Shown: positions 1 to 64,000 of the stretch, in pieces
How positions within the stretch are numbered: position 1 is the first letter of the stretch
How the letters are laid out: every line of letters starts with the position of its first letter
Source: Sulfurimonas xiamenensis
GTDB taxonomy: Bacteria > Campylobacterota > Campylobacteria > Campylobacterales > Sulfurimonadaceae
NCBI RefSeq assembly: GCF_009258045.1
Contig: NZ_CP041166.1
Span: forward strand, 1,364,001-1,428,000
Length of the DNA stretch: 64,000 nt
Reading direction: 5' to 3'
Made by a program: the position numbers and the translations under genes
Notes under the pieces: generated by a model
What the model was told of the DNA's origin: nothing
Databases searched by the model: none
The model's input: the letters and a program-made list of their open reading frames with translations, nothing else

Positions 1-380
1 ATTCCCTGATCACCGGCACCTATCTCGCCGCTCTCTTGATCCACTCCTTGATTAATATCGGGAGACTGCGCATTTAAAAGCACTTGAAGTTCTATATCTT
101 CAGGATGAAGGCACTCCTCCTTCGTAAAGTATGGATTTCCGTCATAACCGATATTTACAAGAGCGTCATGAACAATTTTCTTATACTCTTCGGTAGTTAT
201 TCTAGTTTTTGATGTTACTTCTCCACCGATTACTATATGTTTTCCGGCAACAAAAACCTCTGATGCAACTCTTGATTTTGAGTCTCCTATAATTAGTCTA
301 TCGACTATGCTATCCGCTATAATGTCAGCGCACTTATCAGGATGCCCCGGGCTGACTACTTCACTTGTAAATAGATACAT
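1..380 (-). CDS. metK: S-adenosylmethionine synthetase, N-terminal part (runs off window)
   Basis: MetK makes S-adenosylmethionine from methionine and ATP in the cytosol. The minus strand reads from an ATG at 378-380 into TSEVVSPGHPDKCADI, the family's N-terminal signature with the ATP-binding GHPDK segment. It continues through VAGKHIVIGGEVTSK and ends in the QSPDINQG and GEIGAGDQG motifs at the window edge. About 126 residues of a roughly 385-residue enzyme are present; the rest lies to the left. The gene is divergent from glnD across a 189 bp gap in which I see only AT-rich promoter-like sequence. Confidence 0.95.
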   Translation of the reverse strand, partial: MYLFTSEVVSPGHPDKCADIIADSIVDRLIIGDSKSRVASEVFVAGKHIVIGGEVTSKTRITTEEYKKIVHDALVNIGYDGNPYFTKEECLHPEDIELQVLLNAQSPDINQGVDQESGEIGAGDQG

Positions 381-569
381 TTTTATTTATTCCTAACTAT
401 TATAATCCTGATGCTTTTTTGCATATTAAAGTCGTAATATTAGCATCTACTAACTTTAATTGTACTTCGTAATCTTTTTCAAAAATTAAAATTTATACTA
501 TTTTATCTCTTTGTCTCTGCCCTGTTTGAGTAATTACACTATAATTATAAAAAAAGCAGGACAATTGCC

Positions 570-3083
570 TTGGATTTAGCAGTTCATATTGAAGATATAA
601 TAGAAAAAAATGGTAGTGATTTTGAGCTATCTAAACTCTTCAAAACTTTTATAAATGAGTATAAAGCTTCTCTTAGTGAGCTCTTTAAAAAAAATCAAGG
701 CAAAGATTTTCTCGTTTGCCACACAAAACAGCTAGATTCCATTATCTCATTAATGTACAAAACTACTTTAAGGCGTATATTTGGAAACTACCTTCCCATG
801 AGAAGCTCTATTCCCATAGCCGTTGTTGCTCTTGGAAGTTACGGGCGGGAACAGCTATGCGTTCACAGCGATATAGATCTGCTTATAGTTTATAAAAAAA
901 TTGACGGCTTTAACAGTGAGCTTATTATAGAAAAATTTTTCTATCTAATTTTGGATTCAGGACTGAAACTAAGCCATAGAGTACATGAGGTAGATGATCT
1001 CTTTAAAGCCAGCAATGAAGATATCACAATAAGAACTTCACTTATGGAAGCAAGATTTGTTACCGGATCAAGTTTGACTTGGCATGCAGCAAGCAAAGAG
1101 TTAAATAGAATACGACTTTATAAACAAAAAGAGTTTATTCTTGCAAAAATTAAAGAGGCTCAAACTAGAAGAAAAAAATATCCAAACTCGATGCAGCCAA
1201 ATATCAAAAAGAGCGTTGGCGGGCTTCGAGATTCTAACTTTATATTTTGGATAGCACAGACTATTTATGCAATTACAAGCTTAAAAGATTTAACAGGTTC
1301 TCTCTATTCTGATGAAGAGTATAAAGAGTACAGAGTAGCACTAGAATTGTTGTTTCGCGTAAGAAGTGCTCTTCATCTTATTACAGGCAAACAAGAAGAT
1401 AGACTTCTTTTAGAGTATATACCAGAGGTAAGTCATATGCTTGGTTTTAAAAATCAGCAAAAGATGATTACAAAAGTACTTGAGGCGCAATGGCGCATAA
1501 ATAATTTTACTCAAATATTTGTTAAAAAAATGGTTAGACCATATATTGCGGATATCTCTAATGTGAAAAAATTTAGACATCACCGCTTAAGCAGAGGTAT
1601 TTACGAACTAGATAACAGAATTTACGCCTCTTACAATCTAGCGATTCAGCCGTTAAACAAGCTTTTAGAAATTTTAGTTTCTCTTGAAAATAAAACATAC
1701 CATTTTGATGCCGGATTTTTAAACCAGTTTACCTATACAAAGATAGAGTATCCGCTAAAATCAAAAACATATATGCTGCTCAAAGAACTCTTTAAAAAAA
1801 GACATATGTACTGTTTTTTAAAACTCTTTTATGATGCAGGCATACTTCATCATCTGTTTCATAATTTTAAAAAAGTGCTTCATCTGCCGCAATTTGACGG
1901 ATATCATCACTATCCCGTAGACATTCACTCCATAAAATGTGTAGAAGCATTGGAAAATATTGAAGAGCCGTTTATTAAAAAACTTTATGATGAATTTGGC
2001 AATGATGAAAAACTGTTGCTAAAAATTGTAACTCTTTTTCATGATACAGGAAAAGGAAGAGTTCAAGACCATAGCGAGGTAGGTGCAAAACTTATAGCGC
2101 CGTTTGTTAAAAAAATGAAACTAAAAGATGAAGATATACATAGATCTATAACTTTAGTAAAGCAACATGTAACCATGAGCAATGTCGCTTTTAGACAAAA
2201 TATTCATAATGAAAAAACACTCTATAAGTTTATGTCAAATGTGGAAGATATCAAAAATCTAAAACTTCTTTATGTTCTAACTTATGCCGATATTAATGGT
2301 GTGGGTGAAGGAGTTTATAACTCTTTTAGCTCAAAACTTCTTCGCGAACTCTATATAAATGCTCTTGAAGTTGCACAAAACAAAGGTAGAATTACAGATG
2401 CTTCCAAAAGAATAAACAGTGAAAAAAGGGTTCAAAAACTTCCTGAATTTCTTGAACTTCCAAAATTACTTCAAAAGAAACTCTTAGGCATTGAATCAAA
2501 TCTTTTCTTTTTTAAACACACGCCTTTAGATATCATAGAAATTGCAAAAAAAGCAAAAGAAACAAAAAAGTATGATTTTTCAATCTCTACAGAGAGCTCT
2601 CTTGTTATAGAAATTTATAGAAAAATTCCATTAAACATTGGATATCTTCTTGCATCTTTAAGTCATCTCGATGTTGCATCTATGGAGATTTTCACACTTT
2701 TTGATGATATAAAATATTTTAAAATTGAATTTATCGAGCATGTCGGCAAAGATGAGCTTCGTCAAATAGAAAATATTATAAACAATGCTTTTGATATGAG
2801 CAAGCATATAAAACTAAAAGAAGTTACAATATATAAACATGAAATAAACATAGATTTTGAGCACTCGCTTACACATGCAGAAATAAATATAAATACACAA
2901 AACCAAAAGGGTCTTTTAGCTTACATAATGGAGTGTTTTGAAGAACTTGGCATAAACATTGTATCAGCAAAAATTCACAGCACAAAACATAAAGTAAGAG
3001 ACAGTTTCTTAATAGAAAAACAAAACGAACTATGTAATAATGTCGAAAATATTTATAAATTATTGATTACAAAAGGCAAATAG
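570..3083 (+). CDS. glnD: PII uridylyltransferase / uridylyl-removing enzyme GlnD
   Basis: GlnD is the bifunctional nitrogen sensor that adds UMP to PII proteins and removes it, depending on glutamine. The 837-residue protein has the nucleotidyltransferase signature GSYGREQ (about residues 89-95) followed by the DID metal ligands (101-103). An HD hydrolase motif LFHDTGKG sits near residue 490. Two C-terminal ACT-like segments lie at about 675-725 and 765-820. The start is TTG at 570, after AGCAGGA, and a TATAAT-like -10 lies at 540-545. The stop TAG abuts the glmS ATG with no gap, so the two are probably co-transcribed, joining glutamine sensing to a glutamine-consuming enzyme. The PII target gene is not in the window. 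Confidence 0.93.
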   Translation: MDLAVHIEDIIEKNGSDFELSKLFKTFINEYKASLSELFKKNQGKDFLVCHTKQLDSIISLMYKTTLRRIFGNYLPMRSSIPIAVVALGSYGREQLCVHSDIDLLIVYKKIDGFNSELIIEKFFYLILDSGLKLSHRVHEVDDLFKASNEDITIRTSLMEARFVTGSSLTWHAASKELNRIRLYKQKEFILAKIKEAQTRRKKYPNSMQPNIKKSVGGLRDSNFIFWIAQTIYAITSLKDLTGSLYSDEEYKEYRVALELLFRVRSALHLITGKQEDRLLLEYIPEVSHMLGFKNQQKMITKVLEAQWRINNFTQIFVKKMVRPYIADISNVKKFRHHRLSRGIYELDNRIYASYNLAIQPLNKLLEILVSLENKTYHFDAGFLNQFTYTKIEYPLKSKTYMLLKELFKKRHMYCFLKLFYDAGILHHLFHNFKKVLHLPQFDGYHHYPVDIHSIKCVEALENIEEPFIKKLYDEFGNDEKLLLKIVTLFHDTGKGRVQDHSEVGAKLIAPFVKKMKLKDEDIHRSITLVKQHVTMSNVAFRQNIHNEKTLYKFMSNVEDIKNLKLLYVLTYADINGVGEGVYNSFSSKLLRELYINALEVAQNKGRITDASKRINSEKRVQKLPEFLELPKLLQKKLLGIESNLFFFKHTPLDIIEIAKKAKETKKYDFSISTESSLVIEIYRKIPLNIGYLLASLSHLDVASMEIFTLFDDIKYFKIEFIEHVGKDELRQIENIINNAFDMSKHIKLKEVTIYKHEINIDFEHSLTHAEININTQNQKGLLAYIMECFEELGINIVSAKIHSTKHKVRDSFLIEKQNELCNNVENIYKLLITKGK

Positions 3084-4898
3084 ATGTGCGGAATTGTTGG
3101 TTATCTTGGACAAAAAAATACAAAAGAGATTTTACTAGAGGGTCTAAAAGAGTTAGAGTATCGCGGATATGATTCAGCAGGAATAGCCGTTTTACAAAAT
3201 GGAAATTTTTCAAACTACAAAGCCGTAGGCAAACTTGTTAACCTTAAAGAAAAAACAAAAGATTTTAAAACAGAAGGCTTTGCACTCGGCATCGGGCATA
3301 CGCGATGGGCAACACACGGAAAGCCTACAGAACTAAACGCACATCCGCATTTAGGAGAATCTTCTTATGTTGTTCACAATGGAATCATTGAAAATTATGT
3401 AGAGTTAAAAAAAGAGCTTCAAGCAAATGGCGCACGGTTTTTAAGCCAAACTGATACGGAAGTGATTGTTCACCAATTTGAAAAAAATCAAAAAAGCGCA
3501 AAAAACTCTTTCGAGGCATTTGCAAAAACTGTAAGCGAACTTCAAGGCGCTTATGCAATTTTGCTTGTTACAAAAAATGAACCTGATAGAATCTTTTTTG
3601 CGAAGTATGGCTCTCCGATGCTAATTGGAATAAATAAAGAAAATGAAAAATATTTCGCATCCTCCGACACGCCGTTAATTGGACACTGTCAAAGCGTCAA
3701 CTATTTTGAAGATGGAGATTACGGATATGCAACTTCTAAAGAGATAGCTGTTTTTAACAAAGATGGAGCTAAGAAAGAGTTAAAATTCTCCGCACTTTCA
3801 CAAAATAAACTTCTTGCTCAAAAAGATGGCTACAGATTCTTTATGGAAAAAGAGATATATGAGCAGAGTGTTGTAATTTCAGATACTCTAATGGGAAGAT
3901 TGGGTGAAAATGAAATTATTTTTGATGAACTTGACAAAACTCTTTTTGACGGTATAAATGAGATAAAACTTTGCGCATGCGGAACATCTTATCATGCAGC
4001 TATGAGTGCTTCATATCTTTTTGAGAGATATTCAAAAATTAAAACTTCATTAGAAATTGCAAGCGAATTTCGCTACAGAGAACCAATTATGACAAAAGAC
4101 ACGCTTTTTGTCGTTATTTCTCAAAGCGGTGAAACAGCTGACACTTTGGAAACCCTCAAAATGGCAAAAGCTGCTAATCTTAAAACTTTAGCTATTTGTA
4201 ATGTTGACAACTCTTCAATGGTAAGATTGGCAGATGCAACTATTTTAACTAGAGCAGGAATAGAAAAAGGAGTGGCTTCAACCAAAGCTTTTGCTACGCA
4301 AGTTAGTGTTTTTTGGATGTTAAGCCTATATATTGCAAAGAGAAAAAATTCGCTAAATGCACAAGAGATAGCTTCACATATTTCACTGCTTCGTGAGGTT
4401 CCTTCACATATAAAAGTAACAGATGCTATGCATGAACGAATCAAAAGATTATCCAAAAGATATCTCCACGGACATGGTTTTTTCTTTATCGGAAGAGATA
4501 TCTTCTATCCGCTTGCTCTTGAAGGTGCACTAAAACTTAAAGAGATCTCTTATCTGCATGCAGAAGGTTATCCCGCAGGTGAAATGAAACATGGTCCGAT
4601 CGCCCTTGCAGATCCAGAACTATTTACCATTGCTCTTCTTCCAAAACATCTTCATTATGAAAAATCAAAAAGCAATGTCGAGGAGCTCAGTGCCAGAGAT
4701 TCTACTATTTGTGCAATAAGTCAGAGTGAGTTTGATAAAGCAGATGATTTTATACAAATCTCCTCTTGTGAGCACTATATGCTGGAATTTTTCGAGATGA
4801 TGGTAGTTTTACAACTATTGTCTTTAGAGATATCTATAAGATTGGGAAATGATGTGGATATGCCAAGGAACTTAGCAAAGAGTGTAACTGTAGAGTAA
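3084..4898 (+). CDS. glmS: Glutamine-fructose-6-phosphate aminotransferase (isomerizing)
   Basis: GlmS converts fructose-6-phosphate and glutamine to glucosamine-6-phosphate, the entry step to UDP-GlcNAc for peptidoglycan and LPS. The 604-residue protein begins MCGIVGY, placing the catalytic Cys2 at the mature N-terminus, with GHTRWATHG near residue 72 completing the Ntn glutaminase site. Two SIS sugar-isomerase domains follow, the first with SQSGETADT near residue 346. The C-terminus DMPRNLAKSVTVE is the family's usual end. The ATG directly follows the glnD stop. A strong hairpin lies just downstream. No glmS ribozyme is expected, since translation is coupled to glnD with no leader. Confidence 0.97.
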   Translation: MCGIVGYLGQKNTKEILLEGLKELEYRGYDSAGIAVLQNGNFSNYKAVGKLVNLKEKTKDFKTEGFALGIGHTRWATHGKPTELNAHPHLGESSYVVHNGIIENYVELKKELQANGARFLSQTDTEVIVHQFEKNQKSAKNSFEAFAKTVSELQGAYAILLVTKNEPDRIFFAKYGSPMLIGINKENEKYFASSDTPLIGHCQSVNYFEDGDYGYATSKEIAVFNKDGAKKELKFSALSQNKLLAQKDGYRFFMEKEIYEQSVVISDTLMGRLGENEIIFDELDKTLFDGINEIKLCACGTSYHAAMSASYLFERYSKIKTSLEIASEFRYREPIMTKDTLFVVISQSGETADTLETLKMAKAANLKTLAICNVDNSSMVRLADATILTRAGIEKGVASTKAFATQVSVFWMLSLYIAKRKNSLNAQEIASHISLLREVPSHIKVTDAMHERIKRLSKRYLHGHGFFFIGRDIFYPLALEGALKLKEISYLHAEGYPAGEMKHGPIALADPELFTIALLPKHLHYEKSKSNVEELSARDSTICAISQSEFDKADDFIQISSCEHYMLEFFEMMVVLQLLSLEISIRLGNDVDMPRNLAKSVTVE

Positions 4899-4919
4899 TT
4901 ATTTTCTAGCTTTATAAAT

Positions 4920-4946
4920 AATATGACGCATAAAATGCGTCATATT
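4920..4946. terminator. Bidirectional intrinsic terminator between glmS and mrp
   Basis: A perfect 12 bp inverted repeat (AATATGACGCAT, loop AAA, ATGCGTCATATT) ends in a T run on the plus strand and has A-rich sequence on the other side. It lies between the convergent glmS and mrp genes and so probably ends both transcripts. Confidence 0.85.
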
Positions 4947-4947
4947 T

Positions 4948-6057
4948 TTACATACTGCAAGCAGATTTACCGCCTGGTGCTGTGACTGGTTGAACATTTT
5001 CATTGCTAACTCCACCACTTGCATTTACCTCTTCGATAGTAGCCCAAATAGATTCAGCGGCAGCCATATAACGCTTTGAGCTTTCACTCATTGGATTAAC
5101 AAATGTAATTGGTTTTCCTTCATCTCCACCGGTTCTTATACTTGGTTCGATAGGAATTTCAGCAATTATTTTAGTATCAAACTCTTCTGCCATTGGCTGT
5201 GAAGTTCCTTTACCAAAAATATCATACTCAACACCTGTATCCGGTGCAATAAAACCGCTCATATTTTCTACAATTCCTGCAATTGGAATATTTAATTTTT
5301 TAAACATATCAAGTGAACGACGAGAATCATCAAGCGAAACTGATTGAGGAGTAGTTACTGTAAGACCCGCAGTAACCGGTACACTTTGCGCCAATGTCAA
5401 TTGTGCATCACCTGTTCCAGGAGGCATATCTATAACTAAAACATCCAAATCGCTCCATAATATATCACTTAAGAACTGCTCGATTGCTTTTATAATCATT
5501 GGTCCGCGCCACATAAGAGATTTTCCCTCTTCCATCAATGAGCCCATTGAAATCATCTCTAATCCATACGCTTTAATTGGAAGAACTTTATTTCCTGAAA
5601 CTTCAGGCTTAACATCTGCTACACCTAACATACGAGGAATATTCGGTCCATAGATATCTGCGTCTAGTAAACCGACTTTTTTACCTTGTGCTACAAGAGC
5701 AATAGCTATATTTACTGATGTTGTCGATTTACCGACTCCGCCCTTTCCTGAACTGACCATCAAAAAGTTTTTAATATGCGGAGCAATATTTTTGCTCTTT
5801 GGCTTTGGAGGCTCAGGCATTTTCGGAGCATTAATATTTACCGTAACATTCCCCGCACCGACTGCTTTTAGCTCTTTTGTTGCATCATCAATAATTTGTT
5901 GCTTCACCTCTGGAGCACTTGATGTAATTTCAACATTAAAACTAACATCATTACCGTTAATTTCTATACTATTAACAAAACCAAAAGTTACGATATCTTT
6001 TGTAAAACCTGGATACATAACTTTTGATAGTGCTGAATTTACAATATCTTTTGTCAT
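4948..6057 (-). CDS. mrp: Mrp/ApbC-type P-loop ATPase, iron-sulfur cluster carrier family
   Basis: Mrp/ApbC proteins bind and deliver Fe-S clusters to apo-enzymes. The 369-residue protein has an N-terminal MIP18/DUF59 domain (about 1-80) and a ParA-like ATPase with the deviant Walker A SGKGGVGKST near residue 105. DADIYGPNIPRML and DMPPGTGDAQLTL follow. Oddly, the family's CxxC, which bridges a [4Fe-4S] cluster at the dimer interface, reads GFIAPDTG here instead of a CxxC pair. The only C-terminal cysteine is in the final residues SACSM. It therefore may not hold a cluster in the canonical way. It is a single gene with its own 5' region; AAGGA lies upstream of the ATG at 6057. Confidence 0.92.
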   Translation of the reverse strand: MTKDIVNSALSKVMYPGFTKDIVTFGFVNSIEINGNDVSFNVEITSSAPEVKQQIIDDATKELKAVGAGNVTVNINAPKMPEPPKPKSKNIAPHIKNFLMVSSGKGGVGKSTTSVNIAIALVAQGKKVGLLDADIYGPNIPRMLGVADVKPEVSGNKVLPIKAYGLEMISMGSLMEEGKSLMWRGPMIIKAIEQFLSDILWSDLDVLVIDMPPGTGDAQLTLAQSVPVTAGLTVTTPQSVSLDDSRRSLDMFKKLNIPIAGIVENMSGFIAPDTGVEYDIFGKGTSQPMAEEFDTKIIAEIPIEPSIRTGGDEGKPITFVNPMSESSKRYMAAAESIWATIEEVNASGGVSNENVQPVTAPGGKSACSM

Positions 6058-6195
6058 TCTATATATTTTCCTTTTTATTTAATTTAATAACGCCTTTAGG
6101 GCAAAGCCCTATTTGTTTTTAGAACAAAATTTTACCATAATTAAATAAGACAAAAATTATCCTATATCAATAAAATTTATTTTATAAACTATTTT

Positions 6196-7590
<1,395 letters not shown>

Positions 7591-7726
7591 CTATCATGCA
7601 CTGAAAATATAGTCAAATAAAGTTAATATAATATTAAGTTGATTATCTGCTCTAATAATTTATATATTAAATTAAATTTTTGCGAAATTATTACCTGCTT
7701 CAAGAGAAAAAAAAGCTTTTGATGTG

Positions 7727-7732
7727 TATAAT
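7727..7732 (+). promoter_or_regulatory. Probable -10 element for the ispDF operon
   Basis: TATAAT lies 31 bp before the ispDF start, preceded by GTG. No clear -35 hexamer is visible, as is common for sigma70 promoters in Campylobacterota. The transcript would begin near 7739, leaving a short leader that carries TTTAGGAG. Confidence 0.5.
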
Positions 7733-7763
7733 TTCGTAACACTTATATATTTTAGGAGTTTTA

Positions 7764-8885
7764 TTGTCTAATGTAACACTTATTTTACTTGCAGCAGGCA
7801 GTTCAACACGCTTTGAACTAGATATAAAGAAACAATGGCTTAGAGTTGGAAATCAACCATTATGGCAATTTGTCGCCGAAAAATGTGAAAAAACAAAACT
7901 TTTTAAAAAAATTATCATAACTTCATCTTTAGATGATATAGAATTTATGAAATATTACTCTGATTTTGTATTTATAGAGGGCGGAAACAGCAGACAAGAG
8001 TCTTTAAAAAACTCTCTTAAAGAGGTAGATACAGAATTTGTTTTAGTAAGTGATATTGCCCGTTCTTGCATAAGTGAAGAATTTTTGCAAAATATTATTT
8101 CATATAGAGGAAAAAGTGACTGCATTGTTCCTTACTTAAAAGTAAATGATACTATAGTATATGATGATCAAACAATTGACAGAGATAGAGTAAAAGTTGT
8201 TCAAACACCACAACTTTCAATTACCTCTGCACTCATAAGTGCTCTTGAGCAAAAAGAGGAATTTACGGATGAGAGCAGTGCAATAGTTGCAAACGGAGGC
8301 TCAAGAGAGTTTATTTTAGGCCAAAGCAGTGCCCATAAAATAACTCATATAGAAGATTTAAAAAAGTTACAATGCCTTACCCCGCCCTCAAATGATATAT
8401 TAAGCGGAACTGGATTTGATGTTCACGCTTTTGATGAAAAGGGCGAAATGTATCTTGGCGGTGTAAAGATAGATTCCAAATATGGATTTAAAGCTCACAG
8501 TGACGGTGATGTGGCAATTCATGCTCTTATTGATGCTCTTCTCGGCGCTGCCGGAATGGGAGATATCGGTATGATGTTTCCGGACAATGATACTGCTTAT
8601 AAAAATATAGACTCAAAAAAGCTCTTAAAAAGAGTTGTTACAACACTTTGTAATTTTGGATTTGTAATTATAAATGTAGATTTGACAATAGCAGCCCAAA
8701 AACCTAAAATCGGCAACTATAAGCTGCAAATGAGAAAAGTGCTCAGTACTATTTTAAATATAGAGAGCCAAAGGGTAAACATAAAAGCCACAACAACTGA
8801 AAAACTTGGTTTTATCGGCAGATGCGAAGGTGTTGGTGTTATTGCCAACGCAAATTTAAAATATTTTGATTGGACAAAAATTTGA
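7764..8885 (+). CDS. ispDF: Bifunctional IspD/IspF isoprenoid (MEP pathway) enzyme
   Basis: One polypeptide carries two non-consecutive MEP-pathway steps: CTP-dependent cytidylylation of methylerythritol phosphate (IspD) and formation of the cyclic diphosphate (IspF). The 373-residue protein has an IspD domain from LLAAGSSTRF (about residue 7) to near 210. The IspF domain starts at GTGFDVHAF (about 215) with the zinc ligands in DVH, then AHSDGDVAIHALIDAL and FPDND. This fusion is typical of Campylobacterota and alphaproteobacteria. The start is TTG at 7764 with AGGAG 5 bp upstream; the nearby ATG at 7771 is out of frame. The 3' end overlaps the next gene, matching the HP1020-HP1021 order of Helicobacter pylori. 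Confidence 0.95.
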   Translation: MSNVTLILLAAGSSTRFELDIKKQWLRVGNQPLWQFVAEKCEKTKLFKKIIITSSLDDIEFMKYYSDFVFIEGGNSRQESLKNSLKEVDTEFVLVSDIARSCISEEFLQNIISYRGKSDCIVPYLKVNDTIVYDDQTIDRDRVKVVQTPQLSITSALISALEQKEEFTDESSAIVANGGSREFILGQSSAHKITHIEDLKKLQCLTPPSNDILSGTGFDVHAFDEKGEMYLGGVKIDSKYGFKAHSDGDVAIHALIDALLGAAGMGDIGMMFPDNDTAYKNIDSKKLLKRVVTTLCNFGFVIINVDLTIAAQKPKIGNYKLQMRKVLSTILNIESQRVNIKATTTEKLGFIGRCEGVGVIANANLKYFDWTKI

Positions 8886-9769
8886 AGATACTAATTATAG
8901 AAAATGAAGTTTACTTAGCGCAAAGCATAGCTACAAAACTAAGTGAACTGGGTCATGTGTGTGAAATGTGCACATCAACAAGAGATGCAATAAAAAGCAA
9001 CAACTATGATGTCGTTTTGCTTTCAACAAACATAAACGGTCAGGATTTTAATCCTGTAATAGAGACATTTAAAAAATCTATTATAATTCTTATGGTTTCA
9101 TATATAAGCAACGATACCGTGTCTAAACCTCTCTCGGCAGGGGCAAAAGATTATATACTCAAACCTTTTATGATTGAAGAACTTATTAGGAAGATAAATC
9201 ATTATCAAGAGTATGAAAAGTTAAAAAGAAGAAATAAAGCTTATGAAAAATATTTGACACACTCCTTTGCATCTCTTGACAGCGAGCACAACTTTGATAA
9301 TCTGCAACTTCCTCTTTTTATCTTTTCACCATATCAGAAACATGCAGACTCTTTCGCTTTTGAATATGCAAAAAAGAAAAATTTACCACTACATTTTATA
9401 ACCCTTAGTGACCCAAAAGCCATAAATGAGATAGAATCAATTACAGATAATTCGCTTATTTATATTATAGATTTTCAAACTCTTAAAAAAAGCGAGAGAA
9501 AAGCTCTTTATTCATCACTTGAAAATAAAAAAGCTATAATTTCAAGTACTGACAAAATAGATGATGAAACATATGATATTATAGAAATTAAAAGTGAAAA
9601 CAATATCTTCGATGAGGGAGAAATTCTCCCTATTGAAGATTATGTAAAATTTATCGTTTTAAACTATCAACATAAATTTCCTGATACCGAACTATCAAAA
9701 AAATTAGGAATCAGCCGTAAAAGTTTATGGGAAAAAAGAAAGAAGTATGACATTGTCAAGAAAAAATAA
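8882..9769 (+). CDS. Atypical orphan response regulator, HP1021-like
   Basis: The protein is about 295 residues, with a CheY-like receiver (1-115), a middle alpha/beta region and a C-terminal Fis-type helix-turn-helix (ELSKKLGISRKSLWEKRKK). The receiver phosphorylation site reads VVLLSTN, so Ser replaces the usual Asp, and the acidic pair is reduced to ENE, while the KPF lysine is kept. HP1021 of H. pylori, also next to ispDF, lacks the Asp in the same way and is known to act as a phosphorylation-independent regulator that also binds the chromosomal origin. No histidine kinase is nearby. I prefer TTG at 8882 (MKILIIENE), overlapping the ispDF stop as TTGA; an in-frame TTG at 8870 would add four residues. 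Confidence 0.88.
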   Translation: MKILIIENEVYLAQSIATKLSELGHVCEMCTSTRDAIKSNNYDVVLLSTNINGQDFNPVIETFKKSIIILMVSYISNDTVSKPLSAGAKDYILKPFMIEELIRKINHYQEYEKLKRRNKAYEKYLTHSFASLDSEHNFDNLQLPLFIFSPYQKHADSFAFEYAKKKNLPLHFITLSDPKAINEIESITDNSLIYIIDFQTLKKSERKALYSSLENKKAIISSTDKIDDETYDIIEIKSENNIFDEGEILPIEDYVKFIVLNYQHKFPDTELSKKLGISRKSLWEKRKKYDIVKKK

Positions 9770-10937
9770 AACTCTTTTAATAGACAAAGAAGCAGCGGCG
9801 GCACTTGAACTTCTCAAAGACGGCTTACTCTCTCCAGTTGAGTCGTTAATGAATAAAAAAGAGAGTGAAAGCGTACTAAAAACAGGGCTTATCAATGGTA
9901 AATCTTTTCCTTTTCCCTTTATTTTGGCCCCATCAGGCAAAATAAATGCAGAGGTATTGCGTTCATTGCAAAAAGGAGAGGAGATTATTATTCTCTTCGA
10001 TAAAAAACCTTTTGCCTCTTTAATAGTTGATGAAGTTTTTCATATAGACCCCAGAGATAGAATAAAACATATATATGGAACAGATGACATCTCTCATCCC
10101 GGTGTTATGACAACACTGAACAGACTTGGTTCATTGGCCGTCAGCGGAGAGTATACTCTCTTAAATAAATCCAGCAATACAAACAAACAAAAAATACAAG
10201 AAGCTAAAAAACTTATAAATGCAAAACATACAACAGCTCTTGTAATGGCAGGAAATCCCCTGCATAGAGCACATGAAAAACTGATTCGTCAAACACTCGA
10301 CAGCACTGATTTGCTTGTAATTTTTTTATTAAAACCATATTCAGAATCAAATTTATCTTTTGAAATAAGAAAAGAGTCTCTTGAATTTTTTATAAATAAT
10401 TTTTTAACAAAAAATCATGTAGTTGTTGTACCGCTTGAAAACAGTTATATTTTTGCAGGATACAATGAAATAATAATTGATGCTGTAGTTGCTAAAAACT
10501 ATGGCTGCAACAGATTAACAATTGGCAGAAATCATGCCGGGCTTGGAATGTTTTATGATTGTAATTCAAATAAATCCATCATTGACAAAGTAATAGGAAT
10601 AGATATTGAAATCACCGTTGCAAGCGAGTATGTTTATTGCGACAAATGTACTACACTTGTGAGTAAAAATACTTGCCCGCATGGCCAGCATCATCAAATT
10701 TCTTATCATTCAAACTCCATACTGGAACTTTTAGAACTTGGCATTTTACCGCCTACAATACTAATGAGAAAAGAGATTTCAGCCGTAGTCCTATCTAAAC
10801 TTCATCCAAATAGATTTAAAAATTTAGAAAAAATCTATTATGACATACTCCCTAGCAAAGGGCTTTTAGAAGAGCATACTGAAAATGACTTCTACTTGGA
10901 ACTAATGAAACTCTATCAAACAACATCATTAACATAA
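9747..10937 (+). CDS. ATP-sulfurylase (sulfate adenylyltransferase) family protein with altered active site
   Basis: The 396-residue protein has the two-part sulfurylase layout: an N-terminal PUA-like domain (about 1-160) and a nucleotidyltransferase core with NPLHRAHE (about 170-177) and GRNHAG (about 258). A VYCDKC...CPHGQHH cysteine/histidine cluster near 296-315 resembles the metal-binding region of bacterial forms. The sulfate-binding QTRN motif is replaced by MAGN, losing the Gln and Arg that contact sulfate while keeping the Asn and both HxxH histidines that handle ATP. No APS reductase or kinase is adjacent. A true Sat is possible, but a changed substrate is at least as likely. It overlaps the regulator upstream by 23 bp. 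Confidence 0.75.
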   Translation: MTLSRKNKTLLIDKEAAAALELLKDGLLSPVESLMNKKESESVLKTGLINGKSFPFPFILAPSGKINAEVLRSLQKGEEIIILFDKKPFASLIVDEVFHIDPRDRIKHIYGTDDISHPGVMTTLNRLGSLAVSGEYTLLNKSSNTNKQKIQEAKKLINAKHTTALVMAGNPLHRAHEKLIRQTLDSTDLLVIFLLKPYSESNLSFEIRKESLEFFINNFLTKNHVVVVPLENSYIFAGYNEIIIDAVVAKNYGCNRLTIGRNHAGLGMFYDCNSNKSIIDKVIGIDIEITVASEYVYCDKCTTLVSKNTCPHGQHHQISYHSNSILELLELGILPPTILMRKEISAVVLSKLHPNRFKNLEKIYYDILPSKGLLEEHTENDFYLELMKLYQTTSLT

Positions 10938-10971
10938 TTTTGTTGTTTTACAAATTTACTGAAGGAAAAAA

Positions 10972-11478
10972 ATGAACTGGTTTTTTATAACTTTGGGATA
11001 CAGCGGGCTTGCACCAAAAGCTCCGGGAACTGTCGGAACACTCGTCTCTTTGCCTCTTGGTATGCTTATACTTATATATTTTGATGCTCAAACTCTTTTT
11101 TTAGCTACTGTTTTAATCTCTGCAATAGCCATTCGTGAAATAAACAAGTACGAAAAAAAAAGCGCTATACATGATGATAAACGCATAGTTATTGATGAGT
11201 TGATCGGAATGTGGTTTGCTCTTAGCGTTGCACCTGCAATTAGTGTAAATTTAAATGAAGTTGCTGATTTGCAAAATGGTTTTTTAATTCAAAGTTTACT
11301 CTCTTTTGTACTGTTTAGATATTTTGATATAAAAAAACCATCTATTATCGGTAGACTGGACAGAGAGGCCAAAGGTGGTGTCGGCGTCGTTGGCGATGAT
11401 ATCGTTGCAGGATTTGTAGCGGGAATTTTAAGTGCTGTTCTTTGGCAGGGATTTTTACAACTTCAAGGCATGATGTAG
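10972..11478 (+). CDS. pgpA: Phosphatidylglycerophosphatase A
   Basis: PgpA removes the phosphate from phosphatidylglycerol phosphate at the inner membrane, giving phosphatidylglycerol. The 168-residue protein has the family N-terminus GLAPKAPGTVGTLVSLP (about residues 10-26), the acidic IVIDELIGMWFAL segment (about 70-82), the FRYFDIKKPSIIGRLDR region and the late GDDIVAG motif. Several hydrophobic helices are predicted. GAAGGAAAAA precedes the ATG. It lies 34 bp after the sulfurylase-like gene in the same direction and is probably in the ispDF transcription unit, which would then group isoprenoid and phospholipid enzymes. Confidence 0.93.
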   Translation: MNWFFITLGYSGLAPKAPGTVGTLVSLPLGMLILIYFDAQTLFLATVLISAIAIREINKYEKKSAIHDDKRIVIDELIGMWFALSVAPAISVNLNEVADLQNGFLIQSLLSFVLFRYFDIKKPSIIGRLDREAKGGVGVVGDDIVAGFVAGILSAVLWQGFLQLQGMM

Positions 11479-11569
11479 CATAACTTATATAAGATAAATA
11501 GTCTTAATTCTATATCAATTTGCTTTTACAACAGTAGTGTTGGAAGCAGATAAAAGAGGATATGTTCTT

Positions 11570-12730
11570 ATGAATAAAATAGATAAAAATGTTATCGCAT
11601 TAGGTGCGAATAGCTTTTTTACAGACTTCTCAACAGAAATGATACTTCCTCTTTTGCCCATTTTTTTAGATAGATTTTTACATGCAAGCAAAGGAGAAAT
11701 CGGTCTAATAGAAGGAGTGGCTGAGCTCGGAGTTGCTCTGCTAATTGCACTATCTGGTTTTTATTCTGATCGAATCGGAAAACGCAAAGTACTCACAATT
11801 ATCGGATATGGTCTCTCTAACATCATCAAACCTTTTGCTTTTTTTGCTCAGAGTGCTGCCATGATTGCCACCATAAGAGTGGCTGATCGCATCGGCAAAG
11901 GAATCCGCAGCGCACCTCGCGATGCTCTTATCAGCGACTCTGCTCAAAATGAGTCCAGCGGCTTTGTTTTTGGCTTTCATAAAATGATGGACAGTGCAGG
12001 AGCCGTTGTAGGAAGCTTAAGTGCCTTTGGATTGCTCTGGTTTTTGGGAGAGAGCGAGGCATCTTTTCGAACTATTTTTGCTCTAAGTCTTATTCCCGGT
12101 CTTATTGCCATGGCAATTCTTATCTTTTTTGTTACAGACACCTCTTTTACACCGGTGCCTCTAAAACAATTTCGTCCTAAATCACTAAGTAAGCAGTTCT
12201 ACTGGTTGCTCATTTTTCAGAGTCTTTTCAGCCTCTTTGCAATGAACTACTCTTTTATGATTCTTAAGGCTCAAGACAACGGCATGGCATTAGCAATTAT
12301 TCCGCTCGCCTATACTCTTTATAATCTTATTCTCTCGATTTTTGCCATACCAATTGGAAAAATGGCAGATCGATTTGGGAAAGCAACACTTTTATCCGTT
12401 GTCTATATGGCTTTTGGATTGGGAGCACTTGCTATGGTTTCAGGAGATATTTGGGGAGCATGGATAGGATTTGGTATCTACGGCTTTTTCGCCGGCGGTT
12501 TTAATGCACTTGCCAAAGCCATTATTTCAGACACTTCACCTAAGGAGCTTAAAGCAACTGCATATGGAGTTTATTATACCTCCATAGGAGTAATGACCCT
12601 GCTATCGCTTACTATTGGCGGATGGCTGTGGGACAATTATGGGAGCACTACTCTTTTTATGATTGCATCGATAGCAGCGATACTATTATCTATACTGCTC
12701 TACAAAATGAGAAGACATTTTCTCGTTTAA
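11570..12730 (+). CDS. Major facilitator superfamily transporter
   Basis: The 386-residue integral membrane protein has about 12 hydrophobic helices. The MFS motif A appears as SDRIGKRKVL in the loop after helix 2, with a related ADRFGKATLL in the second half. The conserved GKGIRSAPRDALIS stretch resembles predicted drug or small-molecule exporters. I prefer ATG at 11570, with AGAGGA about 9 bp upstream; a GTG at 11537 would add 11 polar residues. The substrate cannot be told from sequence. It follows pgpA by about 90 bp and ends close to a convergent unknown gene. Confidence 0.85.
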   Translation: MNKIDKNVIALGANSFFTDFSTEMILPLLPIFLDRFLHASKGEIGLIEGVAELGVALLIALSGFYSDRIGKRKVLTIIGYGLSNIIKPFAFFAQSAAMIATIRVADRIGKGIRSAPRDALISDSAQNESSGFVFGFHKMMDSAGAVVGSLSAFGLLWFLGESEASFRTIFALSLIPGLIAMAILIFFVTDTSFTPVPLKQFRPKSLSKQFYWLLIFQSLFSLFAMNYSFMILKAQDNGMALAIIPLAYTLYNLILSIFAIPIGKMADRFGKATLLSVVYMAFGLGALAMVSGDIWGAWIGFGIYGFFAGGFNALAKAIISDTSPKELKATAYGVYYTSIGVMTLLSLTIGGWLWDNYGSTTLFMIASIAAILLSILLYKMRRHFLV

Positions 12731-12740
12731 ACTTTCAAAA

Positions 12741-13247
12741 CTAAACAAACAAAGGATCTTCTGAGGGTTCTATCTCTTCAAAATCTTCTATAATGTGTTC
12801 AAATATTTTCATAATTTTTCTCGCCTTGTTAGAATGCTCATCAAAGATTGCTTTAGATGCCGGAAATGCTTCACCAAGTTCTTGATAGATTAAGATACGG
12901 CCATTGATATGTCTGTTTATTTCAGCAAAAGCATCTTCTAAATACTGTTTTGTAGTTGTATGTCTAAAAAGAGCTCGAATCATTTTAATACGCTCCTTAA
13001 TAGGAATAGACTCATCTATAGCTTCAGCTATTCTCTTTATATCAAGTCTTGAGAGATAGACGCCGCTAATTGCAGGTGCTAAAAGCTTATTTGTAAGTGT
13101 TTCTACAAATTGTGGAACACTCTCTTCATCCTCTTTGTCTGAAGCATCCGGATTTTGCTCTTGCAAATTTTCAGGATCTGTTGAACATCTCTCTTTTACA
13201 AACTTATCAAACTCTGCTCTTAAATCACTTAAATCATGTTGATTCAT
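12741..13247 (-). CDS. Conserved hypothetical protein, end of a molybdoenzyme-maturation-like cluster
   Basis: This 168-residue soluble protein is not recognised. It has an acidic, Asp/Glu-rich stretch at about 25-45 (DASDKEDEES), then a helical region (LSRLDIKRIAEAIDESIPIKERIKMIR) and a strongly acidic C-terminus ending EPSEDPLFV. No signal peptide or membrane helix is visible. It is the last gene of a four-gene minus-strand run whose first members are a TorD-like chaperone and a multi-cluster ferredoxin, so a helper role for a molybdo- or tungsto-enzyme is a guess by association. AAAGGAAAAAA precedes the ATG. Confidence 0.7.
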   Translation of the reverse strand: MNQHDLSDLRAEFDKFVKERCSTDPENLQEQNPDASDKEDEESVPQFVETLTNKLLAPAISGVYLSRLDIKRIAEAIDESIPIKERIKMIRALFRHTTTKQYLEDAFAEINRHINGRILIYQELGEAFPASKAIFDEHSNKARKIMKIFEHIIEDFEEIEPSEDPLFV

Positions 13248-13264
13248 TTTTTTCCTTTATTTTT

Positions 13265-14062
13265 TTAAAATCTCATATTGCTTTTGTCATAATCTAGATG
13301 CTGCTTCTTTTCTAAAAATTCAAAAATAGCGCTGCTTAATTCTTCTAACATAGCATCAAACCCAATATAATTTGCTTTAAGTTCATCTGCTCTTAATTTA
13401 AGTGCTGAAAACTCTTTTTTTTGCTTCATATCCAAATTTATATCACTAAATTTATCGACCATATCCAAACTCTCTAAATCAGAAAAATCTATAACTGCAT
13501 CATAATTTGAAAAATCGATATTTACACTATCTGATATACGATTTATATCAGGATTTATTACTCCCATCTCAATAGTAAAATTCATAAGATTTTCCAAATC
13601 ATTATAAAAGTAACTTATTTCAAAATCATCTCTTAAAAAGCAAAATGCTTTCGCTCTTGAATCAATTCCAATGAGTGCTATTTTTTTACAATTTCTGTTT
13701 TTTAAAAATTTTGCCAATACATTTATGCCCAAAATATCACCAATAAGTTTTTCTCCCTCTCTTAAAATAATATCACACATGCCTGATTTTAAAACTGCCT
13801 CACTTGCTTCATCCAAAAGTTCTACTACATTTTTTGTATACTCATTGGATATAAACGCACCATTTACATGCGATTTTTTCATATTTGCTACAGTATAATA
13901 AAAATCATCCTCCCTAATGTTCATAGGTATCATCATGGCATCTTTGTTTTTTACTTTAAAAAGCTTATTTAATATTGCAGACAAACTACTCTGTCCTGCA
14001 AATTCCCCTATAAAACCATAAAGCTTTGTATGATGTGATATCTCATTTGCATTGTTCATCAT
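13265..14062 (-). CDS. Divergent shikimate-dehydrogenase-like (AroE fold) protein of unknown function
   Basis: The 265-residue protein resembles the AroE fold without its catalytic hallmarks. The N-terminus YGFIGEFAGQSSLSAILNKL aligns in pattern with the AroE YGVIG...HS..LHN opening. DAMMIPMNIREDDF and NGAFISNEYTK correspond to the substrate-domain segments. A Rossmann-like IALIGIDSRAKAFCFL (about 143-158) stands where AroE has GAGGAARA. The AroE catalytic Lys/Asp pair is not evident, so shikimate dehydrogenase activity is doubtful. It lies 2 bp after the ferredoxin gene, apparently co-transcribed. A role in cofactor handling or maturation is inference from context only. Confidence 0.65.
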   Translation of the reverse strand: MMNNANEISHHTKLYGFIGEFAGQSSLSAILNKLFKVKNKDAMMIPMNIREDDFYYTVANMKKSHVNGAFISNEYTKNVVELLDEASEAVLKSGMCDIILREGEKLIGDILGINVLAKFLKNRNCKKIALIGIDSRAKAFCFLRDDFEISYFYNDLENLMNFTIEMGVINPDINRISDSVNIDFSNYDAVIDFSDLESLDMVDKFSDINLDMKQKKEFSALKLRADELKANYIGFDAMLEELSSAIFEFLEKKQHLDYDKSNMRF

Positions 14063-14063
14063 A

Positions 14064-15167
14064 TTATATATTTTCCTTTATTCCCCAAAGTTCTCTAGCC
14101 TCTTCCTCTTCTGCTTTGCATCTGTAGCAGAGTTTATCACTGCTATTGTTTGTACTAAAAATCATATTGCACTCATCACATCTTTTAACATTAAATTTTA
14201 TCAAATTGTGAACTTCAGGTTCAAAAAACTCTTTTATTTTATAAACAGGCGAAAGTATGATTGCATTAGGTTCACACACATCATGACAAATATGACACTT
14301 TATACACAATAACGGATCAAAATCTATCTTTGAATTTTTTATATCTGAACTAAGTGCGCCGCTCGGACAGACTCTATAGCACATTTGACAGGCAGTACAT
14401 GTTTTGCTATCTATTTGTTTCATTGAGGTAAATGTTAGTTCACCTGCTTCAATTGTGTGATATATAGATGGTTTATCGACCCTTCTAAGAGCCATAAACA
14501 GAAGCTTTCTTCTATCTGTTATGCGTTTTTGTTTTAAGAGTGCAATATCACTTTTTTGCAAAGTATGTTCAACTAATGCATCAGTTGCTTTTTGTATCTC
14601 TTTTTCAAATTTCATTTTGGTTTTAGCGACATTTTTTAAATTTATTCTGCTAAAGAACTCTCTTCTGTTACTCTCTTTTACTTCGTCTTTATCTTCATAT
14701 TTAACATCTTTTAATTCTATAACGGCATCACTTTGTATAGCCTCTAATATATATAAAGCCTCTTCATAGTTTTTCTCTATCTCAGGTTTGCACTTATGTG
14801 CTATTGCACATGCATCACAATGTCCAATATCAAAAATCATCTTTTTTTTCAGCAGAGCCATCGAGATTATATTTTCTACATTTAAAGCTGCTATACATGG
14901 AACATTTTTTCTGCATGAGATAAGATTATCACTCTCTTCTATATATTTAAAAAAGAAATTTGTAGAATTAAAATCATCTAAAGAGAGTGCCTCATTCGGG
15001 CAGACTGCATCACACGCTCCGCATCCCACACATGAAGAAAAATTAATTGCCGGAAGAGGATTGTCTCCTACAACAATAGCCCCTGTCGGGCAGATAATTT
15101 CACATCTGTTGCAATTACTCTCTTTTGAGAGAGAACGAATACAACGACTGGCTTTAAGTTGTATCAT
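14064..15167 (-). CDS. Multi-cluster 4Fe-4S ferredoxin-type protein
   Basis: The 367-residue cytosolic protein has a dicluster near the N-terminus (CNRCEIICP at about 19-27 and CVGCGACDAVCP at about 42-53). A second dicluster lies at about 255-310 (CTACQMCYRVCP and CIKCHICHDVCEP). The C-terminal CDECN...CYRC is a zinc-ribbon-like pair. The middle region holds further cysteines (CIAALNV, CDACAIAHKC) that could bind another cluster. Such proteins pass electrons to or assemble cytosolic or Tat-exported molybdoenzymes. The gene abuts the TorD-like chaperone gene upstream with no gap and is followed by the AroE-like gene. Confidence 0.85.
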   Translation of the reverse strand: MIQLKASRCIRSLSKESNCNRCEIICPTGAIVVGDNPLPAINFSSCVGCGACDAVCPNEALSLDDFNSTNFFFKYIEESDNLISCRKNVPCIAALNVENIISMALLKKKMIFDIGHCDACAIAHKCKPEIEKNYEEALYILEAIQSDAVIELKDVKYEDKDEVKESNRREFFSRINLKNVAKTKMKFEKEIQKATDALVEHTLQKSDIALLKQKRITDRRKLLFMALRRVDKPSIYHTIEAGELTFTSMKQIDSKTCTACQMCYRVCPSGALSSDIKNSKIDFDPLLCIKCHICHDVCEPNAIILSPVYKIKEFFEPEVHNLIKFNVKRCDECNMIFSTNNSSDKLCYRCKAEEEEARELWGIKENI

Positions 15168-15785
15168 TTACGCACTTAACTCTTTGTTGAGATATTCATT
15201 ATCACTTAAGATAAATTCCAAAGTCATATCCGCAGTATCATAATAGAGAGGAGTTCTCGCCTCATACTTAACATTTATCAAATACATCGGAGCCCATTGT
15301 AAAAGATGTTTATTTAAAAATTCTTTTTGCACTTCTCTAAGATTTTTTATAGCATCTTTATCATTATTTTCAATAGCTTTTAATTCAGCTTCTGCCAAAT
15401 GATGCATAAACTCAAGTTCAACTCCGATATGATCCGCTGAAATAGTACGAGCTGCTTCAAAATCAACCATAAAATCATATGCGCTGTATATATCGGTTAC
15501 AGGATTTGCTCCGCCTGTCTCAATCTTCTGATCTTCTCTAGTGTAAAATGTTTCATAAGGGATAAGATGCAAAAGAGAGAGATTTACAAAATCTGGATTA
15601 AAATACTCCTCCAGTAGTTTGTTATTTTGCAACTCTTTAAAAGGCTCCCAATTTTTTAAAGTTGGGAGAAAATCCAAAATATTTTCATCTTTTTTTATTG
15701 TATCTAGCATATTTTCATCTAACTCTTGCAATAATATTCGAGATAAAAGTGCATAGATATTAACTCTTGCTTTTGTGTTTTGCAT
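15168..15785 (-). CDS. TorD/DmsD-family molybdoenzyme chaperone
   Basis: The 205-residue all-helical protein fits the TorD/DmsD family of cytosolic chaperones, which hold molybdoenzyme precursors until cofactor insertion and Tat export. Supporting motifs are IPYETFYTREDQ (about 76-87), DHIGVELEFMHHLAEAE (about 120-136) and EFLNKHLLQWAP (about 158-169). It opens a cluster with a ferredoxin, an AroE-like protein and an unknown. In Campylobacterota such clusters usually serve formate dehydrogenase or a related enzyme, but no catalytic subunit is in this part of the window; NapA has its own chaperone NapD at 41.2 kb. AAAGAAGAAAT precedes the ATG. Confidence 0.85.
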   Translation of the reverse strand: MQNTKARVNIYALLSRILLQELDENMLDTIKKDENILDFLPTLKNWEPFKELQNNKLLEEYFNPDFVNLSLLHLIPYETFYTREDQKIETGGANPVTDIYSAYDFMVDFEAARTISADHIGVELEFMHHLAEAELKAIENNDKDAIKNLREVQKEFLNKHLLQWAPMYLINVKYEARTPLYYDTADMTLEFILSDNEYLNKELSA

Positions 15786-15855
15786 ATTTCTTCTTTATAT
15801 ATAATTTTTTTTTATTTTAGATTTTATCAAAAAAGTCTAAATATAGAGTAAAAAA

Positions 15856-17211
15856 CTAAATTCCTTCTGCTATCATAGCATCTGCGACTCTTTTAAATCC
15901 TGCTATATTTGCACCATCAACATAGTTTCCTTCAACCCCGTAATCTTTTGCGGTAAGTACCACTCTTTTACAAATCTGTTGCATAATATCTTTTAGTTTA
16001 TAATCTATCTTTTCAAAACTCCATCTCTGCATAGAAGCATTTTGACTCATTTCAAATTCGCTGACTACGACACCGCCGGCATTTGCAGCTTTTGCCGGAG
16101 CAAAACAGATGTTGTGATTTAAAAAAGCATCTATTGCTTCAGGGGTACAAGGCATATTTGCTCCTTCACTTATACATACACAGCCATTAGAGATTAAGTT
16201 TTGAGCATCTGCTTCATTGAGCTCATTTTGTGTTGCACACGGAAAAGCGGCATAACACTCAATATTCCAAACTGCATGCTCACCGTCAATATAATCGCAA
16301 ACAGGGATATATTTAGCTTCTGGATGAGACTCTATATACTTTTCAAGCGAAGTTCTTTTTTCTAACTTTAACTCTTTTAAAAGCTCTAAATCAAGGCCTC
16401 GAGAATCATATATTGTTCCTTTTGAATCTGAACATGTAACCGGAATTGCCCCAATTTGTAAAAGTTTTTCTATTGCATGCAAAGCAACATTACCTGCTCC
16501 GCTTACTGCACATTTTTTACCGACTAAACTCTCTTTTTTTTCCATCTCAAGCATTGCTTGAGTAAAATATATAACTCCATATCCTGTTGCTTCCGGTCTC
16601 ATATGTGAGCCTCCAAACATGTATGGCTTTCCTGTTAAAACACCGTCATAAGATGATGTGATTTTTTTATACTCTCCAAAAAGATACCCTATTTCTCGTG
16701 CTCCCACTCCGATATCTCCGGCAGGAACATCTATGCGGGGACCTATATACTTATGCAACTCAGTCATAAAAGCTGAACAAAATTTCATAATTTCAAAATC
16801 ACTTTTTCCTTTAGGATCAAAATCACTTCCGCCTTTTCCTCCGCCTATAGGCAGACCTGTAAGTGAATTTTTAAAAATCTGCTCAAATCCTAAAAATTTT
16901 AAGATACCCTCATTAACACTTGGATGAAAGCGAAGTCCGCCCTTATATGGTCCAATAGCATTGTTAAACTGAACTCTATATCCAGTATTAACTTGAATCT
17001 TCCCACTGTCATCCAACCAAACTATCTTAAATTTTATAACTCTATCCGGTACTACCAATCTCTCTAAAATAGAGTATTTATCATATCTTTTATCTGATTC
17101 TAATAGTGGAGATATAGAGTAAAGAACTTCTTGAACCGCTTGAAAAAAAACATTATTTTGAGCACTATCACCTGTCAATGATTTTTTAATATTTTCCCGT
17201 GTTATATCCAT
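15856..17211 (-). CDS. gdhA: NADP-type glutamate dehydrogenase, copy 1
   Basis: This enzyme interconverts 2-oxoglutarate plus ammonium and glutamate. The 451-residue length and the motifs [14 protein letters not shown] (about 88-101), [35 protein letters not shown] and SEGANMPCTPEAI match the hexameric GdhA family of E. coli type. A Rossmann GAGNVALHA lies near residue 239. A second copy of nearly equal length sits at 30.5 kb, next to putA. This copy stands alone, divergent from a membrane-protein gene, 70 bp before the TorD-like chaperone gene. Division of labour between the copies is not visible from sequence. Confidence 0.95.
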   Translation of the reverse strand: MDITRENIKKSLTGDSAQNNVFFQAVQEVLYSISPLLESDKRYDKYSILERLVVPDRVIKFKIVWLDDSGKIQVNTGYRVQFNNAIGPYKGGLRFHPSVNEGILKFLGFEQIFKNSLTGLPIGGGKGGSDFDPKGKSDFEIMKFCSAFMTELHKYIGPRIDVPAGDIGVGAREIGYLFGEYKKITSSYDGVLTGKPYMFGGSHMRPEATGYGVIYFTQAMLEMEKKESLVGKKCAVSGAGNVALHAIEKLLQIGAIPVTCSDSKGTIYDSRGLDLELLKELKLEKRTSLEKYIESHPEAKYIPVCDYIDGEHAVWNIECYAAFPCATQNELNEADAQNLISNGCVCISEGANMPCTPEAIDAFLNHNICFAPAKAANAGGVVVSEFEMSQNASMQRWSFEKIDYKLKDIMQQICKRVVLTAKDYGVEGNYVDGANIAGFKRVADAMIAEGI

Positions 17212-17289
17212 ATTTTTCCATTTTTTTTTATAAATTTATTTTTACATTTTACAACAATTAATATAAAACAAATATATCAGCCCTATTTT

Positions 17290-17739
17290 ATGTTAAAATT
17301 CAAATCAAAAAAAGGATACTCCATCACTTATACTCTAGTTCATACAATTCATATTTTCTCAGTATTTATTTACGGCGGATTTTTATTTGTTGATGTTTTA
17401 TTTCTTTCTAAAATGAAAGAAACTTTAAACGATGACGAACATGCAAAAGCAAGAGAAGCTATTATGATGCATGTAAGAGAAGTTGTTCCATATGCTTTAA
17501 TGGTAGCTGTTGCAAGCGGATTGTACCTTATTTCTCAAATATTTGGAAAAATAGAAAACGGTACACTCTCATATTTTCAAACTCTACTCTCCATCAAAGC
17601 TTTTTTTGCTTTATGGTTAGGCATAAGAGGAATCAATCAGAAACTTTTTAAAATAAACCCCTGGGTATTTAAAAGCCACTTCTTCCCATTTAGCCTGGTT
17701 GTAATTATTATTTTATTATCACAATTTATGTTTTTATAA
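17290..17739 (+). CDS. Small four-helix integral membrane protein, CopD-like
   Basis: The 149-residue protein has four predicted membrane helices (about 13-35, 70-90, 97-113 and 127-148). Histidines sit in the first helix region (LVHTIHIFSVFIYGG) and in the loop before helix 2 (MMHVREVVPYALM). Paired histidines in a four-helix bundle are reminiscent of CopD-like or b-type heme membrane proteins, but I cannot assign a family with confidence. It is divergent from gdhA copy 1 and converges on an unknown gene 11 bp away. Confidence 0.65.
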   Translation: MLKFKSKKGYSITYTLVHTIHIFSVFIYGGFLFVDVLFLSKMKETLNDDEHAKAREAIMMHVREVVPYALMVAVASGLYLISQIFGKIENGTLSYFQTLLSIKAFFALWLGIRGINQKLFKINPWVFKSHFFPFSLVVIIILLSQFMFL

Positions 17740-17750
17740 CGGCAGTTAAA

Positions 17751-18119
17751 CTATTCCCAGTCATTAAATTTAGAGTGGGAATGTTTGTCTTTTTTATAAT
17801 GTCTGGCATTTTTAGTTTTATCTAACTGATTTGATTCATAAAGAATTTCCTCTTTTATATCATCTATGTTTTTATCACTGTTTTTATAGTTGATAATCTT
17901 TTTAATCAACTTTTCAAGATCTTGAAAGTCACCTTTGTAAAGAGCTGTCTCTTCAACCCTTTGTAGTAGCTTTAAACTGTTATTGACTTTTTTTTCATAT
18001 CCCTCTTTAGTGATATCTGATGTACTCGACAAATAAGAAACAACACTCTTGTGAAATCTCTCTAATGCTCTTATATAACGAAGTCTAAGTGAATTGTTTA
18101 TCGCTTTTTGTGATGCCAT
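17751..18119 (-). CDS. Hypothetical basic helical protein
   Basis: This 122-residue soluble protein is not recognised. It is rich in Lys, Arg, Asn and Ser, with a helical N-terminal half (RLRYIRALERFHKSVVSYL), a KLIKKIINYKNSDKNIDDIK segment and a histidine/lysine-rich tail (KDKHSHSK) ending NDWE. There is no signal peptide or membrane helix. It is a single gene, divergent from the rhodanese gene. Absence of known motifs leaves the function open. Confidence 0.6.
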   Translation of the reverse strand: MASQKAINNSLRLRYIRALERFHKSVVSYLSSTSDITKEGYEKKVNNSLKLLQRVEETALYKGDFQDLEKLIKKIINYKNSDKNIDDIKEEILYESNQLDKTKNARHYKKDKHSHSKFNDWE

Positions 18120-18183
18120 TTTTAACCTATTATTTATTTGTTAGTATAATTATACACTTAATTATTTATAATGGAGAATTATA

Positions 18184-18582
18184 TTGAAAAAAACAATATT
18201 ATCACTTTTGCTTTTATCCACTTGGCTTTTTGCTACTGTTAAAAATGAAGAAGCTTCTCAGGCACTGCTTGATTCAAAAATACCGATTGTTGATATAAGA
18301 ACTCCTGCCGAGTGGAGAGAGACTGGACTTTTAAAAGGCTCTATACCTATTATGTTTTTTGATGAAAAAGGCAATTATGATATAAATGATTTTTTACAAA
18401 AACTAAATAGTGCTGTTGATACAAAAAAGCCTTTTGCTATCATCTGCAGAACAGGAAGCAGAACAAGAATTCTGGCATCTTTTTTATCTCAAAAATTAAA
18501 TTATGATGTTATAAATATAAAAAGAGGTATTCTTTATGCAAAATATCTAAAATTGGATATTTTGCCTTATAAACCTAATTAA
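18184..18582 (+). CDS. Periplasmic rhodanese-like protein
   Basis: The 132-residue protein has a signal peptide (MKKTILSLLLLSTWLFA, cleavage likely after residue 17) and a single rhodanese domain. The active-site loop reads ICRTGSRTR with the catalytic Cys near residue 96, and VDIRTPAEWRETG matches the early rhodanese motif. It probably carries sulfane sulfur or senses sulfur or redox state in the periplasm, which fits a sulfur-oxidizing organism, though the substrate is inference. The start is TTG at 18184, after GGAGAATTATA. A 37-residue membrane mini-ORF follows 6 bp downstream. Confidence 0.88.
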   Translation: MKKTILSLLLLSTWLFATVKNEEASQALLDSKIPIVDIRTPAEWRETGLLKGSIPIMFFDEKGNYDINDFLQKLNSAVDTKKPFAIICRTGSRTRILASFLSQKLNYDVINIKRGILYAKYLKLDILPYKPN

Positions 18583-18588
18583 AAAATT

Positions 18589-18702
18589 ATGCAATTCTTA
18601 AAATTTCTTTTCTATTTCACTACAAGAGTTTTTTTGACTTTTGCTATTATAGCGCTTATTGTTTTTCTGCTTTGGGCACTCTTATATGCCATTTTTATTT
18701 AG
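18589..18702 (+). CDS. Possible 37-residue single-span membrane protein
   Basis: The reading frame starts with ATG 6 bp after the rhodanese stop and encodes MQFLKFLFYFTTRVF, then a long hydrophobic helix ending LLWALLYAIFI. It looks like a genuine one-helix membrane mini-protein with a positive-inside N-terminus. There is no clear Shine-Dalgarno, so translation would depend on coupling to the rhodanese gene. Its last 8 bp overlap the end of the convergent RND pump gene. It could be chance in AT-rich DNA; the evidence is hydrophobic patterning and position only. Confidence 0.45.
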   Translation: MQFLKFLFYFTTRVFLTFAIIALIVFLLWALLYAIFI

Positions 18703-21700
18703 TTGGCTCTATTTTATTTACCATGGCATAAAGTGTGGGCAGATAAATAAGATTTAAAAATGTTCCCCAAACAAGACCAAAACCTAAAGATATTGCAATC
18801 GGTTGCAGTATAACAGCTTGTCCCGTTGCATAAAATATAAGTGAGAAGAGTCCTAAAAATGTTGTTACCGATGTTATAATAATTGGACGAAGTCTCAGTT
18901 TTGCTCTTTGTAGAAAATCTTCTAGCTTATGAGTTCCATGCAAAAAATCTATCATTATTATTCCATCATTAATAACAACGCCTGCTAATCCTAAAATTCC
19001 TATTATTGAAGCCATAGAGAGATTTATTCCCATTATTTTATGCCCAATCAGGGCTCCTAATACAGAGAGAGGAATAACGCTCATGACCATAAGCACATAT
19101 TTTATTTTTGAAAAAATAAGCAGCAGAGTTAAAAAAATCAAAAATATTGCTAAAAAAACTGCTTTTTTCATATCATTTTTCAATTGCTCATTCTTCTCTT
19201 TTTCTCCTAAAAGTTCAACATGCACACCCATTTTTGCTATTGAATCCAATGTCGGTTTTAATTTTTCTAAAATCTCTTCAGCTGTAATTTTTCTCTTATC
19301 AACATTAGCAAATACCGTTTTAATTATATTTCCATTGAGCTTGTCTATTTTTTCATAATCTTTTATCTCTGAAATATCGGCAATATCAGATAATTTCACA
19401 TATCTACCATCACTTAGCGCTAAATTAAAGTTTAAAAATCTTTCAATATTGTCTTTTGAACTATCTTCTGTTTTTATCTCCATTATTCCCGATTCATTAA
19501 AAGTGGTTGTCTGTTTTTGCTCTAAAAAATAAGCGCTAAGTGTTTTAGCAACAGAAGCTTCACTCAACCCCAAGCTTTCCCCATAAGAGTTTATTTTAAT
19601 TTTATACTCCATTTTTCCATATTTTATATTATTGCTATAATCTTTAATATACTCCATTTTAGAGAGTTCATCTTCTAGTTTTTTTATATTTTTTTGAAGT
19701 ATCTCATCATTGCTTCCAGATAAATTTATCTGAATATCGCTCTTAATAAGTCCCGGTTTATCTTCCATAACACCAAGATCTTCCATATTGTATTTACTTC
19801 TATAAACATCAATTATCTCTTTTGCTCGCGGAGAGAGTTCAAAGGTCTGTTTTTGTCTTATTTTATTAGGATTGTCAAATTCAAAACTAAAATTTAAAAT
19901 TGGATTTATATATTTGTCAACCCAGTTTGTATCAACCCTGTCATAAAGCTCCATGGTAATCATAAAAACACTATTGTTTCTTTGCGTCTCTCCTGAGAGG
20001 CTTCTTCTATAACCGACAACAGAAGATATTGCTTTAAGAGAAAACTCTTCTGAATGTTCCATCAGTTTTGCTTCAATCTCTTTTGATATCTCATATGTAT
20101 CTTCCAACGGAGTATTGATATTTAGTTTTCCTGATATATATAGATAGTTTCCATCAAAATTAGGAAAAAATTGAAATTTCATAGATTGTGCTATATAAAA
20201 GGTTGCCAGCGGAATTAAGATTAAAAAAAGCAACAATGATATTTTTTTAAAATGTAAAAAATGTAAAATCAGCCTAACATAAAACTTTTGTAAAGGTACC
20301 CAGCTAATTAAATTATTGCTTTTTCTTAAAAATTCCTGTGCATGAAGAGGCAAAAAGAAAAAACTCTCTATTAGAGAAGCTATTAAAATTATAACTACAG
20401 TAATAGGAATAAGCAAAATAAAAAGTGCTATCTCCCCCTGCATCATAAAGATGGGCAAAAATGCTGCTACTGTTGTTACAGTTGCAAGTGTTACGGGAAG
20501 CACCATCTCTTTAACACCTCTAATTGCAGCACTGTAATTGTCCATCCCTTCATCTATATATCGTTGAATATTTTCACCTACAACAATTGCATCATCAACT
20601 ACTATACCTATAACTATCAATGCTCCAAGCAAAGAAATCATATTTATTGAATATCCCAAATGGTAAATAGTTAAAAGTCCTATTATAAAAGAGAACGGAA
20701 TTCCAAGAGTCACAATAAATGCAACTCTTAAATTTATCAATATATACATTGATATAAAAACCAAAATCAGACCAAACATCAAATTTGAAATAATGGTATC
20801 CAGTCTCTCTTTTATGGGTTTAGAAGAGTCTTGATAAAAATTAAAATCAACTCCATCATAATTTTTTTCTATATTTTTAATATACTCTCTAAGTACTTTT
20901 GATAGAACAAGCGCATCACCTTTTGTTCCTTTTGATATAACTAAAGAAATTATTTTTTTATTGTTAAAAGTTGCCAAAGTTTCAGTCTGCGGATACTCTA
21001 TGCTTACCTCAGCTATATCACCCAGCTTTATATATTTTTCATCAATATTTAAAATGCTCTCTTTGTACTCTTGTGCGTCGGCTTTTCCGTTAACAGTTGA
21101 TACATAAGCAAATTTTCCTTTTTGCTCTATGTTGCCGACAGGATATATGTATGATAAATTTGCTATCGCTTTTTGTACACTTGCATGCTGAAGTCCATAT
21201 GCCAAAACCGCTTCTGAATCTATTTTAATAATCACCTCTTCATCAGAATCACCGCGAATCAAAACTTCACTAATATTATCTAGTTTTGATATTTTTGATT
21301 TCAAATCTTGGGCAATAAGAGTCAATTCGCCTATTGAGAGGGTAGATGATGAAAGAGCCAACCTTATAAGAGGTCTTGTTTTATCCAGCAACTGTGCAAC
21401 GGGTTCATTCATATCTGAAGGCAGATACTGTCTGCTTAGCGCTATGGCATCTTTCACACGACCAAGCGTTATCTCTTTATTTGCATTTTCATTAAGTGTT
21501 AACAGTATCGCAAATGCACCGGGAGTGATGGTGGTCTCTGTTTTATCAATACCGCTAATATTGCTTATCTCATCTTCTATATCACGAACAGCCATTTTGT
21601 CCATAATATTGGCGCTTGTTCCGCGGTAAGAGCCTAAAACACTGATTTTATCAAGTTCTACATCAGGAAAAATCTCTTTGGGTATTTTTATATAAGCATC

Positions 21701-21781
21701 AATGCCCATAAAAATTAGAAAAACCAGCAAAGCATAATTTAATCTGCTGTTTTTTATAAAATATTCAATAAATCTATTCAA
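18695..21781 (-). CDS. RND-superfamily efflux transporter (AcrB/HAE-like)
   Basis: The 1028-residue protein has the RND architecture: an N-terminal helix, a large periplasmic loop, a helix bundle (about 330-470), a second periplasmic loop and a C-terminal bundle (about 850-1020). The Asp pair of the proton relay is visible in IGIVVDDAIVVGENIQRY (about 395), and the second half carries VVINDGIIMIDFL. Such pumps export drugs, metals or lipids with proton influx. No membrane-fusion protein or outer-membrane channel is adjacent; the only close partner is an unknown gene 9 bp upstream. The substrate is unknown. Confidence 0.9.
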   Translation of the reverse strand: MNRFIEYFIKNSRLNYALLVFLIFMGIDAYIKIPKEIFPDVELDKISVLGSYRGTSANIMDKMAVRDIEDEISNISGIDKTETTITPGAFAILLTLNENANKEITLGRVKDAIALSRQYLPSDMNEPVAQLLDKTRPLIRLALSSSTLSIGELTLIAQDLKSKISKLDNISEVLIRGDSDEEVIIKIDSEAVLAYGLQHASVQKAIANLSYIYPVGNIEQKGKFAYVSTVNGKADAQEYKESILNIDEKYIKLGDIAEVSIEYPQTETLATFNNKKIISLVISKGTKGDALVLSKVLREYIKNIEKNYDGVDFNFYQDSSKPIKERLDTIISNLMFGLILVFISMYILINLRVAFIVTLGIPFSFIIGLLTIYHLGYSINMISLLGALIVIGIVVDDAIVVGENIQRYIDEGMDNYSAAIRGVKEMVLPVTLATVTTVAAFLPIFMMQGEIALFILLIPITVVIILIASLIESFFFLPLHAQEFLRKSNNLISWVPLQKFYVRLILHFLHFKKISLLLFLILIPLATFYIAQSMKFQFFPNFDGNYLYISGKLNINTPLEDTYEISKEIEAKLMEHSEEFSLKAISSVVGYRRSLSGETQRNNSVFMITMELYDRVDTNWVDKYINPILNFSFEFDNPNKIRQKQTFELSPRAKEIIDVYRSKYNMEDLGVMEDKPGLIKSDIQINLSGSNDEILQKNIKKLEDELSKMEYIKDYSNNIKYGKMEYKIKINSYGESLGLSEASVAKTLSAYFLEQKQTTTFNESGIMEIKTEDSSKDNIERFLNFNLALSDGRYVKLSDIADISEIKDYEKIDKLNGNIIKTVFANVDKRKITAEEILEKLKPTLDSIAKMGVHVELLGEKEKNEQLKNDMKKAVFLAIFLIFLTLLLIFSKIKYVLMVMSVIPLSVLGALIGHKIMGINLSMASIIGILGLAGVVINDGIIMIDFLHGTHKLEDFLQRAKLRLRPIIITSVTTFLGLFSLIFYATGQAVILQPIAISLGFGLVWGTFLNLIYLPTLYAMVNKIEPTK

Positions 21782-21790
21782 TGAACACTC

Positions 21791-22264
21791 TTATAAAAGC
21801 GATTTTATTACACTGCTTACACCCTGATGCAAGTTATAGTTTGCTATTGGAAAATCCAAAAATTCGTTTTGAAGATTTATACTGTTTTTTGATAGATAAT
21901 CGCCCAATATCTTTAAATCTATACTCTTATAATTTTTACAGACATTTTCATTAAGTTCAGTTCTTAACAAAACTCCCGCTTCATTGGATTTTTGAATCGT
22001 AAATGCCAAAGTTTTTAAACTTACAAGATCGCTCCACTTTAAAAAAAGTTCCGGAGTAAGCTCATCTTGAGCAATTCCTTCAGGACTAAAAAGCATATTT
22101 GCATCTCTTAGCGGAATCAAAACACTCAAAATAGCTTGACTAAAAGGGATTACTCTGTCTTTCCAAAAAGGAGACTCTTCTTTACTTTTTAGTTCATCTT
22201 CTAAAGTTTGTAAAATTGTTTGTATATCTGCATTTTTAAGAAGATCATAACTTTGCTGTTTCAT
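21791..22264 (-). CDS. Hypothetical protein upstream of the RND pump
   Basis: This 157-residue protein is not recognised. It appears soluble and helical (LKNADIQTILQTLEDELKSKEE at the start, FLKWSDLVSLKTLAFTIQK in the middle), with one cysteine and no signal peptide or membrane helix. It ends 9 bp before the RND pump start on the same strand and so is probably co-transcribed with it. It does not look like a membrane-fusion protein. A regulator or assembly helper of the pump is only a guess. Confidence 0.65.
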   Translation of the reverse strand: MKQQSYDLLKNADIQTILQTLEDELKSKEESPFWKDRVIPFSQAILSVLIPLRDANMLFSPEGIAQDELTPELFLKWSDLVSLKTLAFTIQKSNEAGVLLRTELNENVCKNYKSIDLKILGDYLSKNSINLQNEFLDFPIANYNLHQGVSSVIKSLL

Positions 22265-22349
22265 TCAAATACTCATTTTATATTAAATTTGTGCCATTAT
22301 AAAATACTTTTAGTATAATTTTGCTTTTATTATTATCTAGGAGCAAAAA

Positions 22350-23066
22350 TTGAAGTTATCTAAAACTTTTCTTACAAACAGCATCGCCGTAATACTTGTT
22401 TTTTTATCATTTTTATTTGAAAGTACTTTAAATTCTTTGTTGCTATATACAGGTTTATTTGCACTTTCGGGTGCAGTAACAAATCAACTTGCAATTCATA
22501 TGCTATTTGAAAAAGTACCTTTTTTATATGGTTCAGGAGTAATACCTGCTAGATTTGAAGCTTTTAAAGATGCTATTAAAAACCTTATGATGAGCCAATT
22601 TTTCACCCGAAATCAACTAGATAACTTTTTTAAAAGTGAAGAGAGAAAGATAAATTTAGTTCCTATTATAGAAAAAACTGATTTCTCACCCGCTTTTGAC
22701 GCGTTAAGCAAAACTGTTATGGAGTCCTCTTTTGGAGGAATGCTTGGGATGTTTGGAGGAGCAAATGCACTTGAAGGACTTCGTGAACCATTCTCTTTAA
22801 AAATGAAAAACGCCGTTATTAAAATAGTACAGAGCGAAACTTTTAACTACACTCTGCAAAAGCATCTGCAAAATTCATCTTTAAGTGAGGATATGATTCA
22901 ATCTATTGAAAATATTATTGAAATTAGATTAAACGAATTAACTCCACATATGGTAAAAGAGATAGTACAACAGCTTATAAAAGAACATCTCTCTTGGCTT
23001 ATAGTTTGGGGTGGAGTTTTTGGTGGACTGATTGGCTTGTTAAGTTCTTTTATGCTATCAATGTAG
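22350..23066 (+). CDS. DUF445 family membrane protein
   Basis: The 238-residue protein has N-terminal membrane helices (about 8-50), a long helical soluble region and a C-terminal helix (LIVWGGVFGGLIGLLSSFML). The signature TNQLAIHMLFEK followed by YGSGVIPARFEAFKDAI is characteristic of DUF445 (YheB/YjiN-related) proteins, whose role is not well established; an envelope function is usual speculation. The start is TTG at 22350 with a strong TAGGAG upstream. It is divergent from the unknown gene of the RND pair. Confidence 0.85.
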   Translation: MKLSKTFLTNSIAVILVFLSFLFESTLNSLLLYTGLFALSGAVTNQLAIHMLFEKVPFLYGSGVIPARFEAFKDAIKNLMMSQFFTRNQLDNFFKSEERKINLVPIIEKTDFSPAFDALSKTVMESSFGGMLGMFGGANALEGLREPFSLKMKNAVIKIVQSETFNYTLQKHLQNSSLSEDMIQSIENIIEIRLNELTPHMVKEIVQQLIKEHLSWLIVWGGVFGGLIGLLSSFMLSM

Positions 23067-23089
23067 CTTCAAACTTAACAAAATCCAAC

Positions 23090-23293
23090 TTAAGAGATTT
23101 CTATAACTACATCAGCAATCTCTATAATATCACCCACTTGAATCTTTGCTCTTTTTCTTAACTCAACTTCACCGTTTCTTCTGACATGACCATTAGCAAT
23201 TATTAGCTTTGCTTCTGCTCCGCTATCGACCAAATCTAGAACTTTTAAAAGTTTATAAAGTTCTATATACTCATCTTTTAACTTATAATTCAT
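23090..23293 (-). CDS. Small S4-domain RNA-binding protein
   Basis: The 67-residue protein is essentially a lone S4 RNA-binding domain, with LLKVLDLVDSGAEAKLIIANGHVRRNGEVELRKRAKI covering its helix-turn-strand core in two pieces (about 14-37 and 38-50). Such YbcJ/YaaA-like small proteins bind structured RNA, often ribosomal. AAGAAGAAAAGT precedes the ATG at 23293. It is a single gene, convergent with DUF445 and divergent from cspA across a 260 bp gap that holds the cspA promoter and leader. Confidence 0.88.
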   Translation of the reverse strand: MNYKLKDEYIELYKLLKVLDLVDSGAEAKLIIANGHVRRNGEVELRKRAKIQVGDIIEIADVVIEIS

Positions 23294-23424
23294 ACTTTTC
23301 TTCTTTATTTAAAATTTCTTATATAATTATAATATGAATAGATATAAAACATATATACAAATTATCGAAAATTGAAAATTATATAAAATTTTTATATTTA
23401 CATACAAAATTTAAAAACTTTTGA

Positions 23425-23554
23425 TATAATGTTTTTGATGAAAGATTTGTGTGTGTGAGCTCATCTATTAGTATATTCTGCTAGACAAACGACTCCCCTA
23501 TATTTTGACTCCTCTTCTAAAAGAAGTGAATTTTTACCAAAGAGGTACTACAAC
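23425..23554 (+). promoter_or_regulatory. cspA promoter (-10) and long 5' leader
   Basis: TATAAT lies at 23425-23430 (context TTTTGATATAATG), which would start transcription near 23437 and give a leader of about 118 nt before the cold-shock gene. Long structured leaders are a known feature of cspA-type mRNAs, acting as thermosensors. This leader has a small CTTCT/AGAAG hairpin at 23514-23526 before GTGAATTTTT, just upstream of the GAGGT ribosome binding site. Confidence 0.6.
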
Positions 23555-23773
23555 ATGGCAGAATTGCTAGACGGATCAGTTAAATGGTTCAATGAAGAAA
23601 AAGGTTATGGTTTTATTCAACAAGACAATGGTGGCAAAGATGTATTCGTACACTTTCGCCAAGTGAACAGAACGGGACCAGGTCGCGTCTCTTTAGCTGA
23701 AGGTCAAAGGGTAACTTTTGAACTAGGCGAAGGACAAAAAGGTCCTCAAGCTGAGAATGTAACTCCGCTATAA
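23555..23773 (+). CDS. cspA: Cold-shock protein (CspA family)
   Basis: The 72-residue single OB-fold protein binds single-stranded RNA and DNA and keeps mRNA unfolded. RNP1 is GYGFIQQ (about 18-24) and RNP2 is VFVHF (about 33-37); the N-terminal VKWFNEEKG and the late [17 protein letters not shown] are standard. ATG at 23555 follows AAAGAGGTACTACAAC. A strong intrinsic terminator follows, so it is a single-gene transcript. The long leader suggests post-transcriptional control. Confidence 0.95.
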
Positions 23774-23780
23774 CTTTTAT

Positions 23781-23807
23781 ATTGCAGGCTTAGCGCCTGC
23801 AATTTTT
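23781..23807 (+). terminator. Intrinsic terminator of cspA
   Basis: The 9 bp stem ATTGCAGGC / GCCTGCAAT with a five-base loop is followed by a T run, 8 bp after the cspA stop. Confidence 0.88.
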
Positions 23808-23994
23808 ATATAACTTTTTTATAAAACTAAAAATAGATTATATTTTCTTACTAATACCCTCAATTCTACAATACTCTATAATATATAAATTTACACTATA
23901 TTCAATTATTAAATAGGCTTTAAACAACTCTTGGATATAATCGCGAAAAATAAATAGGTGCGTAATATATGTGCCTGCATGAAAGAAACTAACA

Positions 23995-25599
23995 ATGGTA
24001 ACTGTACAAAATTTAACAATGCGTTATGGAAATAGAGTTCTATTTCAAGATATAAATTTAAAACTAGATCGTCATAAAAGATATGGACTTATCGGAGCAA
24101 ACGGTGCCGGAAAAACAACCTTTTTAAAAATACTTAGCGGTCAGATCAATGAATATGAGGGTGAAGTTATTATCCCAAAATCAAATAAAGTAGGTGTTTT
24201 AGGTCAAAATCAATATGCTTACGAAAACTTCACCATAGCAGATGCAGTTTTATATGGAAATAAAAGACTCTATGATGCAATAAAAGAGAAAGAGCATCTT
24301 TATGCAACAGGAGACTTTGAAGATGATTCTGTAAATAATCGCCTTGCAGAATTAGAAGTAATTTCCGTTGAAGAAGATCCTACCTATGAATATGATGTCA
24401 ATATTGCAAAAATATTAGAGAATGTGGGAATTCCTGCAAATCAGCACAATGAGCTTATGAGCACGCTTGACAGTGCAGATAAATTTAAAGTTCTTCTTGC
24501 ACAGGTTCTCTTTCCAAAACCTGATGTTTTGTTTTTAGATGAACCTACAAATAATCTTGATATTGAAACAATTAGCTGGCTAGAGGATGAACTAAAGCGT
24601 CATGAAGGTACTATGGTAGTTATTTCTCACGATAGACACTTTTTAAATGCTGTTGTAACAAATATTCTCGATGTTGATTATCAAAAAATTCGTGAGTTTA
24701 CGGGTAATTATGATGATTGGTATATTGCCGCAAATGTAATAGCAAAACAGCAAGAGCTTAACAATGCAAAAAAAGAGAAAGAAAAAGAGCAGCTAGAGGC
24801 TTTTGTACGCCGCTTTAGTGCAAATGCTTCAAAAGCAAAACAGGCAACTTCACGACAAAAGCAGCTTGAAAAACTAGTAATCGATGATATCAAGCCATCT
24901 TCACGCCGTGACCCGAGCATTGTTTTTAAAGCAAAAAGAGTTATGGGAGATGAAGCACTTCAAGTTATTGGAGTAAACCACTCTTACGGCGACAATGAAG
25001 TTTTAAAAGATATCAATCTTAAATTTGATCCGGATGAAAAAGTTGCTCTTATAGGTTCAAACGGTGTAGGTAAAACAACTCTGTTAAAGATTATAATGGA
25101 AGAGATGAAGCCGACAAGCGGAGAGATTCACTGGGGAGCAACCATAGAAAACAGCTATTTTCCTCAAGATACAGCAGACATTATCAAAGGTGATGGAACT
25201 CTATATGACTGGCTAAGAGGATTTGACCCAAAACGAGATATAGCAGAGATTAGAAACTGTTTGGGAAGAATGCTTTTCTCAGGCGAACAACAAGAAAAAT
25301 CGGTTGCTAGCATATCAGGTGGTGAAAAACATAGAATGATGCTCTCTAAAATGATGCTTGAGGGTGGAAACTTTTTGGTTCTGGATGAGCCTTCAAACCA
25401 TCTTGACCTTGAGGCAATCGTGGCACTTGGAGAGGCACTTTACAACTTTAAAGGCAATGTTATTTGTGTATCACATGACCGTGAACTTTTGGATGCATTT
25501 GCAAACCGCATAATCGAACTAAGAGAAGACGGCACTTTCGTAGATTTCAAAGGAAGTTATGAAGAGTTTGCAGAAGCTAAGGAAAAAGGTGAACTATAG
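23995..25599 (+). CDS. ABC-F family ATPase (YbiT-like translation factor)
   Basis: The 534-residue soluble protein has two ATP-binding cassettes and no membrane domain, the ABC-F layout; these act on ribosomes. Walker A motifs are GANGAGKTT (about 37-45) and GSNGVGKTT (about 354-362). LDEPTNNLDIE and LDEPSNHLDLE are the Walker B/D-loop regions. A charged linker (about 250-290) lies between the cassettes. YbiT/Uup-type housekeeping function is more likely than antibiotic resistance. The following gene overlaps its 3' end. Confidence 0.92.
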   Translation: MVTVQNLTMRYGNRVLFQDINLKLDRHKRYGLIGANGAGKTTFLKILSGQINEYEGEVIIPKSNKVGVLGQNQYAYENFTIADAVLYGNKRLYDAIKEKEHLYATGDFEDDSVNNRLAELEVISVEEDPTYEYDVNIAKILENVGIPANQHNELMSTLDSADKFKVLLAQVLFPKPDVLFLDEPTNNLDIETISWLEDELKRHEGTMVVISHDRHFLNAVVTNILDVDYQKIREFTGNYDDWYIAANVIAKQQELNNAKKEKEKEQLEAFVRRFSANASKAKQATSRQKQLEKLVIDDIKPSSRRDPSIVFKAKRVMGDEALQVIGVNHSYGDNEVLKDINLKFDPDEKVALIGSNGVGKTTLLKIIMEEMKPTSGEIHWGATIENSYFPQDTADIIKGDGTLYDWLRGFDPKRDIAEIRNCLGRMLFSGEQQEKSVASISGGEKHRMMLSKMMLEGGNFLVLDEPSNHLDLEAIVALGEALYNFKGNVICVSHDRELLDAFANRIIELREDGTFVDFKGSYEEFAEAKEKGEL

Positions 25600-26425
25600 A
25601 GATTTTTTAGGTCTTGGGATCGCAGGTAATTTTGCTCTGCACCTAGCTCAAGCAGGAGAATTAGAAGATTTTAAAGATGTTATCACGGCAGATGAGGCAG
25701 CACCTAAAGGGATGTTTCCTTTTTATCTGCCAAAAAGAGTCAGAGAAGCCAAAGAGATCTTAAGCACCTACCCTCTCTCAAGCTCCACCATTAAAATACC
25801 AAACAAAGAACTTAATATTCAAGCAGAGCCTGAAGTCGCTCTTATCTGCAGACTTGAATACGAAAACAACAAACCAAGCAAAATAATTCCTACACACTTT
25901 GGCGCATACAATGACTGTTCAATCAGAGTTGCAGGTGCTTCCAAGATAAGTGACAAAAAAAACTGGGGCGAAAATTCTAAAGGACTGAGTGAAAATCTCA
26001 TCAAAATAGACCGCTTTAGCGATGGCGGCATAATGGATAACTACTCCATTTGCAGTTTTTTAAAAAGAGATGGCAAACTTCATGCTTACGGTGAAAATGT
26101 TGAACTAAAAGGCTACAGCTACTTCTATGAAAAACTCCAAGAGTGGATGGTAGAGCAGATAAATATCCAGAGAGATTTCGGTCCCCTTGAGCCCTTAAGC
26201 GACTATATAGCATCATGTAATAATCCTTCAGATGCCATTATCAGCATAGGTGCCACAAGATATACTTCTTATGGAGAGAGCACATTTTTGCAAGAGGGAG
26301 ACGAGGTTTTTGTAGTGCTTTACAGTCATACGGAACTCTCTTTGGATGATGTAATCAAAAGCATAAAAAAGAGTAGTTTTGAGTCTTCAAATATGAGTCT
26401 TCTCAAACAAAAAGTAATCTTATGA
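25589..26425 (+). CDS. DUF5718 family protein, fumarylacetoacetase-like
   Basis: The protein is about 278 residues and begins NYRDFLGLGIAGNFALHLAQ. EPEVALICRLEY, FGAYNDCSIRV and IGATRYTSYGEST resemble in order the metal-site and core segments of fumarylacetoacetate-hydrolase-fold enzymes, and the family is catalogued as DUF5718. The catalytic reaction is unknown. I prefer GTG at 25589, because AAGGAAAAAG precedes it and it overlaps the ABC-F stop by 11 bp; an ATG at 25559 would give a 41 bp overlap. It overlaps the SUI1-like gene by 4 bp (ATGA), so the three genes are translationally coupled. Confidence 0.78.
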   Translation: MNYRDFLGLGIAGNFALHLAQAGELEDFKDVITADEAAPKGMFPFYLPKRVREAKEILSTYPLSSSTIKIPNKELNIQAEPEVALICRLEYENNKPSKIIPTHFGAYNDCSIRVAGASKISDKKNWGENSKGLSENLIKIDRFSDGGIMDNYSICSFLKRDGKLHAYGENVELKGYSYFYEKLQEWMVEQINIQRDFGPLEPLSDYIASCNNPSDAIISIGATRYTSYGESTFLQEGDEVFVVLYSHTELSLDDVIKSIKKSSFESSNMSLLKQKVIL

Positions 26426-26766
26426 GCAGAGGAAAAAAGCTTGACCTCTTTATCGGTGCAGAAATAGAAGATGGCTGGGCAAAAGTTGAGACTCCCAGAA
26501 AAAGTGTCATATCAGGTGAGATATTAGAGCCTTCTAAACATTTTTTAGTTTTTAAAAAAGAGAAGAGACGCGGCAAGACGGTAACTCTTGTCGGCGAATT
26601 TCATACACCGCAAAACGACTCAGAAGCACTGTTAAAGGCTTTAAAGAAAAAACTCGGCTGCGGCGGAACTTTTAAAGACGGCTGGATGGAGTTTCAAGGC
26701 GAACTTAAAGATAAATTAAGAGCTTTGCTTGCCCAAGATGGTTTTAGATTTAAGAGTGGACATTAG
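26422..26766 (+). CDS. SUI1/eIF1-like (YciH family) protein
   Basis: The 114-residue protein carries the SUI1 fold of eukaryotic eIF1 and bacterial YciH. KRRGKTVTLVGEF (about 48-60) and LKKKLGCGGTFKDGWMEFQG (about 75-94) match the conserved RNA-contacting segments, with a C-terminal LLAQDGFRFK. YciH-type proteins affect start-site fidelity or stress translation in vitro, though the physiological role is unsettled. It ends a three-gene run with the ABC-F protein and DUF5718 and overlaps the 3' end of the convergent putA by 17 bp, with no terminator between them. Confidence 0.88.
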   Translation: MSRGKKLDLFIGAEIEDGWAKVETPRKSVISGEILEPSKHFLVFKKEKRRGKTVTLVGEFHTPQNDSEALLKALKKKLGCGGTFKDGWMEFQGELKDKLRALLAQDGFRFKSGH

Positions 26767-29700
26767 CTTTATCCTTAAGCCCTCTAACTCCTAGATTTCC
26801 ATATCTGTGATATGAATTTGTAACACTCTGCTCTATAAAGTAGTGAAGCAGCTCAACTCTTCCATGAGATATAAATGGCTCACTTGATATATGTTTTGCC
26901 TCATCTTTTAAACCATCATATATTTTTTTGGTTACATGTTTTGGATTTAAAAATCTAATTCTCTGAACTTTTTTCATAGCGCTTATAAGCTCTTCTTCAT
27001 TTTGCAACTGCAAAGAATCGTCCTTTTCCAAAATCTTTTTAGAATTATTTATTAGCCATACAAGTGCATCATTCTCTATACTTTTTGGTAAAGATATATA
27101 TAATTTTGCCTTTGCAATTTTAACCGCTATGATAGATGCAAGTATCTCTTGAAATTTGTCACTTTCTTCGCATCTTAAAAGAACACTCTCTACTCCTAAA
27201 TATCTGATAATATTGCTTTCACCTCTGACATTTGCATAATCATGCTCTTTTGCAAACTCTTTCTCATGCCAATATGAAAATCCTTTTGCTATATTTGATG
27301 CTTCAAGAATCTCGTTTGAAAAAGTGTCATTTAAAGCTAACTTTTCAATCTTTTTTATAAAAGGATGAGATAACAGTTCTTTGATATTTTTATTTTGAGA
27401 ATCTATATTTACAAACTGTGTTACATAGTTAAACCCGCCTGCTTTTCTTCCGCTTCCTATGGCAGATTTTCTCATTCCGCCAAAAGGTTGTCTTATTACA
27501 ATAGCACCTGTTGTACCACGATTTATATATAGATTTCCGGCTAAGAGCTTCTCTTTCCATATTTTTTGCTCTCTCTCATCAAGGCTCTCTATTCCCGAGG
27601 TGAGACCGTATCCTGTAGAGTTTACTATATCTATGGCACTCTTTAAATCATCTGCTCTCATAACGCTTAAAACTGGTCCAAATAATTCATTCATATGACA
27701 AAAATCACCGCTTTTTGTCCCCCATCTAACAGAGGGCTTTAACATATAGGGGTTTTCTTCTTCAGCACAAGAGGGCTTTATAAGCCACTCTTCACCATCA
27801 TCAAGATACTCAAGCGCTTTTTCTAAATTACCTGAAGGTTTTGAGGAGAGCGCCCCTATTCTATTTTCAAAGTTCCAAACAGAACCGACTTTCAAAGAAG
27901 AGGCTGCATCTGCTAAAGTTTGTTTGAAATCTTTATCATTATAAAGCTCATCCTCTAAAACAAGCAGAGATGTTGCCGAACACTTCTGCCCTGAGTTATT
28001 AAATGCAGAAGCTATAACATTCTTTATTGCCTGATCACGGTCAGCCATTGATGTAACTATCGTAGCATCTTTTCCTCCAGTCTCAGCACTTAGATAAATA
28101 TCCGGTCGCTGCTTTATCATGCTGTAAGCCGTTTTTTCACCGCCCGTAAAGATAGTAAAATCAATATCTCTATTTGTGACAAGATTCTCTCCTGCCAAAG
28201 TTCCGCTTGATGGAAGAAACTGAAGCGTATTTTTACTTACACCCGCACTCCAAAAACATTCACACACCATTTGAGCACAAAGAACAGAGTCTGATGCAGG
28301 TTTTAGTATAACCGTATTTCCGGCTGCAAGTGCTGCGGCAACACCGCCTGTAGGAATTGCAACAGGAAAGTTCCATGGGCTGACTACAAGGCCTACTCCC
28401 TTTGGAGTCGTTTTCACACCCTCTAATGCCTCTATTTTTCTCATACTGTAAGGATAAAAGTTTAAAAAATCAACTGCTTCTGAAACTTCAACATCTGTTT
28501 CTGTAAAAACTTTTCCTACTTCGGCTGCAGCAACACCAATAAGATCTCCTCTTCTTTTTCTAAACTCATGTGCCACATCTAAAAGTATCTTCTGGCGCTC
28601 TTTTGTGCTTAAATCTCTCCATCCGTCTGGATCCTCTTTTGCAATTTTTACAGCTTCATGCATATCTTCTGCACCTGCTCTTACATATGAACCGACCAAA
28701 ACACCATCATGATACTGGGATTTATCTATTACTTCTACAGCATCATCACTCTCAATCTCTTTGGAAGCTACGACAGGTTTTGCACTATATCCTCCGCTTT
28801 TAGCTATATTTTTCCATTTATCAGCAATAGATTCTGCCCATCTTTTATTTTGCGGTAAAACAAAGTCGGTATCAGGCTCACTCTTATAAATAAAATTATC
28901 CAGATCAACATCAGGTTTTTCAGGCTCTTTGTTTCTATCTTGAACTCTGTAGGGAGTAAGTCTTAAATCTTTTATCTCTTCTATAGCATCGTCGTAACTT
29001 TTTATAAGAGTTTTCCAAGCTTCAGAATCAACTTTAAGTCCAAAACTGTGGCGTAAAAAATTCTGCTGGGCAGTATTTTCATCAAACCTCCTTACAAGAT
29101 AGGCGATTGCATTTGTAAAAGTCTCTTTTGTCGCAGTCGGCGCATAGAGTATGACATCAAGACCCTCTTTTTTCAAAACCTTATAAGCAGTCTCGCTCAT
29201 GCCCTCAAGCATCTCGGCACTGTAAAATTTCTCAACCTTTCTCTCTTTAGCCAAAAGCATTCCTAATGCGTGATCAAAAAGGTTGTGCGAAGCTACTCCC
29301 AAATGTGCATAAGGAGCTACATCAGGTTTCAAAAGATAATCCATAATTATTTTAAAGTTTGCATCACTCTGCGATTTTTTCGTATAAGTAACACACTCCC
29401 ACTCCCTCAAACTAGCTTCTGTTAGTTCCATCTCCTGATTTGCACCTTTTACAAGACGAATCTTTATAGGTGCTCCTCCATTTTCTACTCTCTTTTTTGC
29501 CCATTGAACAAGATCTTTTGTCAATGCCAAAGTATCAGGAAGATATGATTGAAGCACAATACCGGCATGAAGAGATTTAAATTTTTCAAGAGAGAGCGTT
29601 TTTTTAAAAACATCAATAGTAAGATGTATATCTTTATACTCCTCCATATCAAGATTTACAAACTTATCTTTCTCTTTACCATCAATATCTGTAAATCTAT

Positions 29701-30340
29701 TCTCTACAGCAACACTATAAATTTTTTCCAGTTTTTTTGAAACCTGTTCTACGCTCCAGTCATGTGCAAGAGGATTGATTTGAGAAAATATAGTAGATAT
29801 TTTTATAGAAATATAGTCAATATTAGGGTTTTGAAGGGCTTTAATATATTTATTAACTCTATAATCAGCCTCCTCTTCTCCTAAAACTATCTCCCCTATT
29901 ATATTGATATTTACACGGGTTCCCTCCGCTTTTCTCTTTTTGATATGCTCGATAAGAGCTTTCTCTTCACCCGGAATAACTACATTTTTAATATCATTTC
30001 TAAGATATTTTATAAAAATCGGTACAGAAACATTGGTCATATAAATACCAACTTTGCGAAAAGAGAGAACAAGAAGCTCTTCAAAGGCAGTAAAAAATGT
30101 TGTGTCTTTATATTTGTTGAAAATATACTCTATTTGGTCCGCTACTCTGTGGGGATTTCTTGAGCGAAAACTCTGATCTAACAGTTCAATCAAAAACATT
30201 TTGTTCATGGGGTCTTTTAGCATTCTGCCCATTGTGTCATGAAATTTTTGCTCTACTGACTCTCTATGCTGTTCTATATACTGCTGCCACCCTTTTGCAA
30301 CGATTTTTGCTTCGTCAAATCTCTCTTTAGATATTTTCAT
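26750..30340 (-). CDS. putA: Bifunctional proline dehydrogenase / P5C dehydrogenase PutA
   Basis: PutA oxidizes proline to glutamate in two steps (FAD, then NAD), channelling the intermediate. The 1196-residue protein has the FAD barrel at about 130-440 (IRLVKGANQEMEL near 290, LRHSFGLKV near 435). The aldehyde dehydrogenase domain spans about 510-980, with VVSPWNFPVAIP near 650 and catalytic GQKCSATS near 788. A C-terminal extension resembles the ALDH-fold tail of longer PutAs. There is no ribbon-helix-helix DNA-binding domain, so it does not regulate itself like E. coli PutA. It is divergent from gdhA copy 2 across a perfect inverted repeat, suggesting joint control of proline and glutamate use. 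Confidence 0.95.
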   Translation of the reverse strand: MKISKERFDEAKIVAKGWQQYIEQHRESVEQKFHDTMGRMLKDPMNKMFLIELLDQSFRSRNPHRVADQIEYIFNKYKDTTFFTAFEELLVLSFRKVGIYMTNVSVPIFIKYLRNDIKNVVIPGEEKALIEHIKKRKAEGTRVNINIIGEIVLGEEEADYRVNKYIKALQNPNIDYISIKISTIFSQINPLAHDWSVEQVSKKLEKIYSVAVENRFTDIDGKEKDKFVNLDMEEYKDIHLTIDVFKKTLSLEKFKSLHAGIVLQSYLPDTLALTKDLVQWAKKRVENGGAPIKIRLVKGANQEMELTEASLREWECVTYTKKSQSDANFKIIMDYLLKPDVAPYAHLGVASHNLFDHALGMLLAKERKVEKFYSAEMLEGMSETAYKVLKKEGLDVILYAPTATKETFTNAIAYLVRRFDENTAQQNFLRHSFGLKVDSEAWKTLIKSYDDAIEEIKDLRLTPYRVQDRNKEPEKPDVDLDNFIYKSEPDTDFVLPQNKRWAESIADKWKNIAKSGGYSAKPVVASKEIESDDAVEVIDKSQYHDGVLVGSYVRAGAEDMHEAVKIAKEDPDGWRDLSTKERQKILLDVAHEFRKRRGDLIGVAAAEVGKVFTETDVEVSEAVDFLNFYPYSMRKIEALEGVKTTPKGVGLVVSPWNFPVAIPTGGVAAALAAGNTVILKPASDSVLCAQMVCECFWSAGVSKNTLQFLPSSGTLAGENLVTNRDIDFTIFTGGEKTAYSMIKQRPDIYLSAETGGKDATIVTSMADRDQAIKNVIASAFNNSGQKCSATSLLVLEDELYNDKDFKQTLADAASSLKVGSVWNFENRIGALSSKPSGNLEKALEYLDDGEEWLIKPSCAEEENPYMLKPSVRWGTKSGDFCHMNELFGPVLSVMRADDLKSAIDIVNSTGYGLTSGIESLDEREQKIWKEKLLAGNLYINRGTTGAIVIRQPFGGMRKSAIGSGRKAGGFNYVTQFVNIDSQNKNIKELLSHPFIKKIEKLALNDTFSNEILEASNIAKGFSYWHEKEFAKEHDYANVRGESNIIRYLGVESVLLRCEESDKFQEILASIIAVKIAKAKLYISLPKSIENDALVWLINNSKKILEKDDSLQLQNEEELISAMKKVQRIRFLNPKHVTKKIYDGLKDEAKHISSEPFISHGRVELLHYFIEQSVTNSYHRYGNLGVRGLKDKANVHS

Positions 30341-30399
30341 AATTTACAACTCTCCCTACTCTATTTTGCATAATCTACTACTAGACTAACAAAAAAGTA

Positions 30400-30429
30400 G
30401 TTAAGTTGTCAAATTAAAAACAACTTAAC
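30400..30429. promoter_or_regulatory. Perfect 10 bp inverted repeat between putA and gdhA (candidate operator)
   Basis: GTTAAGTTGT and ACAACTTAAC are separated by 10 bp, so the dyad axes are about two DNA turns apart, as for a dimeric regulator. It lies 60 bp from the putA start and 102 bp from the gdhA start. There is no T run, so a terminator role is unlikely. No regulator gene is adjacent. Confidence 0.5.
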
Positions 30430-30509
30430 ATCTGCTGAATTATTTAAATATTCATTAATTTTTATTAATATTATAAAGATTTAATATATCTTATAGTAAT
30501 ATTATTTGA

Positions 30510-31883
<1,374 letters not shown>

Positions 31884-31900
31884 TCATTTTTGCTAAATTT

Positions 31901-31931
31901 TTTTAGCTTCGAATAAATTTCGAAGCTAAAA
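31901..31931 (+). terminator. Hairpin downstream of gdhA copy 2, probable terminator
   Basis: TTTTAGCTTCGAA and TTCGAAGCTAAAA form a perfect 13 bp stem with a TAAAT loop, 18 bp after the gdhA stop. The downstream sequence is AT-rich (TATTTAAAT) without a clean T run, so termination efficiency is uncertain. Confidence 0.6.
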
Positions 31932-32126
31932 TATTTAAATATATATTAAGATAATTGCTTCATATTTTTAGTTGTACTATTCTTGCGAAATTCATTAAAT
32001 AAATATATTTTTATTAAAAATAAAAATGCCATATCAAACAAAAAAATTATATTATTAAAATTTTTTTATAATACAAGATAAAATCAACAGCGAAATATTG
32101 GTTAAAAAAGTCAAAAAGAAGTAAAT

Positions 32127-32819
32127 ATGACAGAAAAAAACATAACAGATACAAATGAAAAATTAAATTTTATAAAACAGCTCTCTTTTTTTCATTCTCT
32201 TGATAATGAAAAATTAGATATCCTTAATAATATATCAAGAATCATTACTTATCCAAAAAACTCTATACTTTTTTATGAAAATGATTTAAACAATAAACTC
32301 TTTTTTTTAGTATCAGGTCTTTTAAAAATATATAAAATAGATAAATTTGAAAATGAAATATTTTTATATCATATACATAAAGACTCTCTTATATCTGAGC
32401 TTACAACACTCGAAAACGACACAATATACTGCATGTCAAATGCCGAATTTATGGAAGAAAGCATTGTTTTAGAGATTGATTTTTTAGAATTTAAAGCGAA
32501 TTTTTTATCCAAAAATATATTAAACAATGAATTTATAAATGAAATATTATTAAAAACAAAACAACTACATTGTGTTATAAATAGAGAACTTGTTTTTGAT
32601 GCAACTGCAAAAGTTGCTTTTTCTTTATGTGATGATTTAGAGATGTTTAACTCTCTTAAAAGGCATGAAGTCTCTTTTATGCTTCATATACAGCCTGAAA
32701 CTTTATCTAGAGTTTTAAAAAAACTTAAAAGAAATTCTATTATAGATATAGAAAAATCAAAGATTGTTATTTTAAACAATAAAATGCTCCAAAATTTATA
32801 TAGAGGCGAAATATTATGA
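32127..32819 (+). CDS. Crp/Fnr-family transcription regulator next to nap
   Basis: The 230-residue protein has an N-terminal cNMP-like beta-barrel (about 20-120) and a C-terminal winged helix with recognition region RHEVSFMLHIQPETLSRVLKKL (split about 178-199). No cysteine occurs in the first 100 residues, so it lacks the N-terminal Fe-S cluster of true FNR and must sense something else, or act through its partner. Its stop overlaps the start of the PilJ-domain gene as ATGA, implying tight coupling. An FNR/Crp-type box lies upstream of napA about 1.1 kb downstream, making nap its likeliest target. This is inference from position. Confidence 0.87.
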   Translation: MTEKNITDTNEKLNFIKQLSFFHSLDNEKLDILNNISRIITYPKNSILFYENDLNNKLFFLVSGLLKIYKIDKFENEIFLYHIHKDSLISELTTLENDTIYCMSNAEFMEESIVLEIDFLEFKANFLSKNILNNEFINEILLKTKQLHCVINRELVFDATAKVAFSLCDDLEMFNSLKRHEVSFMLHIQPETLSRVLKKLKRNSIIDIEKSKIVILNNKMLQNLYRGEIL

Positions 32820-33835
32820 TTAAAACAAAAAAAATTAGTACAAAAATAAAATTTATCGGTGCTTTACTAATATTTTTAATAACAAGTGTTATAGCAACAA
32901 CAATATATTTAAATCAACAAAATATTAAAGATGCTTTGACGATAAATATTGCCGGAAAACAAAGAATGCTAACCCAAAAAATAGCAAAAAATGTTTTCTA
33001 TATAAATTATGATTCTACACAAAATTTTACTGAATTAGACGAAGCTTGTGATGAATTTGCTAACGGGCTAAGCATCCTAAAAAACACAGATAACAATAAA
33101 AAAGTGTTAGCTGTTCCTACGAATGAAATATCTACTCAACTCATTGTAGTAAGCAATTTATGGAACTCTTTTTACAAAGATGTTCAAAATTTCAAAGTAA
33201 TTATAAACTCAAACAAAAACAATGAAGCTAAACTAAAAGAAATAATTTTATCTATATACAAAAACAATACAATATTGCTCGACAATGTAGATAAACTGGT
33301 TGCAATGTACACAAAATACAGTGAAGATAAAACAAATTTTATAAAAACTTTTCAATATACATCAGGTGCAATACTTTTTTTACTTTTTGCATACTCGCTT
33401 ATGCAGTTAAAATCAATAGAATCTCATGTTAATTCATTTATGAAATATTCAAAAATGTTAGTAAAAAGTAAAAATATATCAAATTTAGCTCCATTAAAAG
33501 TAGGGTCTGAAAGCGAAAGTGAAATTATTGAAGTAAGTGACACAATAAACTGTTTTATCAAAAAAATAAATTTAGCAGTTGAGTACTCAAATGAAGCACT
33601 CAACCAGTCGGAAAAAGCTTCATCAAAATTAGAAGAACTTACTGATGAGTTTGATACTATTATCAATAAATTAAAAAACAAATCATTAGTAACTAAGCAT
33701 TTAAACAATAGTGAAGATATTGTTATTGAGTCTACAGAAGAACTTATAAATTCAACAAAAAAGTTAATGAATCTAAAAAAAGAGCTTGAAAAACTAACCA
33801 AAAGCTGTCAAGATCTTAAGAATCAAAAAGTTTAA
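32816..33835 (+). CDS. PilJ-domain (NarX-type) membrane sensor without an output domain
   Basis: The 339-residue protein has a membrane helix at about 12-31, a periplasmic region of about 150 residues and a second helix near 180-198. The cytosolic tail (about 200-339) looks like a coiled coil. The periplasmic part begins NIAGKQRMLTQKIAK (about 43-57), the PilJ/type IV pili methyl-accepting-transducer N-terminal signature related to the nitrate-binding P-box of NarX/NarQ. No histidine kinase, GGDEF or chemotaxis signalling domain follows. It is co-translated with a Crp-like regulator and lies 222 bp before napA. A nitrate or nitrite sensor that talks to the regulator by contact is an attractive inference. 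Confidence 0.8.
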   Translation: MIKTKKISTKIKFIGALLIFLITSVIATTIYLNQQNIKDALTINIAGKQRMLTQKIAKNVFYINYDSTQNFTELDEACDEFANGLSILKNTDNNKKVLAVPTNEISTQLIVVSNLWNSFYKDVQNFKVIINSNKNNEAKLKEIILSIYKNNTILLDNVDKLVAMYTKYSEDKTNFIKTFQYTSGAILFLLFAYSLMQLKSIESHVNSFMKYSKMLVKSKNISNLAPLKVGSESESEIIEVSDTINCFIKKINLAVEYSNEALNQSEKASSKLEELTDEFDTIINKLKNKSLVTKHLNNSEDIVIESTEELINSTKKLMNLKKELEKLTKSCQDLKNQKV

Positions 33836-33927
33836 TAAAATATACTTAATTTTATTTTATTTTTAAGTGCTACTTATATCTACATATTCGAAATATAAAA
33901 TTATTCTTAGCTTAAAAAACTAATATT

Positions 33928-33941
33928 TTGACATAGATCAA
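33928..33941 (+). promoter_or_regulatory. FNR/Crp-type box upstream of nap
   Basis: TTGAC-ATAG-ATCAA differs from the FNR consensus TTGAT-N4-ATCAA by one base. It lies 116 bp before the napA start. A TATTAT -10 follows at 33965-33970, placing the box centre about 42 bp upstream of the predicted start of transcription, the class II activator position. Confidence 0.72.
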
Positions 33942-33964
33942 AGATTTTAAAAGCTCCAAAGTGA

Positions 33965-33970
33965 TATTAT
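33965..33970 (+). promoter_or_regulatory. Probable -10 element of the nap operon
   Basis: TATTAT in the context GTGATATTATAG is the best -10 at the right distance from the FNR/Crp box; no -35 hexamer stands 17 bp upstream, as expected for an activator-dependent promoter. The leader would be about 80 nt and contains a small GTAGT/ACTAC hairpin at 34011-34024 before the GGAG ribosome binding site. Confidence 0.5.
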
Positions 33971-34057
33971 AGATTTGTTAATGGACACCTTAACAAAAAT
34001 TATAGTAGTCGTAGTTTTTACTACAAGTGTTTTAAAAATTATCATATAGGAGAAAAT

Positions 34058-36880
34058 ATGTCACTTTCAAGAAGAGAGTTTCTTAAAAGTTCAGCGGCAG
34101 CATCTGCAGCAGCAGCTGTTGGTATGAATGTGCCGACAGAGCTAAAAGCAGCGGCTAATCAAGCTGAAGGCGACTGGAGATGGGACAAGGCAGCTTGTCG
34201 TTTCTGTGGTACAGGTTGTGGTATTATGATGGCAACAAAAAACGGTAAAATCGTTGCTGTTAAAGGGGATCCAGCTGCACCGGTAAATCGTGGTCTTAAC
34301 TGTATTAAGGGTTACTTTAATGCTAAAATCATGTATGGTGCTGATAGATTAACTCAACCACTTCTCAGAGTTGATGCAAATGGAAACTTTGACAAAAAAG
34401 GTAAATTTGCTCCGGTATCATGGGAAAGAGCTTTTGATGAGATGGAATTCCATATTAAAAAAGCACTAAAACATGCTGGACCGGAAGGAGTCGGTGTATT
34501 TGCGTCAGGGCAATATACTATTATGGAGGGTTATGCAGCTCAAAAAATGATGAAAGGCGGATTTAGATCAAATGCTTTTGATCCAAATGCTCGTCACTGT
34601 ATGGCTTCTGCGGTTGTTGGTTTTTATCAAACTTTTGGTATTGATGAGCCTTCAGGATGTTATGATGATATCGAGTTGACGGATACTGTTGTATCTTGGG
34701 GTTCAAATATGGCAGAGATGCACCCGATTTTATGGTCTCGTGTAACTGACAGAAAACTTTCAGATCCAGATCGTGTAAAAGTTGTGTCAATCCAAACATA
34801 TACACATAGAACATCAGATATTGCAGATATAGAGATTATCTTTTCACCAAATACAGACTTGGCAATATGGAACTATATCGCTAGAGAAATTGTAATGAGA
34901 GATGAGGCAGAAGGCATTATTGACTGGGATTTCATTAAAAAACATATCATCTTTACAGTAGGGCCTGTAAACATTGGTTATGGTATGAGAAGAAGTGATG
35001 AAAAATCAATTAAAGACGGTAAATATACTGCTAAAGAGATGGAAACTATCTCTAAAGAGATGAAGAAAAAAGTTTCTGCAAAAGAAGCACCTGCATTAGA
35101 GCCTTATGGATATAAAGAGGGTGATGTAATGGAAAATATTCCTGGTACTCTTGGTCACTGGGAAATTTCATTTCAAGAGTATAAAAAATCTTTAGAACCT
35201 TATACTTTAGACTACACAGCTAGGATAGTTAAAGGTGATCCGGATGAAGATTTAGAGAGCTTTAAAGCAAAACTTCAAGCATTAGCAGATCTATATATTG
35301 AAAAAGATAGAAAAGTAGTATCATTCTGGACAATGGGTATGAACCAACATACTCGCGGTACATGGGTAAATACACTTTCATACAATGTACACTTTATGTT
35401 AAACAAACAAGCTGTTCCTGGTTCTGGAGCATTCTCTTTAACAGGTCAGCCGTCTGCTTGTGGTACTGCTCGTGAAGTTGGTACATTCTGTCACAGACTT
35501 CCAGCTGATATGATGGTTGCAAATCCAAAACATAGAAAAATCACTGAAAACAAATGGATGGTTCCAGAAGGAACAATCAACCCAGTTGGCGTACAACATA
35601 TTATGAAAATTCATCGTGATATCGAAGATGGGCTTATCAAATTTGCATGGGTAAATGTTTGTAATGCGTATCAAGATTCTGCAAGTGCTACACACTGGAT
35701 TAAAGCAGCGCGTGAGATGGACAACTTTATTGTTACTTCTGATGGATACCCTGGTATCTCTGCAAAAGTTTCTGACCTCGTTTTACCATCTGCGATGATT
35801 TATGAAAAATGGGGCGGATATGGTAATGCTGAAAGAAGAACACAACTTTGGAGACAACAAGTTCTTCCAGTAGGAAATGCTATGAGTGATACATGGCAGT
35901 GGGTTGAACTCTCAAAAAGATTTACAGTTAAAGATTTATGGGGTGAATGGGCACCTTCAGGTCCAAGAAAAAAAGCTCTTCCTAGTGTTATAGAACAAGC
36001 AAAAGCAATGGGATATAGTGAAGATACTACTATGTTTGAAATTCTTTATGCAAACGATATTGCTAAGTCATACAAACTTGACCAAAATGATCCAATTCAA
36101 AAAGGATATGACAATAGTGAAGGTTACGGAGACAGCAGAAATGTTGTAGGAAGTGACGGAAAAGTATTTAAAGGATATGGCTTCTTTATTCAGAAATATC
36201 TTTTTGAAGAGTATGCGGCATTTGGACGCGGACATGGTCATGACCTTGCACCGTTTGATATTTACCATAAAGTTCGTGGTCTTAAATGGCCGGTTGTTGA
36301 CGGTAAAGAAACACAATGGAGATTTAACGCTAAATATGATCCTTATGCAGCTAAAGCTACAAAAGAGACAGGTAATTCACATGCGTTCTATGGAACACTT
36401 GCTAAATCACTTAAATTTGGTAACTTAACTGGAATGGATAAAAATACTGAACAAAAATCATTAGCAAACAAAGCGAAGATATTTGCTCGTCCATATATGG
36501 ATCCACCGGAAATGCCGGATGAAGAATATGACACTTGGTTATGTACAGGTCGTGTACTAGAACACTGGCACTCAGGAACTATGACAATGCGTGTACCTGA
36601 ACTTTATCGTGCTGTTCCAGAGGCTTTATGCTACATGAATCCAAAAGATGCAGAAGCTAAAGGCCTTAAACAAGGCGGTTTATGCTGGGTAGAATCACGC
36701 CGTGGAAAGGTAAAAGCTAGAGTTGAAACTCGTGGTAGAAACAGACCTGCAAGAGGTTTAGTGTTTGTTCCGTGGTTCGATGAAAAAGTATTTATCAATA
36801 AAGTTTGTTTAGATGCGACATGTCCAATGTCAAAACAAACAGACTATAAAAAATGTGCTGTAAAAATTTATAAAGCGTAA
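34058..36880 (+). CDS. napA: Periplasmic nitrate reductase catalytic subunit NapA
   Basis: NapA reduces nitrate to nitrite in the periplasm with a Mo-bis-MGD cofactor and one [4Fe-4S] cluster. The 940-residue protein has a Tat signal (SRREFLK, then [10 protein letters not shown]), cluster ligands in CRFCGTGCG (about 47-55) and GLNCIKG (about 80), and the Mo-ligating Cys in [10 protein letters not shown] (near 180). The C-terminal domain carries the MGD-binding segments. It heads napA-G-H-B-F-L-(PAS)-D with two further genes. There is no napC; electrons come from quinol through NapGH. GGAGAAAAT precedes the ATG. Expression probably depends on the box at 33928-33941. Confidence 0.97.
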
Positions 36881-36895
36881 TTTACTAAAAACAAA

Positions 36896-36937
36896 AAGGA
36901 GAGATAGCTTTTATAAATAAAAAGCTATCTATATAGA
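36896..36937 (+). promoter_or_regulatory. napA-napG spacer: Shine-Dalgarno separated from the napG start by a perfect hairpin
   Basis: A full AAGGAG lies at 36896-36901. An 11 bp perfect stem follows at once (AGATAGCTTTT 36902-36912, loop of 7, AAAAGCTATCT 36920-36930), then ATATAGA and the napG ATG at 36938. Linear spacing is 36 nt, but with the hairpin folded out it is 7 nt. The in-frame TAA at 36914 excludes an earlier start. The hairpin could also protect the 3' end of napA mRNA or reduce read-through. Confidence 0.65.
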
Positions 36938-37729
36938 ATGAGAAACAAAACAGAAAGTGATAGAAGAAAATTTATTTTAACAATGGCTCGAGGTGCTGGT
37001 ATTACAGCTCTAGGTGGTTTAGTATGGAGCGCATATGTAGATGAAGTTACAGCTAGCTCTCTTATACTCAGGCCGCCTGGTGCCATAAAGGAAGAAGATT
37101 TTCTAAAAACTTGTATCAAATGCGGACTTTGTGTTGAGGCATGTCCTTATGATACTCTATTACTTGCAAAACCAGGTGATAACAAACCTTTAGGTACGCC
37201 TTATTTTATTCCTAGAGATATTCCTTGTTATATGTGTCCAGATATTCCATGTGTGCCTGTATGTCCTACAGGTGCACTTGATGAAGCAAGTGTTACAACG
37301 GATGGTAAACTTGACATAAACATCGCGGATATGGGTCTTGCTGTTATAGACAGAGAAACTTGTATTGCTTTTTGGGGTATTCAATGTGATGCATGTTATA
37401 GAGCTTGTCCGATATTAGGTGAAGCAATAACTGTCGAATACAACAAAAATGAGAGAACAGGAAAACACGCATATTTGACACCTGTTGTTCATGCAGATGC
37501 TTGTACGGGTTGTGGACTTTGTGAAAAAGCTTGTGTTACGGAAAAAGCATCTATCTTTGTACTTCCAAGAGAGGTGGCAATGGGTAAAGCTGGTAATTAC
37601 TACATAAAAGGCTGGGATAAATCTGATGAAAGCCGTATGGAAGAAGCTACAGAAATAAAAACAGAAACAGAGCTAAGCAAAGAGAAAGCCATGGACTCTT
37701 TAAATAGCGGGATGGGAGATTTATACTAA
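36938..37729 (+). CDS. napG: Nap ferredoxin-type protein NapG
   Basis: NapG is a periplasm-facing Fe-S protein that, with NapH, carries electrons from menaquinol to NapB/NapA. The 263-residue protein has a Tat-like leader (SDRRKFILTMARGAG) and four 4Fe-4S motifs: CIKCGLCVEACP (about 65), CYMCPDIPCVPVCP (about 97), CDACYRACP (about 150) and CTGCGLCEKACV (about 187). It has no usable Shine-Dalgarno close to the start; see the hairpin in the spacer. The stop overlaps the napH ATG by one base. Confidence 0.94.
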   Translation: MRNKTESDRRKFILTMARGAGITALGGLVWSAYVDEVTASSLILRPPGAIKEEDFLKTCIKCGLCVEACPYDTLLLAKPGDNKPLGTPYFIPRDIPCYMCPDIPCVPVCPTGALDEASVTTDGKLDINIADMGLAVIDRETCIAFWGIQCDACYRACPILGEAITVEYNKNERTGKHAYLTPVVHADACTGCGLCEKACVTEKASIFVLPREVAMGKAGNYYIKGWDKSDESRMEEATEIKTETELSKEKAMDSLNSGMGDLY

Positions 37730-38556
37730 TGAAAACACTTTGGAATAAATATCGCTATCTTTTCTTTAGAAGAACCACTCAAATTGGCTTGTTGTTTTTG
37801 TATTTTGGAGCAAATGCATGGGGTTGGACTGTCCTTATGGGAAATCTCAGTTCATCATTAGTATTTGAAATCATTCCTTTAAGTGATCCTTACGCAGCAT
37901 TACAAATGTTTGCAGCTGGTGCTGTAATAGCAACAGATTTACTAATAGGTGCTTTGATAATTGCAATATTTTATCTGATAGTCGGCGGTCGTGCATTTTG
38001 TAGCTGGGTTTGCCCTGTAAATCTCATAACGGATGCAGCAGCTCTACTAAGAAGAAAGTTGAAAATTGACAACATTGCAAAAAAACAACCAGCCTCACGC
38101 GATATGCGATATTGGGTTTTAGGACTAAGTCTGATTATATCCTTTATGATGGGTGTTACAGCTTTTGAATACATATCACCTATTTCTATGTTACATAGAG
38201 GTGTTATATTTGGTTTTGGCTTTGGGTGGGCAGCAATGCTCATTATTTTTCTTTTTGATCTTTTTGTTTTAAAAAATGGTTGGTGTGGACATATCTGCCC
38301 ACTTGGTGGATTTTATTCATTAATAGGCAAGAACAGCTTAGTAAGAGTACATCACAATGAAGAAAATTGTACTTTATGCATGAAATGCAAAGTTGTTTGT
38401 CCTGAGCAGCAGGTTCTATATATGATTGGTAAAGAAAGCATTCCTGTACTCTCTGGAGAGTGTACGAATTGTGGAAGATGTATAGAAGTATGTGATGATG
38501 ATGCTCTTGGTTTTTCAATAAGAAAACTAGTAAATGATAAAAAAAAGGGAGAGTAA
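37729..38556 (+). CDS. napH: Nap membrane quinol dehydrogenase component NapH
   Basis: NapH is the membrane partner of NapG in quinol oxidation and replaces NapC here. The 275-residue protein has four predicted helices and the two cytoplasmic cysteine motifs of the family, CSWVCPVN (about 87) and CGHICPLGG (about 187). Two C-terminal 4Fe-4S sites follow, CTLCMKCKVVCP (about 216) and CTNCGRCIEVCD (about 247); the last has Asp where Pro is usual. It starts inside the napG stop (TAATG) and ends 2 bp before napB. Confidence 0.94.
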   Translation: MKTLWNKYRYLFFRRTTQIGLLFLYFGANAWGWTVLMGNLSSSLVFEIIPLSDPYAALQMFAAGAVIATDLLIGALIIAIFYLIVGGRAFCSWVCPVNLITDAAALLRRKLKIDNIAKKQPASRDMRYWVLGLSLIISFMMGVTAFEYISPISMLHRGVIFGFGFGWAAMLIIFLFDLFVLKNGWCGHICPLGGFYSLIGKNSLVRVHHNEENCTLCMKCKVVCPEQQVLYMIGKESIPVLSGECTNCGRCIEVCDDDALGFSIRKLVNDKKKGE

Positions 38557-38558
38557 TA

Positions 38559-39272
38559 ATGAAAACAATGATAAAAATATCGGTTGGTTTAGTTGCTGCT
38601 ACACTGCTAATGACTGGTTGTGTAGGTGATACTAATGCTAAATCTTCATCAAAAACAGAAGTAGTACAAACTGTATCTGAAGAGTCATTAGGTTTAAGAA
38701 AAACTGACCTATACTCTGAAGATGCTACTGTATCTACAAAAACTGAATATAGAACAGCGCAAGCTACAACAAGTTCAAGAATCCAAAGAGCATTTCAAGA
38801 TGCTCCGCCAATGGTTCCTCATGATACAACTGGTATGCTACCGATTAAGATCGGTGACAATCAGTGTACTGGCTGCCATATGCCGGAAATAGCTACTGCA
38901 ATGGGTGCTACACCAATTCCTGTATCACATTTCACGGATTTTAGACCTAAACATAAGATGGTTAACGGTGTTTTTACAAAAGCAGTAGATAACTTAAAAA
39001 ATGAAGTTGCTATTAAAGAGAATAAACAACTTCAAGGTGCAAGATACAACTGTTCACAATGTCATGCTCCGCAATCTCAAGGTAATCTACTTGTAGAAAA
39101 TACATTTGAGCCTGTGTATACATCGGCAGACGGTGCAGAAAAATCAAGCTGGAACGGAACAAAGCTTACTGAATCTTTAGATACTGTTATTGGCGGTCCA
39201 AGCTATGTAACTGAAGAAGATCTTGACAACAGCGAATCAAAAGCTGGTGTTTTAGAGGGTGCAGCTCACTAA
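38559..39272 (+). CDS. napB: Diheme cytochrome c subunit NapB, with predicted lipoprotein signal
   Basis: NapB passes electrons to NapA. Two heme-binding motifs, CTGCH (near residue 107) and CSQCH (near 168), and the distal histidines in PVSHF and RPKHKMV support the call. At 237 residues it is longer than typical NapB (about 150-180), with a Ser/Thr-rich linker before the heme domain and a C-terminal tail after it. The leader LVAATLLMTGCVGD contains a good lipobox (LMTG|C21), so it may be lipid-anchored rather than free in the periplasm. It lies between napH (2 bp gap) and napF (1 bp overlap). Confidence 0.92.
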   Translation: MKTMIKISVGLVAATLLMTGCVGDTNAKSSSKTEVVQTVSEESLGLRKTDLYSEDATVSTKTEYRTAQATTSSRIQRAFQDAPPMVPHDTTGMLPIKIGDNQCTGCHMPEIATAMGATPIPVSHFTDFRPKHKMVNGVFTKAVDNLKNEVAIKENKQLQGARYNCSQCHAPQSQGNLLVENTFEPVYTSADGAEKSSWNGTKLTESLDTVIGGPSYVTEEDLDNSESKAGVLEGAAH

Positions 39273-39754
39273 TGCAAAGAAGAGAGCTCTTTAGCTCTCT
39301 TGCTTCCTCTTTAAAAAGCAGCAGAAAGCAAGAGAAATTATTAAGACCGCCATATTATACAGATGAATCTCTTTTTCATAATGAGTGTAGCAAATGTGAT
39401 GCAGCGTGCGCCACTGTTTGTGAAGAAGATATAATTAAAATTTCAGATGATAAAACACCATATTTAGTATTTTCAAATAGTGGTTGCACATATTGCGACA
39501 AGTGTGCTGAAGCATGTAAATTTGGAGTATTAAATATAGAAAACAAAAAGCTCATTAATGCTACAATAACGATAAATAAAAACAGTTGCTTAAGTTGGAA
39601 TCATACAATGTGTTTTTCTTGCAAAGATCCATGTTTAGATAATGCGATAGATTTTCAGGCTATGTTTATGCCGACAATAAATGATAAATGCACAGCTTGT
39701 GGGTTTTGCATAAGCAGGTGTCCGACAAATGCAATACATATAAAGGTATTATAA
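39272..39754 (+). CDS. napF: Nap ferredoxin NapF
   Basis: NapF is a cytosolic ferredoxin that interacts with NapA before export and is thought to help assemble its Fe-S centre. The 160-residue protein has cysteine groups CSKCDAACATVC (about 35), CTYCDKCAEAC (about 72), CSWNHTMCFSCKDPC (about 108) and CTACGFCISRCP (about 141). It starts with a one-base overlap on napB and ends in TAATG with napL. Confidence 0.92.
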   Translation: MQRRELFSSLASSLKSSRKQEKLLRPPYYTDESLFHNECSKCDAACATVCEEDIIKISDDKTPYLVFSNSGCTYCDKCAEACKFGVLNIENKKLINATITINKNSCLSWNHTMCFSCKDPCLDNAIDFQAMFMPTINDKCTACGFCISRCPTNAIHIKVL

Positions 39755-40704
39755 TGAAAATCATTACTCTAATAACACTACTGTTAACACTTCTTTTTTC
39801 ACAGGAGATTAAACAACCTGTCTCTCAATTTACTTCAAGCGGACCAGTTGTAGATCTGTTATATAAAGATGGAAAGGTATACAGTGCAACAAATGCCAGC
39901 TGTGTAGATATTTTTGATTTTAAAAGCAGAGAACTTATCAAAAAAATAGAGATACCTAAAATAACAGATTTTATGGGTGATGTTGTGCACTCAAAGGTTT
40001 ACTCTGTTGATGTTATCGATGATAAAATACTAATTTTATCACAGGACAAACAGGGTTTTAGAAGAGTTCATCTTCATCAAAACGGAAAAACTGAACTTTT
40101 ATTTGATTATAATAAAGCACTTACAATAGCAAAAGCTAAATTTTTAAATAGCGATACTATTTTATTGGGATTGTTAAGCAACGAGCTTGTTTCATACAAT
40201 ATAAAAAATAATTCTAATAATTGGATAATTCAAGTTTCAGCCGCAAAATTTTCAGACTTTGTTTTAAATGAGTCAAAGTCTGAAGTTGTGGTTGCTGATG
40301 AGAGCGGAGATTTAAAAATTCATAGTACAAAAGATGGAAAACGCATAAAATTATTAGCCGGTCAAAACCTAGACAATGTATTTCAGGTGGATTATAAAAA
40401 CGGTATTATTGCAACAGCCGGTCAAGACAGAAGAACTGTTATATATACTCCAAAATTAAACTCATCCTATTATTTAGAATCTGATTTTTTAATTTACAGT
40501 GTTGGGCTATCTCCAAGCGGTAAAATTGTAGGATACTATAGCGATGAAGCCAACAATGTAACTTTAGTAAATACTATTACTAAATCCAAGATCGGTATAT
40601 ACGGCGGCAATCCTATGACAATTTCAAAAATAGTTTTTATAAATGAAAAAGAATTTTTAGTTTCAAGTGATGCAAATGTTATTAATTTATATAATGTAAA
40701 ATAA
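39754..40704 (+). CDS. napL: Periplasmic NapL, beta-propeller-like
   Basis: NapL is found in Campylobacterota nap clusters, is exported and is needed for full activity in some species, with an undefined biochemical role. The 316-residue protein has a signal peptide (MKIITLITLLLTLLFSQ) and a repeated beta-strand pattern (VVDLLYKDGKVYSAT, GIIATAGQDRRTVIY, EFLVSSDANVINLYN) typical of WD40/quinoprotein-like propellers. I chose ATG at 39754, overlapping the napF stop and followed by the signal peptide; a longer frame from 39688 would hide that peptide. Confidence 0.88.
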   Translation: MKIITLITLLLTLLFSQEIKQPVSQFTSSGPVVDLLYKDGKVYSATNASCVDIFDFKSRELIKKIEIPKITDFMGDVVHSKVYSVDVIDDKILILSQDKQGFRRVHLHQNGKTELLFDYNKALTIAKAKFLNSDTILLGLLSNELVSYNIKNNSNNWIIQVSAAKFSDFVLNESKSEVVVADESGDLKIHSTKDGKRIKLLAGQNLDNVFQVDYKNGIIATAGQDRRTVIYTPKLNSSYYLESDFLIYSVGLSPSGKIVGYYSDEANNVTLVNTITKSKIGIYGGNPMTISKIVFINEKEFLVSSDANVINLYNVK

Positions 40705-40722
40705 CAAACCAGGAGGAAGAAG

Positions 40723-41166
40723 ATGGAGTATAATGAAAGTGAATTTTTAATAGAGACAGAAGTGCCTTACGATGAAGTTATAACATCAAGAACGGATTTA
40801 AAAGGTAATATTACTTATGCAAATGAAATTTTTTGTGAAATAAGCGGCTATTCTCTTGAAGAACTTTTAGGAAAACCTCATAACATTGTTAGGCATCCTG
40901 ATATGCCAAAGAGCGTTTACAAAGAGTTATGGGATACAATAAAAAGTGGAAATCAATGGATAGGTGTTGTTAAAAATCTACGAAAAGACAAAGGTCATTA
41001 TTGGGTCAAAGCTATAGTCTCTGGTGTGTACAAAGATGGAGAGCTTGTTGAGTATAAATCATTAAGAACTCCAATAGAGTATGACGAAAAGTTAGAACAT
41101 CAAAAATTATACGATAAAATGCGTAAAGAAAATGGTGAAAAAACAAGAAGAGTAATTTACGAATAA
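40723..41166 (+). CDS. Stand-alone PAS-domain protein inside the nap operon
   Basis: The 147-residue protein is one PAS domain of the Aer-like type (TSRTDLKGNITYANEIF, EISGYSLEELLG, HNIVRHPDMPKSVYKELW) followed by a short charged tail, with no output domain. Aer-type PAS domains bind FAD and sense redox state. It sits between napL (18 bp) and napD (82 bp) with a strong AGGAGGAAGAAG ribosome binding site, so it is probably made with Nap proteins. It may signal redox status to a chemoreceptor or regulator, but no partner is visible. Confidence 0.85.
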   Translation: MEYNESEFLIETEVPYDEVITSRTDLKGNITYANEIFCEISGYSLEELLGKPHNIVRHPDMPKSVYKELWDTIKSGNQWIGVVKNLRKDKGHYWVKAIVSGVYKDGELVEYKSLRTPIEYDEKLEHQKLYDKMRKENGEKTRRVIYE

Positions 41167-41248
41167 CTGAAAAACTCTTTTAAGAAGAGAATTGATAAAG
41201 CCTGTGAAAATTTATTTCACCGGTAATTTAAAAACAAAAGGAAAAAAA

Positions 41249-41638
41249 ATGAATATTTCAAGCATTGTCGTTCAAACATTACCAAAATATTTAGACGAAG
41301 TGGTACAGAATCTTAAAGATTGTGAAGTATGTGATTATCATATGCATGATGAAAAAGGGCGAATTATTATAACAATCGAAGGTGAAGCAGTTTCAGAAGA
41401 GTTGGAAAAACTAAGAGTTATAGAAGCTATTCCACATGTAATAACTGCTGATATGCAGATGTCTTATAGTGAAGATGAGCTCGATGCACATATGGAAGTT
41501 ATTGCAAATGGCGATGCAGTTCCAAAAATGTTAAATGACGACAGTATCCCTGCATCTGCAATAAGATACAATGGTGATTTAAAGAAAAAAGAAGATTTAA
41601 CGACATTTGCTAAAAATTTTGATAAAACAAAGAGGTAA
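41249..41638 (+). CDS. napD: NapA signal-peptide chaperone NapD
   Basis: NapD binds the Tat signal of NapA and delays export until the cofactor is inserted. The 129-residue protein opens NISSIVVQTLPKYLDEV, has GRIIITIEGEA (about 37-47) and EAIPHVITADMQMSY (about 62-76), matching the ferredoxin-like NapD fold. A C-terminal extension of about 45 residues exceeds the usual length (about 85-110). I chose ATG at 41249 with AAAGGAAAAAAA; an upstream TTG at 41192 would add 19 residues with no ribosome binding site. Confidence 0.9.
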   Translation: MNISSIVVQTLPKYLDEVVQNLKDCEVCDYHMHDEKGRIIITIEGEAVSEELEKLRVIEAIPHVITADMQMSYSEDELDAHMEVIANGDAVPKMLNDDSIPASAIRYNGDLKKKEDLTTFAKNFDKTKR

Positions 41639-41641
41639 ATT

Positions 41642-41941
41642 TTGTCTATTATATTTGAATCAACTATAAAAATGGTTGAAGGTAGTAAAACTGATTGGTA
41701 TATTGAACTCAAAGATACTATTGATGGCACTATTGAAATATGCAAAGATTTACAAGAGTACTCCAAAAAAATAGAAGAACTTGGAAATAAATATGGTGGC
41801 ATTATAGATGAAGTCAAATGGAATAAAAATGAAGATATTCATCCCATAATAATAAATGAAATCAGATTTAAAATGGCAGAACTCCAAAAGGAGATTGAAG
41901 AAGAGAGAGGTGAACCTATTATTAAAGAGGAAAATAGCTAA
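41642..41941 (+). CDS. Unknown protein in the nap operon (99 aa)
   Basis: This 99-residue soluble, acidic protein is not recognised. It is mainly helical (LKDTIDGTIEICKDLQEYSKKIEELGNKY as a likely coiled segment at about 23-51, then INEIRFKMAELQKEIEEERGE), with one cysteine. The start is TTG at 41642, 3 bp after napD, with AGAGG upstream. It is followed without a gap by another unknown gene. Co-transcription with nap suggests a role in Nap assembly or regulation. Confidence 0.7.
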   Translation: MSIIFESTIKMVEGSKTDWYIELKDTIDGTIEICKDLQEYSKKIEELGNKYGGIIDEVKWNKNEDIHPIIINEIRFKMAELQKEIEEERGEPIIKEENS

Positions 41942-42373
41942 GTGGAAGCAAAAGCTATAAAAACTCTCAAATATTTAAGTATCCCTGAAATTAAAAAGCA
42001 TTTAAATAGTGTTGAATATATTATTATGGCAGCACCCGCTCCTGAGCATTTTAAAAATACGCCTATTCATTTTACTATATTTTTAAATACACATGAAGAG
42101 TTGCCAAGAGATATTCAAGAAGCCATTTTTAATAAATTTTTAAATGAAAACAGTATAAAAAATCCTGCAGAAGTTATGAGCAAAATTATGCCTGTAGGAT
42201 TTTCTCAAGGAACTCAAGAAACTTTTATGCCTATGCTTTTAATTAAGCAGGAAGACAAAAAAGATATACCGAATGTGCCTATGTTTGTTATAGATTTTCT
42301 CGCTGATTCCGAAAATTTTCATGAAGCAAAAGAGAAAAGTTTAACCGGTTGGAGCTACTCTTATAATCAATAA
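41942..42373 (+). CDS. Unknown protein ending the nap operon (143 aa)
   Basis: This 143-residue soluble protein is not recognised. Its start is GTG at 41942, directly after the previous stop. The sequence has an alpha/beta pattern (EYIIMAAPAPEHFKNTPIHFTIFLNTHEEL, which I read as two strands and a helix between about 27 and 56) and a conserved-looking IMPVGFSQGTQETFMPMLLIK. There is no signal peptide or metal motif. It is the last gene of the nap run and overlaps the convergent pepP by 7 bp with no terminator visible. Confidence 0.7.
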   Translation: MEAKAIKTLKYLSIPEIKKHLNSVEYIIMAAPAPEHFKNTPIHFTIFLNTHEELPRDIQEAIFNKFLNENSIKNPAEVMSKIMPVGFSQGTQETFMPMLLIKQEDKKDIPNVPMFVIDFLADSENFHEAKEKSLTGWSYSYNQ

Positions 42374-43647
42374 TTAGCTAAAGCCTCTATCTCCTCTATA
42401 CTTTTTACGATAGCATTAGAGAGGTTTTGTGCTCCATCTTTTGTAACCAGAATGTCATCTTCTATTCTTATTCCGATACCACGATATTTTTTCGGCACAC
42501 TTTTATCATTTTTATCTATATACAAACCCGGTTCTATAGTTAAAACCATGCCTTTTTGGAGTGATATTTCTTGGTTTTTTGTATCTTTGTATGGCGCAGG
42601 ATCATGAACATCTATTCCCATCCAGTGCCCTATTCCATGAGGATAATATCTCTTATGCTTTTGCTGTTTTATCAATTTTTTATAATCACCCTTTAAAATT
42701 CCCAATTCAACCATCCCTTTTGTCAACATCTTTTCTGCAATCTCCTGCAAGTGAGTTCTTTTTACTCCCGGTTTTATCATGTTGATAATTTTTAGCTGTG
42801 TATTTAAAACAAGATTATAGAGCTCTTTTTGTGGCTGTGTATACCTTCCGTTTACTGGAATTGTTCTTGTTATATCGCTTGCATAATAGTTATGTTCGCA
42901 ACCTGCATCAATAAGAATCAGCTCTTTGTCTATCATAGGCTTGTCATTTTCTATATAATGAAGCGTATTTGCATTATTGCCGCATGCAACAATAGATGTA
43001 TACGCATCGCTGTAAGCAGAGTTTATTTTAAACTCATGCTCTATCTCTGCTTGAAGCTCATACTCATATTTGTTTCTTTTATTTAAACACATAGCTCTGT
43101 GATGTGCTTTGGCTGTTATAGCGATTGACTCTTTAATCAACTCTATTTCTGCAGGAGATTTAAATAATCTCATTTTTTGTACTATTTGTGTAATGTCATA
43201 TCTATTTTTAAAATCTTTTACTAATTTTAAAATCTTTTTAAATTCTTGTTTTTTTGAATTTACTTCACAATAGATATTTTTTTTATTCTTTACAAAGCTT
43301 TTAAATCTTTTTTTAAATTCATCGCTTGTATATACCTCATCCACTTGAAATCTTTTTTTAGCTTCTTTTTCGCCAAGCCTTTTTCCTGTCCAAAGTTCTA
43401 ATAATTCATCTTTTTTTTGAACAAAAAGAGCTGTTTTATATTTGTTTTTAGTTTTTATAAAAACCAAAACAGCATTGTCCTCCTTAAAACCAGTCAAATA
43501 GTAAAAGTTACTATCTTGTCTGAAAGGGTGCTGTGTATCATGGGACCTTGTTGTATACTCAGCACTAAAAATAATTCCAACTGAATTATTTAGCATTTTT
43601 TTAGCCAGAAGATCTCTTCTTTTTTTATACTCACTCTCTTTTATCAT
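42367..43647 (-). CDS. pepP: Xaa-Pro aminopeptidase (PepP/M24B family)
   Basis: This dinuclear-metal peptidase removes N-terminal residues before proline. The protein is about 426 residues. The metal ligands appear in order: IDAGCEHNYYASDITRT (Asp, Asp), HGIGHWMGIDVHD (His), LTIEPGLYI (Glu) and GIRIEDDILV (Glu). The N-terminal creatinase-like domain spans about 1-170. I chose ATG at 43647, which overlaps the lipoprotein stop as ATGA with GGAG upstream, over a TTG at 43653. It ends a long minus-strand run. Confidence 0.93.
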   Translation of the reverse strand: MIKESEYKKRRDLLAKKMLNNSVGIIFSAEYTTRSHDTQHPFRQDSNFYYLTGFKEDNAVLVFIKTKNKYKTALFVQKKDELLELWTGKRLGEKEAKKRFQVDEVYTSDEFKKRFKSFVKNKKNIYCEVNSKKQEFKKILKLVKDFKNRYDITQIVQKMRLFKSPAEIELIKESIAITAKAHHRAMCLNKRNKYEYELQAEIEHEFKINSAYSDAYTSIVACGNNANTLHYIENDKPMIDKELILIDAGCEHNYYASDITRTIPVNGRYTQPQKELYNLVLNTQLKIINMIKPGVKRTHLQEIAEKMLTKGMVELGILKGDYKKLIKQQKHKRYYPHGIGHWMGIDVHDPAPYKDTKNQEISLQKGMVLTIEPGLYIDKNDKSVPKKYRGIGIRIEDDILVTKDGAQNLSNAIVKSIEEIEALANY

Positions 43648-44246
43648 CTGCAAACTCCATTAAGCCATTCTATATTTTTAAAAATTATTTCAGACAAAGC
43701 AATATTTAAAGCCTCCACACCACCTTGTGCATTAGGAGTTTTAACATCAACTCTTGAATTAAAAGTTTTTGATTCAATTATAGTGTTTGTTTTAGAATCA
43801 ATCAGCGTAAAGCTTATAACCATATTGACATATGAATTTTTTAAATCTTCACTGTAAAACTGCATAAACTCTTCTATATTACTCTCTAATATAAAATCAT
43901 TTTCCCCTCTTGATTTTGAAGATTGAACACTTTTAAATAAGTTAGAGTTTCGTATGCTTTTTAAAATTTCTAAAGTTATAAAATCATTAGGTGACTCTTG
44001 CCACTGAGCTTGAGAATATGAAAAAACTCTATTTTGAAACTCTGTATATTTCATATCTGAATGCATTAAAGACGATAAACTAAATGCTTGAGAAATTTTT
44101 ATTATCTTATCTTTGCATCCATCTACATCGGCACTAAATATCTTTGAATTATCTGTTGAAACAAGCTTATACTTTGTAACAGCAGGTTTAATTGTTGTAC
44201 ATCCTGATATAAACAAGATCATAATTATAGCTAGAGCTGTTTTCAT
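43644..44246 (-). CDS. Lipoprotein partner of the Mla-type ABC transporter (ABC auxiliary family)
   Basis: The 200-residue protein has a lipoprotein leader with lipobox LFISGC (Cys near residue 16). Its later part (SNIEEFMQFY, VNMVISFTLIDSKTNTIIESKTF and ALSEIIFKNIEWL) follows the pattern of ABC-transporter auxiliary or PqiC-like outer-membrane lipoproteins. It lies 2 bp after the MCE-domain gene and would complete the lipid path at the outer membrane in place of MlaA/MlaC, neither of which is present here. It overlaps pepP by 4 bp. Confidence 0.8.
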   Translation of the reverse strand: MKTALAIIMILFISGCTTIKPAVTKYKLVSTDNSKIFSADVDGCKDKIIKISQAFSLSSLMHSDMKYTEFQNRVFSYSQAQWQESPNDFITLEILKSIRNSNLFKSVQSSKSRGENDFILESNIEEFMQFYSEDLKNSYVNMVISFTLIDSKTNTIIESKTFNSRVDVKTPNAQGGVEALNIALSEIIFKNIEWLNGVCR

Positions 44247-44248
44247 CT

Positions 44249-45211
44249 CTACTCCTCTCCAGGTCCTTTTTTAATTTCTTCTTGTAAAAATATAGCATCA
44301 GCCGGACTTCTTTCATATTTGTCAATAACTTCTTGAGTTTTTACAATCAATTGTTGCATCTCAAAAAGTGTCCCGTTTATATTATGCACCATCTCACTCG
44401 TAATTGCTTTTATATTAAATTCTCCGCTTTGTAATGCGGATTTAAATGTTGACATTGAATCTTCTACTTCAAGGTAACTATTCATTATTGAATTAAGCGA
44501 TAAAGCCATATCATCTTCAAATTTAGTACTTTTTTCTATTAAAACAGTTATTTTTGGCATCATTTCATCAAGTTTTTTTGAAGAGTTATTTAAATTTTCA
44601 ATAGTTTGTTTAAAATTAAGAATTGTTTTATCATCTAATATCTGATTCATTTTAGAGAGCAAAAGAGCGCTATTTTCTAGCACTAAAGAGATATTTTCCT
44701 GATTTTCATCTTTTAATAAATGCTGTATTCTCTGAAGTATCTCAACCATATTTATAGATACATTTCCAAATGTATTTTCAATTTTTATAAGTAGTGAAGG
44801 AATTGTTTTGATAACCGGATACTTCTCACCTTTTTGAACTGTTATAGGTTCAGCATTTTCATTGCCAAAACTTAAATTGATATAGCTAAGCCCTGTAATG
44901 CCTTGTGAAGTAAGTTGTGCAACCGTAGATGATTTTATAGGAGTGGATTTTAAAATACTTACTAAAACTTCAATTTGTTCCGGATTTTTTGGATTAATAT
45001 TTAGTGCTGTAACTTTACCGACATCAATACCTCTGTATTTTACCGGAGAATCTAAGTTTAAACCTGAAACTGACTCATTAAAATAGATAGCATACATTCT
45101 CATTTCAATCTCTTTAGAGGGCTTTAAAAGCCAATACCCAAATGCCATCATAAGAGATAAAGAAAAAAGTACTAAAAACCCGATTAGGCTATAGTTTACT
45201 CTATTATTCAT
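44249..45211 (-). CDS. mlaD: MCE-domain lipid-transport protein MlaD-like
   Basis: The protein binds lipid in the periplasm as part of an MlaFED-type complex. The 320-residue sequence has one N-terminal membrane helix (about 7-28), then an MCE domain (about 40-125) with YFNESVSGLNLDSPVKYRG (about 43-61) and TSQGITGLSYINL. A long helical tail (about 150-320) may form a tunnel or coiled coil, longer than E. coli MlaD. It is in line with mlaE and mlaF; similar gene sets occur in Campylobacter near iamAB. Confidence 0.92.
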   Translation of the reverse strand: MNNRVNYSLIGFLVLFSLSLMMAFGYWLLKPSKEIEMRMYAIYFNESVSGLNLDSPVKYRGIDVGKVTALNINPKNPEQIEVLVSILKSTPIKSSTVAQLTSQGITGLSYINLSFGNENAEPITVQKGEKYPVIKTIPSLLIKIENTFGNVSINMVEILQRIQHLLKDENQENISLVLENSALLLSKMNQILDDKTILNFKQTIENLNNSSKKLDEMMPKITVLIEKSTKFEDDMALSLNSIMNSYLEVEDSMSTFKSALQSGEFNIKAITSEMVHNINGTLFEMQQLIVKTQEVIDKYERSPADAIFLQEEIKKGPGEE

Positions 45212-45250
45212 AATTTTTTTTCTCTTTCATGTAACAAATATTTTTTATTA

Positions 45251-45994
45251 TCATACACTTTTTGTCCCTTTAAAAAAAGTTTTAACAAATCTATTTTCAA
45301 CAACAAATATATTGTCCAAATCACCTTCATACACTATTTTTTTATTATCAATAACTGCAACTTTATCGAGTGTATCATAAATTGATTGCAAATCATGTGA
45401 AATCATAACAATTGTTAAACCAAGTAAATCACGAAGTTTTAATATTAAAGCATCAAATTCTCTAGCAGAAATTGGATCAAGCCCGCTTGTAGGTTCATCC
45501 AAAAATAGAAGTTTTGGATCCATTGCAAGAGAACGAGCCAATGCTGCTTTTTTTTTCATTCCGCCGCTTATTTGAGATGGGTAGAGATCTGCATCGCTAG
45601 AGTTTAATCCGACAAGAGCTATCTTAAATTCCACTATATCATCAATCATAGCTTTTGATAAATCACTATACTCAACAAGTGCCAGCGCTATATTTTCTTT
45701 TAAGCTCAATGATGAAAAAAGTGCTCCCGATTGAAACAAAACACCCCACTCTTTTCTTAACTTTACTGCTTCTTTATACTTAATAGAACTAAGTTTATGC
45801 CCCAATATTTCAATTTCTCCATCTTGAAATTTTTGAAGCATAAGCATCTCTCGTAAAAGAGTTGTTTTTCCACATCCGCTTGGACCCAAAAGTCCATATA
45901 TACTCCCTTTTGGCACACTTAAACTAATTTTATCATGGACAACTTTATCTCCAAATTTAGTTTCTATATCTTTTACTTCAATAATATTATTCAT
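45251..45994 (-). CDS. mlaF: ABC transporter ATPase MlaF-like
   Basis: The 247-residue ATPase powers the MlaE permease. Walker A GPSGCGKTT (about 37-45), the signature segment YPSQISGGMKKKAALARSLA (about 139-158) and LFLDEPTSGLDP (Walker B) are intact, with the ISHD switch. The GGMKKK form is typical of MlaF-type rather than import ATPases. It overlaps mlaE by one base and precedes mlaD by 39 bp. Confidence 0.94.
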   Translation of the reverse strand: MNNIIEVKDIETKFGDKVVHDKISLSVPKGSIYGLLGPSGCGKTTLLREMLMLQKFQDGEIEILGHKLSSIKYKEAVKLRKEWGVLFQSGALFSSLSLKENIALALVEYSDLSKAMIDDIVEFKIALVGLNSSDADLYPSQISGGMKKKAALARSLAMDPKLLFLDEPTSGLDPISAREFDALILKLRDLLGLTIVMISHDLQSIYDTLDKVAVIDNKKIVYEGDLDNIFVVENRFVKTFFKGTKSV

Positions 45995-47118
45995 TATATT
46001 CCCAAATTTGTAAAAGCAATTGAAAAAATCGCATCACATATAATAACAGCAAAAATTGACTCTACCACACTTTTTGTTGTATTGAGTCCTATGCTTTGCG
46101 TATTGTCCTTTACAAGCATTCCTCTATATATTGCAATTGAAGCAATTAAAAAAGCAAAAAACGGTCCCTTTGCTATACCGACAAGGAAATGCTTCAGTGC
46201 AACAACACTATTGAATCTATCTAAAAACATATCAGTTGTAATGCCTAAATCTAAATTTGCAATAACCATTCCGCCAATAATTGCCATGATATCTGATATA
46301 AAAATAAGTATCGGCATAGCAATCATAAGAGCAACAATCTTTGGAATAACCAAAAATTTATAAGGATCAAAACCCATTGTTTGCATTGCATCCAATTCTT
46401 GCGTTATCTTCATTGCTCCTATCTGCGCTGTAAATGCCGAACCGCTTCTTCCTGCAATAACTATTGCCGTAATAAGTGGTGAGAGTTCTCTAAAAATAGA
46501 TATTCCAAGCATATCAACTATAAATATATTTGCACCATATATTTTTAACTGATAGGCTGATTGATACGCCACAACAAGACCAATCAAAAAACTTGTCAAA
46601 GCAACAATACCAAATGCTTTTACAGCAGTTTCATTTATTTCAAAAGCTATCTCTTTGTATCTTATATTTTTATAATATATAAGATATTGTATTTTATTTG
46701 CAAAAAGTTCACCCATAAATGATAAAAAAGATAAAAAAACAAAATAATTTTTATATGTATCTTCGCCCAGTTTTTCTAAAAAACCTCTTTTTTTACGATG
46801 TAAAACTTTTTTAGACTGTAGCTTTTGTTTTTTTACAAGTTCTAGCATATCTGAAATTTCTTGATTATCACAAAGCAGACCTTCAAGCAAAATATTTTTT
46901 GATAAGAGTTGTTGTTGTAAATTATATATAAAAATAGATGCAGCACTGTCTAAAAAGTGCAATTGCATTAAATCTATAACTACACTATGAACTTTACTTA
47001 AATCTGCAGTGTTTACTCTTTTTTCATATTTTGTAAGGTTATAAAGAGTAAGCTCTCCTTTAAATTTTAAAAAAAGCTTATTGTCAATATATAAAATATC
47101 CAAAGATGAGTCATGCAT
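45994..47118 (-). CDS. mlaE: MlaE permease with fused N-terminal STAS (MlaB-like) domain
   Basis: The 374-residue protein joins an N-terminal STAS domain (about 1-100, VHSVVIDLMQLHFLDSAASIF) to an MlaE permease (about 120-374). The latter carries AYQSAYQLKIYGANIFI, ELSPLITAIVIAGRSGSAF and the following QIGAMKITQELDAM. In E. coli the STAS part is the separate MlaB, so this fusion replaces it. Together with mlaF, mlaD and the lipoprotein it probably moves phospholipids between inner and outer membrane. Its start is 34 bp after the metallophosphoesterase gene. Confidence 0.93.
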   Translation of the reverse strand: MHDSSLDILYIDNKLFLKFKGELTLYNLTKYEKRVNTADLSKVHSVVIDLMQLHFLDSAASIFIYNLQQQLLSKNILLEGLLCDNQEISDMLELVKKQKLQSKKVLHRKKRGFLEKLGEDTYKNYFVFLSFLSFMGELFANKIQYLIYYKNIRYKEIAFEINETAVKAFGIVALTSFLIGLVVAYQSAYQLKIYGANIFIVDMLGISIFRELSPLITAIVIAGRSGSAFTAQIGAMKITQELDAMQTMGFDPYKFLVIPKIVALMIAMPILIFISDIMAIIGGMVIANLDLGITTDMFLDRFNSVVALKHFLVGIAKGPFFAFLIASIAIYRGMLVKDNTQSIGLNTTKSVVESIFAVIICDAIFSIAFTNLGI

Positions 47119-47152
47119 AATAAAAAGTCAACAACCTCTCTGTTTTATTGTT

Positions 47153-47899
47153 TTATTCATATTCTAAATCCATTTTAAATAAATTTTCTTGTAAAAATCC
47201 TCTATCTCCGTCTGATTTTACAATAAAATATCTTTGATTGCATACAAAAGCACCTAAATTAATATAAGTGAAATTTTTTAACTCCATCATTTTATTTTGA
47301 TGAAAATGACCTTCTACAAAATAATCACAGTTATACTTTTCATCTAGTCTTTGCGACATAAATTTATCTAATCCTGTAAACTCTTTACAATCATCTTTTT
47401 TACCAAGGTATAAATCTAAGCATTTTAAAATATAATGCCCGCTTAAAAAATCCACTACTTTTAAAAAATGCAAAACTGCAAAATTTCTAATAACCGTCGT
47501 ATATACTTTATATCCAAAATCACTCTCTATATCACCATGTGCAAGCAAAACTTTTTTATTTTCAAATCTGCATGCAACAGGCTGAAGAGAGATTGGAAAT
47601 ACTTTTATATTTGGAAATATGCTCTTAAGATTAAAATCATGATTTCCTTCTAAATAGATAACTTCTATATCAAAAGATATCTTATTTAAAATTTCAATAG
47701 CTTCTTGATTTTTTTTATGTGTATAGGGAATCTCTCCAAAAAGAGCATCAAAAATATCTCCCATAAGAATTAATTGCGTAGGAGAGAGTTTTTTTGTAGA
47801 GATATCTTTTAAAAATTCTAAAAAATCCGGGCGTTTATACGAGTAGTGTGCATCTGCAACAACAAATGCACCCTCTCTTATCTCTAAACTATGGGACAT
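47153..47899 (-). CDS. LpxH-like metallophosphoesterase
   Basis: The 248-residue calcineurin-like phosphoesterase has the metal-site motifs VVADAHYS (about 13-20, with D-x-H), LMGDIFDALF (GD, about 45), YLEGNHDFNL (GNHD, about 77) and LLAHGDIESD (about 112), plus a late VEGHFHQ (GHxH, about 195). It resembles UDP-2,3-diacylglucosamine hydrolase LpxH of lipid A synthesis, but other Campylobacterota use unrelated LpxJ for that step, so the substrate is not certain. Location next to the Mla genes favours an envelope role. It overlaps argC by 11 bp. Confidence 0.82.
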   Translation of the reverse strand: MSHSLEIREGAFVVADAHYSYKRPDFLEFLKDISTKKLSPTQLILMGDIFDALFGEIPYTHKKNQEAIEILNKISFDIEVIYLEGNHDFNLKSIFPNIKVFPISLQPVACRFENKKVLLAHGDIESDFGYKVYTTVIRNFAVLHFLKVVDFLSGHYILKCLDLYLGKKDDCKEFTGLDKFMSQRLDEKYNCDYFVEGHFHQNKMMELKNFTYINLGAFVCNQRYFIVKSDGDRGFLQENLFKMDLEYE

Positions 47900-48893
47900 A
47901 GGCTATATTTGGTATTCCTAAATCTTCATCAAATCCCATCATCAAATTTGCATTAACGACTGCAGCAGATGATGCACCTCTCATTAGATTATCTATCGCA
48001 CTTGAAATAAAAAGCATGTTTGATTTTCTTTTGACATAAATATCGCAAAAATTTGTTCCAGCCACGCTCTTCATATCTACAGGATTTTTACATACTCTTA
48101 CATGCTTCGCCTCTTTATAGAACTCTTCAAGAACTTCATAAGCATCAAAATCACTATTTACCTGTATATATATTGAACTTATCATCCCACGAGTAAGAGG
48201 TACTAAATGAGGGACAAAATGAACCTCATCAAAATCAACCCCAAGTTTTTGCGCAATTTCAGGTGCATGTCTATGCATAAGAGGGTTATATGCAAAAAGA
48301 TTATCATTTACATTTACAAAGTGCGTATTATCGCTTAACTTTTTGCCGGCTCCGCTGACACCGGTTTTTGCATCTACTATAATTGGAGTGTTTTTAACTC
48401 TTCTGCTCATAAATGGCAAAACACCCAAAATTGCAGAAGTAGGGAAACATCCCGGATTTGCCACAAGTTTTGCGCTGCGAAGCTCATCGCGAAAGAGCTC
48501 AGGCAGACCATAAACCGCATGAGAAAGATTTTCTGTATCTGTATGAGGACAGTAAAACTGCTCGTAAATATCCTGCGGCAGTCTATAATCAGCTGAAAGA
48601 TCAACAACCTTTAAGCCTTTTGATATCAGAGGTTTTACATACACCATAGCTGTTTTATGTGGAAGTGCTAAAAAAACAAGCTCACAGCTACTTGCACACT
48701 CATCTATATCAGCTTTTAAAACATCGCACTCATATACTTTATTTAAAGAATGATGAAGTTGGCTTAAAGTTGTATTTCCTTCCGAGTTTGCTACATAACT
48801 GAGCTGAAATTTTGGATGATTTATAAGAATTTTTAAAAGTTCAAGCCCGGTATAACCGCTTGCACCTATAACACCGACTTTAGTGACACTCAA
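47889..48893 (-). CDS. argC: N-acetyl-gamma-glutamyl-phosphate reductase
   Basis: ArgC makes N-acetylglutamate semialdehyde in arginine synthesis. The 334-residue protein starts VGVIGASGYTGLELLKIL (NADP site) and has the catalytic Cys in VANPGCFPTSAILG (near 149). KTGVSGAGKK and FVPHLVPLTRGM are family motifs. It overlaps greA at its 5' end by 14 bp. Arginine enzymes are otherwise not in this window. Confidence 0.96.
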   Translation of the reverse strand: MSVTKVGVIGASGYTGLELLKILINHPKFQLSYVANSEGNTTLSQLHHSLNKVYECDVLKADIDECASSCELVFLALPHKTAMVYVKPLISKGLKVVDLSADYRLPQDIYEQFYCPHTDTENLSHAVYGLPELFRDELRSAKLVANPGCFPTSAILGVLPFMSRRVKNTPIIVDAKTGVSGAGKKLSDNTHFVNVNDNLFAYNPLMHRHAPEIAQKLGVDFDEVHFVPHLVPLTRGMISSIYIQVNSDFDAYEVLEEFYKEAKHVRVCKNPVDMKSVAGTNFCDIYVKRKSNMLFISSAIDNLMRGASSAAVVNANLMMGFDEDLGIPNIAYVP

Positions 48894-49377
48894 AGACTAT
48901 CTCCTGATATCTTATTTCAACTATCTCTAGCTCTTTTTTGCCCCCTGGAAGCTGTACTTTAACCTCGTCTCCCTCTTCTTTGCCTAAAAGCTGTTTTGCC
49001 AAGGGCGAATTAAAAGAGATTAAACCAATATTTGGATTACTTTCACAACCACCAACAATTGTATATGTAACCTCTTCATCTGTTTGAGTATCACTCATCA
49101 CAACAGTTGAACCAAAGCTTACTCTTGAGTGTTCAAGCTCGCTTGGATCAACTATTTTAGATGACCCGATAAGCTCTGCAAGTTCTGCAATCCTGTCATC
49201 TGTCAATCTTTGCTGTTCTTTTGCAGCATGATACTCCGCATTTTCTTTTAGATCACCATGTTCAAGCGCTTCTTCTATATCTTTAACGATTTGAGGTCTT
49301 TTTACCTCTTTTAAATACTTTACTTCTGCTTGGAGTTTTTTATATCCAAACAGTGTCATCGGCTCAATTTTTTCCAT
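48880..49377 (-). CDS. greA: Transcription elongation factor GreA
   Basis: GreA enters the RNA polymerase secondary channel and triggers cleavage of backtracked RNA. The 165-residue protein has the coiled-coil N-terminal domain (about 1-75) with the acidic tip region EALEHGDLKENAEYHAAKE (about 38-56), and the FKBP-like C-terminal domain with ISFNSPLAKQLLGKEEGDEV. It lies 50 bp after an 83-residue unknown on the same strand and overlaps argC. Confidence 0.96.
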   Translation of the reverse strand: MEKIEPMTLFGYKKLQAEVKYLKEVKRPQIVKDIEEALEHGDLKENAEYHAAKEQQRLTDDRIAELAELIGSSKIVDPSELEHSRVSFGSTVVMSDTQTDEEVTYTIVGGCESNPNIGLISFNSPLAKQLLGKEEGDEVKVQLPGGKKELEIVEIRYQEIVFECH

Positions 49378-49427
49378 TAATAAATCACCCTGAGAAATAA
49401 ATTTTTAACTCATTATAGCAAAAAAAT

Positions 49428-49679
49428 TCAACCCTCTCTCATGGTAGAGAGGTTAAATTTTATATTTTTATCTATACATTCAATCGTAATGTCGCATCCG
49501 CTTTTGCTTATCTTTTTCGCATTTTTTACATTTTGCAGCAAAACTATAACTTCTTTGCTTTGCGGATCATACGCTTTAAGCATCTCATCATCTACCAAAA
49601 ACCATCTTCCGCCCCCGCAACCGTCGCCAATAATGCCTTCGCACGCAAGCGGACTATCTAAACTAAAACCATAAATCAT
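49428..49679 (-). CDS. Small conserved-looking hypothetical protein
   Basis: This 83-residue protein is not recognised. It has a Cys/Gly-rich segment IGDGCGGGRWFLVDDEMLKAYD (Cys near 21, written here as IGDGCGGGRWF then LVDDEMLKAYD) and a second pair of cysteines (SGCDITIEC, about 61-69), with mostly beta structure expected. It has no signal peptide. It overlaps the TcdA-like gene by 4 bp and so is translationally coupled to it; a metal- or sulfur-related role is only suggested by the cysteines. Confidence 0.72.
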   Translation of the reverse strand: MIYGFSLDSPLACEGIIGDGCGGGRWFLVDDEMLKAYDPQSKEVIVLLQNVKNAKKISKSGCDITIECIDKNIKFNLSTMREG

Positions 49680-50335
49680 TCAAATATTTCCTTTTTTGTT
49701 TTTGACACTATCATCTTAACTGCTTCACTACACATAACAAGTCCAAAAGTGGCAGTCACACCAATAAAACTACCCTTATCTTTTACTTTTGCCTCTTCTG
49801 AACTAAAGATAACTTTATACTTTTTGTCAAAACCTTTTTTTCTTAACTCATAACGAATTTTTGAACCGAATTTATCGCCATAACTCTTCCAGATATCTGA
49901 TACTTGAACCTTTGTGGGATCAAGTCTTTTTGCTGAACCAAATGATGAGATCAGTTTTTTATGACACTTTTGAGCAAGAGCAAGTTTTGCTTTTGTATCA
50001 TCTATAGCATCTAAAACCAAATCATATTCATCAAAATCAAAATTTATTATCCACTCTTCATCAACTCTTGCATTTATAATCTTTATATGCGGATAGTGCT
50101 TTTGAAGAGCTTCAACTTTAAATTCATCTATGTGCATTTCTGAGTGTATTTGACGATTTTGATTTGTTTCATCATATATATCAAAATCTACAATTGTTAT
50201 ATTTGTAACACCGCTTCTGCTTAAACAGTCAAGGCAATGTCCTCCGACTCCGCCGACGCCTAAAAGTAAAATATTTGCATTTTTAAGTTTGTAAAAATCA
50301 TCCTGCAAAAGAGATTTTATGCGCTCATATCTCAT
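49676..50335 (-). CDS. tcdA: E1-like ATPase, TcdA (tRNA t6A dehydratase) family
   Basis: TcdA cyclizes t6A to ct6A in tRNA, using ATP. The 219-residue protein has the ThiF/MoeB-type fold with GVGGVGGHCLDCLSRSGV (about 26-43), the ADP-ribose helix region IVDFDIYDETNQNRQIH (about 48-64) and DLVLDAIDDTKAK (about 104-116). The R-x-x-N-R-Q pattern fits TcdA better than ThiF. It overlaps surE by 11 bp upstream and the 83-residue gene downstream. Confidence 0.85.
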   Translation of the reverse strand: MRYERIKSLLQDDFYKLKNANILLLGVGGVGGHCLDCLSRSGVTNITIVDFDIYDETNQNRQIHSEMHIDEFKVEALQKHYPHIKIINARVDEEWIINFDFDEYDLVLDAIDDTKAKLALAQKCHKKLISSFGSAKRLDPTKVQVSDIWKSYGDKFGSKIRYELRKKGFDKKYKVIFSSEEAKVKDKGSFIGVTATFGLVMCSEAVKMIVSKTKKEIFE

Positions 50336-51128
50336 TCTCTTCTATCCATGTTTTAAGCTTCTTCATGCTTTTATATGCACTCATATCGAGTTTGATCGGG
50401 GTTATGGAAATATTTCCCGATGTTATTGCTTCATAATCGCTTATGCCCTCTCTTCCTTTTCGAGCAGAAAAATTCAGAGGATGAGTTCCAAGCCAGTAAT
50501 ACTCCTCTCCTCTAGGATTTCTATGAAGGTGCGAATCGTTTGCATAAAGCCTGTAGCCGGCATATGTTATAAAAATTTTTGGATCTTTTAAATCAATGTT
50601 TGGAGGGATATTTACATTTAAAAATTCTCTTTCAGGTAAAGGAAATGTGCCCTCTTTGATCTTTAAAACCAATTTTTTAATAGTTTTTTGCGCTAAAGTA
50701 AAATCACCCTGAGGATTTGTAAAATCCATAACTTGAGAAATGGCGATTGATGGAATATTATGTAAAACACCCTCCATTGCTCCCGCTGCCGTTCCCGAAT
50801 AGGTAATATCCTCACCCATGTTTGAACCGCGATTTATACCGCTAATTAAAAGATCCGGTTTAACATCTACAAACATTGTGCTTAATGCAAGATAGATACA
50901 GTCACTGGGAGTTCCGTCATCCAATTTAAAAAAATTATCCTCGACTCCAACAAAACGAAGAGGACGAATTATAGTTAGAGAATGCCCGCATGCAGATTTC
51001 TCGCTTGCGGGAGCTACTACCGTTACTTCAACATCATCCAACTCTTTTAAAGCTTCTACTAAACAGAGCAAACCTTTTGCTTCATACCCATCATCATTAG
51101 TGACTAAAATTTTATACTTATTTTTCAT
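50325..51128 (-). CDS. surE: 5'-nucleotidase / survival protein SurE
   Basis: SurE removes phosphate from nucleoside monophosphates and is linked to stress survival. The 267-residue protein begins KILVTNDDGYEAKGL (metal-binding Asp pair) with VVAPASEKSACGHSLT, SGINRGSNMGEDITYSGTA and VNIPP in the expected order. It is the first gene of a minus-strand run that reaches pepP. Its 5' side faces znuA. Confidence 0.95.
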   Translation of the reverse strand: MKNKYKILVTNDDGYEAKGLLCLVEALKELDDVEVTVVAPASEKSACGHSLTIIRPLRFVGVEDNFFKLDDGTPSDCIYLALSTMFVDVKPDLLISGINRGSNMGEDITYSGTAAGAMEGVLHNIPSIAISQVMDFTNPQGDFTLAQKTIKKLVLKIKEGTFPLPEREFLNVNIPPNIDLKDPKIFITYAGYRLYANDSHLHRNPRGEEYYWLGTHPLNFSARKGREGISDYEAITSGNISITPIKLDMSAYKSMKKLKTWIEENEI

Positions 51129-51144
51129 AACGATATTTTACTCA

Positions 51145-51156
51145 TTGTAATTACAA
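51145..51156. promoter_or_regulatory. 12 bp perfect palindrome between surE and znuA
   Basis: TTGTAATTACAA is a complete palindrome set in a larger imperfect dyad (CTCAT on the left, ATGAG on the right). It lies 17 bp upstream of the surE start and 89 bp before znuA. A zinc- or iron-responsive repressor site is possible but not a clear match to a Zur or Fur consensus. Confidence 0.35.
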
Positions 51157-51244
51157 ATGAGCTTAATTTTTAAGTAAAATATAACTAAGATCTCTTTAAG
51201 TGGCTTAAAAGTACAATTCTTTTTAAATAGCACAAGGATAGTGT

Positions 51245-52072
51245 GTGAAAAAAATTTTATTTCTACTGTTTATATTCTTTACATCTTTAGCTTTTGCTAA
51301 ACCTATCATTATAGTCAGCATTCTTCCACAAAAAACTTTTGTTCAAAAAATAACAAAAGATATGGCAGATATAACCGTTATGGTCGAACCGGGGAACTCT
51401 CCTCACTCTTATGAACCGAAATCTTCACAAATGATAGCTGTTTCTAAAGCTGATATATATTTTAGTATAGGCGTTGAATTTGAAAATGTATGGCTAAGTA
51501 AAATAAAATCACAAAACTCTAATCTTACATTTATAAATATAAGCGACAATATCCCTAAAATAGCCATAAAAAAAGACAATCATAAACACAACAACAACGA
51601 TCCTCATATATGGACTTCACCAAAAAATGTAGAGATAATGGCAAACTCTATATACAAAGCGCTTATTACAGTAGATCCGAAAAATAAAAACCTTTACAAG
51701 TCAAACTTTGATGATTTTATAAAAGAGATCAGAGATACAGATGCACAGATAAAAGAGATACTTAAAGAAACAGAACCAAAAAGTAAATTTATGGTTTTTC
51801 ATCCATCATGGGGATATTTTGCAAATGAGTACAATCTCACGCAAATAGCAGTTGAAGTAGAAGGCAAAGAGCCAAAACCAAAAGAGATGATTAAAATTAT
51901 TGATGAAGCAAAAAAAGAGAATATAAAAGTAATTTTTACTCAACCTGAATTTTCAGATAAAAGTGCTCAAATTATTGCAAAGGAAGCCGGCGTTGTGGTT
52001 AAAAAAATCTCTCCGCTAAATCCTAACTGGTCACAAAATCTAATAAACATGGCAAAAGCAATTGCAAACTGA
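51245..52072 (+). CDS. znuA: Periplasmic zinc-binding protein ZnuA
   Basis: ZnuA captures zinc in the periplasm for ZnuBC. The 275-residue protein has a signal peptide (cleavage likely after LAFA, residue 18). The three metal histidines are near 54 (NSPHSYEP), 121 (NDPHIW) and 185 (FHPSWGY). A short charged His/Asn-rich loop (KDNHKHNNN, about 110-118) precedes the second ligand, a hallmark of ZnuA over manganese homologues. The start is GTG at 51245. It overlaps znuC by 11 bp. Confidence 0.93.
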   Translation: MKKILFLLFIFFTSLAFAKPIIIVSILPQKTFVQKITKDMADITVMVEPGNSPHSYEPKSSQMIAVSKADIYFSIGVEFENVWLSKIKSQNSNLTFINISDNIPKIAIKKDNHKHNNNDPHIWTSPKNVEIMANSIYKALITVDPKNKNLYKSNFDDFIKEIRDTDAQIKEILKETEPKSKFMVFHPSWGYFANEYNLTQIAVEVEGKEPKPKEMIKIIDEAKKENIKVIFTQPEFSDKSAQIIAKEAGVVVKKISPLNPNWSQNLINMAKAIAN

Positions 52073-52814
52073 TAAAAATTCACCTATTATAGAAATTAAA
52101 AATCTCTCTTTTGCTTATGATAAAGAACTGACATTAAAAGATATAAATCTTAAAATTTATGAAAAAGATTTTATGGTTTTTATCGGTCCAAATGGGGGTG
52201 GAAAAAGCACTCTTATAAAACTAATGCTTGGTATAAATTCTATGCAAAAAGGTTCTATAGAGATTTTAAACAAACCTTTACACAAAAGCCTCTCACAAAT
52301 AGGCTATGTTCCGCAAAACACAAATGTAAACCTTGATTTTCCCATAAAAGCGATAGAGGTCGTTATGATGGGAAAAGGCTCAAAAAAACGCTCTTTTTTT
52401 GGTTACTCAAGAGAGGAAGTTTCACATGCTATGGAGATGCTTAAGCAAGTAGGCATGCAAAATTTTGCCCACAGTAAAATAGGTTTGCTCTCAGGTGGTC
52501 AGCGTCAAAGAGTAATGATAGCCAGAGCCCTCTGTTTGGACCCAAAAATTCTTCTGCTAGACGAGCCGACTTCAAGTATTGATGCAGATGGACAAAAGCG
52601 TATTTATGAACTCTTAAAAGAGTTAAATAAAAAAATAACAATTGTTGTTGTAAGCCATGATATATCTATTATTTTAGAATACGCTTCCAAAGTGGCTTAT
52701 ATCAATAAAGAGCTGCTCTTTCACGATTTAAGTTCTATCAAAAAAGAGTTTTATACAAGCGGTGAACACTTTTGTGAAGTTGAACTTCTTCAAATGTTAG
52801 GAAAGCAAAAATGA
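52062..52814 (+). CDS. znuC: Zinc ABC transporter ATPase ZnuC
   Basis: ZnuC is the ATPase of the zinc importer. The 250-residue protein has Walker A GPNGGGKST (about 42-50), QIGYVPQNTN, signature LLSGGQRQRVMIARAL and Walker B LLLDEPTSSID. Start TTG at 52062 overlaps the znuA end; its stop overlaps the znuB start by 4 bp. Confidence 0.92.
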   Translation: MQTDKNSPIIEIKNLSFAYDKELTLKDINLKIYEKDFMVFIGPNGGGKSTLIKLMLGINSMQKGSIEILNKPLHKSLSQIGYVPQNTNVNLDFPIKAIEVVMMGKGSKKRSFFGYSREEVSHAMEMLKQVGMQNFAHSKIGLLSGGQRQRVMIARALCLDPKILLLDEPTSSIDADGQKRIYELLKELNKKITIVVVSHDISIILEYASKVAYINKELLFHDLSSIKKEFYTSGEHFCEVELLQMLGKQK

Positions 52815-53611
52815 TAGAAGCTTTATCTTATGAATTTATGCAAAATGCTTTAATTGCCGGAGTAATTGTCAGCCTTATTTCTGGAATTATCGGCTCTCTA
52901 ATCGTTGCAAACAGAATGGTTTTTTTAGCCGGCGGAATTGCGCACGCGGCATACGGCGGAATAGGAATAGCTGTTTTTACCGGCATCCCGATATTTTTAG
53001 GAACCTCTCTTTTTGCCGTTGTCGCAGCGCTATTTATGGCTTTTGTTACTATAAATCAAAGGGAAAAAACTGATACCTTCATAGGGCTTATTTGGGCCGT
53101 AGGAATGGCTATTGGGATCATTTTGGTTGATTTGACACCGGGATATAATGTAGATTTGATGAGCTATCTCTTTGGCTCTATCTTAGCAGTAAACAGCGAA
53201 GACCTCTATTTTATGGGGATTCTTTTTGCAGTTGTTCTATTTGCTGTAACATTTTGGTACCGCGATATTTTGGCTGTATCTTATGATAGCGAATATGCTG
53301 CACTAAGCGGAATAAATGTAAGATTTTTTTATACACTGATACTTATCTTATCAGCATTAACCGTTGTAATCGCCATAAAGGTTGTAGGATTGATTTTGGT
53401 TATAGCACTTCTTACAATTCCTATATATATCGCACAAAATCTCTCCTCTTCACTCTACAGCATGATGCTGTTCTCCGGATTTATCGCATCTCTATTTACA
53501 ATTATCGGTCTTTGGTTCTCTTATAGTTTTAATTTAACTTCAGGTGCCTGCATTATCTTAGTCTCTGCTGTATCACTAATGATTTTTATGTTTATCTCAA
53601 AATTTAAATAA
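52811..53611 (+). CDS. znuB: Zinc ABC transporter permease ZnuB
   Basis: ZnuB is the membrane channel. The 266-residue protein has about eight helices and the ABC-3 family signature FLAGGIAHAAYGGIGIAV (about 38-55), with ALSGINVRFFYTLILIL later. It overlaps znuC by 4 bp. modE begins 6 bp after its stop, an unusual link between zinc import and molybdate control. Confidence 0.93.
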   Translation: MIEALSYEFMQNALIAGVIVSLISGIIGSLIVANRMVFLAGGIAHAAYGGIGIAVFTGIPIFLGTSLFAVVAALFMAFVTINQREKTDTFIGLIWAVGMAIGIILVDLTPGYNVDLMSYLFGSILAVNSEDLYFMGILFAVVLFAVTFWYRDILAVSYDSEYAALSGINVRFFYTLILILSALTVVIAIKVVGLILVIALLTIPIYIAQNLSSSLYSMMLFSGFIASLFTIIGLWFSYSFNLTSGACIILVSAVSLMIFMFISKFK

Positions 53612-53617
53612 AGGCTT

Positions 53618-54400
53618 TTGCAAATGAAGATAGATGGACGATTTTGGCTTACAAAAGATAACGAGAGTTTTTTAGGGGCCGGACGCATTGAACTTCTTAA
53701 AAAGATTGAAAAAACAGGCTCGATCAATGCCGCGGCAAAAGAGATGAAAATGAGCTATAAAGCTGCATGGGAGAGAATCAACGGAATGAACAATCTTGCT
53801 GATGAGCCGCTGATTCAAAGAAAAACCGGCGGAAAAGGTGGCGGCGGGACAACACTTACTCCCTATGCACATAAACTTATAGAAACATACAACCGCCTCG
53901 ATGAACTACACCGCCAATTTATAGAGCGTTTTGCCGAAGCCGGTGATGATCCGGAACGATTAGCAAAAATACTTAAGAGAACTTTTTTAACAACAAGCGC
54001 AAGAAATCAGATCCCTTCTAAAATAAATGCTATTAATTTAAATGAACTTAATGCTCAAATAGTTATGTCACTCCCTGGCGGTGTTTCTCTAACCTCTGTA
54101 ATCACAGCTAAATCAGTTCAAAATATGGGACTAAATATTGGCGATGATATCTATGCGATTATCAAATCCAGCGATATAAATATAGTAAATAAAGTTCCGG
54201 ATGATAATGAAAATTTAAATATATTAGAAGGCACTATAAAAACGATAGAAATCTCAAAAGACTCTTCAGAAGTATCTTTTGCTATAAACAAACACACAAC
54301 ATTAATAGCTCTTTTAAATAAAACAGATATTGATTCTCTAAAGATAGGTTCCAAAGCCTACGCAATAATCAACAAAAAAAATATAATTATAGGCTCTTGA
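53618..54400 (+). CDS. modE: Molybdate-responsive regulator ModE
   Basis: ModE binds molybdate or tungstate and then DNA, usually repressing molybdate uptake genes. The 260-residue protein (standard length about 262) has a LysR-like winged helix (about 15-80: ELLKKIEKTGSINAAAKEM, SYKAAWERINGM, KTGGKGGGGTTLTP). Two TOBE/Mop domains follow: TSARNQIPSKINAI begins the first at about 125, GTIKTIEISKDSSEVSF the second at about 207. The SARNQ motif contacts oxyanion. It lies 6 bp after znuB. A good ModE operator lies 43 bp after its stop, ahead of a TonB/ABC cluster; no modABC is in the window. Confidence 0.93.
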   Translation: MQMKIDGRFWLTKDNESFLGAGRIELLKKIEKTGSINAAAKEMKMSYKAAWERINGMNNLADEPLIQRKTGGKGGGGTTLTPYAHKLIETYNRLDELHRQFIERFAEAGDDPERLAKILKRTFLTTSARNQIPSKINAINLNELNAQIVMSLPGGVSLTSVITAKSVQNMGLNIGDDIYAIIKSSDINIVNKVPDDNENLNILEGTIKTIEISKDSSEVSFAINKHTTLIALLNKTDIDSLKIGSKAYAIINKKNIIIGS

Positions 54401-54430
54401 ATGTAACTTTAATAAATATATAAGAAATTT

Positions 54431-54460
54431 TTGTTTATCATTCGTTATATCAATTAAGAT
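54431..54460 (+). promoter_or_regulatory. Candidate promoter overlapping the ModE operator
   Basis: TTGTTT (54431-54436) and TAAGAT (54455-54460) with an 18 bp spacer form a plausible sigma70 promoter inside which the ModE site sits. Transcription would begin near 54466, leaving a leader of about 389 nt before the binding-protein gene. Both hexamers are imperfect. Confidence 0.4.
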
Positions 54461-54466
54461 ATAAAG
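54443..54466. promoter_or_regulatory. ModE operator upstream of the TonB/ABC uptake operon
   Basis: CGTTATAT, 8 bp, ATATAAAG is an inverted repeat. The left half matches the ModE half-site CGTTATAT of the E. coli modA operator exactly, and the right half matches its inverse ATATAACG at 7 of 8 bases. Spacing is close to that of E. coli (7 bp). The modE gene itself ends 43 bp upstream. Confidence 0.75.
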
Positions 54467-54532
54467 AAGATTATCCAAAGCTAAGAAGTTATTTATTTAT
54501 ATATCTCTATAAAAACTTAAAAAAGGAAAAAA

Positions 54533-54844
54533 GTGAATTCTTTAAATTTTACCGTTGTATCAAAAAAGATATACTACATATTAGAATATAAGATATTTCA
54601 AATCAAAGAAAAGACTCTTCAGAAAATAGCGCAAAAAAAAGCACTATTTTCTGAGGCGTCTACGCCTCATTTATCTAGTGAATCTTTTTTTGCTCCATGC
54701 AAAATGAAGCAAATTTCTCCTTTCTTATTATATTCTCTTGTTAGATGTCCAAAACAAGTTGCAGCCATACAACAAAAAAAGCACTTCACTAGATTACAAC
54801 TCTCTTTTTTAAACCAATTTTCTTTTTTTTACAAAAAATCATAA
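54533..54844 (+). CDS. Doubtful 103-codon frame in the leader of the molybdate-type operon
   Basis: A GTG at 54533 with AAGGA 5 bp upstream opens a 103-residue frame that ends 10 bp before the binding-protein gene. The product is rich in Lys, Gln, Phe and Ser, lacks a domain, and contains CKMKQISPFLLY and RCPKQVAAI. The same DNA forms several strong hairpins and carries a short open frame on the other strand, so the frame may be a by-product of RNA structure. It could also be a leader peptide. The ribosome binding site is the main argument for translation. Confidence 0.25.
   Translation: MNSLNFTVVSKKIYYILEYKIFQIKEKTLQKIAQKKALFSEASTPHLSSESFFAPCKMKQISPFLLYSLVRCPKQVAAIQQKKHFTRLQLSFLNQFSFFYKKS
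54617..54794. other. Highly structured leader element (multiple hairpins and a long-range stem)
   Basis: Going left to right: CAGAAAATAG (54620-54629) pairs perfectly with CTATTTTCTG (54644-54653) across an A8 loop, with a further inner GC/GC. GAGGCG (54653-54658) pairs with CGCCTC (54663-54668) and competes with the outer part of the first hairpin. ATCTAGTGAA (54673-54682) pairs with TTCACTAGAT (54785-54794) and encloses three more hairpins: TTTGCT/AGCAAA (54689-54713), CTTGTT/AACAAG (54737-54758) and GTTG/CAAC (54758-54773). Such nesting suggests a regulatory RNA or a dispersed repeat. It does not match a riboswitch core that I know. Confidence 0.6.
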
Positions 54845-54854
54845 GGAACATAAA

Positions 54855-55859
54855 ATGTCTCTGCTCATAAAATCAATTATTTTTCTACTTCTCTTAAATA
54901 TATCATTAAATGCCGGAGTAATCAAAGATTTAAATACAACAAAAAAAGTCTTTGGTTCATCGCCGCCTATGAACTATCTTATATACGCACTCAACCCGGA
55001 AAAAACAGTAGGATTAAATTTTAAAATAAAAGAGCAAAACAGCTGTGCTGGTAAGCAGTTTCTTAACAATAGATTTTTATCTTTGCCTATTCTTGGTACT
55101 TTTCACGGCGAGGGACAAGGCATAAACCTTGAAAAGCTTCTTAAGCATAAACCGGATTTAATTCTTGTCTGGGAAGATGATATGTTAATAGAAAAAATTT
55201 CCAAAGAGATAGCAAAAACAGATATACCGACCATCTCCATCCCTTTTAGAAAAATAGAAGATATGCCAAAATCGATTAGATTAGCCGCAACAACTATAGA
55301 CGAGGAGCAAAGAGGAGAACTTCTTAGCTCTTATACCGATAATATTATTGATGAAATCAAATCATCTCTAAAAGATACAAAACCGATTCGCTACTACTAT
55401 GCTGAAGGGCTTGATGGACTCTCAACCGAATGCGACAGCTCTTTTCATGTAGAGGCACTCAACTTTGCAAATGGAGAAAATGTTCATAAATGCCGACAAA
55501 GAGGACTTTTGGGGCTGGAAAAAATAAATTTTGAGACGCTTTTATCCTACAATCCAGAGATTATAATAGTCCAAAATGCCTTTACTTACAACAAGATTAT
55601 AAATAATCCTCTTTGGAGACATCTGCAGGCAGTAAAAAACAAAAATATCCATCTTATCCCGGACAATCCTTTTAACTGGGTAGATAGACCTACATCTTTT
55701 ATGCGCATCATGGGAATTCAGTGGCTGGCAAACCTCTTTCATCCAAAAGAGTACGCAGTAAACATTCACAAAAAAACAGCTGAGTTTTATAAGCTCTTTT
55801 TTAATGTAGAACTAACAGATAAAGATATAAAACAGTTATTGGGAGAAATAGATGAATAA
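54855..55859 (+). CDS. Periplasmic binding protein, MolA/BtuF-like (probable molybdate/tungstate or chelate)
   Basis: The 334-residue protein has a signal peptide (cleavage likely after ISLNA, residue 20) and a type III (BtuF/FhuD-like) binding-protein pattern: VFGSSPPMNYLIYAL, then LPILGTFHGEGQGINLEKLLKHKPDLIL, here split at about residue 77, and WVDRPTSFMRIMGIQWLANL near the end. Proteins of this fold include BtuF (cobalamin), FhuD (siderophores) and MolA of Haemophilus, which binds molybdate. The ModE operator upstream argues for an oxyanion. It heads an operon with a TonB receptor, FecCD permease and ATPase, and overlaps the receptor gene by 8 bp. Confidence 0.82.
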   Translation: MSLLIKSIIFLLLLNISLNAGVIKDLNTTKKVFGSSPPMNYLIYALNPEKTVGLNFKIKEQNSCAGKQFLNNRFLSLPILGTFHGEGQGINLEKLLKHKPDLILVWEDDMLIEKISKEIAKTDIPTISIPFRKIEDMPKSIRLAATTIDEEQRGELLSSYTDNIIDEIKSSLKDTKPIRYYYAEGLDGLSTECDSSFHVEALNFANGENVHKCRQRGLLGLEKINFETLLSYNPEIIIVQNAFTYNKIINNPLWRHLQAVKNKNIHLIPDNPFNWVDRPTSFMRIMGIQWLANLFHPKEYAVNIHKKTAEFYKLFFNVELTDKDIKQLLGEIDE

Positions 55860-58089
55860 AAAAAGTATCGTTCTATCTTTCATTACAGCAGGTATACTTG
55901 CCGCCAACCAGATTAGTATAGAACAGATAGTTGTAAACGGTGTACAGGAGGATGCTTATTTTTTTGTAGATGATACAAATCTATCAGATGCAAAAAACAT
56001 ACAAACTTTTACATCAAGAAGTATCTCAACACTTAGCACACATGCCAACATGAACTCTTACACGGTAATAGCATTTTCGCCCTCTGTTAATTTTACTCCG
56101 GCCGATGCAGCAGGCTCAAATGAACCCTCATTTCATGATCCTATTCGTATCCGCGGCAAATCCCAGACAGGTCCTGGTGGAGTTTTTATGATAAACTCTA
56201 TGCCTGTATCAAGCAATCCAGGCGGCGGAAAACAGATGGTAGATATACAAAATATTGCATCTATTGACCTGCTAAAAGGGTATATGAGCGTTGATAAAAA
56301 TCTAGGGTTTTCAAGTCTCATCGGAAAAGTGAATATGAATATTTTAGCGCCCTCAGAAGAGACGAAAACAACTCTCTTGCAATCCTTTGGTTCTGATAAC
56401 TTTCAAAGAACCTTTATTAGAGTTGATAGCGGAAAAATAGGAGATTTTAGAGTTTTTGGCTCACTATCTACTCTCTCCAACAATAAAACAAAAGGCGCCG
56501 GAGATTTAGAAAGAACAAACGCAATGGTTGGAGTTTCATATAATCCAAATGATACTTTTCAAACTGATATTTACGCAATAAAAAACAGTGATGAACATCA
56601 TAATTACGATAGTTTAACCTACCAACAGACACAAGATTTAAAGAGATATTTCAATAAAGATTATGCTACCATAAAACCAACGACCTCAAATGACATAAAC
56701 TACTATGACTGGAATAAGCAAGATTTTGACACGACAACAGTTGTGGCAAATTTGAAACTTCAAGCGACTTTAGATGATCTTGTAACCTTTAAACCATATT
56801 ATAAAAAAGACAAAGGAGAGTACTGGTTTTCAAGAGAAAATGCTGATGTATCAAAGAACCGTGTTATAAATTGGGATATAGATCATGAAGTATATGGTGC
56901 AATTGCCGCGTATGAGCATATCTTTTCGCCCGCTTTAAAAAGCAAAATCGGCTACTCTTATCATCGTCAAGAGCCTCCTGGACCTGCAAGCGACCAAAAA
57001 AAATATGCAGTTGTAGATGGTGAGCTTGTCTTTAATGGTTATGCAACGCTTGCCAAAACTGATGATCATATCATTCAGTCTCCTTTTTTAGAATTTAGCG
57101 GCAAATTTGAGAGGTTTAATTATAGTGCAGGAGTTCAGTACCAAACATTTGAAGTAGGTGCTATTAAAAGTTATGCATCAGACGCTTCAACAAGCAGTGA
57201 TTATGATACAGCGATTACAAGCGCCGCGTTTGATCCCTACTCAAGTGTAGATACAAAAACATTTAAAACCTATCTTCCATCACTCTATTTGGGATATAGA
57301 GCTACTGAGAATAGTGCTCTTTATATGGACTACTCTCGTACATATGGCTTTGATGTTAATCTTTTTTCAACCTATCTCAATAAAAGAAGTAACTTTGTAA
57401 GCAAAGGGGTGACTCTTCAAGAACTGTGGGATACACTGGAGCTTGAAACTTCAGATAATATAGATTTTGGTGCTAAAATAAATCTAGGTGCAATTACTTT
57501 AAATCCGTCTCTTTTTGTTTCATTTGTGAAAAACAAACAGGCAAATATTTATGACTCATCTTACAATGTAAACTATCCTGCAAATGTTGGAGATGCTTTT
57601 GGCTACGGAGCTGAATTTTCAGCATCTGGACTTATAGGTGAAAATACAGAATTTTTACTCGGCTTATCCTATAACAGATACTCTTATAGTCAAAATTTTC
57701 AAAGCTCAGCCGCCTCCACTACAGATATTAAAGGCAATCAGCTCCCGGATGCACCCAAATATATGGCAAAAACAGCGATCTCGTACTACTTGGGGAAATG
57801 GAGCTTCACTCCAAGCATTCGTTATACATCAAGCCGTTATGGGGATGTAGAAAATACACAAAAAATAGATGCTTTTACTCTTGTAGATATGGATATCTCC
57901 TATAAGGCATCCTCATTTATGGGTTCAAAAAATACCATTTTCAGAGCAACTGCTACAAATATAACAGATGAAAAATATATCTCTACCATTAATGCAGCAG
58001 ATAATATTTTAGCAGCATCAACAACAGCAAGCACCTATCAAACAGGTGCACCTTTTGCTATCTACTTTAGTGCAAATCTAAAATATTAA
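55852..58089 (+). CDS. TonB-dependent outer-membrane receptor
   Basis: The 745-residue protein has a signal peptide (about 1-19), a TonB-box-like start (ISIEQIVVNG), a plug domain (about 50-170: DPIRIRGKSQTGPGGVFMIN, IASIDLLKGYMSVDKNLG) and a 22-strand-type beta-barrel. It ends in the C-terminal outer-membrane signature AIYFSANLKY. It would move a scarce large or complexed substrate across the outer membrane using TonB energy. No tonB/exbBD is adjacent. Placement between a ModE operator and a BtuCD-type transporter suggests molybdate or tungstate, probably as a chelate. A substrate cannot be read from the sequence. Confidence 0.92.
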   Translation: MNKKSIVLSFITAGILAANQISIEQIVVNGVQEDAYFFVDDTNLSDAKNIQTFTSRSISTLSTHANMNSYTVIAFSPSVNFTPADAAGSNEPSFHDPIRIRGKSQTGPGGVFMINSMPVSSNPGGGKQMVDIQNIASIDLLKGYMSVDKNLGFSSLIGKVNMNILAPSEETKTTLLQSFGSDNFQRTFIRVDSGKIGDFRVFGSLSTLSNNKTKGAGDLERTNAMVGVSYNPNDTFQTDIYAIKNSDEHHNYDSLTYQQTQDLKRYFNKDYATIKPTTSNDINYYDWNKQDFDTTTVVANLKLQATLDDLVTFKPYYKKDKGEYWFSRENADVSKNRVINWDIDHEVYGAIAAYEHIFSPALKSKIGYSYHRQEPPGPASDQKKYAVVDGELVFNGYATLAKTDDHIIQSPFLEFSGKFERFNYSAGVQYQTFEVGAIKSYASDASTSSDYDTAITSAAFDPYSSVDTKTFKTYLPSLYLGYRATENSALYMDYSRTYGFDVNLFSTYLNKRSNFVSKGVTLQELWDTLELETSDNIDFGAKINLGAITLNPSLFVSFVKNKQANIYDSSYNVNYPANVGDAFGYGAEFSASGLIGENTEFLLGLSYNRYSYSQNFQSSAASTTDIKGNQLPDAPKYMAKTAISYYLGKWSFTPSIRYTSSRYGDVENTQKIDAFTLVDMDISYKASSFMGSKNTIFRATATNITDEKYISTINAADNILAASTTASTYQTGAPFAIYFSANLKY

Positions 58090-58097
58090 GGTTTTTG

Positions 58098-59123
58098 ATG
58101 CATCAAACAAGTTATAGCAAATATTTAATCTTTGCAACGATGCTTTTACTAGCAGCAGCAACTTTCTCCCTTTTATGGGGGCAGTATCCTATAGATATGA
58201 CAACTTTTATAAAATATTTAGAGTATAAATTTTTGGGCAGCACTACTATGGAAGCTGATGCTTTTGCGCTTATAGATAATATTATTTTGCAAATTCGTCT
58301 TCCCAGAATCCTTTTAGCCCTCTTGATAGGAGCGGCACTTGCAACTTCCGGGGCTGTTTTTCAAGCAATGTTTGTCAATCCGCTTGTTTCTCCTGGAATA
58401 CTAGGAGTGCTCTCTGGAGCATCTTTTGGAGCGGCTTTGGGCATGCTTATAAGTGAGCATTGGTATATAGTTCAAATATTTGCTTTTTGTTTTGGTTTTG
58501 TCGCCGTTGCAATTGCCCTGCTTATCGGCTCAACCATAACTGCCTCACGCTCAACGGTTATGCTTGTTCTTGGCGGTGTTATCAGCGGGTCACTCTTTAC
58601 TTCGCTACTTTCAATTATAAAATATATAGCAGATCCATACAGTACACTTCCCGCAATTGTTCATTGGCTGATGGGTTCACTCTCCATGGCAGAGCTGAAT
58701 GAAGTTCTTCTTATAGCTGCTCCCATACTTTTTAGTATTTTTGCAATGATATTTATGAGTAAATATTTTGATCTTTTAAGTTTGGGGGATGAGGAGGCAA
58801 AAGCACTCGGCATCAATGTAAAACTTATACGCACTCTTGCAATACTCTTTGCTACAATTGCAAGCTCTCTTGCTGTTGTAATGGCAGGAATTATAGGCTG
58901 GGTAGGACTTATCATACCGCATATTATCCGTATGGCAGTGGGGCCTTCTCATCGTCTGCTGATTCCTTTATCAGCGATTTTTGGAGGAGCATTTTTACTT
59001 CTTGTTGATGCTGTATCCAGACTGACTTTTAGTGTTGAGATACCAATTGGAATTTTAACTTCTCTTATAGGGATTCCTATCTTCATCATTGTATTAAAAA
59101 AAGCGAGGGCAGCATGGAACTAA
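58098..59123 (+). CDS. FecCD/BtuC-family permease (MolB-like)
   Basis: The permease of about 341 residues has nine to ten helices and the FecCD signatures RLPRILLALLIGAALATSGA (about 73-92), NPLVSPGILGV and GWVGLIIPHIIRM near 275. It pairs with the ATPase downstream (10 bp overlap). I chose ATG at 58098 with AAGG upstream; TTG at 58095 would add one residue. BtuC-type permeases import metal chelates, and in the Haemophilus MolBCA system molybdate. Confidence 0.93.
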   Translation: MHQTSYSKYLIFATMLLLAAATFSLLWGQYPIDMTTFIKYLEYKFLGSTTMEADAFALIDNIILQIRLPRILLALLIGAALATSGAVFQAMFVNPLVSPGILGVLSGASFGAALGMLISEHWYIVQIFAFCFGFVAVAIALLIGSTITASRSTVMLVLGGVISGSLFTSLLSIIKYIADPYSTLPAIVHWLMGSLSMAELNEVLLIAAPILFSIFAMIFMSKYFDLLSLGDEEAKALGINVKLIRTLAILFATIASSLAVVMAGIIGWVGLIIPHIIRMAVGPSHRLLIPLSAIFGGAFLLLVDAVSRLTFSVEIPIGILTSLIGIPIFIIVLKKARAAWN

Positions 59124-59902
59124 GACCGCTTATTGAAATAAAAGATCTTCATTTCTCATACAAAAACAACCCTGTATTGTCCGGAATAAATTTAAATCTA
59201 TATAAAGGGGAAGTGATATCGCTTCTAGGACCAAACGGATGCGGAAAAAGTACACTTATGCGTTTAATGCTCAAACTTCTTCCTGCTTATGGCAGTATAA
59301 CCCTGCACGACAGAGAGTTAGAAAACTATTCTCACAAAGAGATTGCTTCGCATATTGCATATATTCCGCAATACCATACCGTACCATTTAACTACACAGT
59401 GCTTGAAATGGTTCTTATGGGACGCGTCTCAAAACTTTCAATATTTGCATCTCCGTCAGCTTATGACTATGAAACAGCGCATAACGCCCTTGATAAAATC
59501 GGTATTTTAGATTTAAAAGACAGAGCCTTTAGCGAACTTAGCGGCGGGCAGAAACAGCTTGTACTGCTTGCCCGTGCTATTGCTCAAGAGGTAACTGTTT
59601 TTCTTATGGATGAGCCTGTAAACGGCCTTGACTATGGAAACCAAATCAGACTTTTAGAACTTATAAATGAACTAAACCGTGAAGGTTATACATTTTTAAA
59701 AACCACCCACTATCCGGATCACGCTCTTCTTATATCCAGCCGCATAATCGTTATGAGAGGCGGAAAAATCATTGCAGACGGAGCACCCGATAAAATCATA
59801 ACATCCTCTATTATAGAAGATGTTTACGGCATTAACGCCGACATTATTACACACGATAGACACAAAAGATGTGTACCGATTTTTGCACAAGGAATAAAAT
59901 GA
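59114..59902 (+). CDS. ABC transporter ATPase (FecE/BtuD/MolC-like)
   Basis: The 262-residue ATPase of the FecCD-type importer has Walker A GPNGCGKST (about 38-46), IAYIPQYHTVPFNY, signature LSGGQKQLVLLARAI and LMDEPVNGLDYG. It overlaps the permease gene by 10 bp and the next gene by 4 bp (ATGA). With the binding protein, receptor and permease it completes an outer- and inner-membrane uptake route that probably is under ModE control. Confidence 0.93.
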   Translation: MELRPLIEIKDLHFSYKNNPVLSGINLNLYKGEVISLLGPNGCGKSTLMRLMLKLLPAYGSITLHDRELENYSHKEIASHIAYIPQYHTVPFNYTVLEMVLMGRVSKLSIFASPSAYDYETAHNALDKIGILDLKDRAFSELSGGQKQLVLLARAIAQEVTVFLMDEPVNGLDYGNQIRLLELINELNREGYTFLKTTHYPDHALLISSRIIVMRGGKIIADGAPDKIITSSIIEDVYGINADIITHDRHKRCVPIFAQGIK

Positions 59903-60720
59903 AATCTCAACAAAAATTTTCTAAAAATACAATCTCTTTAAAAACAAAAAGTTTTTTAGGAGGAGCGATTATTGGATCACTTGGTGGACTTATCGGTCTT
60001 GGCGGAGCAGAGTTTAGACTTCCCTTTTTAGTAGGAATTTTAAAGATAGATACACTCCATGCTATTATTTTAAATCTTTTAATCTCACTTGTTACGGTAA
60101 TTTTTGCCCTTGCTTTTAGAGGTGTAGATGCGCATATTTTCTCTTATGGCTATATTGTTTTAAATCTGCTTTTAGGAACTCTTGCAGGTGCATGGATAGG
60201 AGTAAATTTTGCCACAAGTGTCAATAAAGAGAGACTCAATACTTATATTTTTTATCTTTTGCTTTTTTTAAGCATTGTTCTTTTTAGTCATATTTTCCTT
60301 GATTTTACACAGACAATAAAGCTTCCATATATCCTGCAGCTTAGCATCGGCTTTATAACCGGCCTTGGAATCGGCATAATTAGTTCGCTCTTAGGCGTTG
60401 CAGGCGGAGAGCTGCTTATTCCCACCATTATACTTCTTTACGGAACCGATATAAAATTGGCTGGAACATTAAGTTTGGCAATTTCACTTCCAACTCTTAT
60501 TGTTTCACTTTTTAAGTATCACAAAAATAAGAGATTGATCGAAGTCTTAACTTTTAAAAATATTATTATTTTTATGACTCTAGGATCTATTTTAGGAGCG
60601 TTTTTAGGCTCACTCTTGTTTGGCATGGTAAATGCTCTATTTCTTGAAGCAGGATTAAGCTTTATACTGCTGTTATCGGCGTACAAACTCTTTAAAAAAA
60701 ACAAAAACTTGACATCATAG
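59899..60720 (+). CDS. TauE/SafE-family (DUF81) anion transporter
   Basis: The protein is about 273 residues with eight predicted helices in two repeats. GSLGGLIGLGGAEFRLPFL (about 26-44) and ISSLLGVAGGELLIPTIIL (about 166-184) are the paired family motifs. TauE/SafE proteins move sulfite, sulfonates or other organosulfur anions outward. I chose ATG at 59899, overlapping the ATPase stop as ATGA; a frame from 59869 would add ten non-hydrophobic residues. It is the last gene of the ModE-associated operon, so export of an excess or competing oxyanion is a reasonable guess. Confidence 0.85.
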   Translation: MKSQQKFSKNTISLKTKSFLGGAIIGSLGGLIGLGGAEFRLPFLVGILKIDTLHAIILNLLISLVTVIFALAFRGVDAHIFSYGYIVLNLLLGTLAGAWIGVNFATSVNKERLNTYIFYLLLFLSIVLFSHIFLDFTQTIKLPYILQLSIGFITGLGIGIISSLLGVAGGELLIPTIILLYGTDIKLAGTLSLAISLPTLIVSLFKYHKNKRLIEVLTFKNIIIFMTLGSILGAFLGSLLFGMVNALFLEAGLSFILLLSAYKLFKKNKNLTS

Positions 60721-60738
60721 CTTCTATTAGTGTAAAAT
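60709..60738 (+). promoter_or_regulatory. rho promoter inside the end of the TauE gene
   Basis: TTGACA (60709-60714) matches the -35 consensus, and TAAAAT (60733-60738) follows at 18 bp spacing. The -35 lies in the last codons of the TauE gene. Transcription would start near 60745, giving a leader of about 93 nt to rho, in keeping with leader-based autoregulation of rho in other bacteria. Confidence 0.72.
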
Positions 60739-60837
60739 ACGGCATCAAATTGTGTAAAGAACTCTTACACTTTCCCTATACTTCTTACAAGAAATACCTA
60801 CTGGGCAAAATCTAAAAAAACTAAGGCAGCTAATCGT

Positions 60838-62175
60838 ATGAGCGAAAATACTCCACAACAACCTCGCAAAAACAGTAACAAAAACAACACAAAAACAAGA
60901 ACTCACAAACCGGCAAAAGGCGCAAGTGTAGATGATTTGCGTATAAAAAGCATAGAAGAGTTAACGGCTATTGCGGCAGAACTCAATGTAGAACATCCAA
61001 ATGAGCTAAAAAGACAAGATCTTATCTTTGAAATTTTAAAAGCACAAACCGAACAGGGAGGGTTTATCCTCTTTAGCGGTATCTTGGAAATTATGCAGGA
61101 TGGATACGGTTTTATCCGCTCGATTGACAAAAGTTTTGATGAGAGTATAAACGATGCTTATGTTTCAAATACCCAGATTCGACGCTTTGCCCTAAGAAAC
61201 GGTGATGTTGTCACCGGACAGGTTCGTCCTCCAAAAGAGCAGGAGAGATATTACGCGCTCATCAAGATAGAAGCAGTTAACGGCCTCCCTCCTGAAGAGA
61301 GCAAAAAAAGACCTCTCTTTGAAAATCTCACTCCACTCTATGCAACAGATCAAATCAAGCTTGAATACAGAGAAAAAGGTTTAACAGGCCGTATGATGGA
61401 TCTTTTTGCTCCTATAGGAAAAGGTCAACGCGGACTTATCGTTGCCCCTCCAAGAAGCGGTAAAACCGAACTTTTAAAAGAGATTGCTCACGGTATAACT
61501 GCTAACCATCCCGAAATTGATTTAATGGTTTTACTTGTTGATGAGAGACCTGAAGAGGTAACAGATATGGAAAGAAGCGTTAAAGGCGAGGTTTACAGCT
61601 CCACTTTTGATATGCCTGCAAAAAATCATGTAAAAGTTGCAGAGATGGTAATAGAAAAGGCAAAAAGACGCGTTGAACTCGGTCGCAATGTAGTTATTCT
61701 ACTTGACTCCATTACCCGCCTTGCCCGCGCCTATAATACAGTTACACCCTCAAGCGGCAAGGTTCTCTCAGGCGGTGTTGACGCAAACGCTCTACACAAA
61801 CCAAAAAGATTCTTCGGTGCTGCAAGAAACATAGAAAACGGCGGAAGTTTGACTATTATTGCGACTGCTCTTGTAGATACAGGGAGCAGAATGGATGAAG
61901 TTATTTTCGAAGAGTTTAAAGGAACAGGAAACTCAGAGGTTGTTCTTGATCGTAAAATAGCAGACAGACGCATTTTCCCTGCTATAGACATTCTTAAATC
62001 AGGAACAAGAAAAGATGAACTCCTTATCGGTCCCGAAGTTCTGCAAAAAGTATTTATCCTGCGTCAAATGATCCACAAACAAGAAAATGAGATAGAAGCA
62101 CTTAAGTTTGTCTACTCTACAATGGGTAAAAAAGCTACAAACGAAGAATTTTTAGAGAGTATGAACACAAACTAA
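60838..62175 (+). CDS. rho: Transcription termination factor Rho
   Basis: Rho is a hexameric RNA helicase that ends transcription. The 445-residue protein has a basic, Asn/Lys-rich N-terminal extension (about 1-25), a Rho N-terminal helix region ([20 protein letters not shown]), the RNA-binding cold-shock domain (about 75-150) and the ATPase. Walker A is [17 protein letters not shown] (about 200-217), followed by [20 protein letters not shown] and [20 protein letters not shown]. It has its own promoter and runs directly into murI with a 1 bp gap. Confidence 0.97.
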
Positions 62176-62176
62176 A

Positions 62177-62920
62177 ATGAAAATCGGCGTATTTGACAGT
62201 GGAATTGGTGGTTTGACAGTTGTAAAATCACTATTAGAAAACCAACTATTTGAAGAGATTATATATTATGGAGATACTGCTCGCGTTCCATATGGTATAA
62301 AAGACAAAACAACTATTATTCGTTATGCAATAGAAGCTGTAGAGTTTTTTAAAAATTTTGAAATTGATTTAATTATTGTAGCATGCAACACAGTCAGCGC
62401 ATATGCGCTTGATGAGATGAGAGAGGTTTCTTCATGCCCTGTTATAGGCGTTGTTGAAGCCGGTATTTTAGCAACTTCAAATGCGCTTAAGGATAAAAAC
62501 TCAAATATACTTATACTTGGGACAAAAGCAACTATTAACTCTAAAGCTTATGAAATTGGACTAAAAATGGAAGGTTTTTATAATCTTCAGGTAAAGGCTA
62601 CGGGACTATTTGTTCCGATAGTTGAGGAGGAGATTTATGAGGGTGAAATACTAGATGCTGCTTTTAAACACTATTTTAACACCACAGCAACCCCAAATGC
62701 AATAATTCTAGGTTGTACACACTTCCCTCTTATTGCTCAAGCACTGCAAAATCATTTTGGAAAAGATAGTATACTTATTCACTCTGGTGATGCTATAGTA
62801 GAGTATTTAGAAAAAACTTTTAATTTAAATACAAAACATAAAAAACCCAAACTTGAATTTTTTGCTTCAGAAAATCCCGAAGCACTTAAATCAATTGCCA
62901 AAAAATGGCTAAAGCTGTAG
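62177..62920 (+). CDS. murI: Glutamate racemase
   Basis: MurI makes D-glutamate for peptidoglycan. The 247-residue protein starts KIGVFDSGIGGLTV with the catalytic Cys residues in VACNTVSA (about 70) and ILGCTHFPL (about 178), and YYGDTARVPYGIK near 35. It starts one base after the rho stop. It uses the glutamate that GDH and PutA can supply. Confidence 0.96.
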   Translation: MKIGVFDSGIGGLTVVKSLLENQLFEEIIYYGDTARVPYGIKDKTTIIRYAIEAVEFFKNFEIDLIIVACNTVSAYALDEMREVSSCPVIGVVEAGILATSNALKDKNSNILILGTKATINSKAYEIGLKMEGFYNLQVKATGLFVPIVEEEIYEGEILDAAFKHYFNTTATPNAIILGCTHFPLIAQALQNHFGKDSILIHSGDAIVEYLEKTFNLNTKHKKPKLEFFASENPEALKSIAKKWLKL

Positions 62921-62934
62921 CTTGTTCATAGTAA

Positions 62935-62960
62935 TGAAAGTGGCTCTGTAACCACTTTCA
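62935..62960. terminator. Hairpin between murI and the convergent histone-like gene
   Basis: TGAAAGTGG and CCACTTTCA form a perfect 9 bp stem with an 8-base loop in the convergent gap. Neither side has a clear T run, so this is a probable but not certain bidirectional terminator. Confidence 0.5.
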
Positions 62961-62968
62961 AAAATCAA

Positions 62969-63160
62969 CTACTTTGCAATCTTCTTTGCAACTTTTTTTG
63001 CTAATTTTTTAGCATCTTTTTTTTCACTTAAAGCTTTTTTACTAACTTTTTTTGCCACTTTCTTTGTAGCTTTTTTAACATCTTTTTTAGCAATATCAAC
63101 TTTTTTGATAGCTTTTTTTGCTATTGCTTTTACATCTTTTTTCTTTAACTCTTTTGCCAT
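62969..63160 (-). CDS. Histone H1-like Lys/Ala-rich mini-protein
   Basis: This 63-residue protein consists almost entirely of Lys, Ala, Val, Ile and Asp in KKxxKKA-type repeats (AKKAIKKVD, KKATKKVAKKVSKKAL, KKLAKKVAKKIAK). It resembles the Lys-rich C-terminal tail of histone H1 and bacterial H1-like proteins such as chlamydial Hc1. It would be strongly basic and probably binds DNA non-specifically as a nucleoid protein. AAAGGAGTCCTAA precedes the ATG. It is a single gene. Confidence 0.8.
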   Translation of the reverse strand: MAKELKKKDVKAIAKKAIKKVDIAKKDVKKATKKVAKKVSKKALSEKKDAKKLAKKVAKKIAK

Positions 63161-63293
63161 TTAGGACTCCTTTAATTTTTTATCACCAAAAAATAGTAAT
63201 AATTTATAGTCATTATATAGTTTATATATATCTTTGTCAAGAAAATATAGAGATATGTTATAATTTCATATTAATTTACAAAAAAGAAGATAT

Positions 63294-63575
63294 ATGACAT
63301 TTATTGATTTTAAAAAATTACTTCTTGACGCAGATATAAGCCTGCCTAAATTTAGTAAACTTATAAAAGTGAGCGAAAAAAATATTCAAGCATACAAAAA
63401 GAAAAAAGAGATACCAAATACCATAGCTGTAATTGCCGCATGTTTTGCATCAATGAAAGATGCAAATATTGACTATAAAGAGATCATAGAAGCATTAAAT
63501 TTAAAAGCCAAAACAAAAGAAGGTGCTGGTTTTGCCAAAAAAGAGCCTAAAGAGAAAGAAAACAGTAAGATTTAA
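63294..63575 (+). CDS. Small HTH-like hypothetical protein with charged tail
   Basis: The 93-residue protein has an N-terminal helix-turn-helix-like region (FKKLLLDADISLPKFSKLIK, then VSEKNIQAYKKKKEIPNTIA, about 6-45) of the kind found in phage-repressor-type DNA-binding domains, and a Lys/Glu-rich tail (EPKEKENSKI). No further domain is seen. AAGAAGATAT precedes the ATG. It lies 41 bp before the EAL gene and might be linked to it. Confidence 0.65.
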   Translation: MTFIDFKKLLLDADISLPKFSKLIKVSEKNIQAYKKKKEIPNTIAVIAACFASMKDANIDYKEIIEALNLKAKTKEGAGFAKKEPKEKENSKI

Positions 63576-63616
63576 TCTGTAACATTTATGAAATAATTGA
63601 GCATTATTATTCTGTT

Positions 63617-64000
63617 ATGAGATTAGAGCTCCCTAAAAAATGGATTCATAACTTAAAAACTTTAGATGTTGCATTTCAACCTATTATTAATATTCATACA
63701 GGGAAAATTTTTGCCGTTGAGGCACTTCTTAGAAACTATGAGAAAGTCGGTTTCAACTCCATTTTTGATCTTTTTGATGCTGTGTATAAAGACAATCTGC
63801 TCTACTCGTTTGACTTAAAACTCAGAAAAAAAGCCTTTAAAAAATTTACAACTATCAACGCTCATGAGAACATAAAACTCTTTTACAACCTTGACAACAG
63901 ACTCCTTGAGATGCCAAATTTCAAACATGGAAATACCGGCAAACTTTTAAAACACTACGATATCTGTAAAAACAGCATCTGCTTTGAAATATCAGAGAGA
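63617..64000 (+). CDS. EAL-domain protein, N-terminal part (runs off window)
   Basis: The frame opens at ATG 63617 and reads MRLELPKKW, then VAFQPIINIHTGKIFAVEALLR, given here as VAFQPIINIHTGKIFA and VEALLR. FQPI followed by the EALLR motif (about residue 40) is the start of an EAL cyclic-di-GMP phosphodiesterase domain. FYNLDNRLLEMP (about 92-103) matches the conserved N residue region. About 128 codons are present and the rest lies to the right. No membrane or sensor domain precedes EAL. Confidence 0.85.
   Translation, partial: MRLELPKKWIHNLKTLDVAFQPIINIHTGKIFAVEALLRNYEKVGFNSIFDLFDAVYKDNLLYSFDLKLRKKAFKKFTTINAHENIKLFYNLDNRLLEMPNFKHGNTGKLLKHYDICKNSICFEISER

Follow-up and report, generated by a model that had tools for sequence, protein, structure and literature searches.

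A ModE-associated operon in Sulfurimonas xiamenensis suggests active import of molybdenum or tungsten across both membranes

The analyzed window, 64,000 nucleotides of the Sulfurimonas xiamenensis contig NZ_CP041166.1 (positions 1,364,001 to 1,428,000), contains a gene cluster in which modE is followed by genes for a periplasmic binding protein (SBP1), a TonB-dependent receptor (TBDR), a FecCD-type permease, an ABC ATPase, and a TauE-family membrane protein. All of these genes, as named in the original prediction, were found in the predicted order on the plus strand (table 1); the accompanying claim that they all overlap held for the SBP1/TBDR, permease/ATPase, and ATPase/TauE junctions, but not for the TBDR and the permease genes, which lie a few bases apart. 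The ModE protein, for which a TTG at 53618 is a possible alternative start, consists of a LysR-type helix-turn-helix domain and two TOBE domains and matched E. coli ModE in the PDB at 3e-32. A ZnuABC-type operon (51245-53611) lies directly 5' of modE in the window.

Table 1. Positions in the window of the genes, predicted ModE sites, and RNA features of the cluster
Feature	Coordinates	Strand	Evidence or remark
modE, molybdate-responsive repressor	53624..54400	+	TIGR00637 and TIGR00638 above NCBIfam cut-offs; NF007957 166 bits
ModE operator CGTTATAT-CAATTAAG-ATATAAAG, full CGTTATATCAATTAAGATATAAAG	54443..54466		1 mismatch to palindrome; predicted site
decayed tonB, 103-aa frame	54533..54844	+	N-terminus remnant VVSKKIYY, linker TLQK..SEA.TP; C-terminal domain lost
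second, weaker ModE-like site CGTTGTAT-CAAAAAAG-ATATACTA	54553..54576		within tonB relic
RNA hairpins P2 and P3 (P3 = GAGGCGTCTACGCCTC, 54653-54668)	54615..54676	+	covariation
RNA closing stem P1 (TCTAGTGAA ... TTCACTAGA)	54674..54793	+	extended RNA, seen where tonB decayed
SBP1, periplasmic binding protein, MolA/BtuF fold	54855..55859	+	PF01497
TBDR, outer membrane	55852..58089	+	PF00593 5.8e-31
FecCD/BtuC-type inner-membrane permease	58098..59123	+	PF01032 4.7e-81
ABC ATPase, FecE/BtuD type	59114..59902	+	PF00005 1.9e-31; NCBIfam FecE-like 198 bits, below cut-off
TauE/TSUP-family membrane protein	59899..60720	+	PF01925 2.1e-24

A 450-bp gap, on which the original prediction was silent, separates modE from the SBP1 gene and proved to hold a decayed tonB gene and a conserved RNA structure. 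A full-length TonB (TIGR01352, PF03544) occupies this position in relatives, and the remaining 103-aa frame had no Pfam or NCBIfam match. The RNA element spans 54615-54797 and covaries; elsewhere it is located within intact tonB genes, or stands alone 3' of a ModE site. Across 19 sequences, 94% of the P2/P3 cells were paired, with 38 double-change cells compared with 12.3 in shuffled controls, and the copy in the window scored 66.9 bits with model R1. The same P1 fold was predicted independently in six sequences with 98% of cells paired, and P1 showed little covariation because it is nearly invariant. The folding z of the region 54600-54820 was -5.75. We rejected the leader frame as a conserved small protein, since the 3' frames differ among relatives while the stems persist, and the element as a genomic repeat, since it is present in a single copy in the genome. 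In Rfam 15, no plausible match was obtained for 53400-61000 up to E 5, including any cobalamin or Moco riboswitch, and none reached the gathering score in the corresponding loci of seven relatives.

The operator proposed downstream of modE was confirmed at exactly the predicted position, and it is the best site and the sole match with at most one mismatch to CGTTATAT-N8-ATATAACG in the whole 1.92 Mb genome. A porin-modA-modD operon is preceded by a joint second-best ModE-type site of the genome (G000:622798-622821). When the comparison was extended to 41 homologous loci, 31 had a site with at most two mismatches upstream of the binding-protein gene, whereas 500 permuted palindromes averaged 0.05 such loci and never exceeded 4, and the enrichment was confined to a spacer of 8 (31 loci, against 0-3 for spacers of 4-7 and 9-12). 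ModE is predicted to bind the operator, and repression is the putative direction of control. As for the weaker ModE-like site in the tonB relic, the same DNA encodes the TonB N-terminal V-I-S-x-K-I in relatives with an intact tonB.

The neighborhoods of the homologous loci were likewise rich in molybdenum genes. In the fetched regions, mod genes were present at 30 of 40 homologous loci compared with none of 12 BtuF-type (B12-type) control loci from the same genus; ModE was encoded at 25 of the 40, ModA at 16, ModD at 8, and ModB, ModC, and Mop at 5 each. Thus, the anticipated co-occurrence of modE and ModE sites with homologous operons was borne out, and the retention of ModE and its sites among modA, modB, modC, modD, and Mop genes supports the proposed import of molybdenum or tungsten. 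A TauE homolog sits between modB and modC in one relative (L071). At more distant loci, molybdenum-related genes were again seen: ModE, FmdE, and XdhC in a Fibrobacteres MAG, MoeA in Clostridium ljungdahlii, and a ModD-like protein in Pseudobacteroides. The islands of relatives also carry a luciferase-like monooxygenase, methyltransferases, and a globin, which simple molybdate import leaves unexplained.

The SBP1 protein matched, in order, the PDB entries 4pag (264 bits), 4ovk (75 bits), and MolA HI_1472 (3psa, 59 bits), with BtuF at 29 bits, and in profile comparison MolA led among the ligand-characterized proteins (77 bits). The structural model (pLDDT 85.6) gave VIA Z values of 37.5 to 4pag, 24.6 to MolA (289 residues), and 19 to BtuF. 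By both sequence and fold, MolA appears to be the nearest relative of SBP1 with a known ligand; in the fold comparison, YiuA and CeuE followed it within 2 Z units. The closest solved relative overall, the Sulfurospirillum deleyianum 4PAG protein (37% identity), is a structural-genomics entry for which we found no functional description. The TBDR shares 60-67% identity with the corresponding receptors of 11 homologous loci and contains the 22-strand barrel domain (PF00593); the plug domain PF07715 was not reported, and the alignment showed a conserved plug-like segment (HDPIRIRGKSQ.GPGGV) and a TonB-box-like EQIVV near the N-terminus. Its nearest solved relatives, CntO and FoxA, matched very weakly (E about 1e-8) over the C-terminal barrel only, and they serve different metals.

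Several known systems resemble parts of this operon. MolA binds molybdate and tungstate, and the mol genes of H. influenzae adjoin modD and a modA gene (PMC4031551, PMC3928620); MolBCA (HI1470-1472) has been described as a low-affinity inner-membrane importer whose regulation is poorly understood (PMC4031551). It shares with the Sulfurimonas operon a class III binding protein, a FecCD permease, and an ATPase, but identity is only about 22%, and the Sulfurimonas operon adds a TBDR of its own together with conserved ModE sites. The ModE regulon of E. coli has the same regulator, and its operator likewise follows the 8-8-8 pattern of the type CGTTATAT-N8. There, ModE controls ModABC, a type I ABC importer for free molybdate without an outer-membrane receptor, whereas a TBDR is encoded here. 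The E. coli BtuB-BtuFCD system offers the same combination of TBDR, periplasmic binding protein, and type II ABC importer; the Sulfurimonas operon, in contrast, lacks a cobalamin riboswitch, scores far below the Btu model cut-offs, and has a mod gene neighborhood.

Given the gene content, the conservation and spacing of the operator, and the co-localization with mod genes observed in many genomes, we consider it likely that the operon is repressed by ModE and encodes an importer that takes a molybdenum (or tungsten) species through both membranes. These results suggest that, in sulfur-oxidizing Campylobacterota related to Sulfurimonas, ModE controls a complete two-membrane pump, of a type that usually serves siderophores or vitamin B12, for active import of these elements, probably in chelated form, so that uptake would not depend on passive porins alone. 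When molybdate is sufficient, ModE-molybdate would occupy 54443-54466 and block transcription, and when molybdenum is short the operon would be expressed. Passive passage through porins is the usual assumption for molybdate at the outer membrane, and a TBDR would be unneeded for the free anion because it is expected to take that route. The substrate of the TBDR may instead be a large or scarce molybdenum species, most likely an organic chelate, which would cross the outer membrane powered by a TonB-ExbBD whose genes lie elsewhere in the genome; in the periplasm it would be bound by the MolA-like protein, and the permease and ATPase would bring it into the cell. Such a route would supplement the separate ModE-linked porin-modA-modD operon, which would serve free molybdate, and Nap may be a beneficiary of the import. 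Judged from sequence, both the element (molybdenum or tungsten) and its chelated form are putative.

An unlikely alternative is import of a ferric siderophore, or of a mixed iron and molybdenum catecholate, by an operon that ModE merely adjusts because such ligands bind molybdate too. The weak nearest solved relatives of the TBDR are metallophore receptors; the folds of the siderophore and nickel binding proteins YiuA and CeuE scored within 2 Z units below MolA for SBP1; and the catechol siderophores of Azotobacter serve both iron and molybdenum. However, Fur-type palindromes were not enriched (6 of 41 homologous loci, control mean 4.75), so that Fur control of the operon was rejected, whereas ModE sites were enriched and mod genes flank the loci.

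Import of an organosulfur or other organic nutrient catabolized via a molybdenum enzyme, which would account for the ModE link, appears improbable. TauE proteins are exporters of sulfite and similar anions, and the flavin monooxygenase in the islands of relatives belongs to the SsuD superfamily; however, its nearest PDB relatives are bacterial luciferases rather than SsuD, it is absent from the window, and the recurring neighbors modA, modB, modC, modD, and modE are left unaccounted for. Still less probable, and largely refuted, is incidental adjacency of modE to an importer of some other metal: its place beside the ZnuABC-type operon means that it could have been shuffled in, but ModE and its site recur at the frequencies given above despite varied outer flanks. 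Uptake of cobalamin or another corrinoid is the least probable reading, since, although BtuC was the nearest NCBIfam type for the permease and the BtuF model matched SBP1 weakly, no model reached its equivalog cut-off (BtuF 40 against 234 bits, BtuC 193 against 334, BtuD 126 against 281), no cobalamin riboswitch was found at the locus or in those of seven relatives, and the genus has separate BtuF-like loci without mod genes. The refuting pattern named in the original prediction, homologous operons with cobalamin or siderophore regulators in place of ModE sites, was not seen in these riboswitch and Fur-palindrome searches.

The open literature yielded no account of molybdate uptake that is both TonB-dependent and under ModE; subscription papers lay mostly outside the search, and an earlier description is possible. 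If the preferred reading, ModE-controlled import of molybdenum or tungsten, is true, molybdenum joins the metals actively imported across both membranes, by means of a TBDR conserved across Campylobacterota of sulfidic water, where the element is expected to be scarce or thiolated. It would also provide a testable function for the binding-protein family of 4PAG, which has solved structures but lacks an assigned ligand, and the operon points toward a molybdophore or xenophore, and toward functions for orphan partners, ModD among them. More tentatively, we proposed an organized uptake-and-release system for molybdenum or tungsten chelates under ModE, which might comprise a dedicated TonB-ExbBD, several receptors, and possibly ligand-stripping enzymes in relatives (the flavin monooxygenase, the methyltransferases, and ModD); its tonB would carry a previously unrecognized structured RNA that persists once tonB is lost, either as a leader linked to ModE or as an RNA standing alone. 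The RNA embedded in tonB plainly illustrates how a coding sequence can hold a conserved RNA element that outlasts the protein.

ModA was present in 40 of 40 genomes tested, which indicates that the operon is an accessory route and not the only molybdenum importer; replacement of ModABC by the operon was therefore rejected. The loci L082 and L083 retain ModE, FecCD, the ATPase, and SBP2 without SBP1 and TBDR1, and the permease thus need not partner TBDR1. Strict coupling to nitrogen fixation was also rejected: nifH is absent from the S. xiamenensis genome, and the association was weak, since 10 of the 16 genomes that have SBP1 gave a nifH score above the cut-off, compared with 6 of the 22 that lack both SBP1 and SBP2 (Fisher test, p about 0.05, relatedness ignored).

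The operon is real, and the gene order and coordinates proposed originally, from modE and its operator through the genes for a binding protein (SBP1), a TonB-dependent receptor (TBDR), a FecCD permease and an ATPase to a TauE-family gene, were correct (table below). A genome-wide scan for CGTTATAT-N8-ATATAACG, with mismatches allowed, returned the operator as the top-scoring match, with one mismatch, and two further sites with two mismatches each, one lying 5' of a porin-modA-modD operon (622798-622821 of the own genome) and the other within an unrelated coding region (L093). In 41 non-identical loci encoding the same binding protein, a site with at most two mismatches was found within 1.5 kb upstream in 31, compared with a mean of 0.05 and a maximum of 4 loci for 500 permuted palindromes, these loci being kin with counts that are not independent and the controls being drawn on the same sequences. 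The enrichment was lost when the half sites were kept and the spacer length was altered, and perfect or near-perfect palindromes were observed in loci L053 (CGTTATATTTTTTTAGATATAACG), L082 (CGTTATATCTGTTTAGATATAACG) and L054 (CGTTATATCTTAACAAACATAACG). As judged by comparison across loci, the predicted ModE operator is thus conserved, spacer-dependent and genuine.

Features of the locus and related elements (the window spans 1364001-1428000 of the complete genome of 1,916,242 bases)
Feature	Position	Strand	Remark
ZnuABC-type metal importer	window 51245-53611		immediately 5' of modE
modE	window 53624-54400	+	directly 3' of ZnuABC-type operon
ModE-type operator CGTTATAT-CAATTAAG-ATATAAAG	window 54443-54466		between modE and binding-protein gene
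Structured RNA, covarying hairpins	window 54615-54797; L204 (genome G060); L210; L200		within tonB linkers in relatives; window copy kept without tonB
Periplasmic binding protein (SBP1)	window 54855-55859	+	
TonB-dependent receptor	window 55852-58089	+	
FecCD permease	window 58098-59123	+	
ATPase	window 59114-59902	+	
TauE-family protein	window 59899-60720	+	
porin-modA-modD operon	L196 3392-6441 = own genome 619391-622440	minus	ModE-like site 5'

Of the 151 genomes surveyed across the family, 36 encode this binding protein or one of its close paralogues, and the close relatives that bear names are assemblies of Sulfurimonas, Sulfuricurvum and Sulfurovum. Forty homologous loci encoded ModE (25), ModA (16), ModD (8) and ModB, ModC and Mop (5 each), together with TonB (30), ExbB (8), ExbD (7), a globin (31), a luciferase-like monooxygenase (26), TauE (6) and recurrent class I methyltransferases, the commonest in 23 loci; additional TBDRs and a second binding protein also occurred. 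Mod genes were absent from all 12 loci of the same genus that encode B12-type binding proteins and served as controls. A divergent cluster of Sulfurospirillum diekertiae combined ModE, ExbB-ExbD-TonB, globin, monooxygenase, binding proteins, FecCD and ATPase, and a Fibrobacteres MAG locus contained ModE, DUF364, a TBDR, FmdE, FecCD, ATPase, a binding protein, TonB and XdhC; MoeA adjoined FecCD and several binding proteins in Clostridium ljungdahlii, and a ModD-like protein was present at the Pseudobacteroides cellulosolvens locus. On this gene content the neighbourhood is a molybdenum island whose associations extend to distant organisms, and comparison strongly supports the molybdenum link of the operon.

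Several of these islands (L067, L066, L082, L083, L071, L132 and others) share the flavin monooxygenase, the methyltransferases, a bacterial globin and two extra TonB receptors. Locus L053 has the znu-modE order of the window with one additional reading frame between znuB and modE. In several phyla, remote homologues of the permease and the binding protein are encoded in clusters with TrmO-like, FmdE and DUF364 proteins (L161, L164, L159, L163, L165), DUF364 being annotated for putative heavy-metal chelation.

By sequence, the PDB matches of the binding protein were, in order, 4pag (Sulfurospirillum), 4ovk (Veillonella) and MolA, followed by an uncharacterised Eubacterium protein and by heme, B12 and siderophore proteins. 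Its AlphaFold model (mean pLDDT 85.6) gave fold-comparison Z scores of 37.5 for 4pag, 24.6 for MolA, 22.9 for YiuA, 22.7 for CeuE and 19.2 for BtuF. On both counts MolA is its best-characterised neighbour, by a narrow lead over other metal-complex proteins (YiuA, CeuE).

ModE with molybdate represses its targets, TBDRs are powered via TonB, and FecCD importers take ligands from class III binding proteins. We propose that molybdenum limitation would derepress the operon and a Mo or W species would then be imported, a mechanism that recombines already-known parts (ModE, a MolA-type importer and a TBDR). ModA was encoded in 40 of 40 genomes tested, and a ModE-linked porin accompanies modA in the own genome and in relatives; therefore, a route for free molybdate already exists. 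The TBDR makes most sense if its substrate exceeds the porin size limit or is too rare to enter that way, a chelate for example. No metallophore biosynthesis genes were recognised among the annotated genes, and thus a self-made molybdophore and scavenged ligands, whether foreign or environmental, are equally likely. The own genome encodes two other clear TonB C-terminal-domain proteins that may power the receptor, and its Mo consumers include at least four molybdopterin oxidoreductases. Loci L082 and L083 kept the permease and lacked SBP1 and the receptor, which suggests a modular system. No earlier description of such a system was found in the openly accessible literature, which does not prove priority.

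The porin upstream of modA (assigned by TIGR01256) and modD (by resemblance to relatives' ModD) is a second ModE-linked outer-membrane protein of the own genome; modB and modC are not directly adjacent to that operon.

In relatives, a full tonB usually directly precedes the binding-protein gene; it has decayed in the window, L090, L072, L070 and L082, and a 103-aa frame of the window (54533-54844) retains only TonB-like fragments. Two nucleotide features outlasted this decay, namely a ModE-like sequence at the tonB start and a hairpin pair in the linker. Nine or more intact tonB genes encode their N-terminal V-I-S-x-K-I through the former, CGTTATATCA...AGATA; this overlap was observed in L053, L055, L057, L058, L059, L061, L063, L065 and L066.

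The two neighbouring hairpins of the tonB linker were paired in 94% of cells across 19 aligned sequences, with 38 double changes, where shuffles gave 12.3 and slid controls 2-11; in one lineage, GAGGCG...CGCCTC became GAGGGG...CCCCTC. The 5' arm was found by seeking pairing, a bias toward structure, although the arm sequence itself is conserved. At decayed-tonB loci a third stem closes a domain of about 120 bases, with the same predicted fold in six sequences, and covariation in this stem says little because it hardly varies; the window stretch folded with z -5.75. Of 397 genomes in the phylum searched with a covariance model, 15 gave strong matches (>40 bits), and the matches examined lay at these tonB/SBP loci, behind ModE, or, in G060 (near 1624625), alone between the island and rho, just ahead of the latter and preceded by a ModE-like site; matches below 30 bits outside the family are probably chance. 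No Rfam family matched the element. Its possible roles are those of a regulatory leader, of an attenuator coupled to translation within tonB, or of a small RNA under ModE control.

Elsewhere in the window, a 63-aa frame on the minus strand (62969-63160) consists almost entirely of lysine, alanine and valine, a histone H1-like composition.
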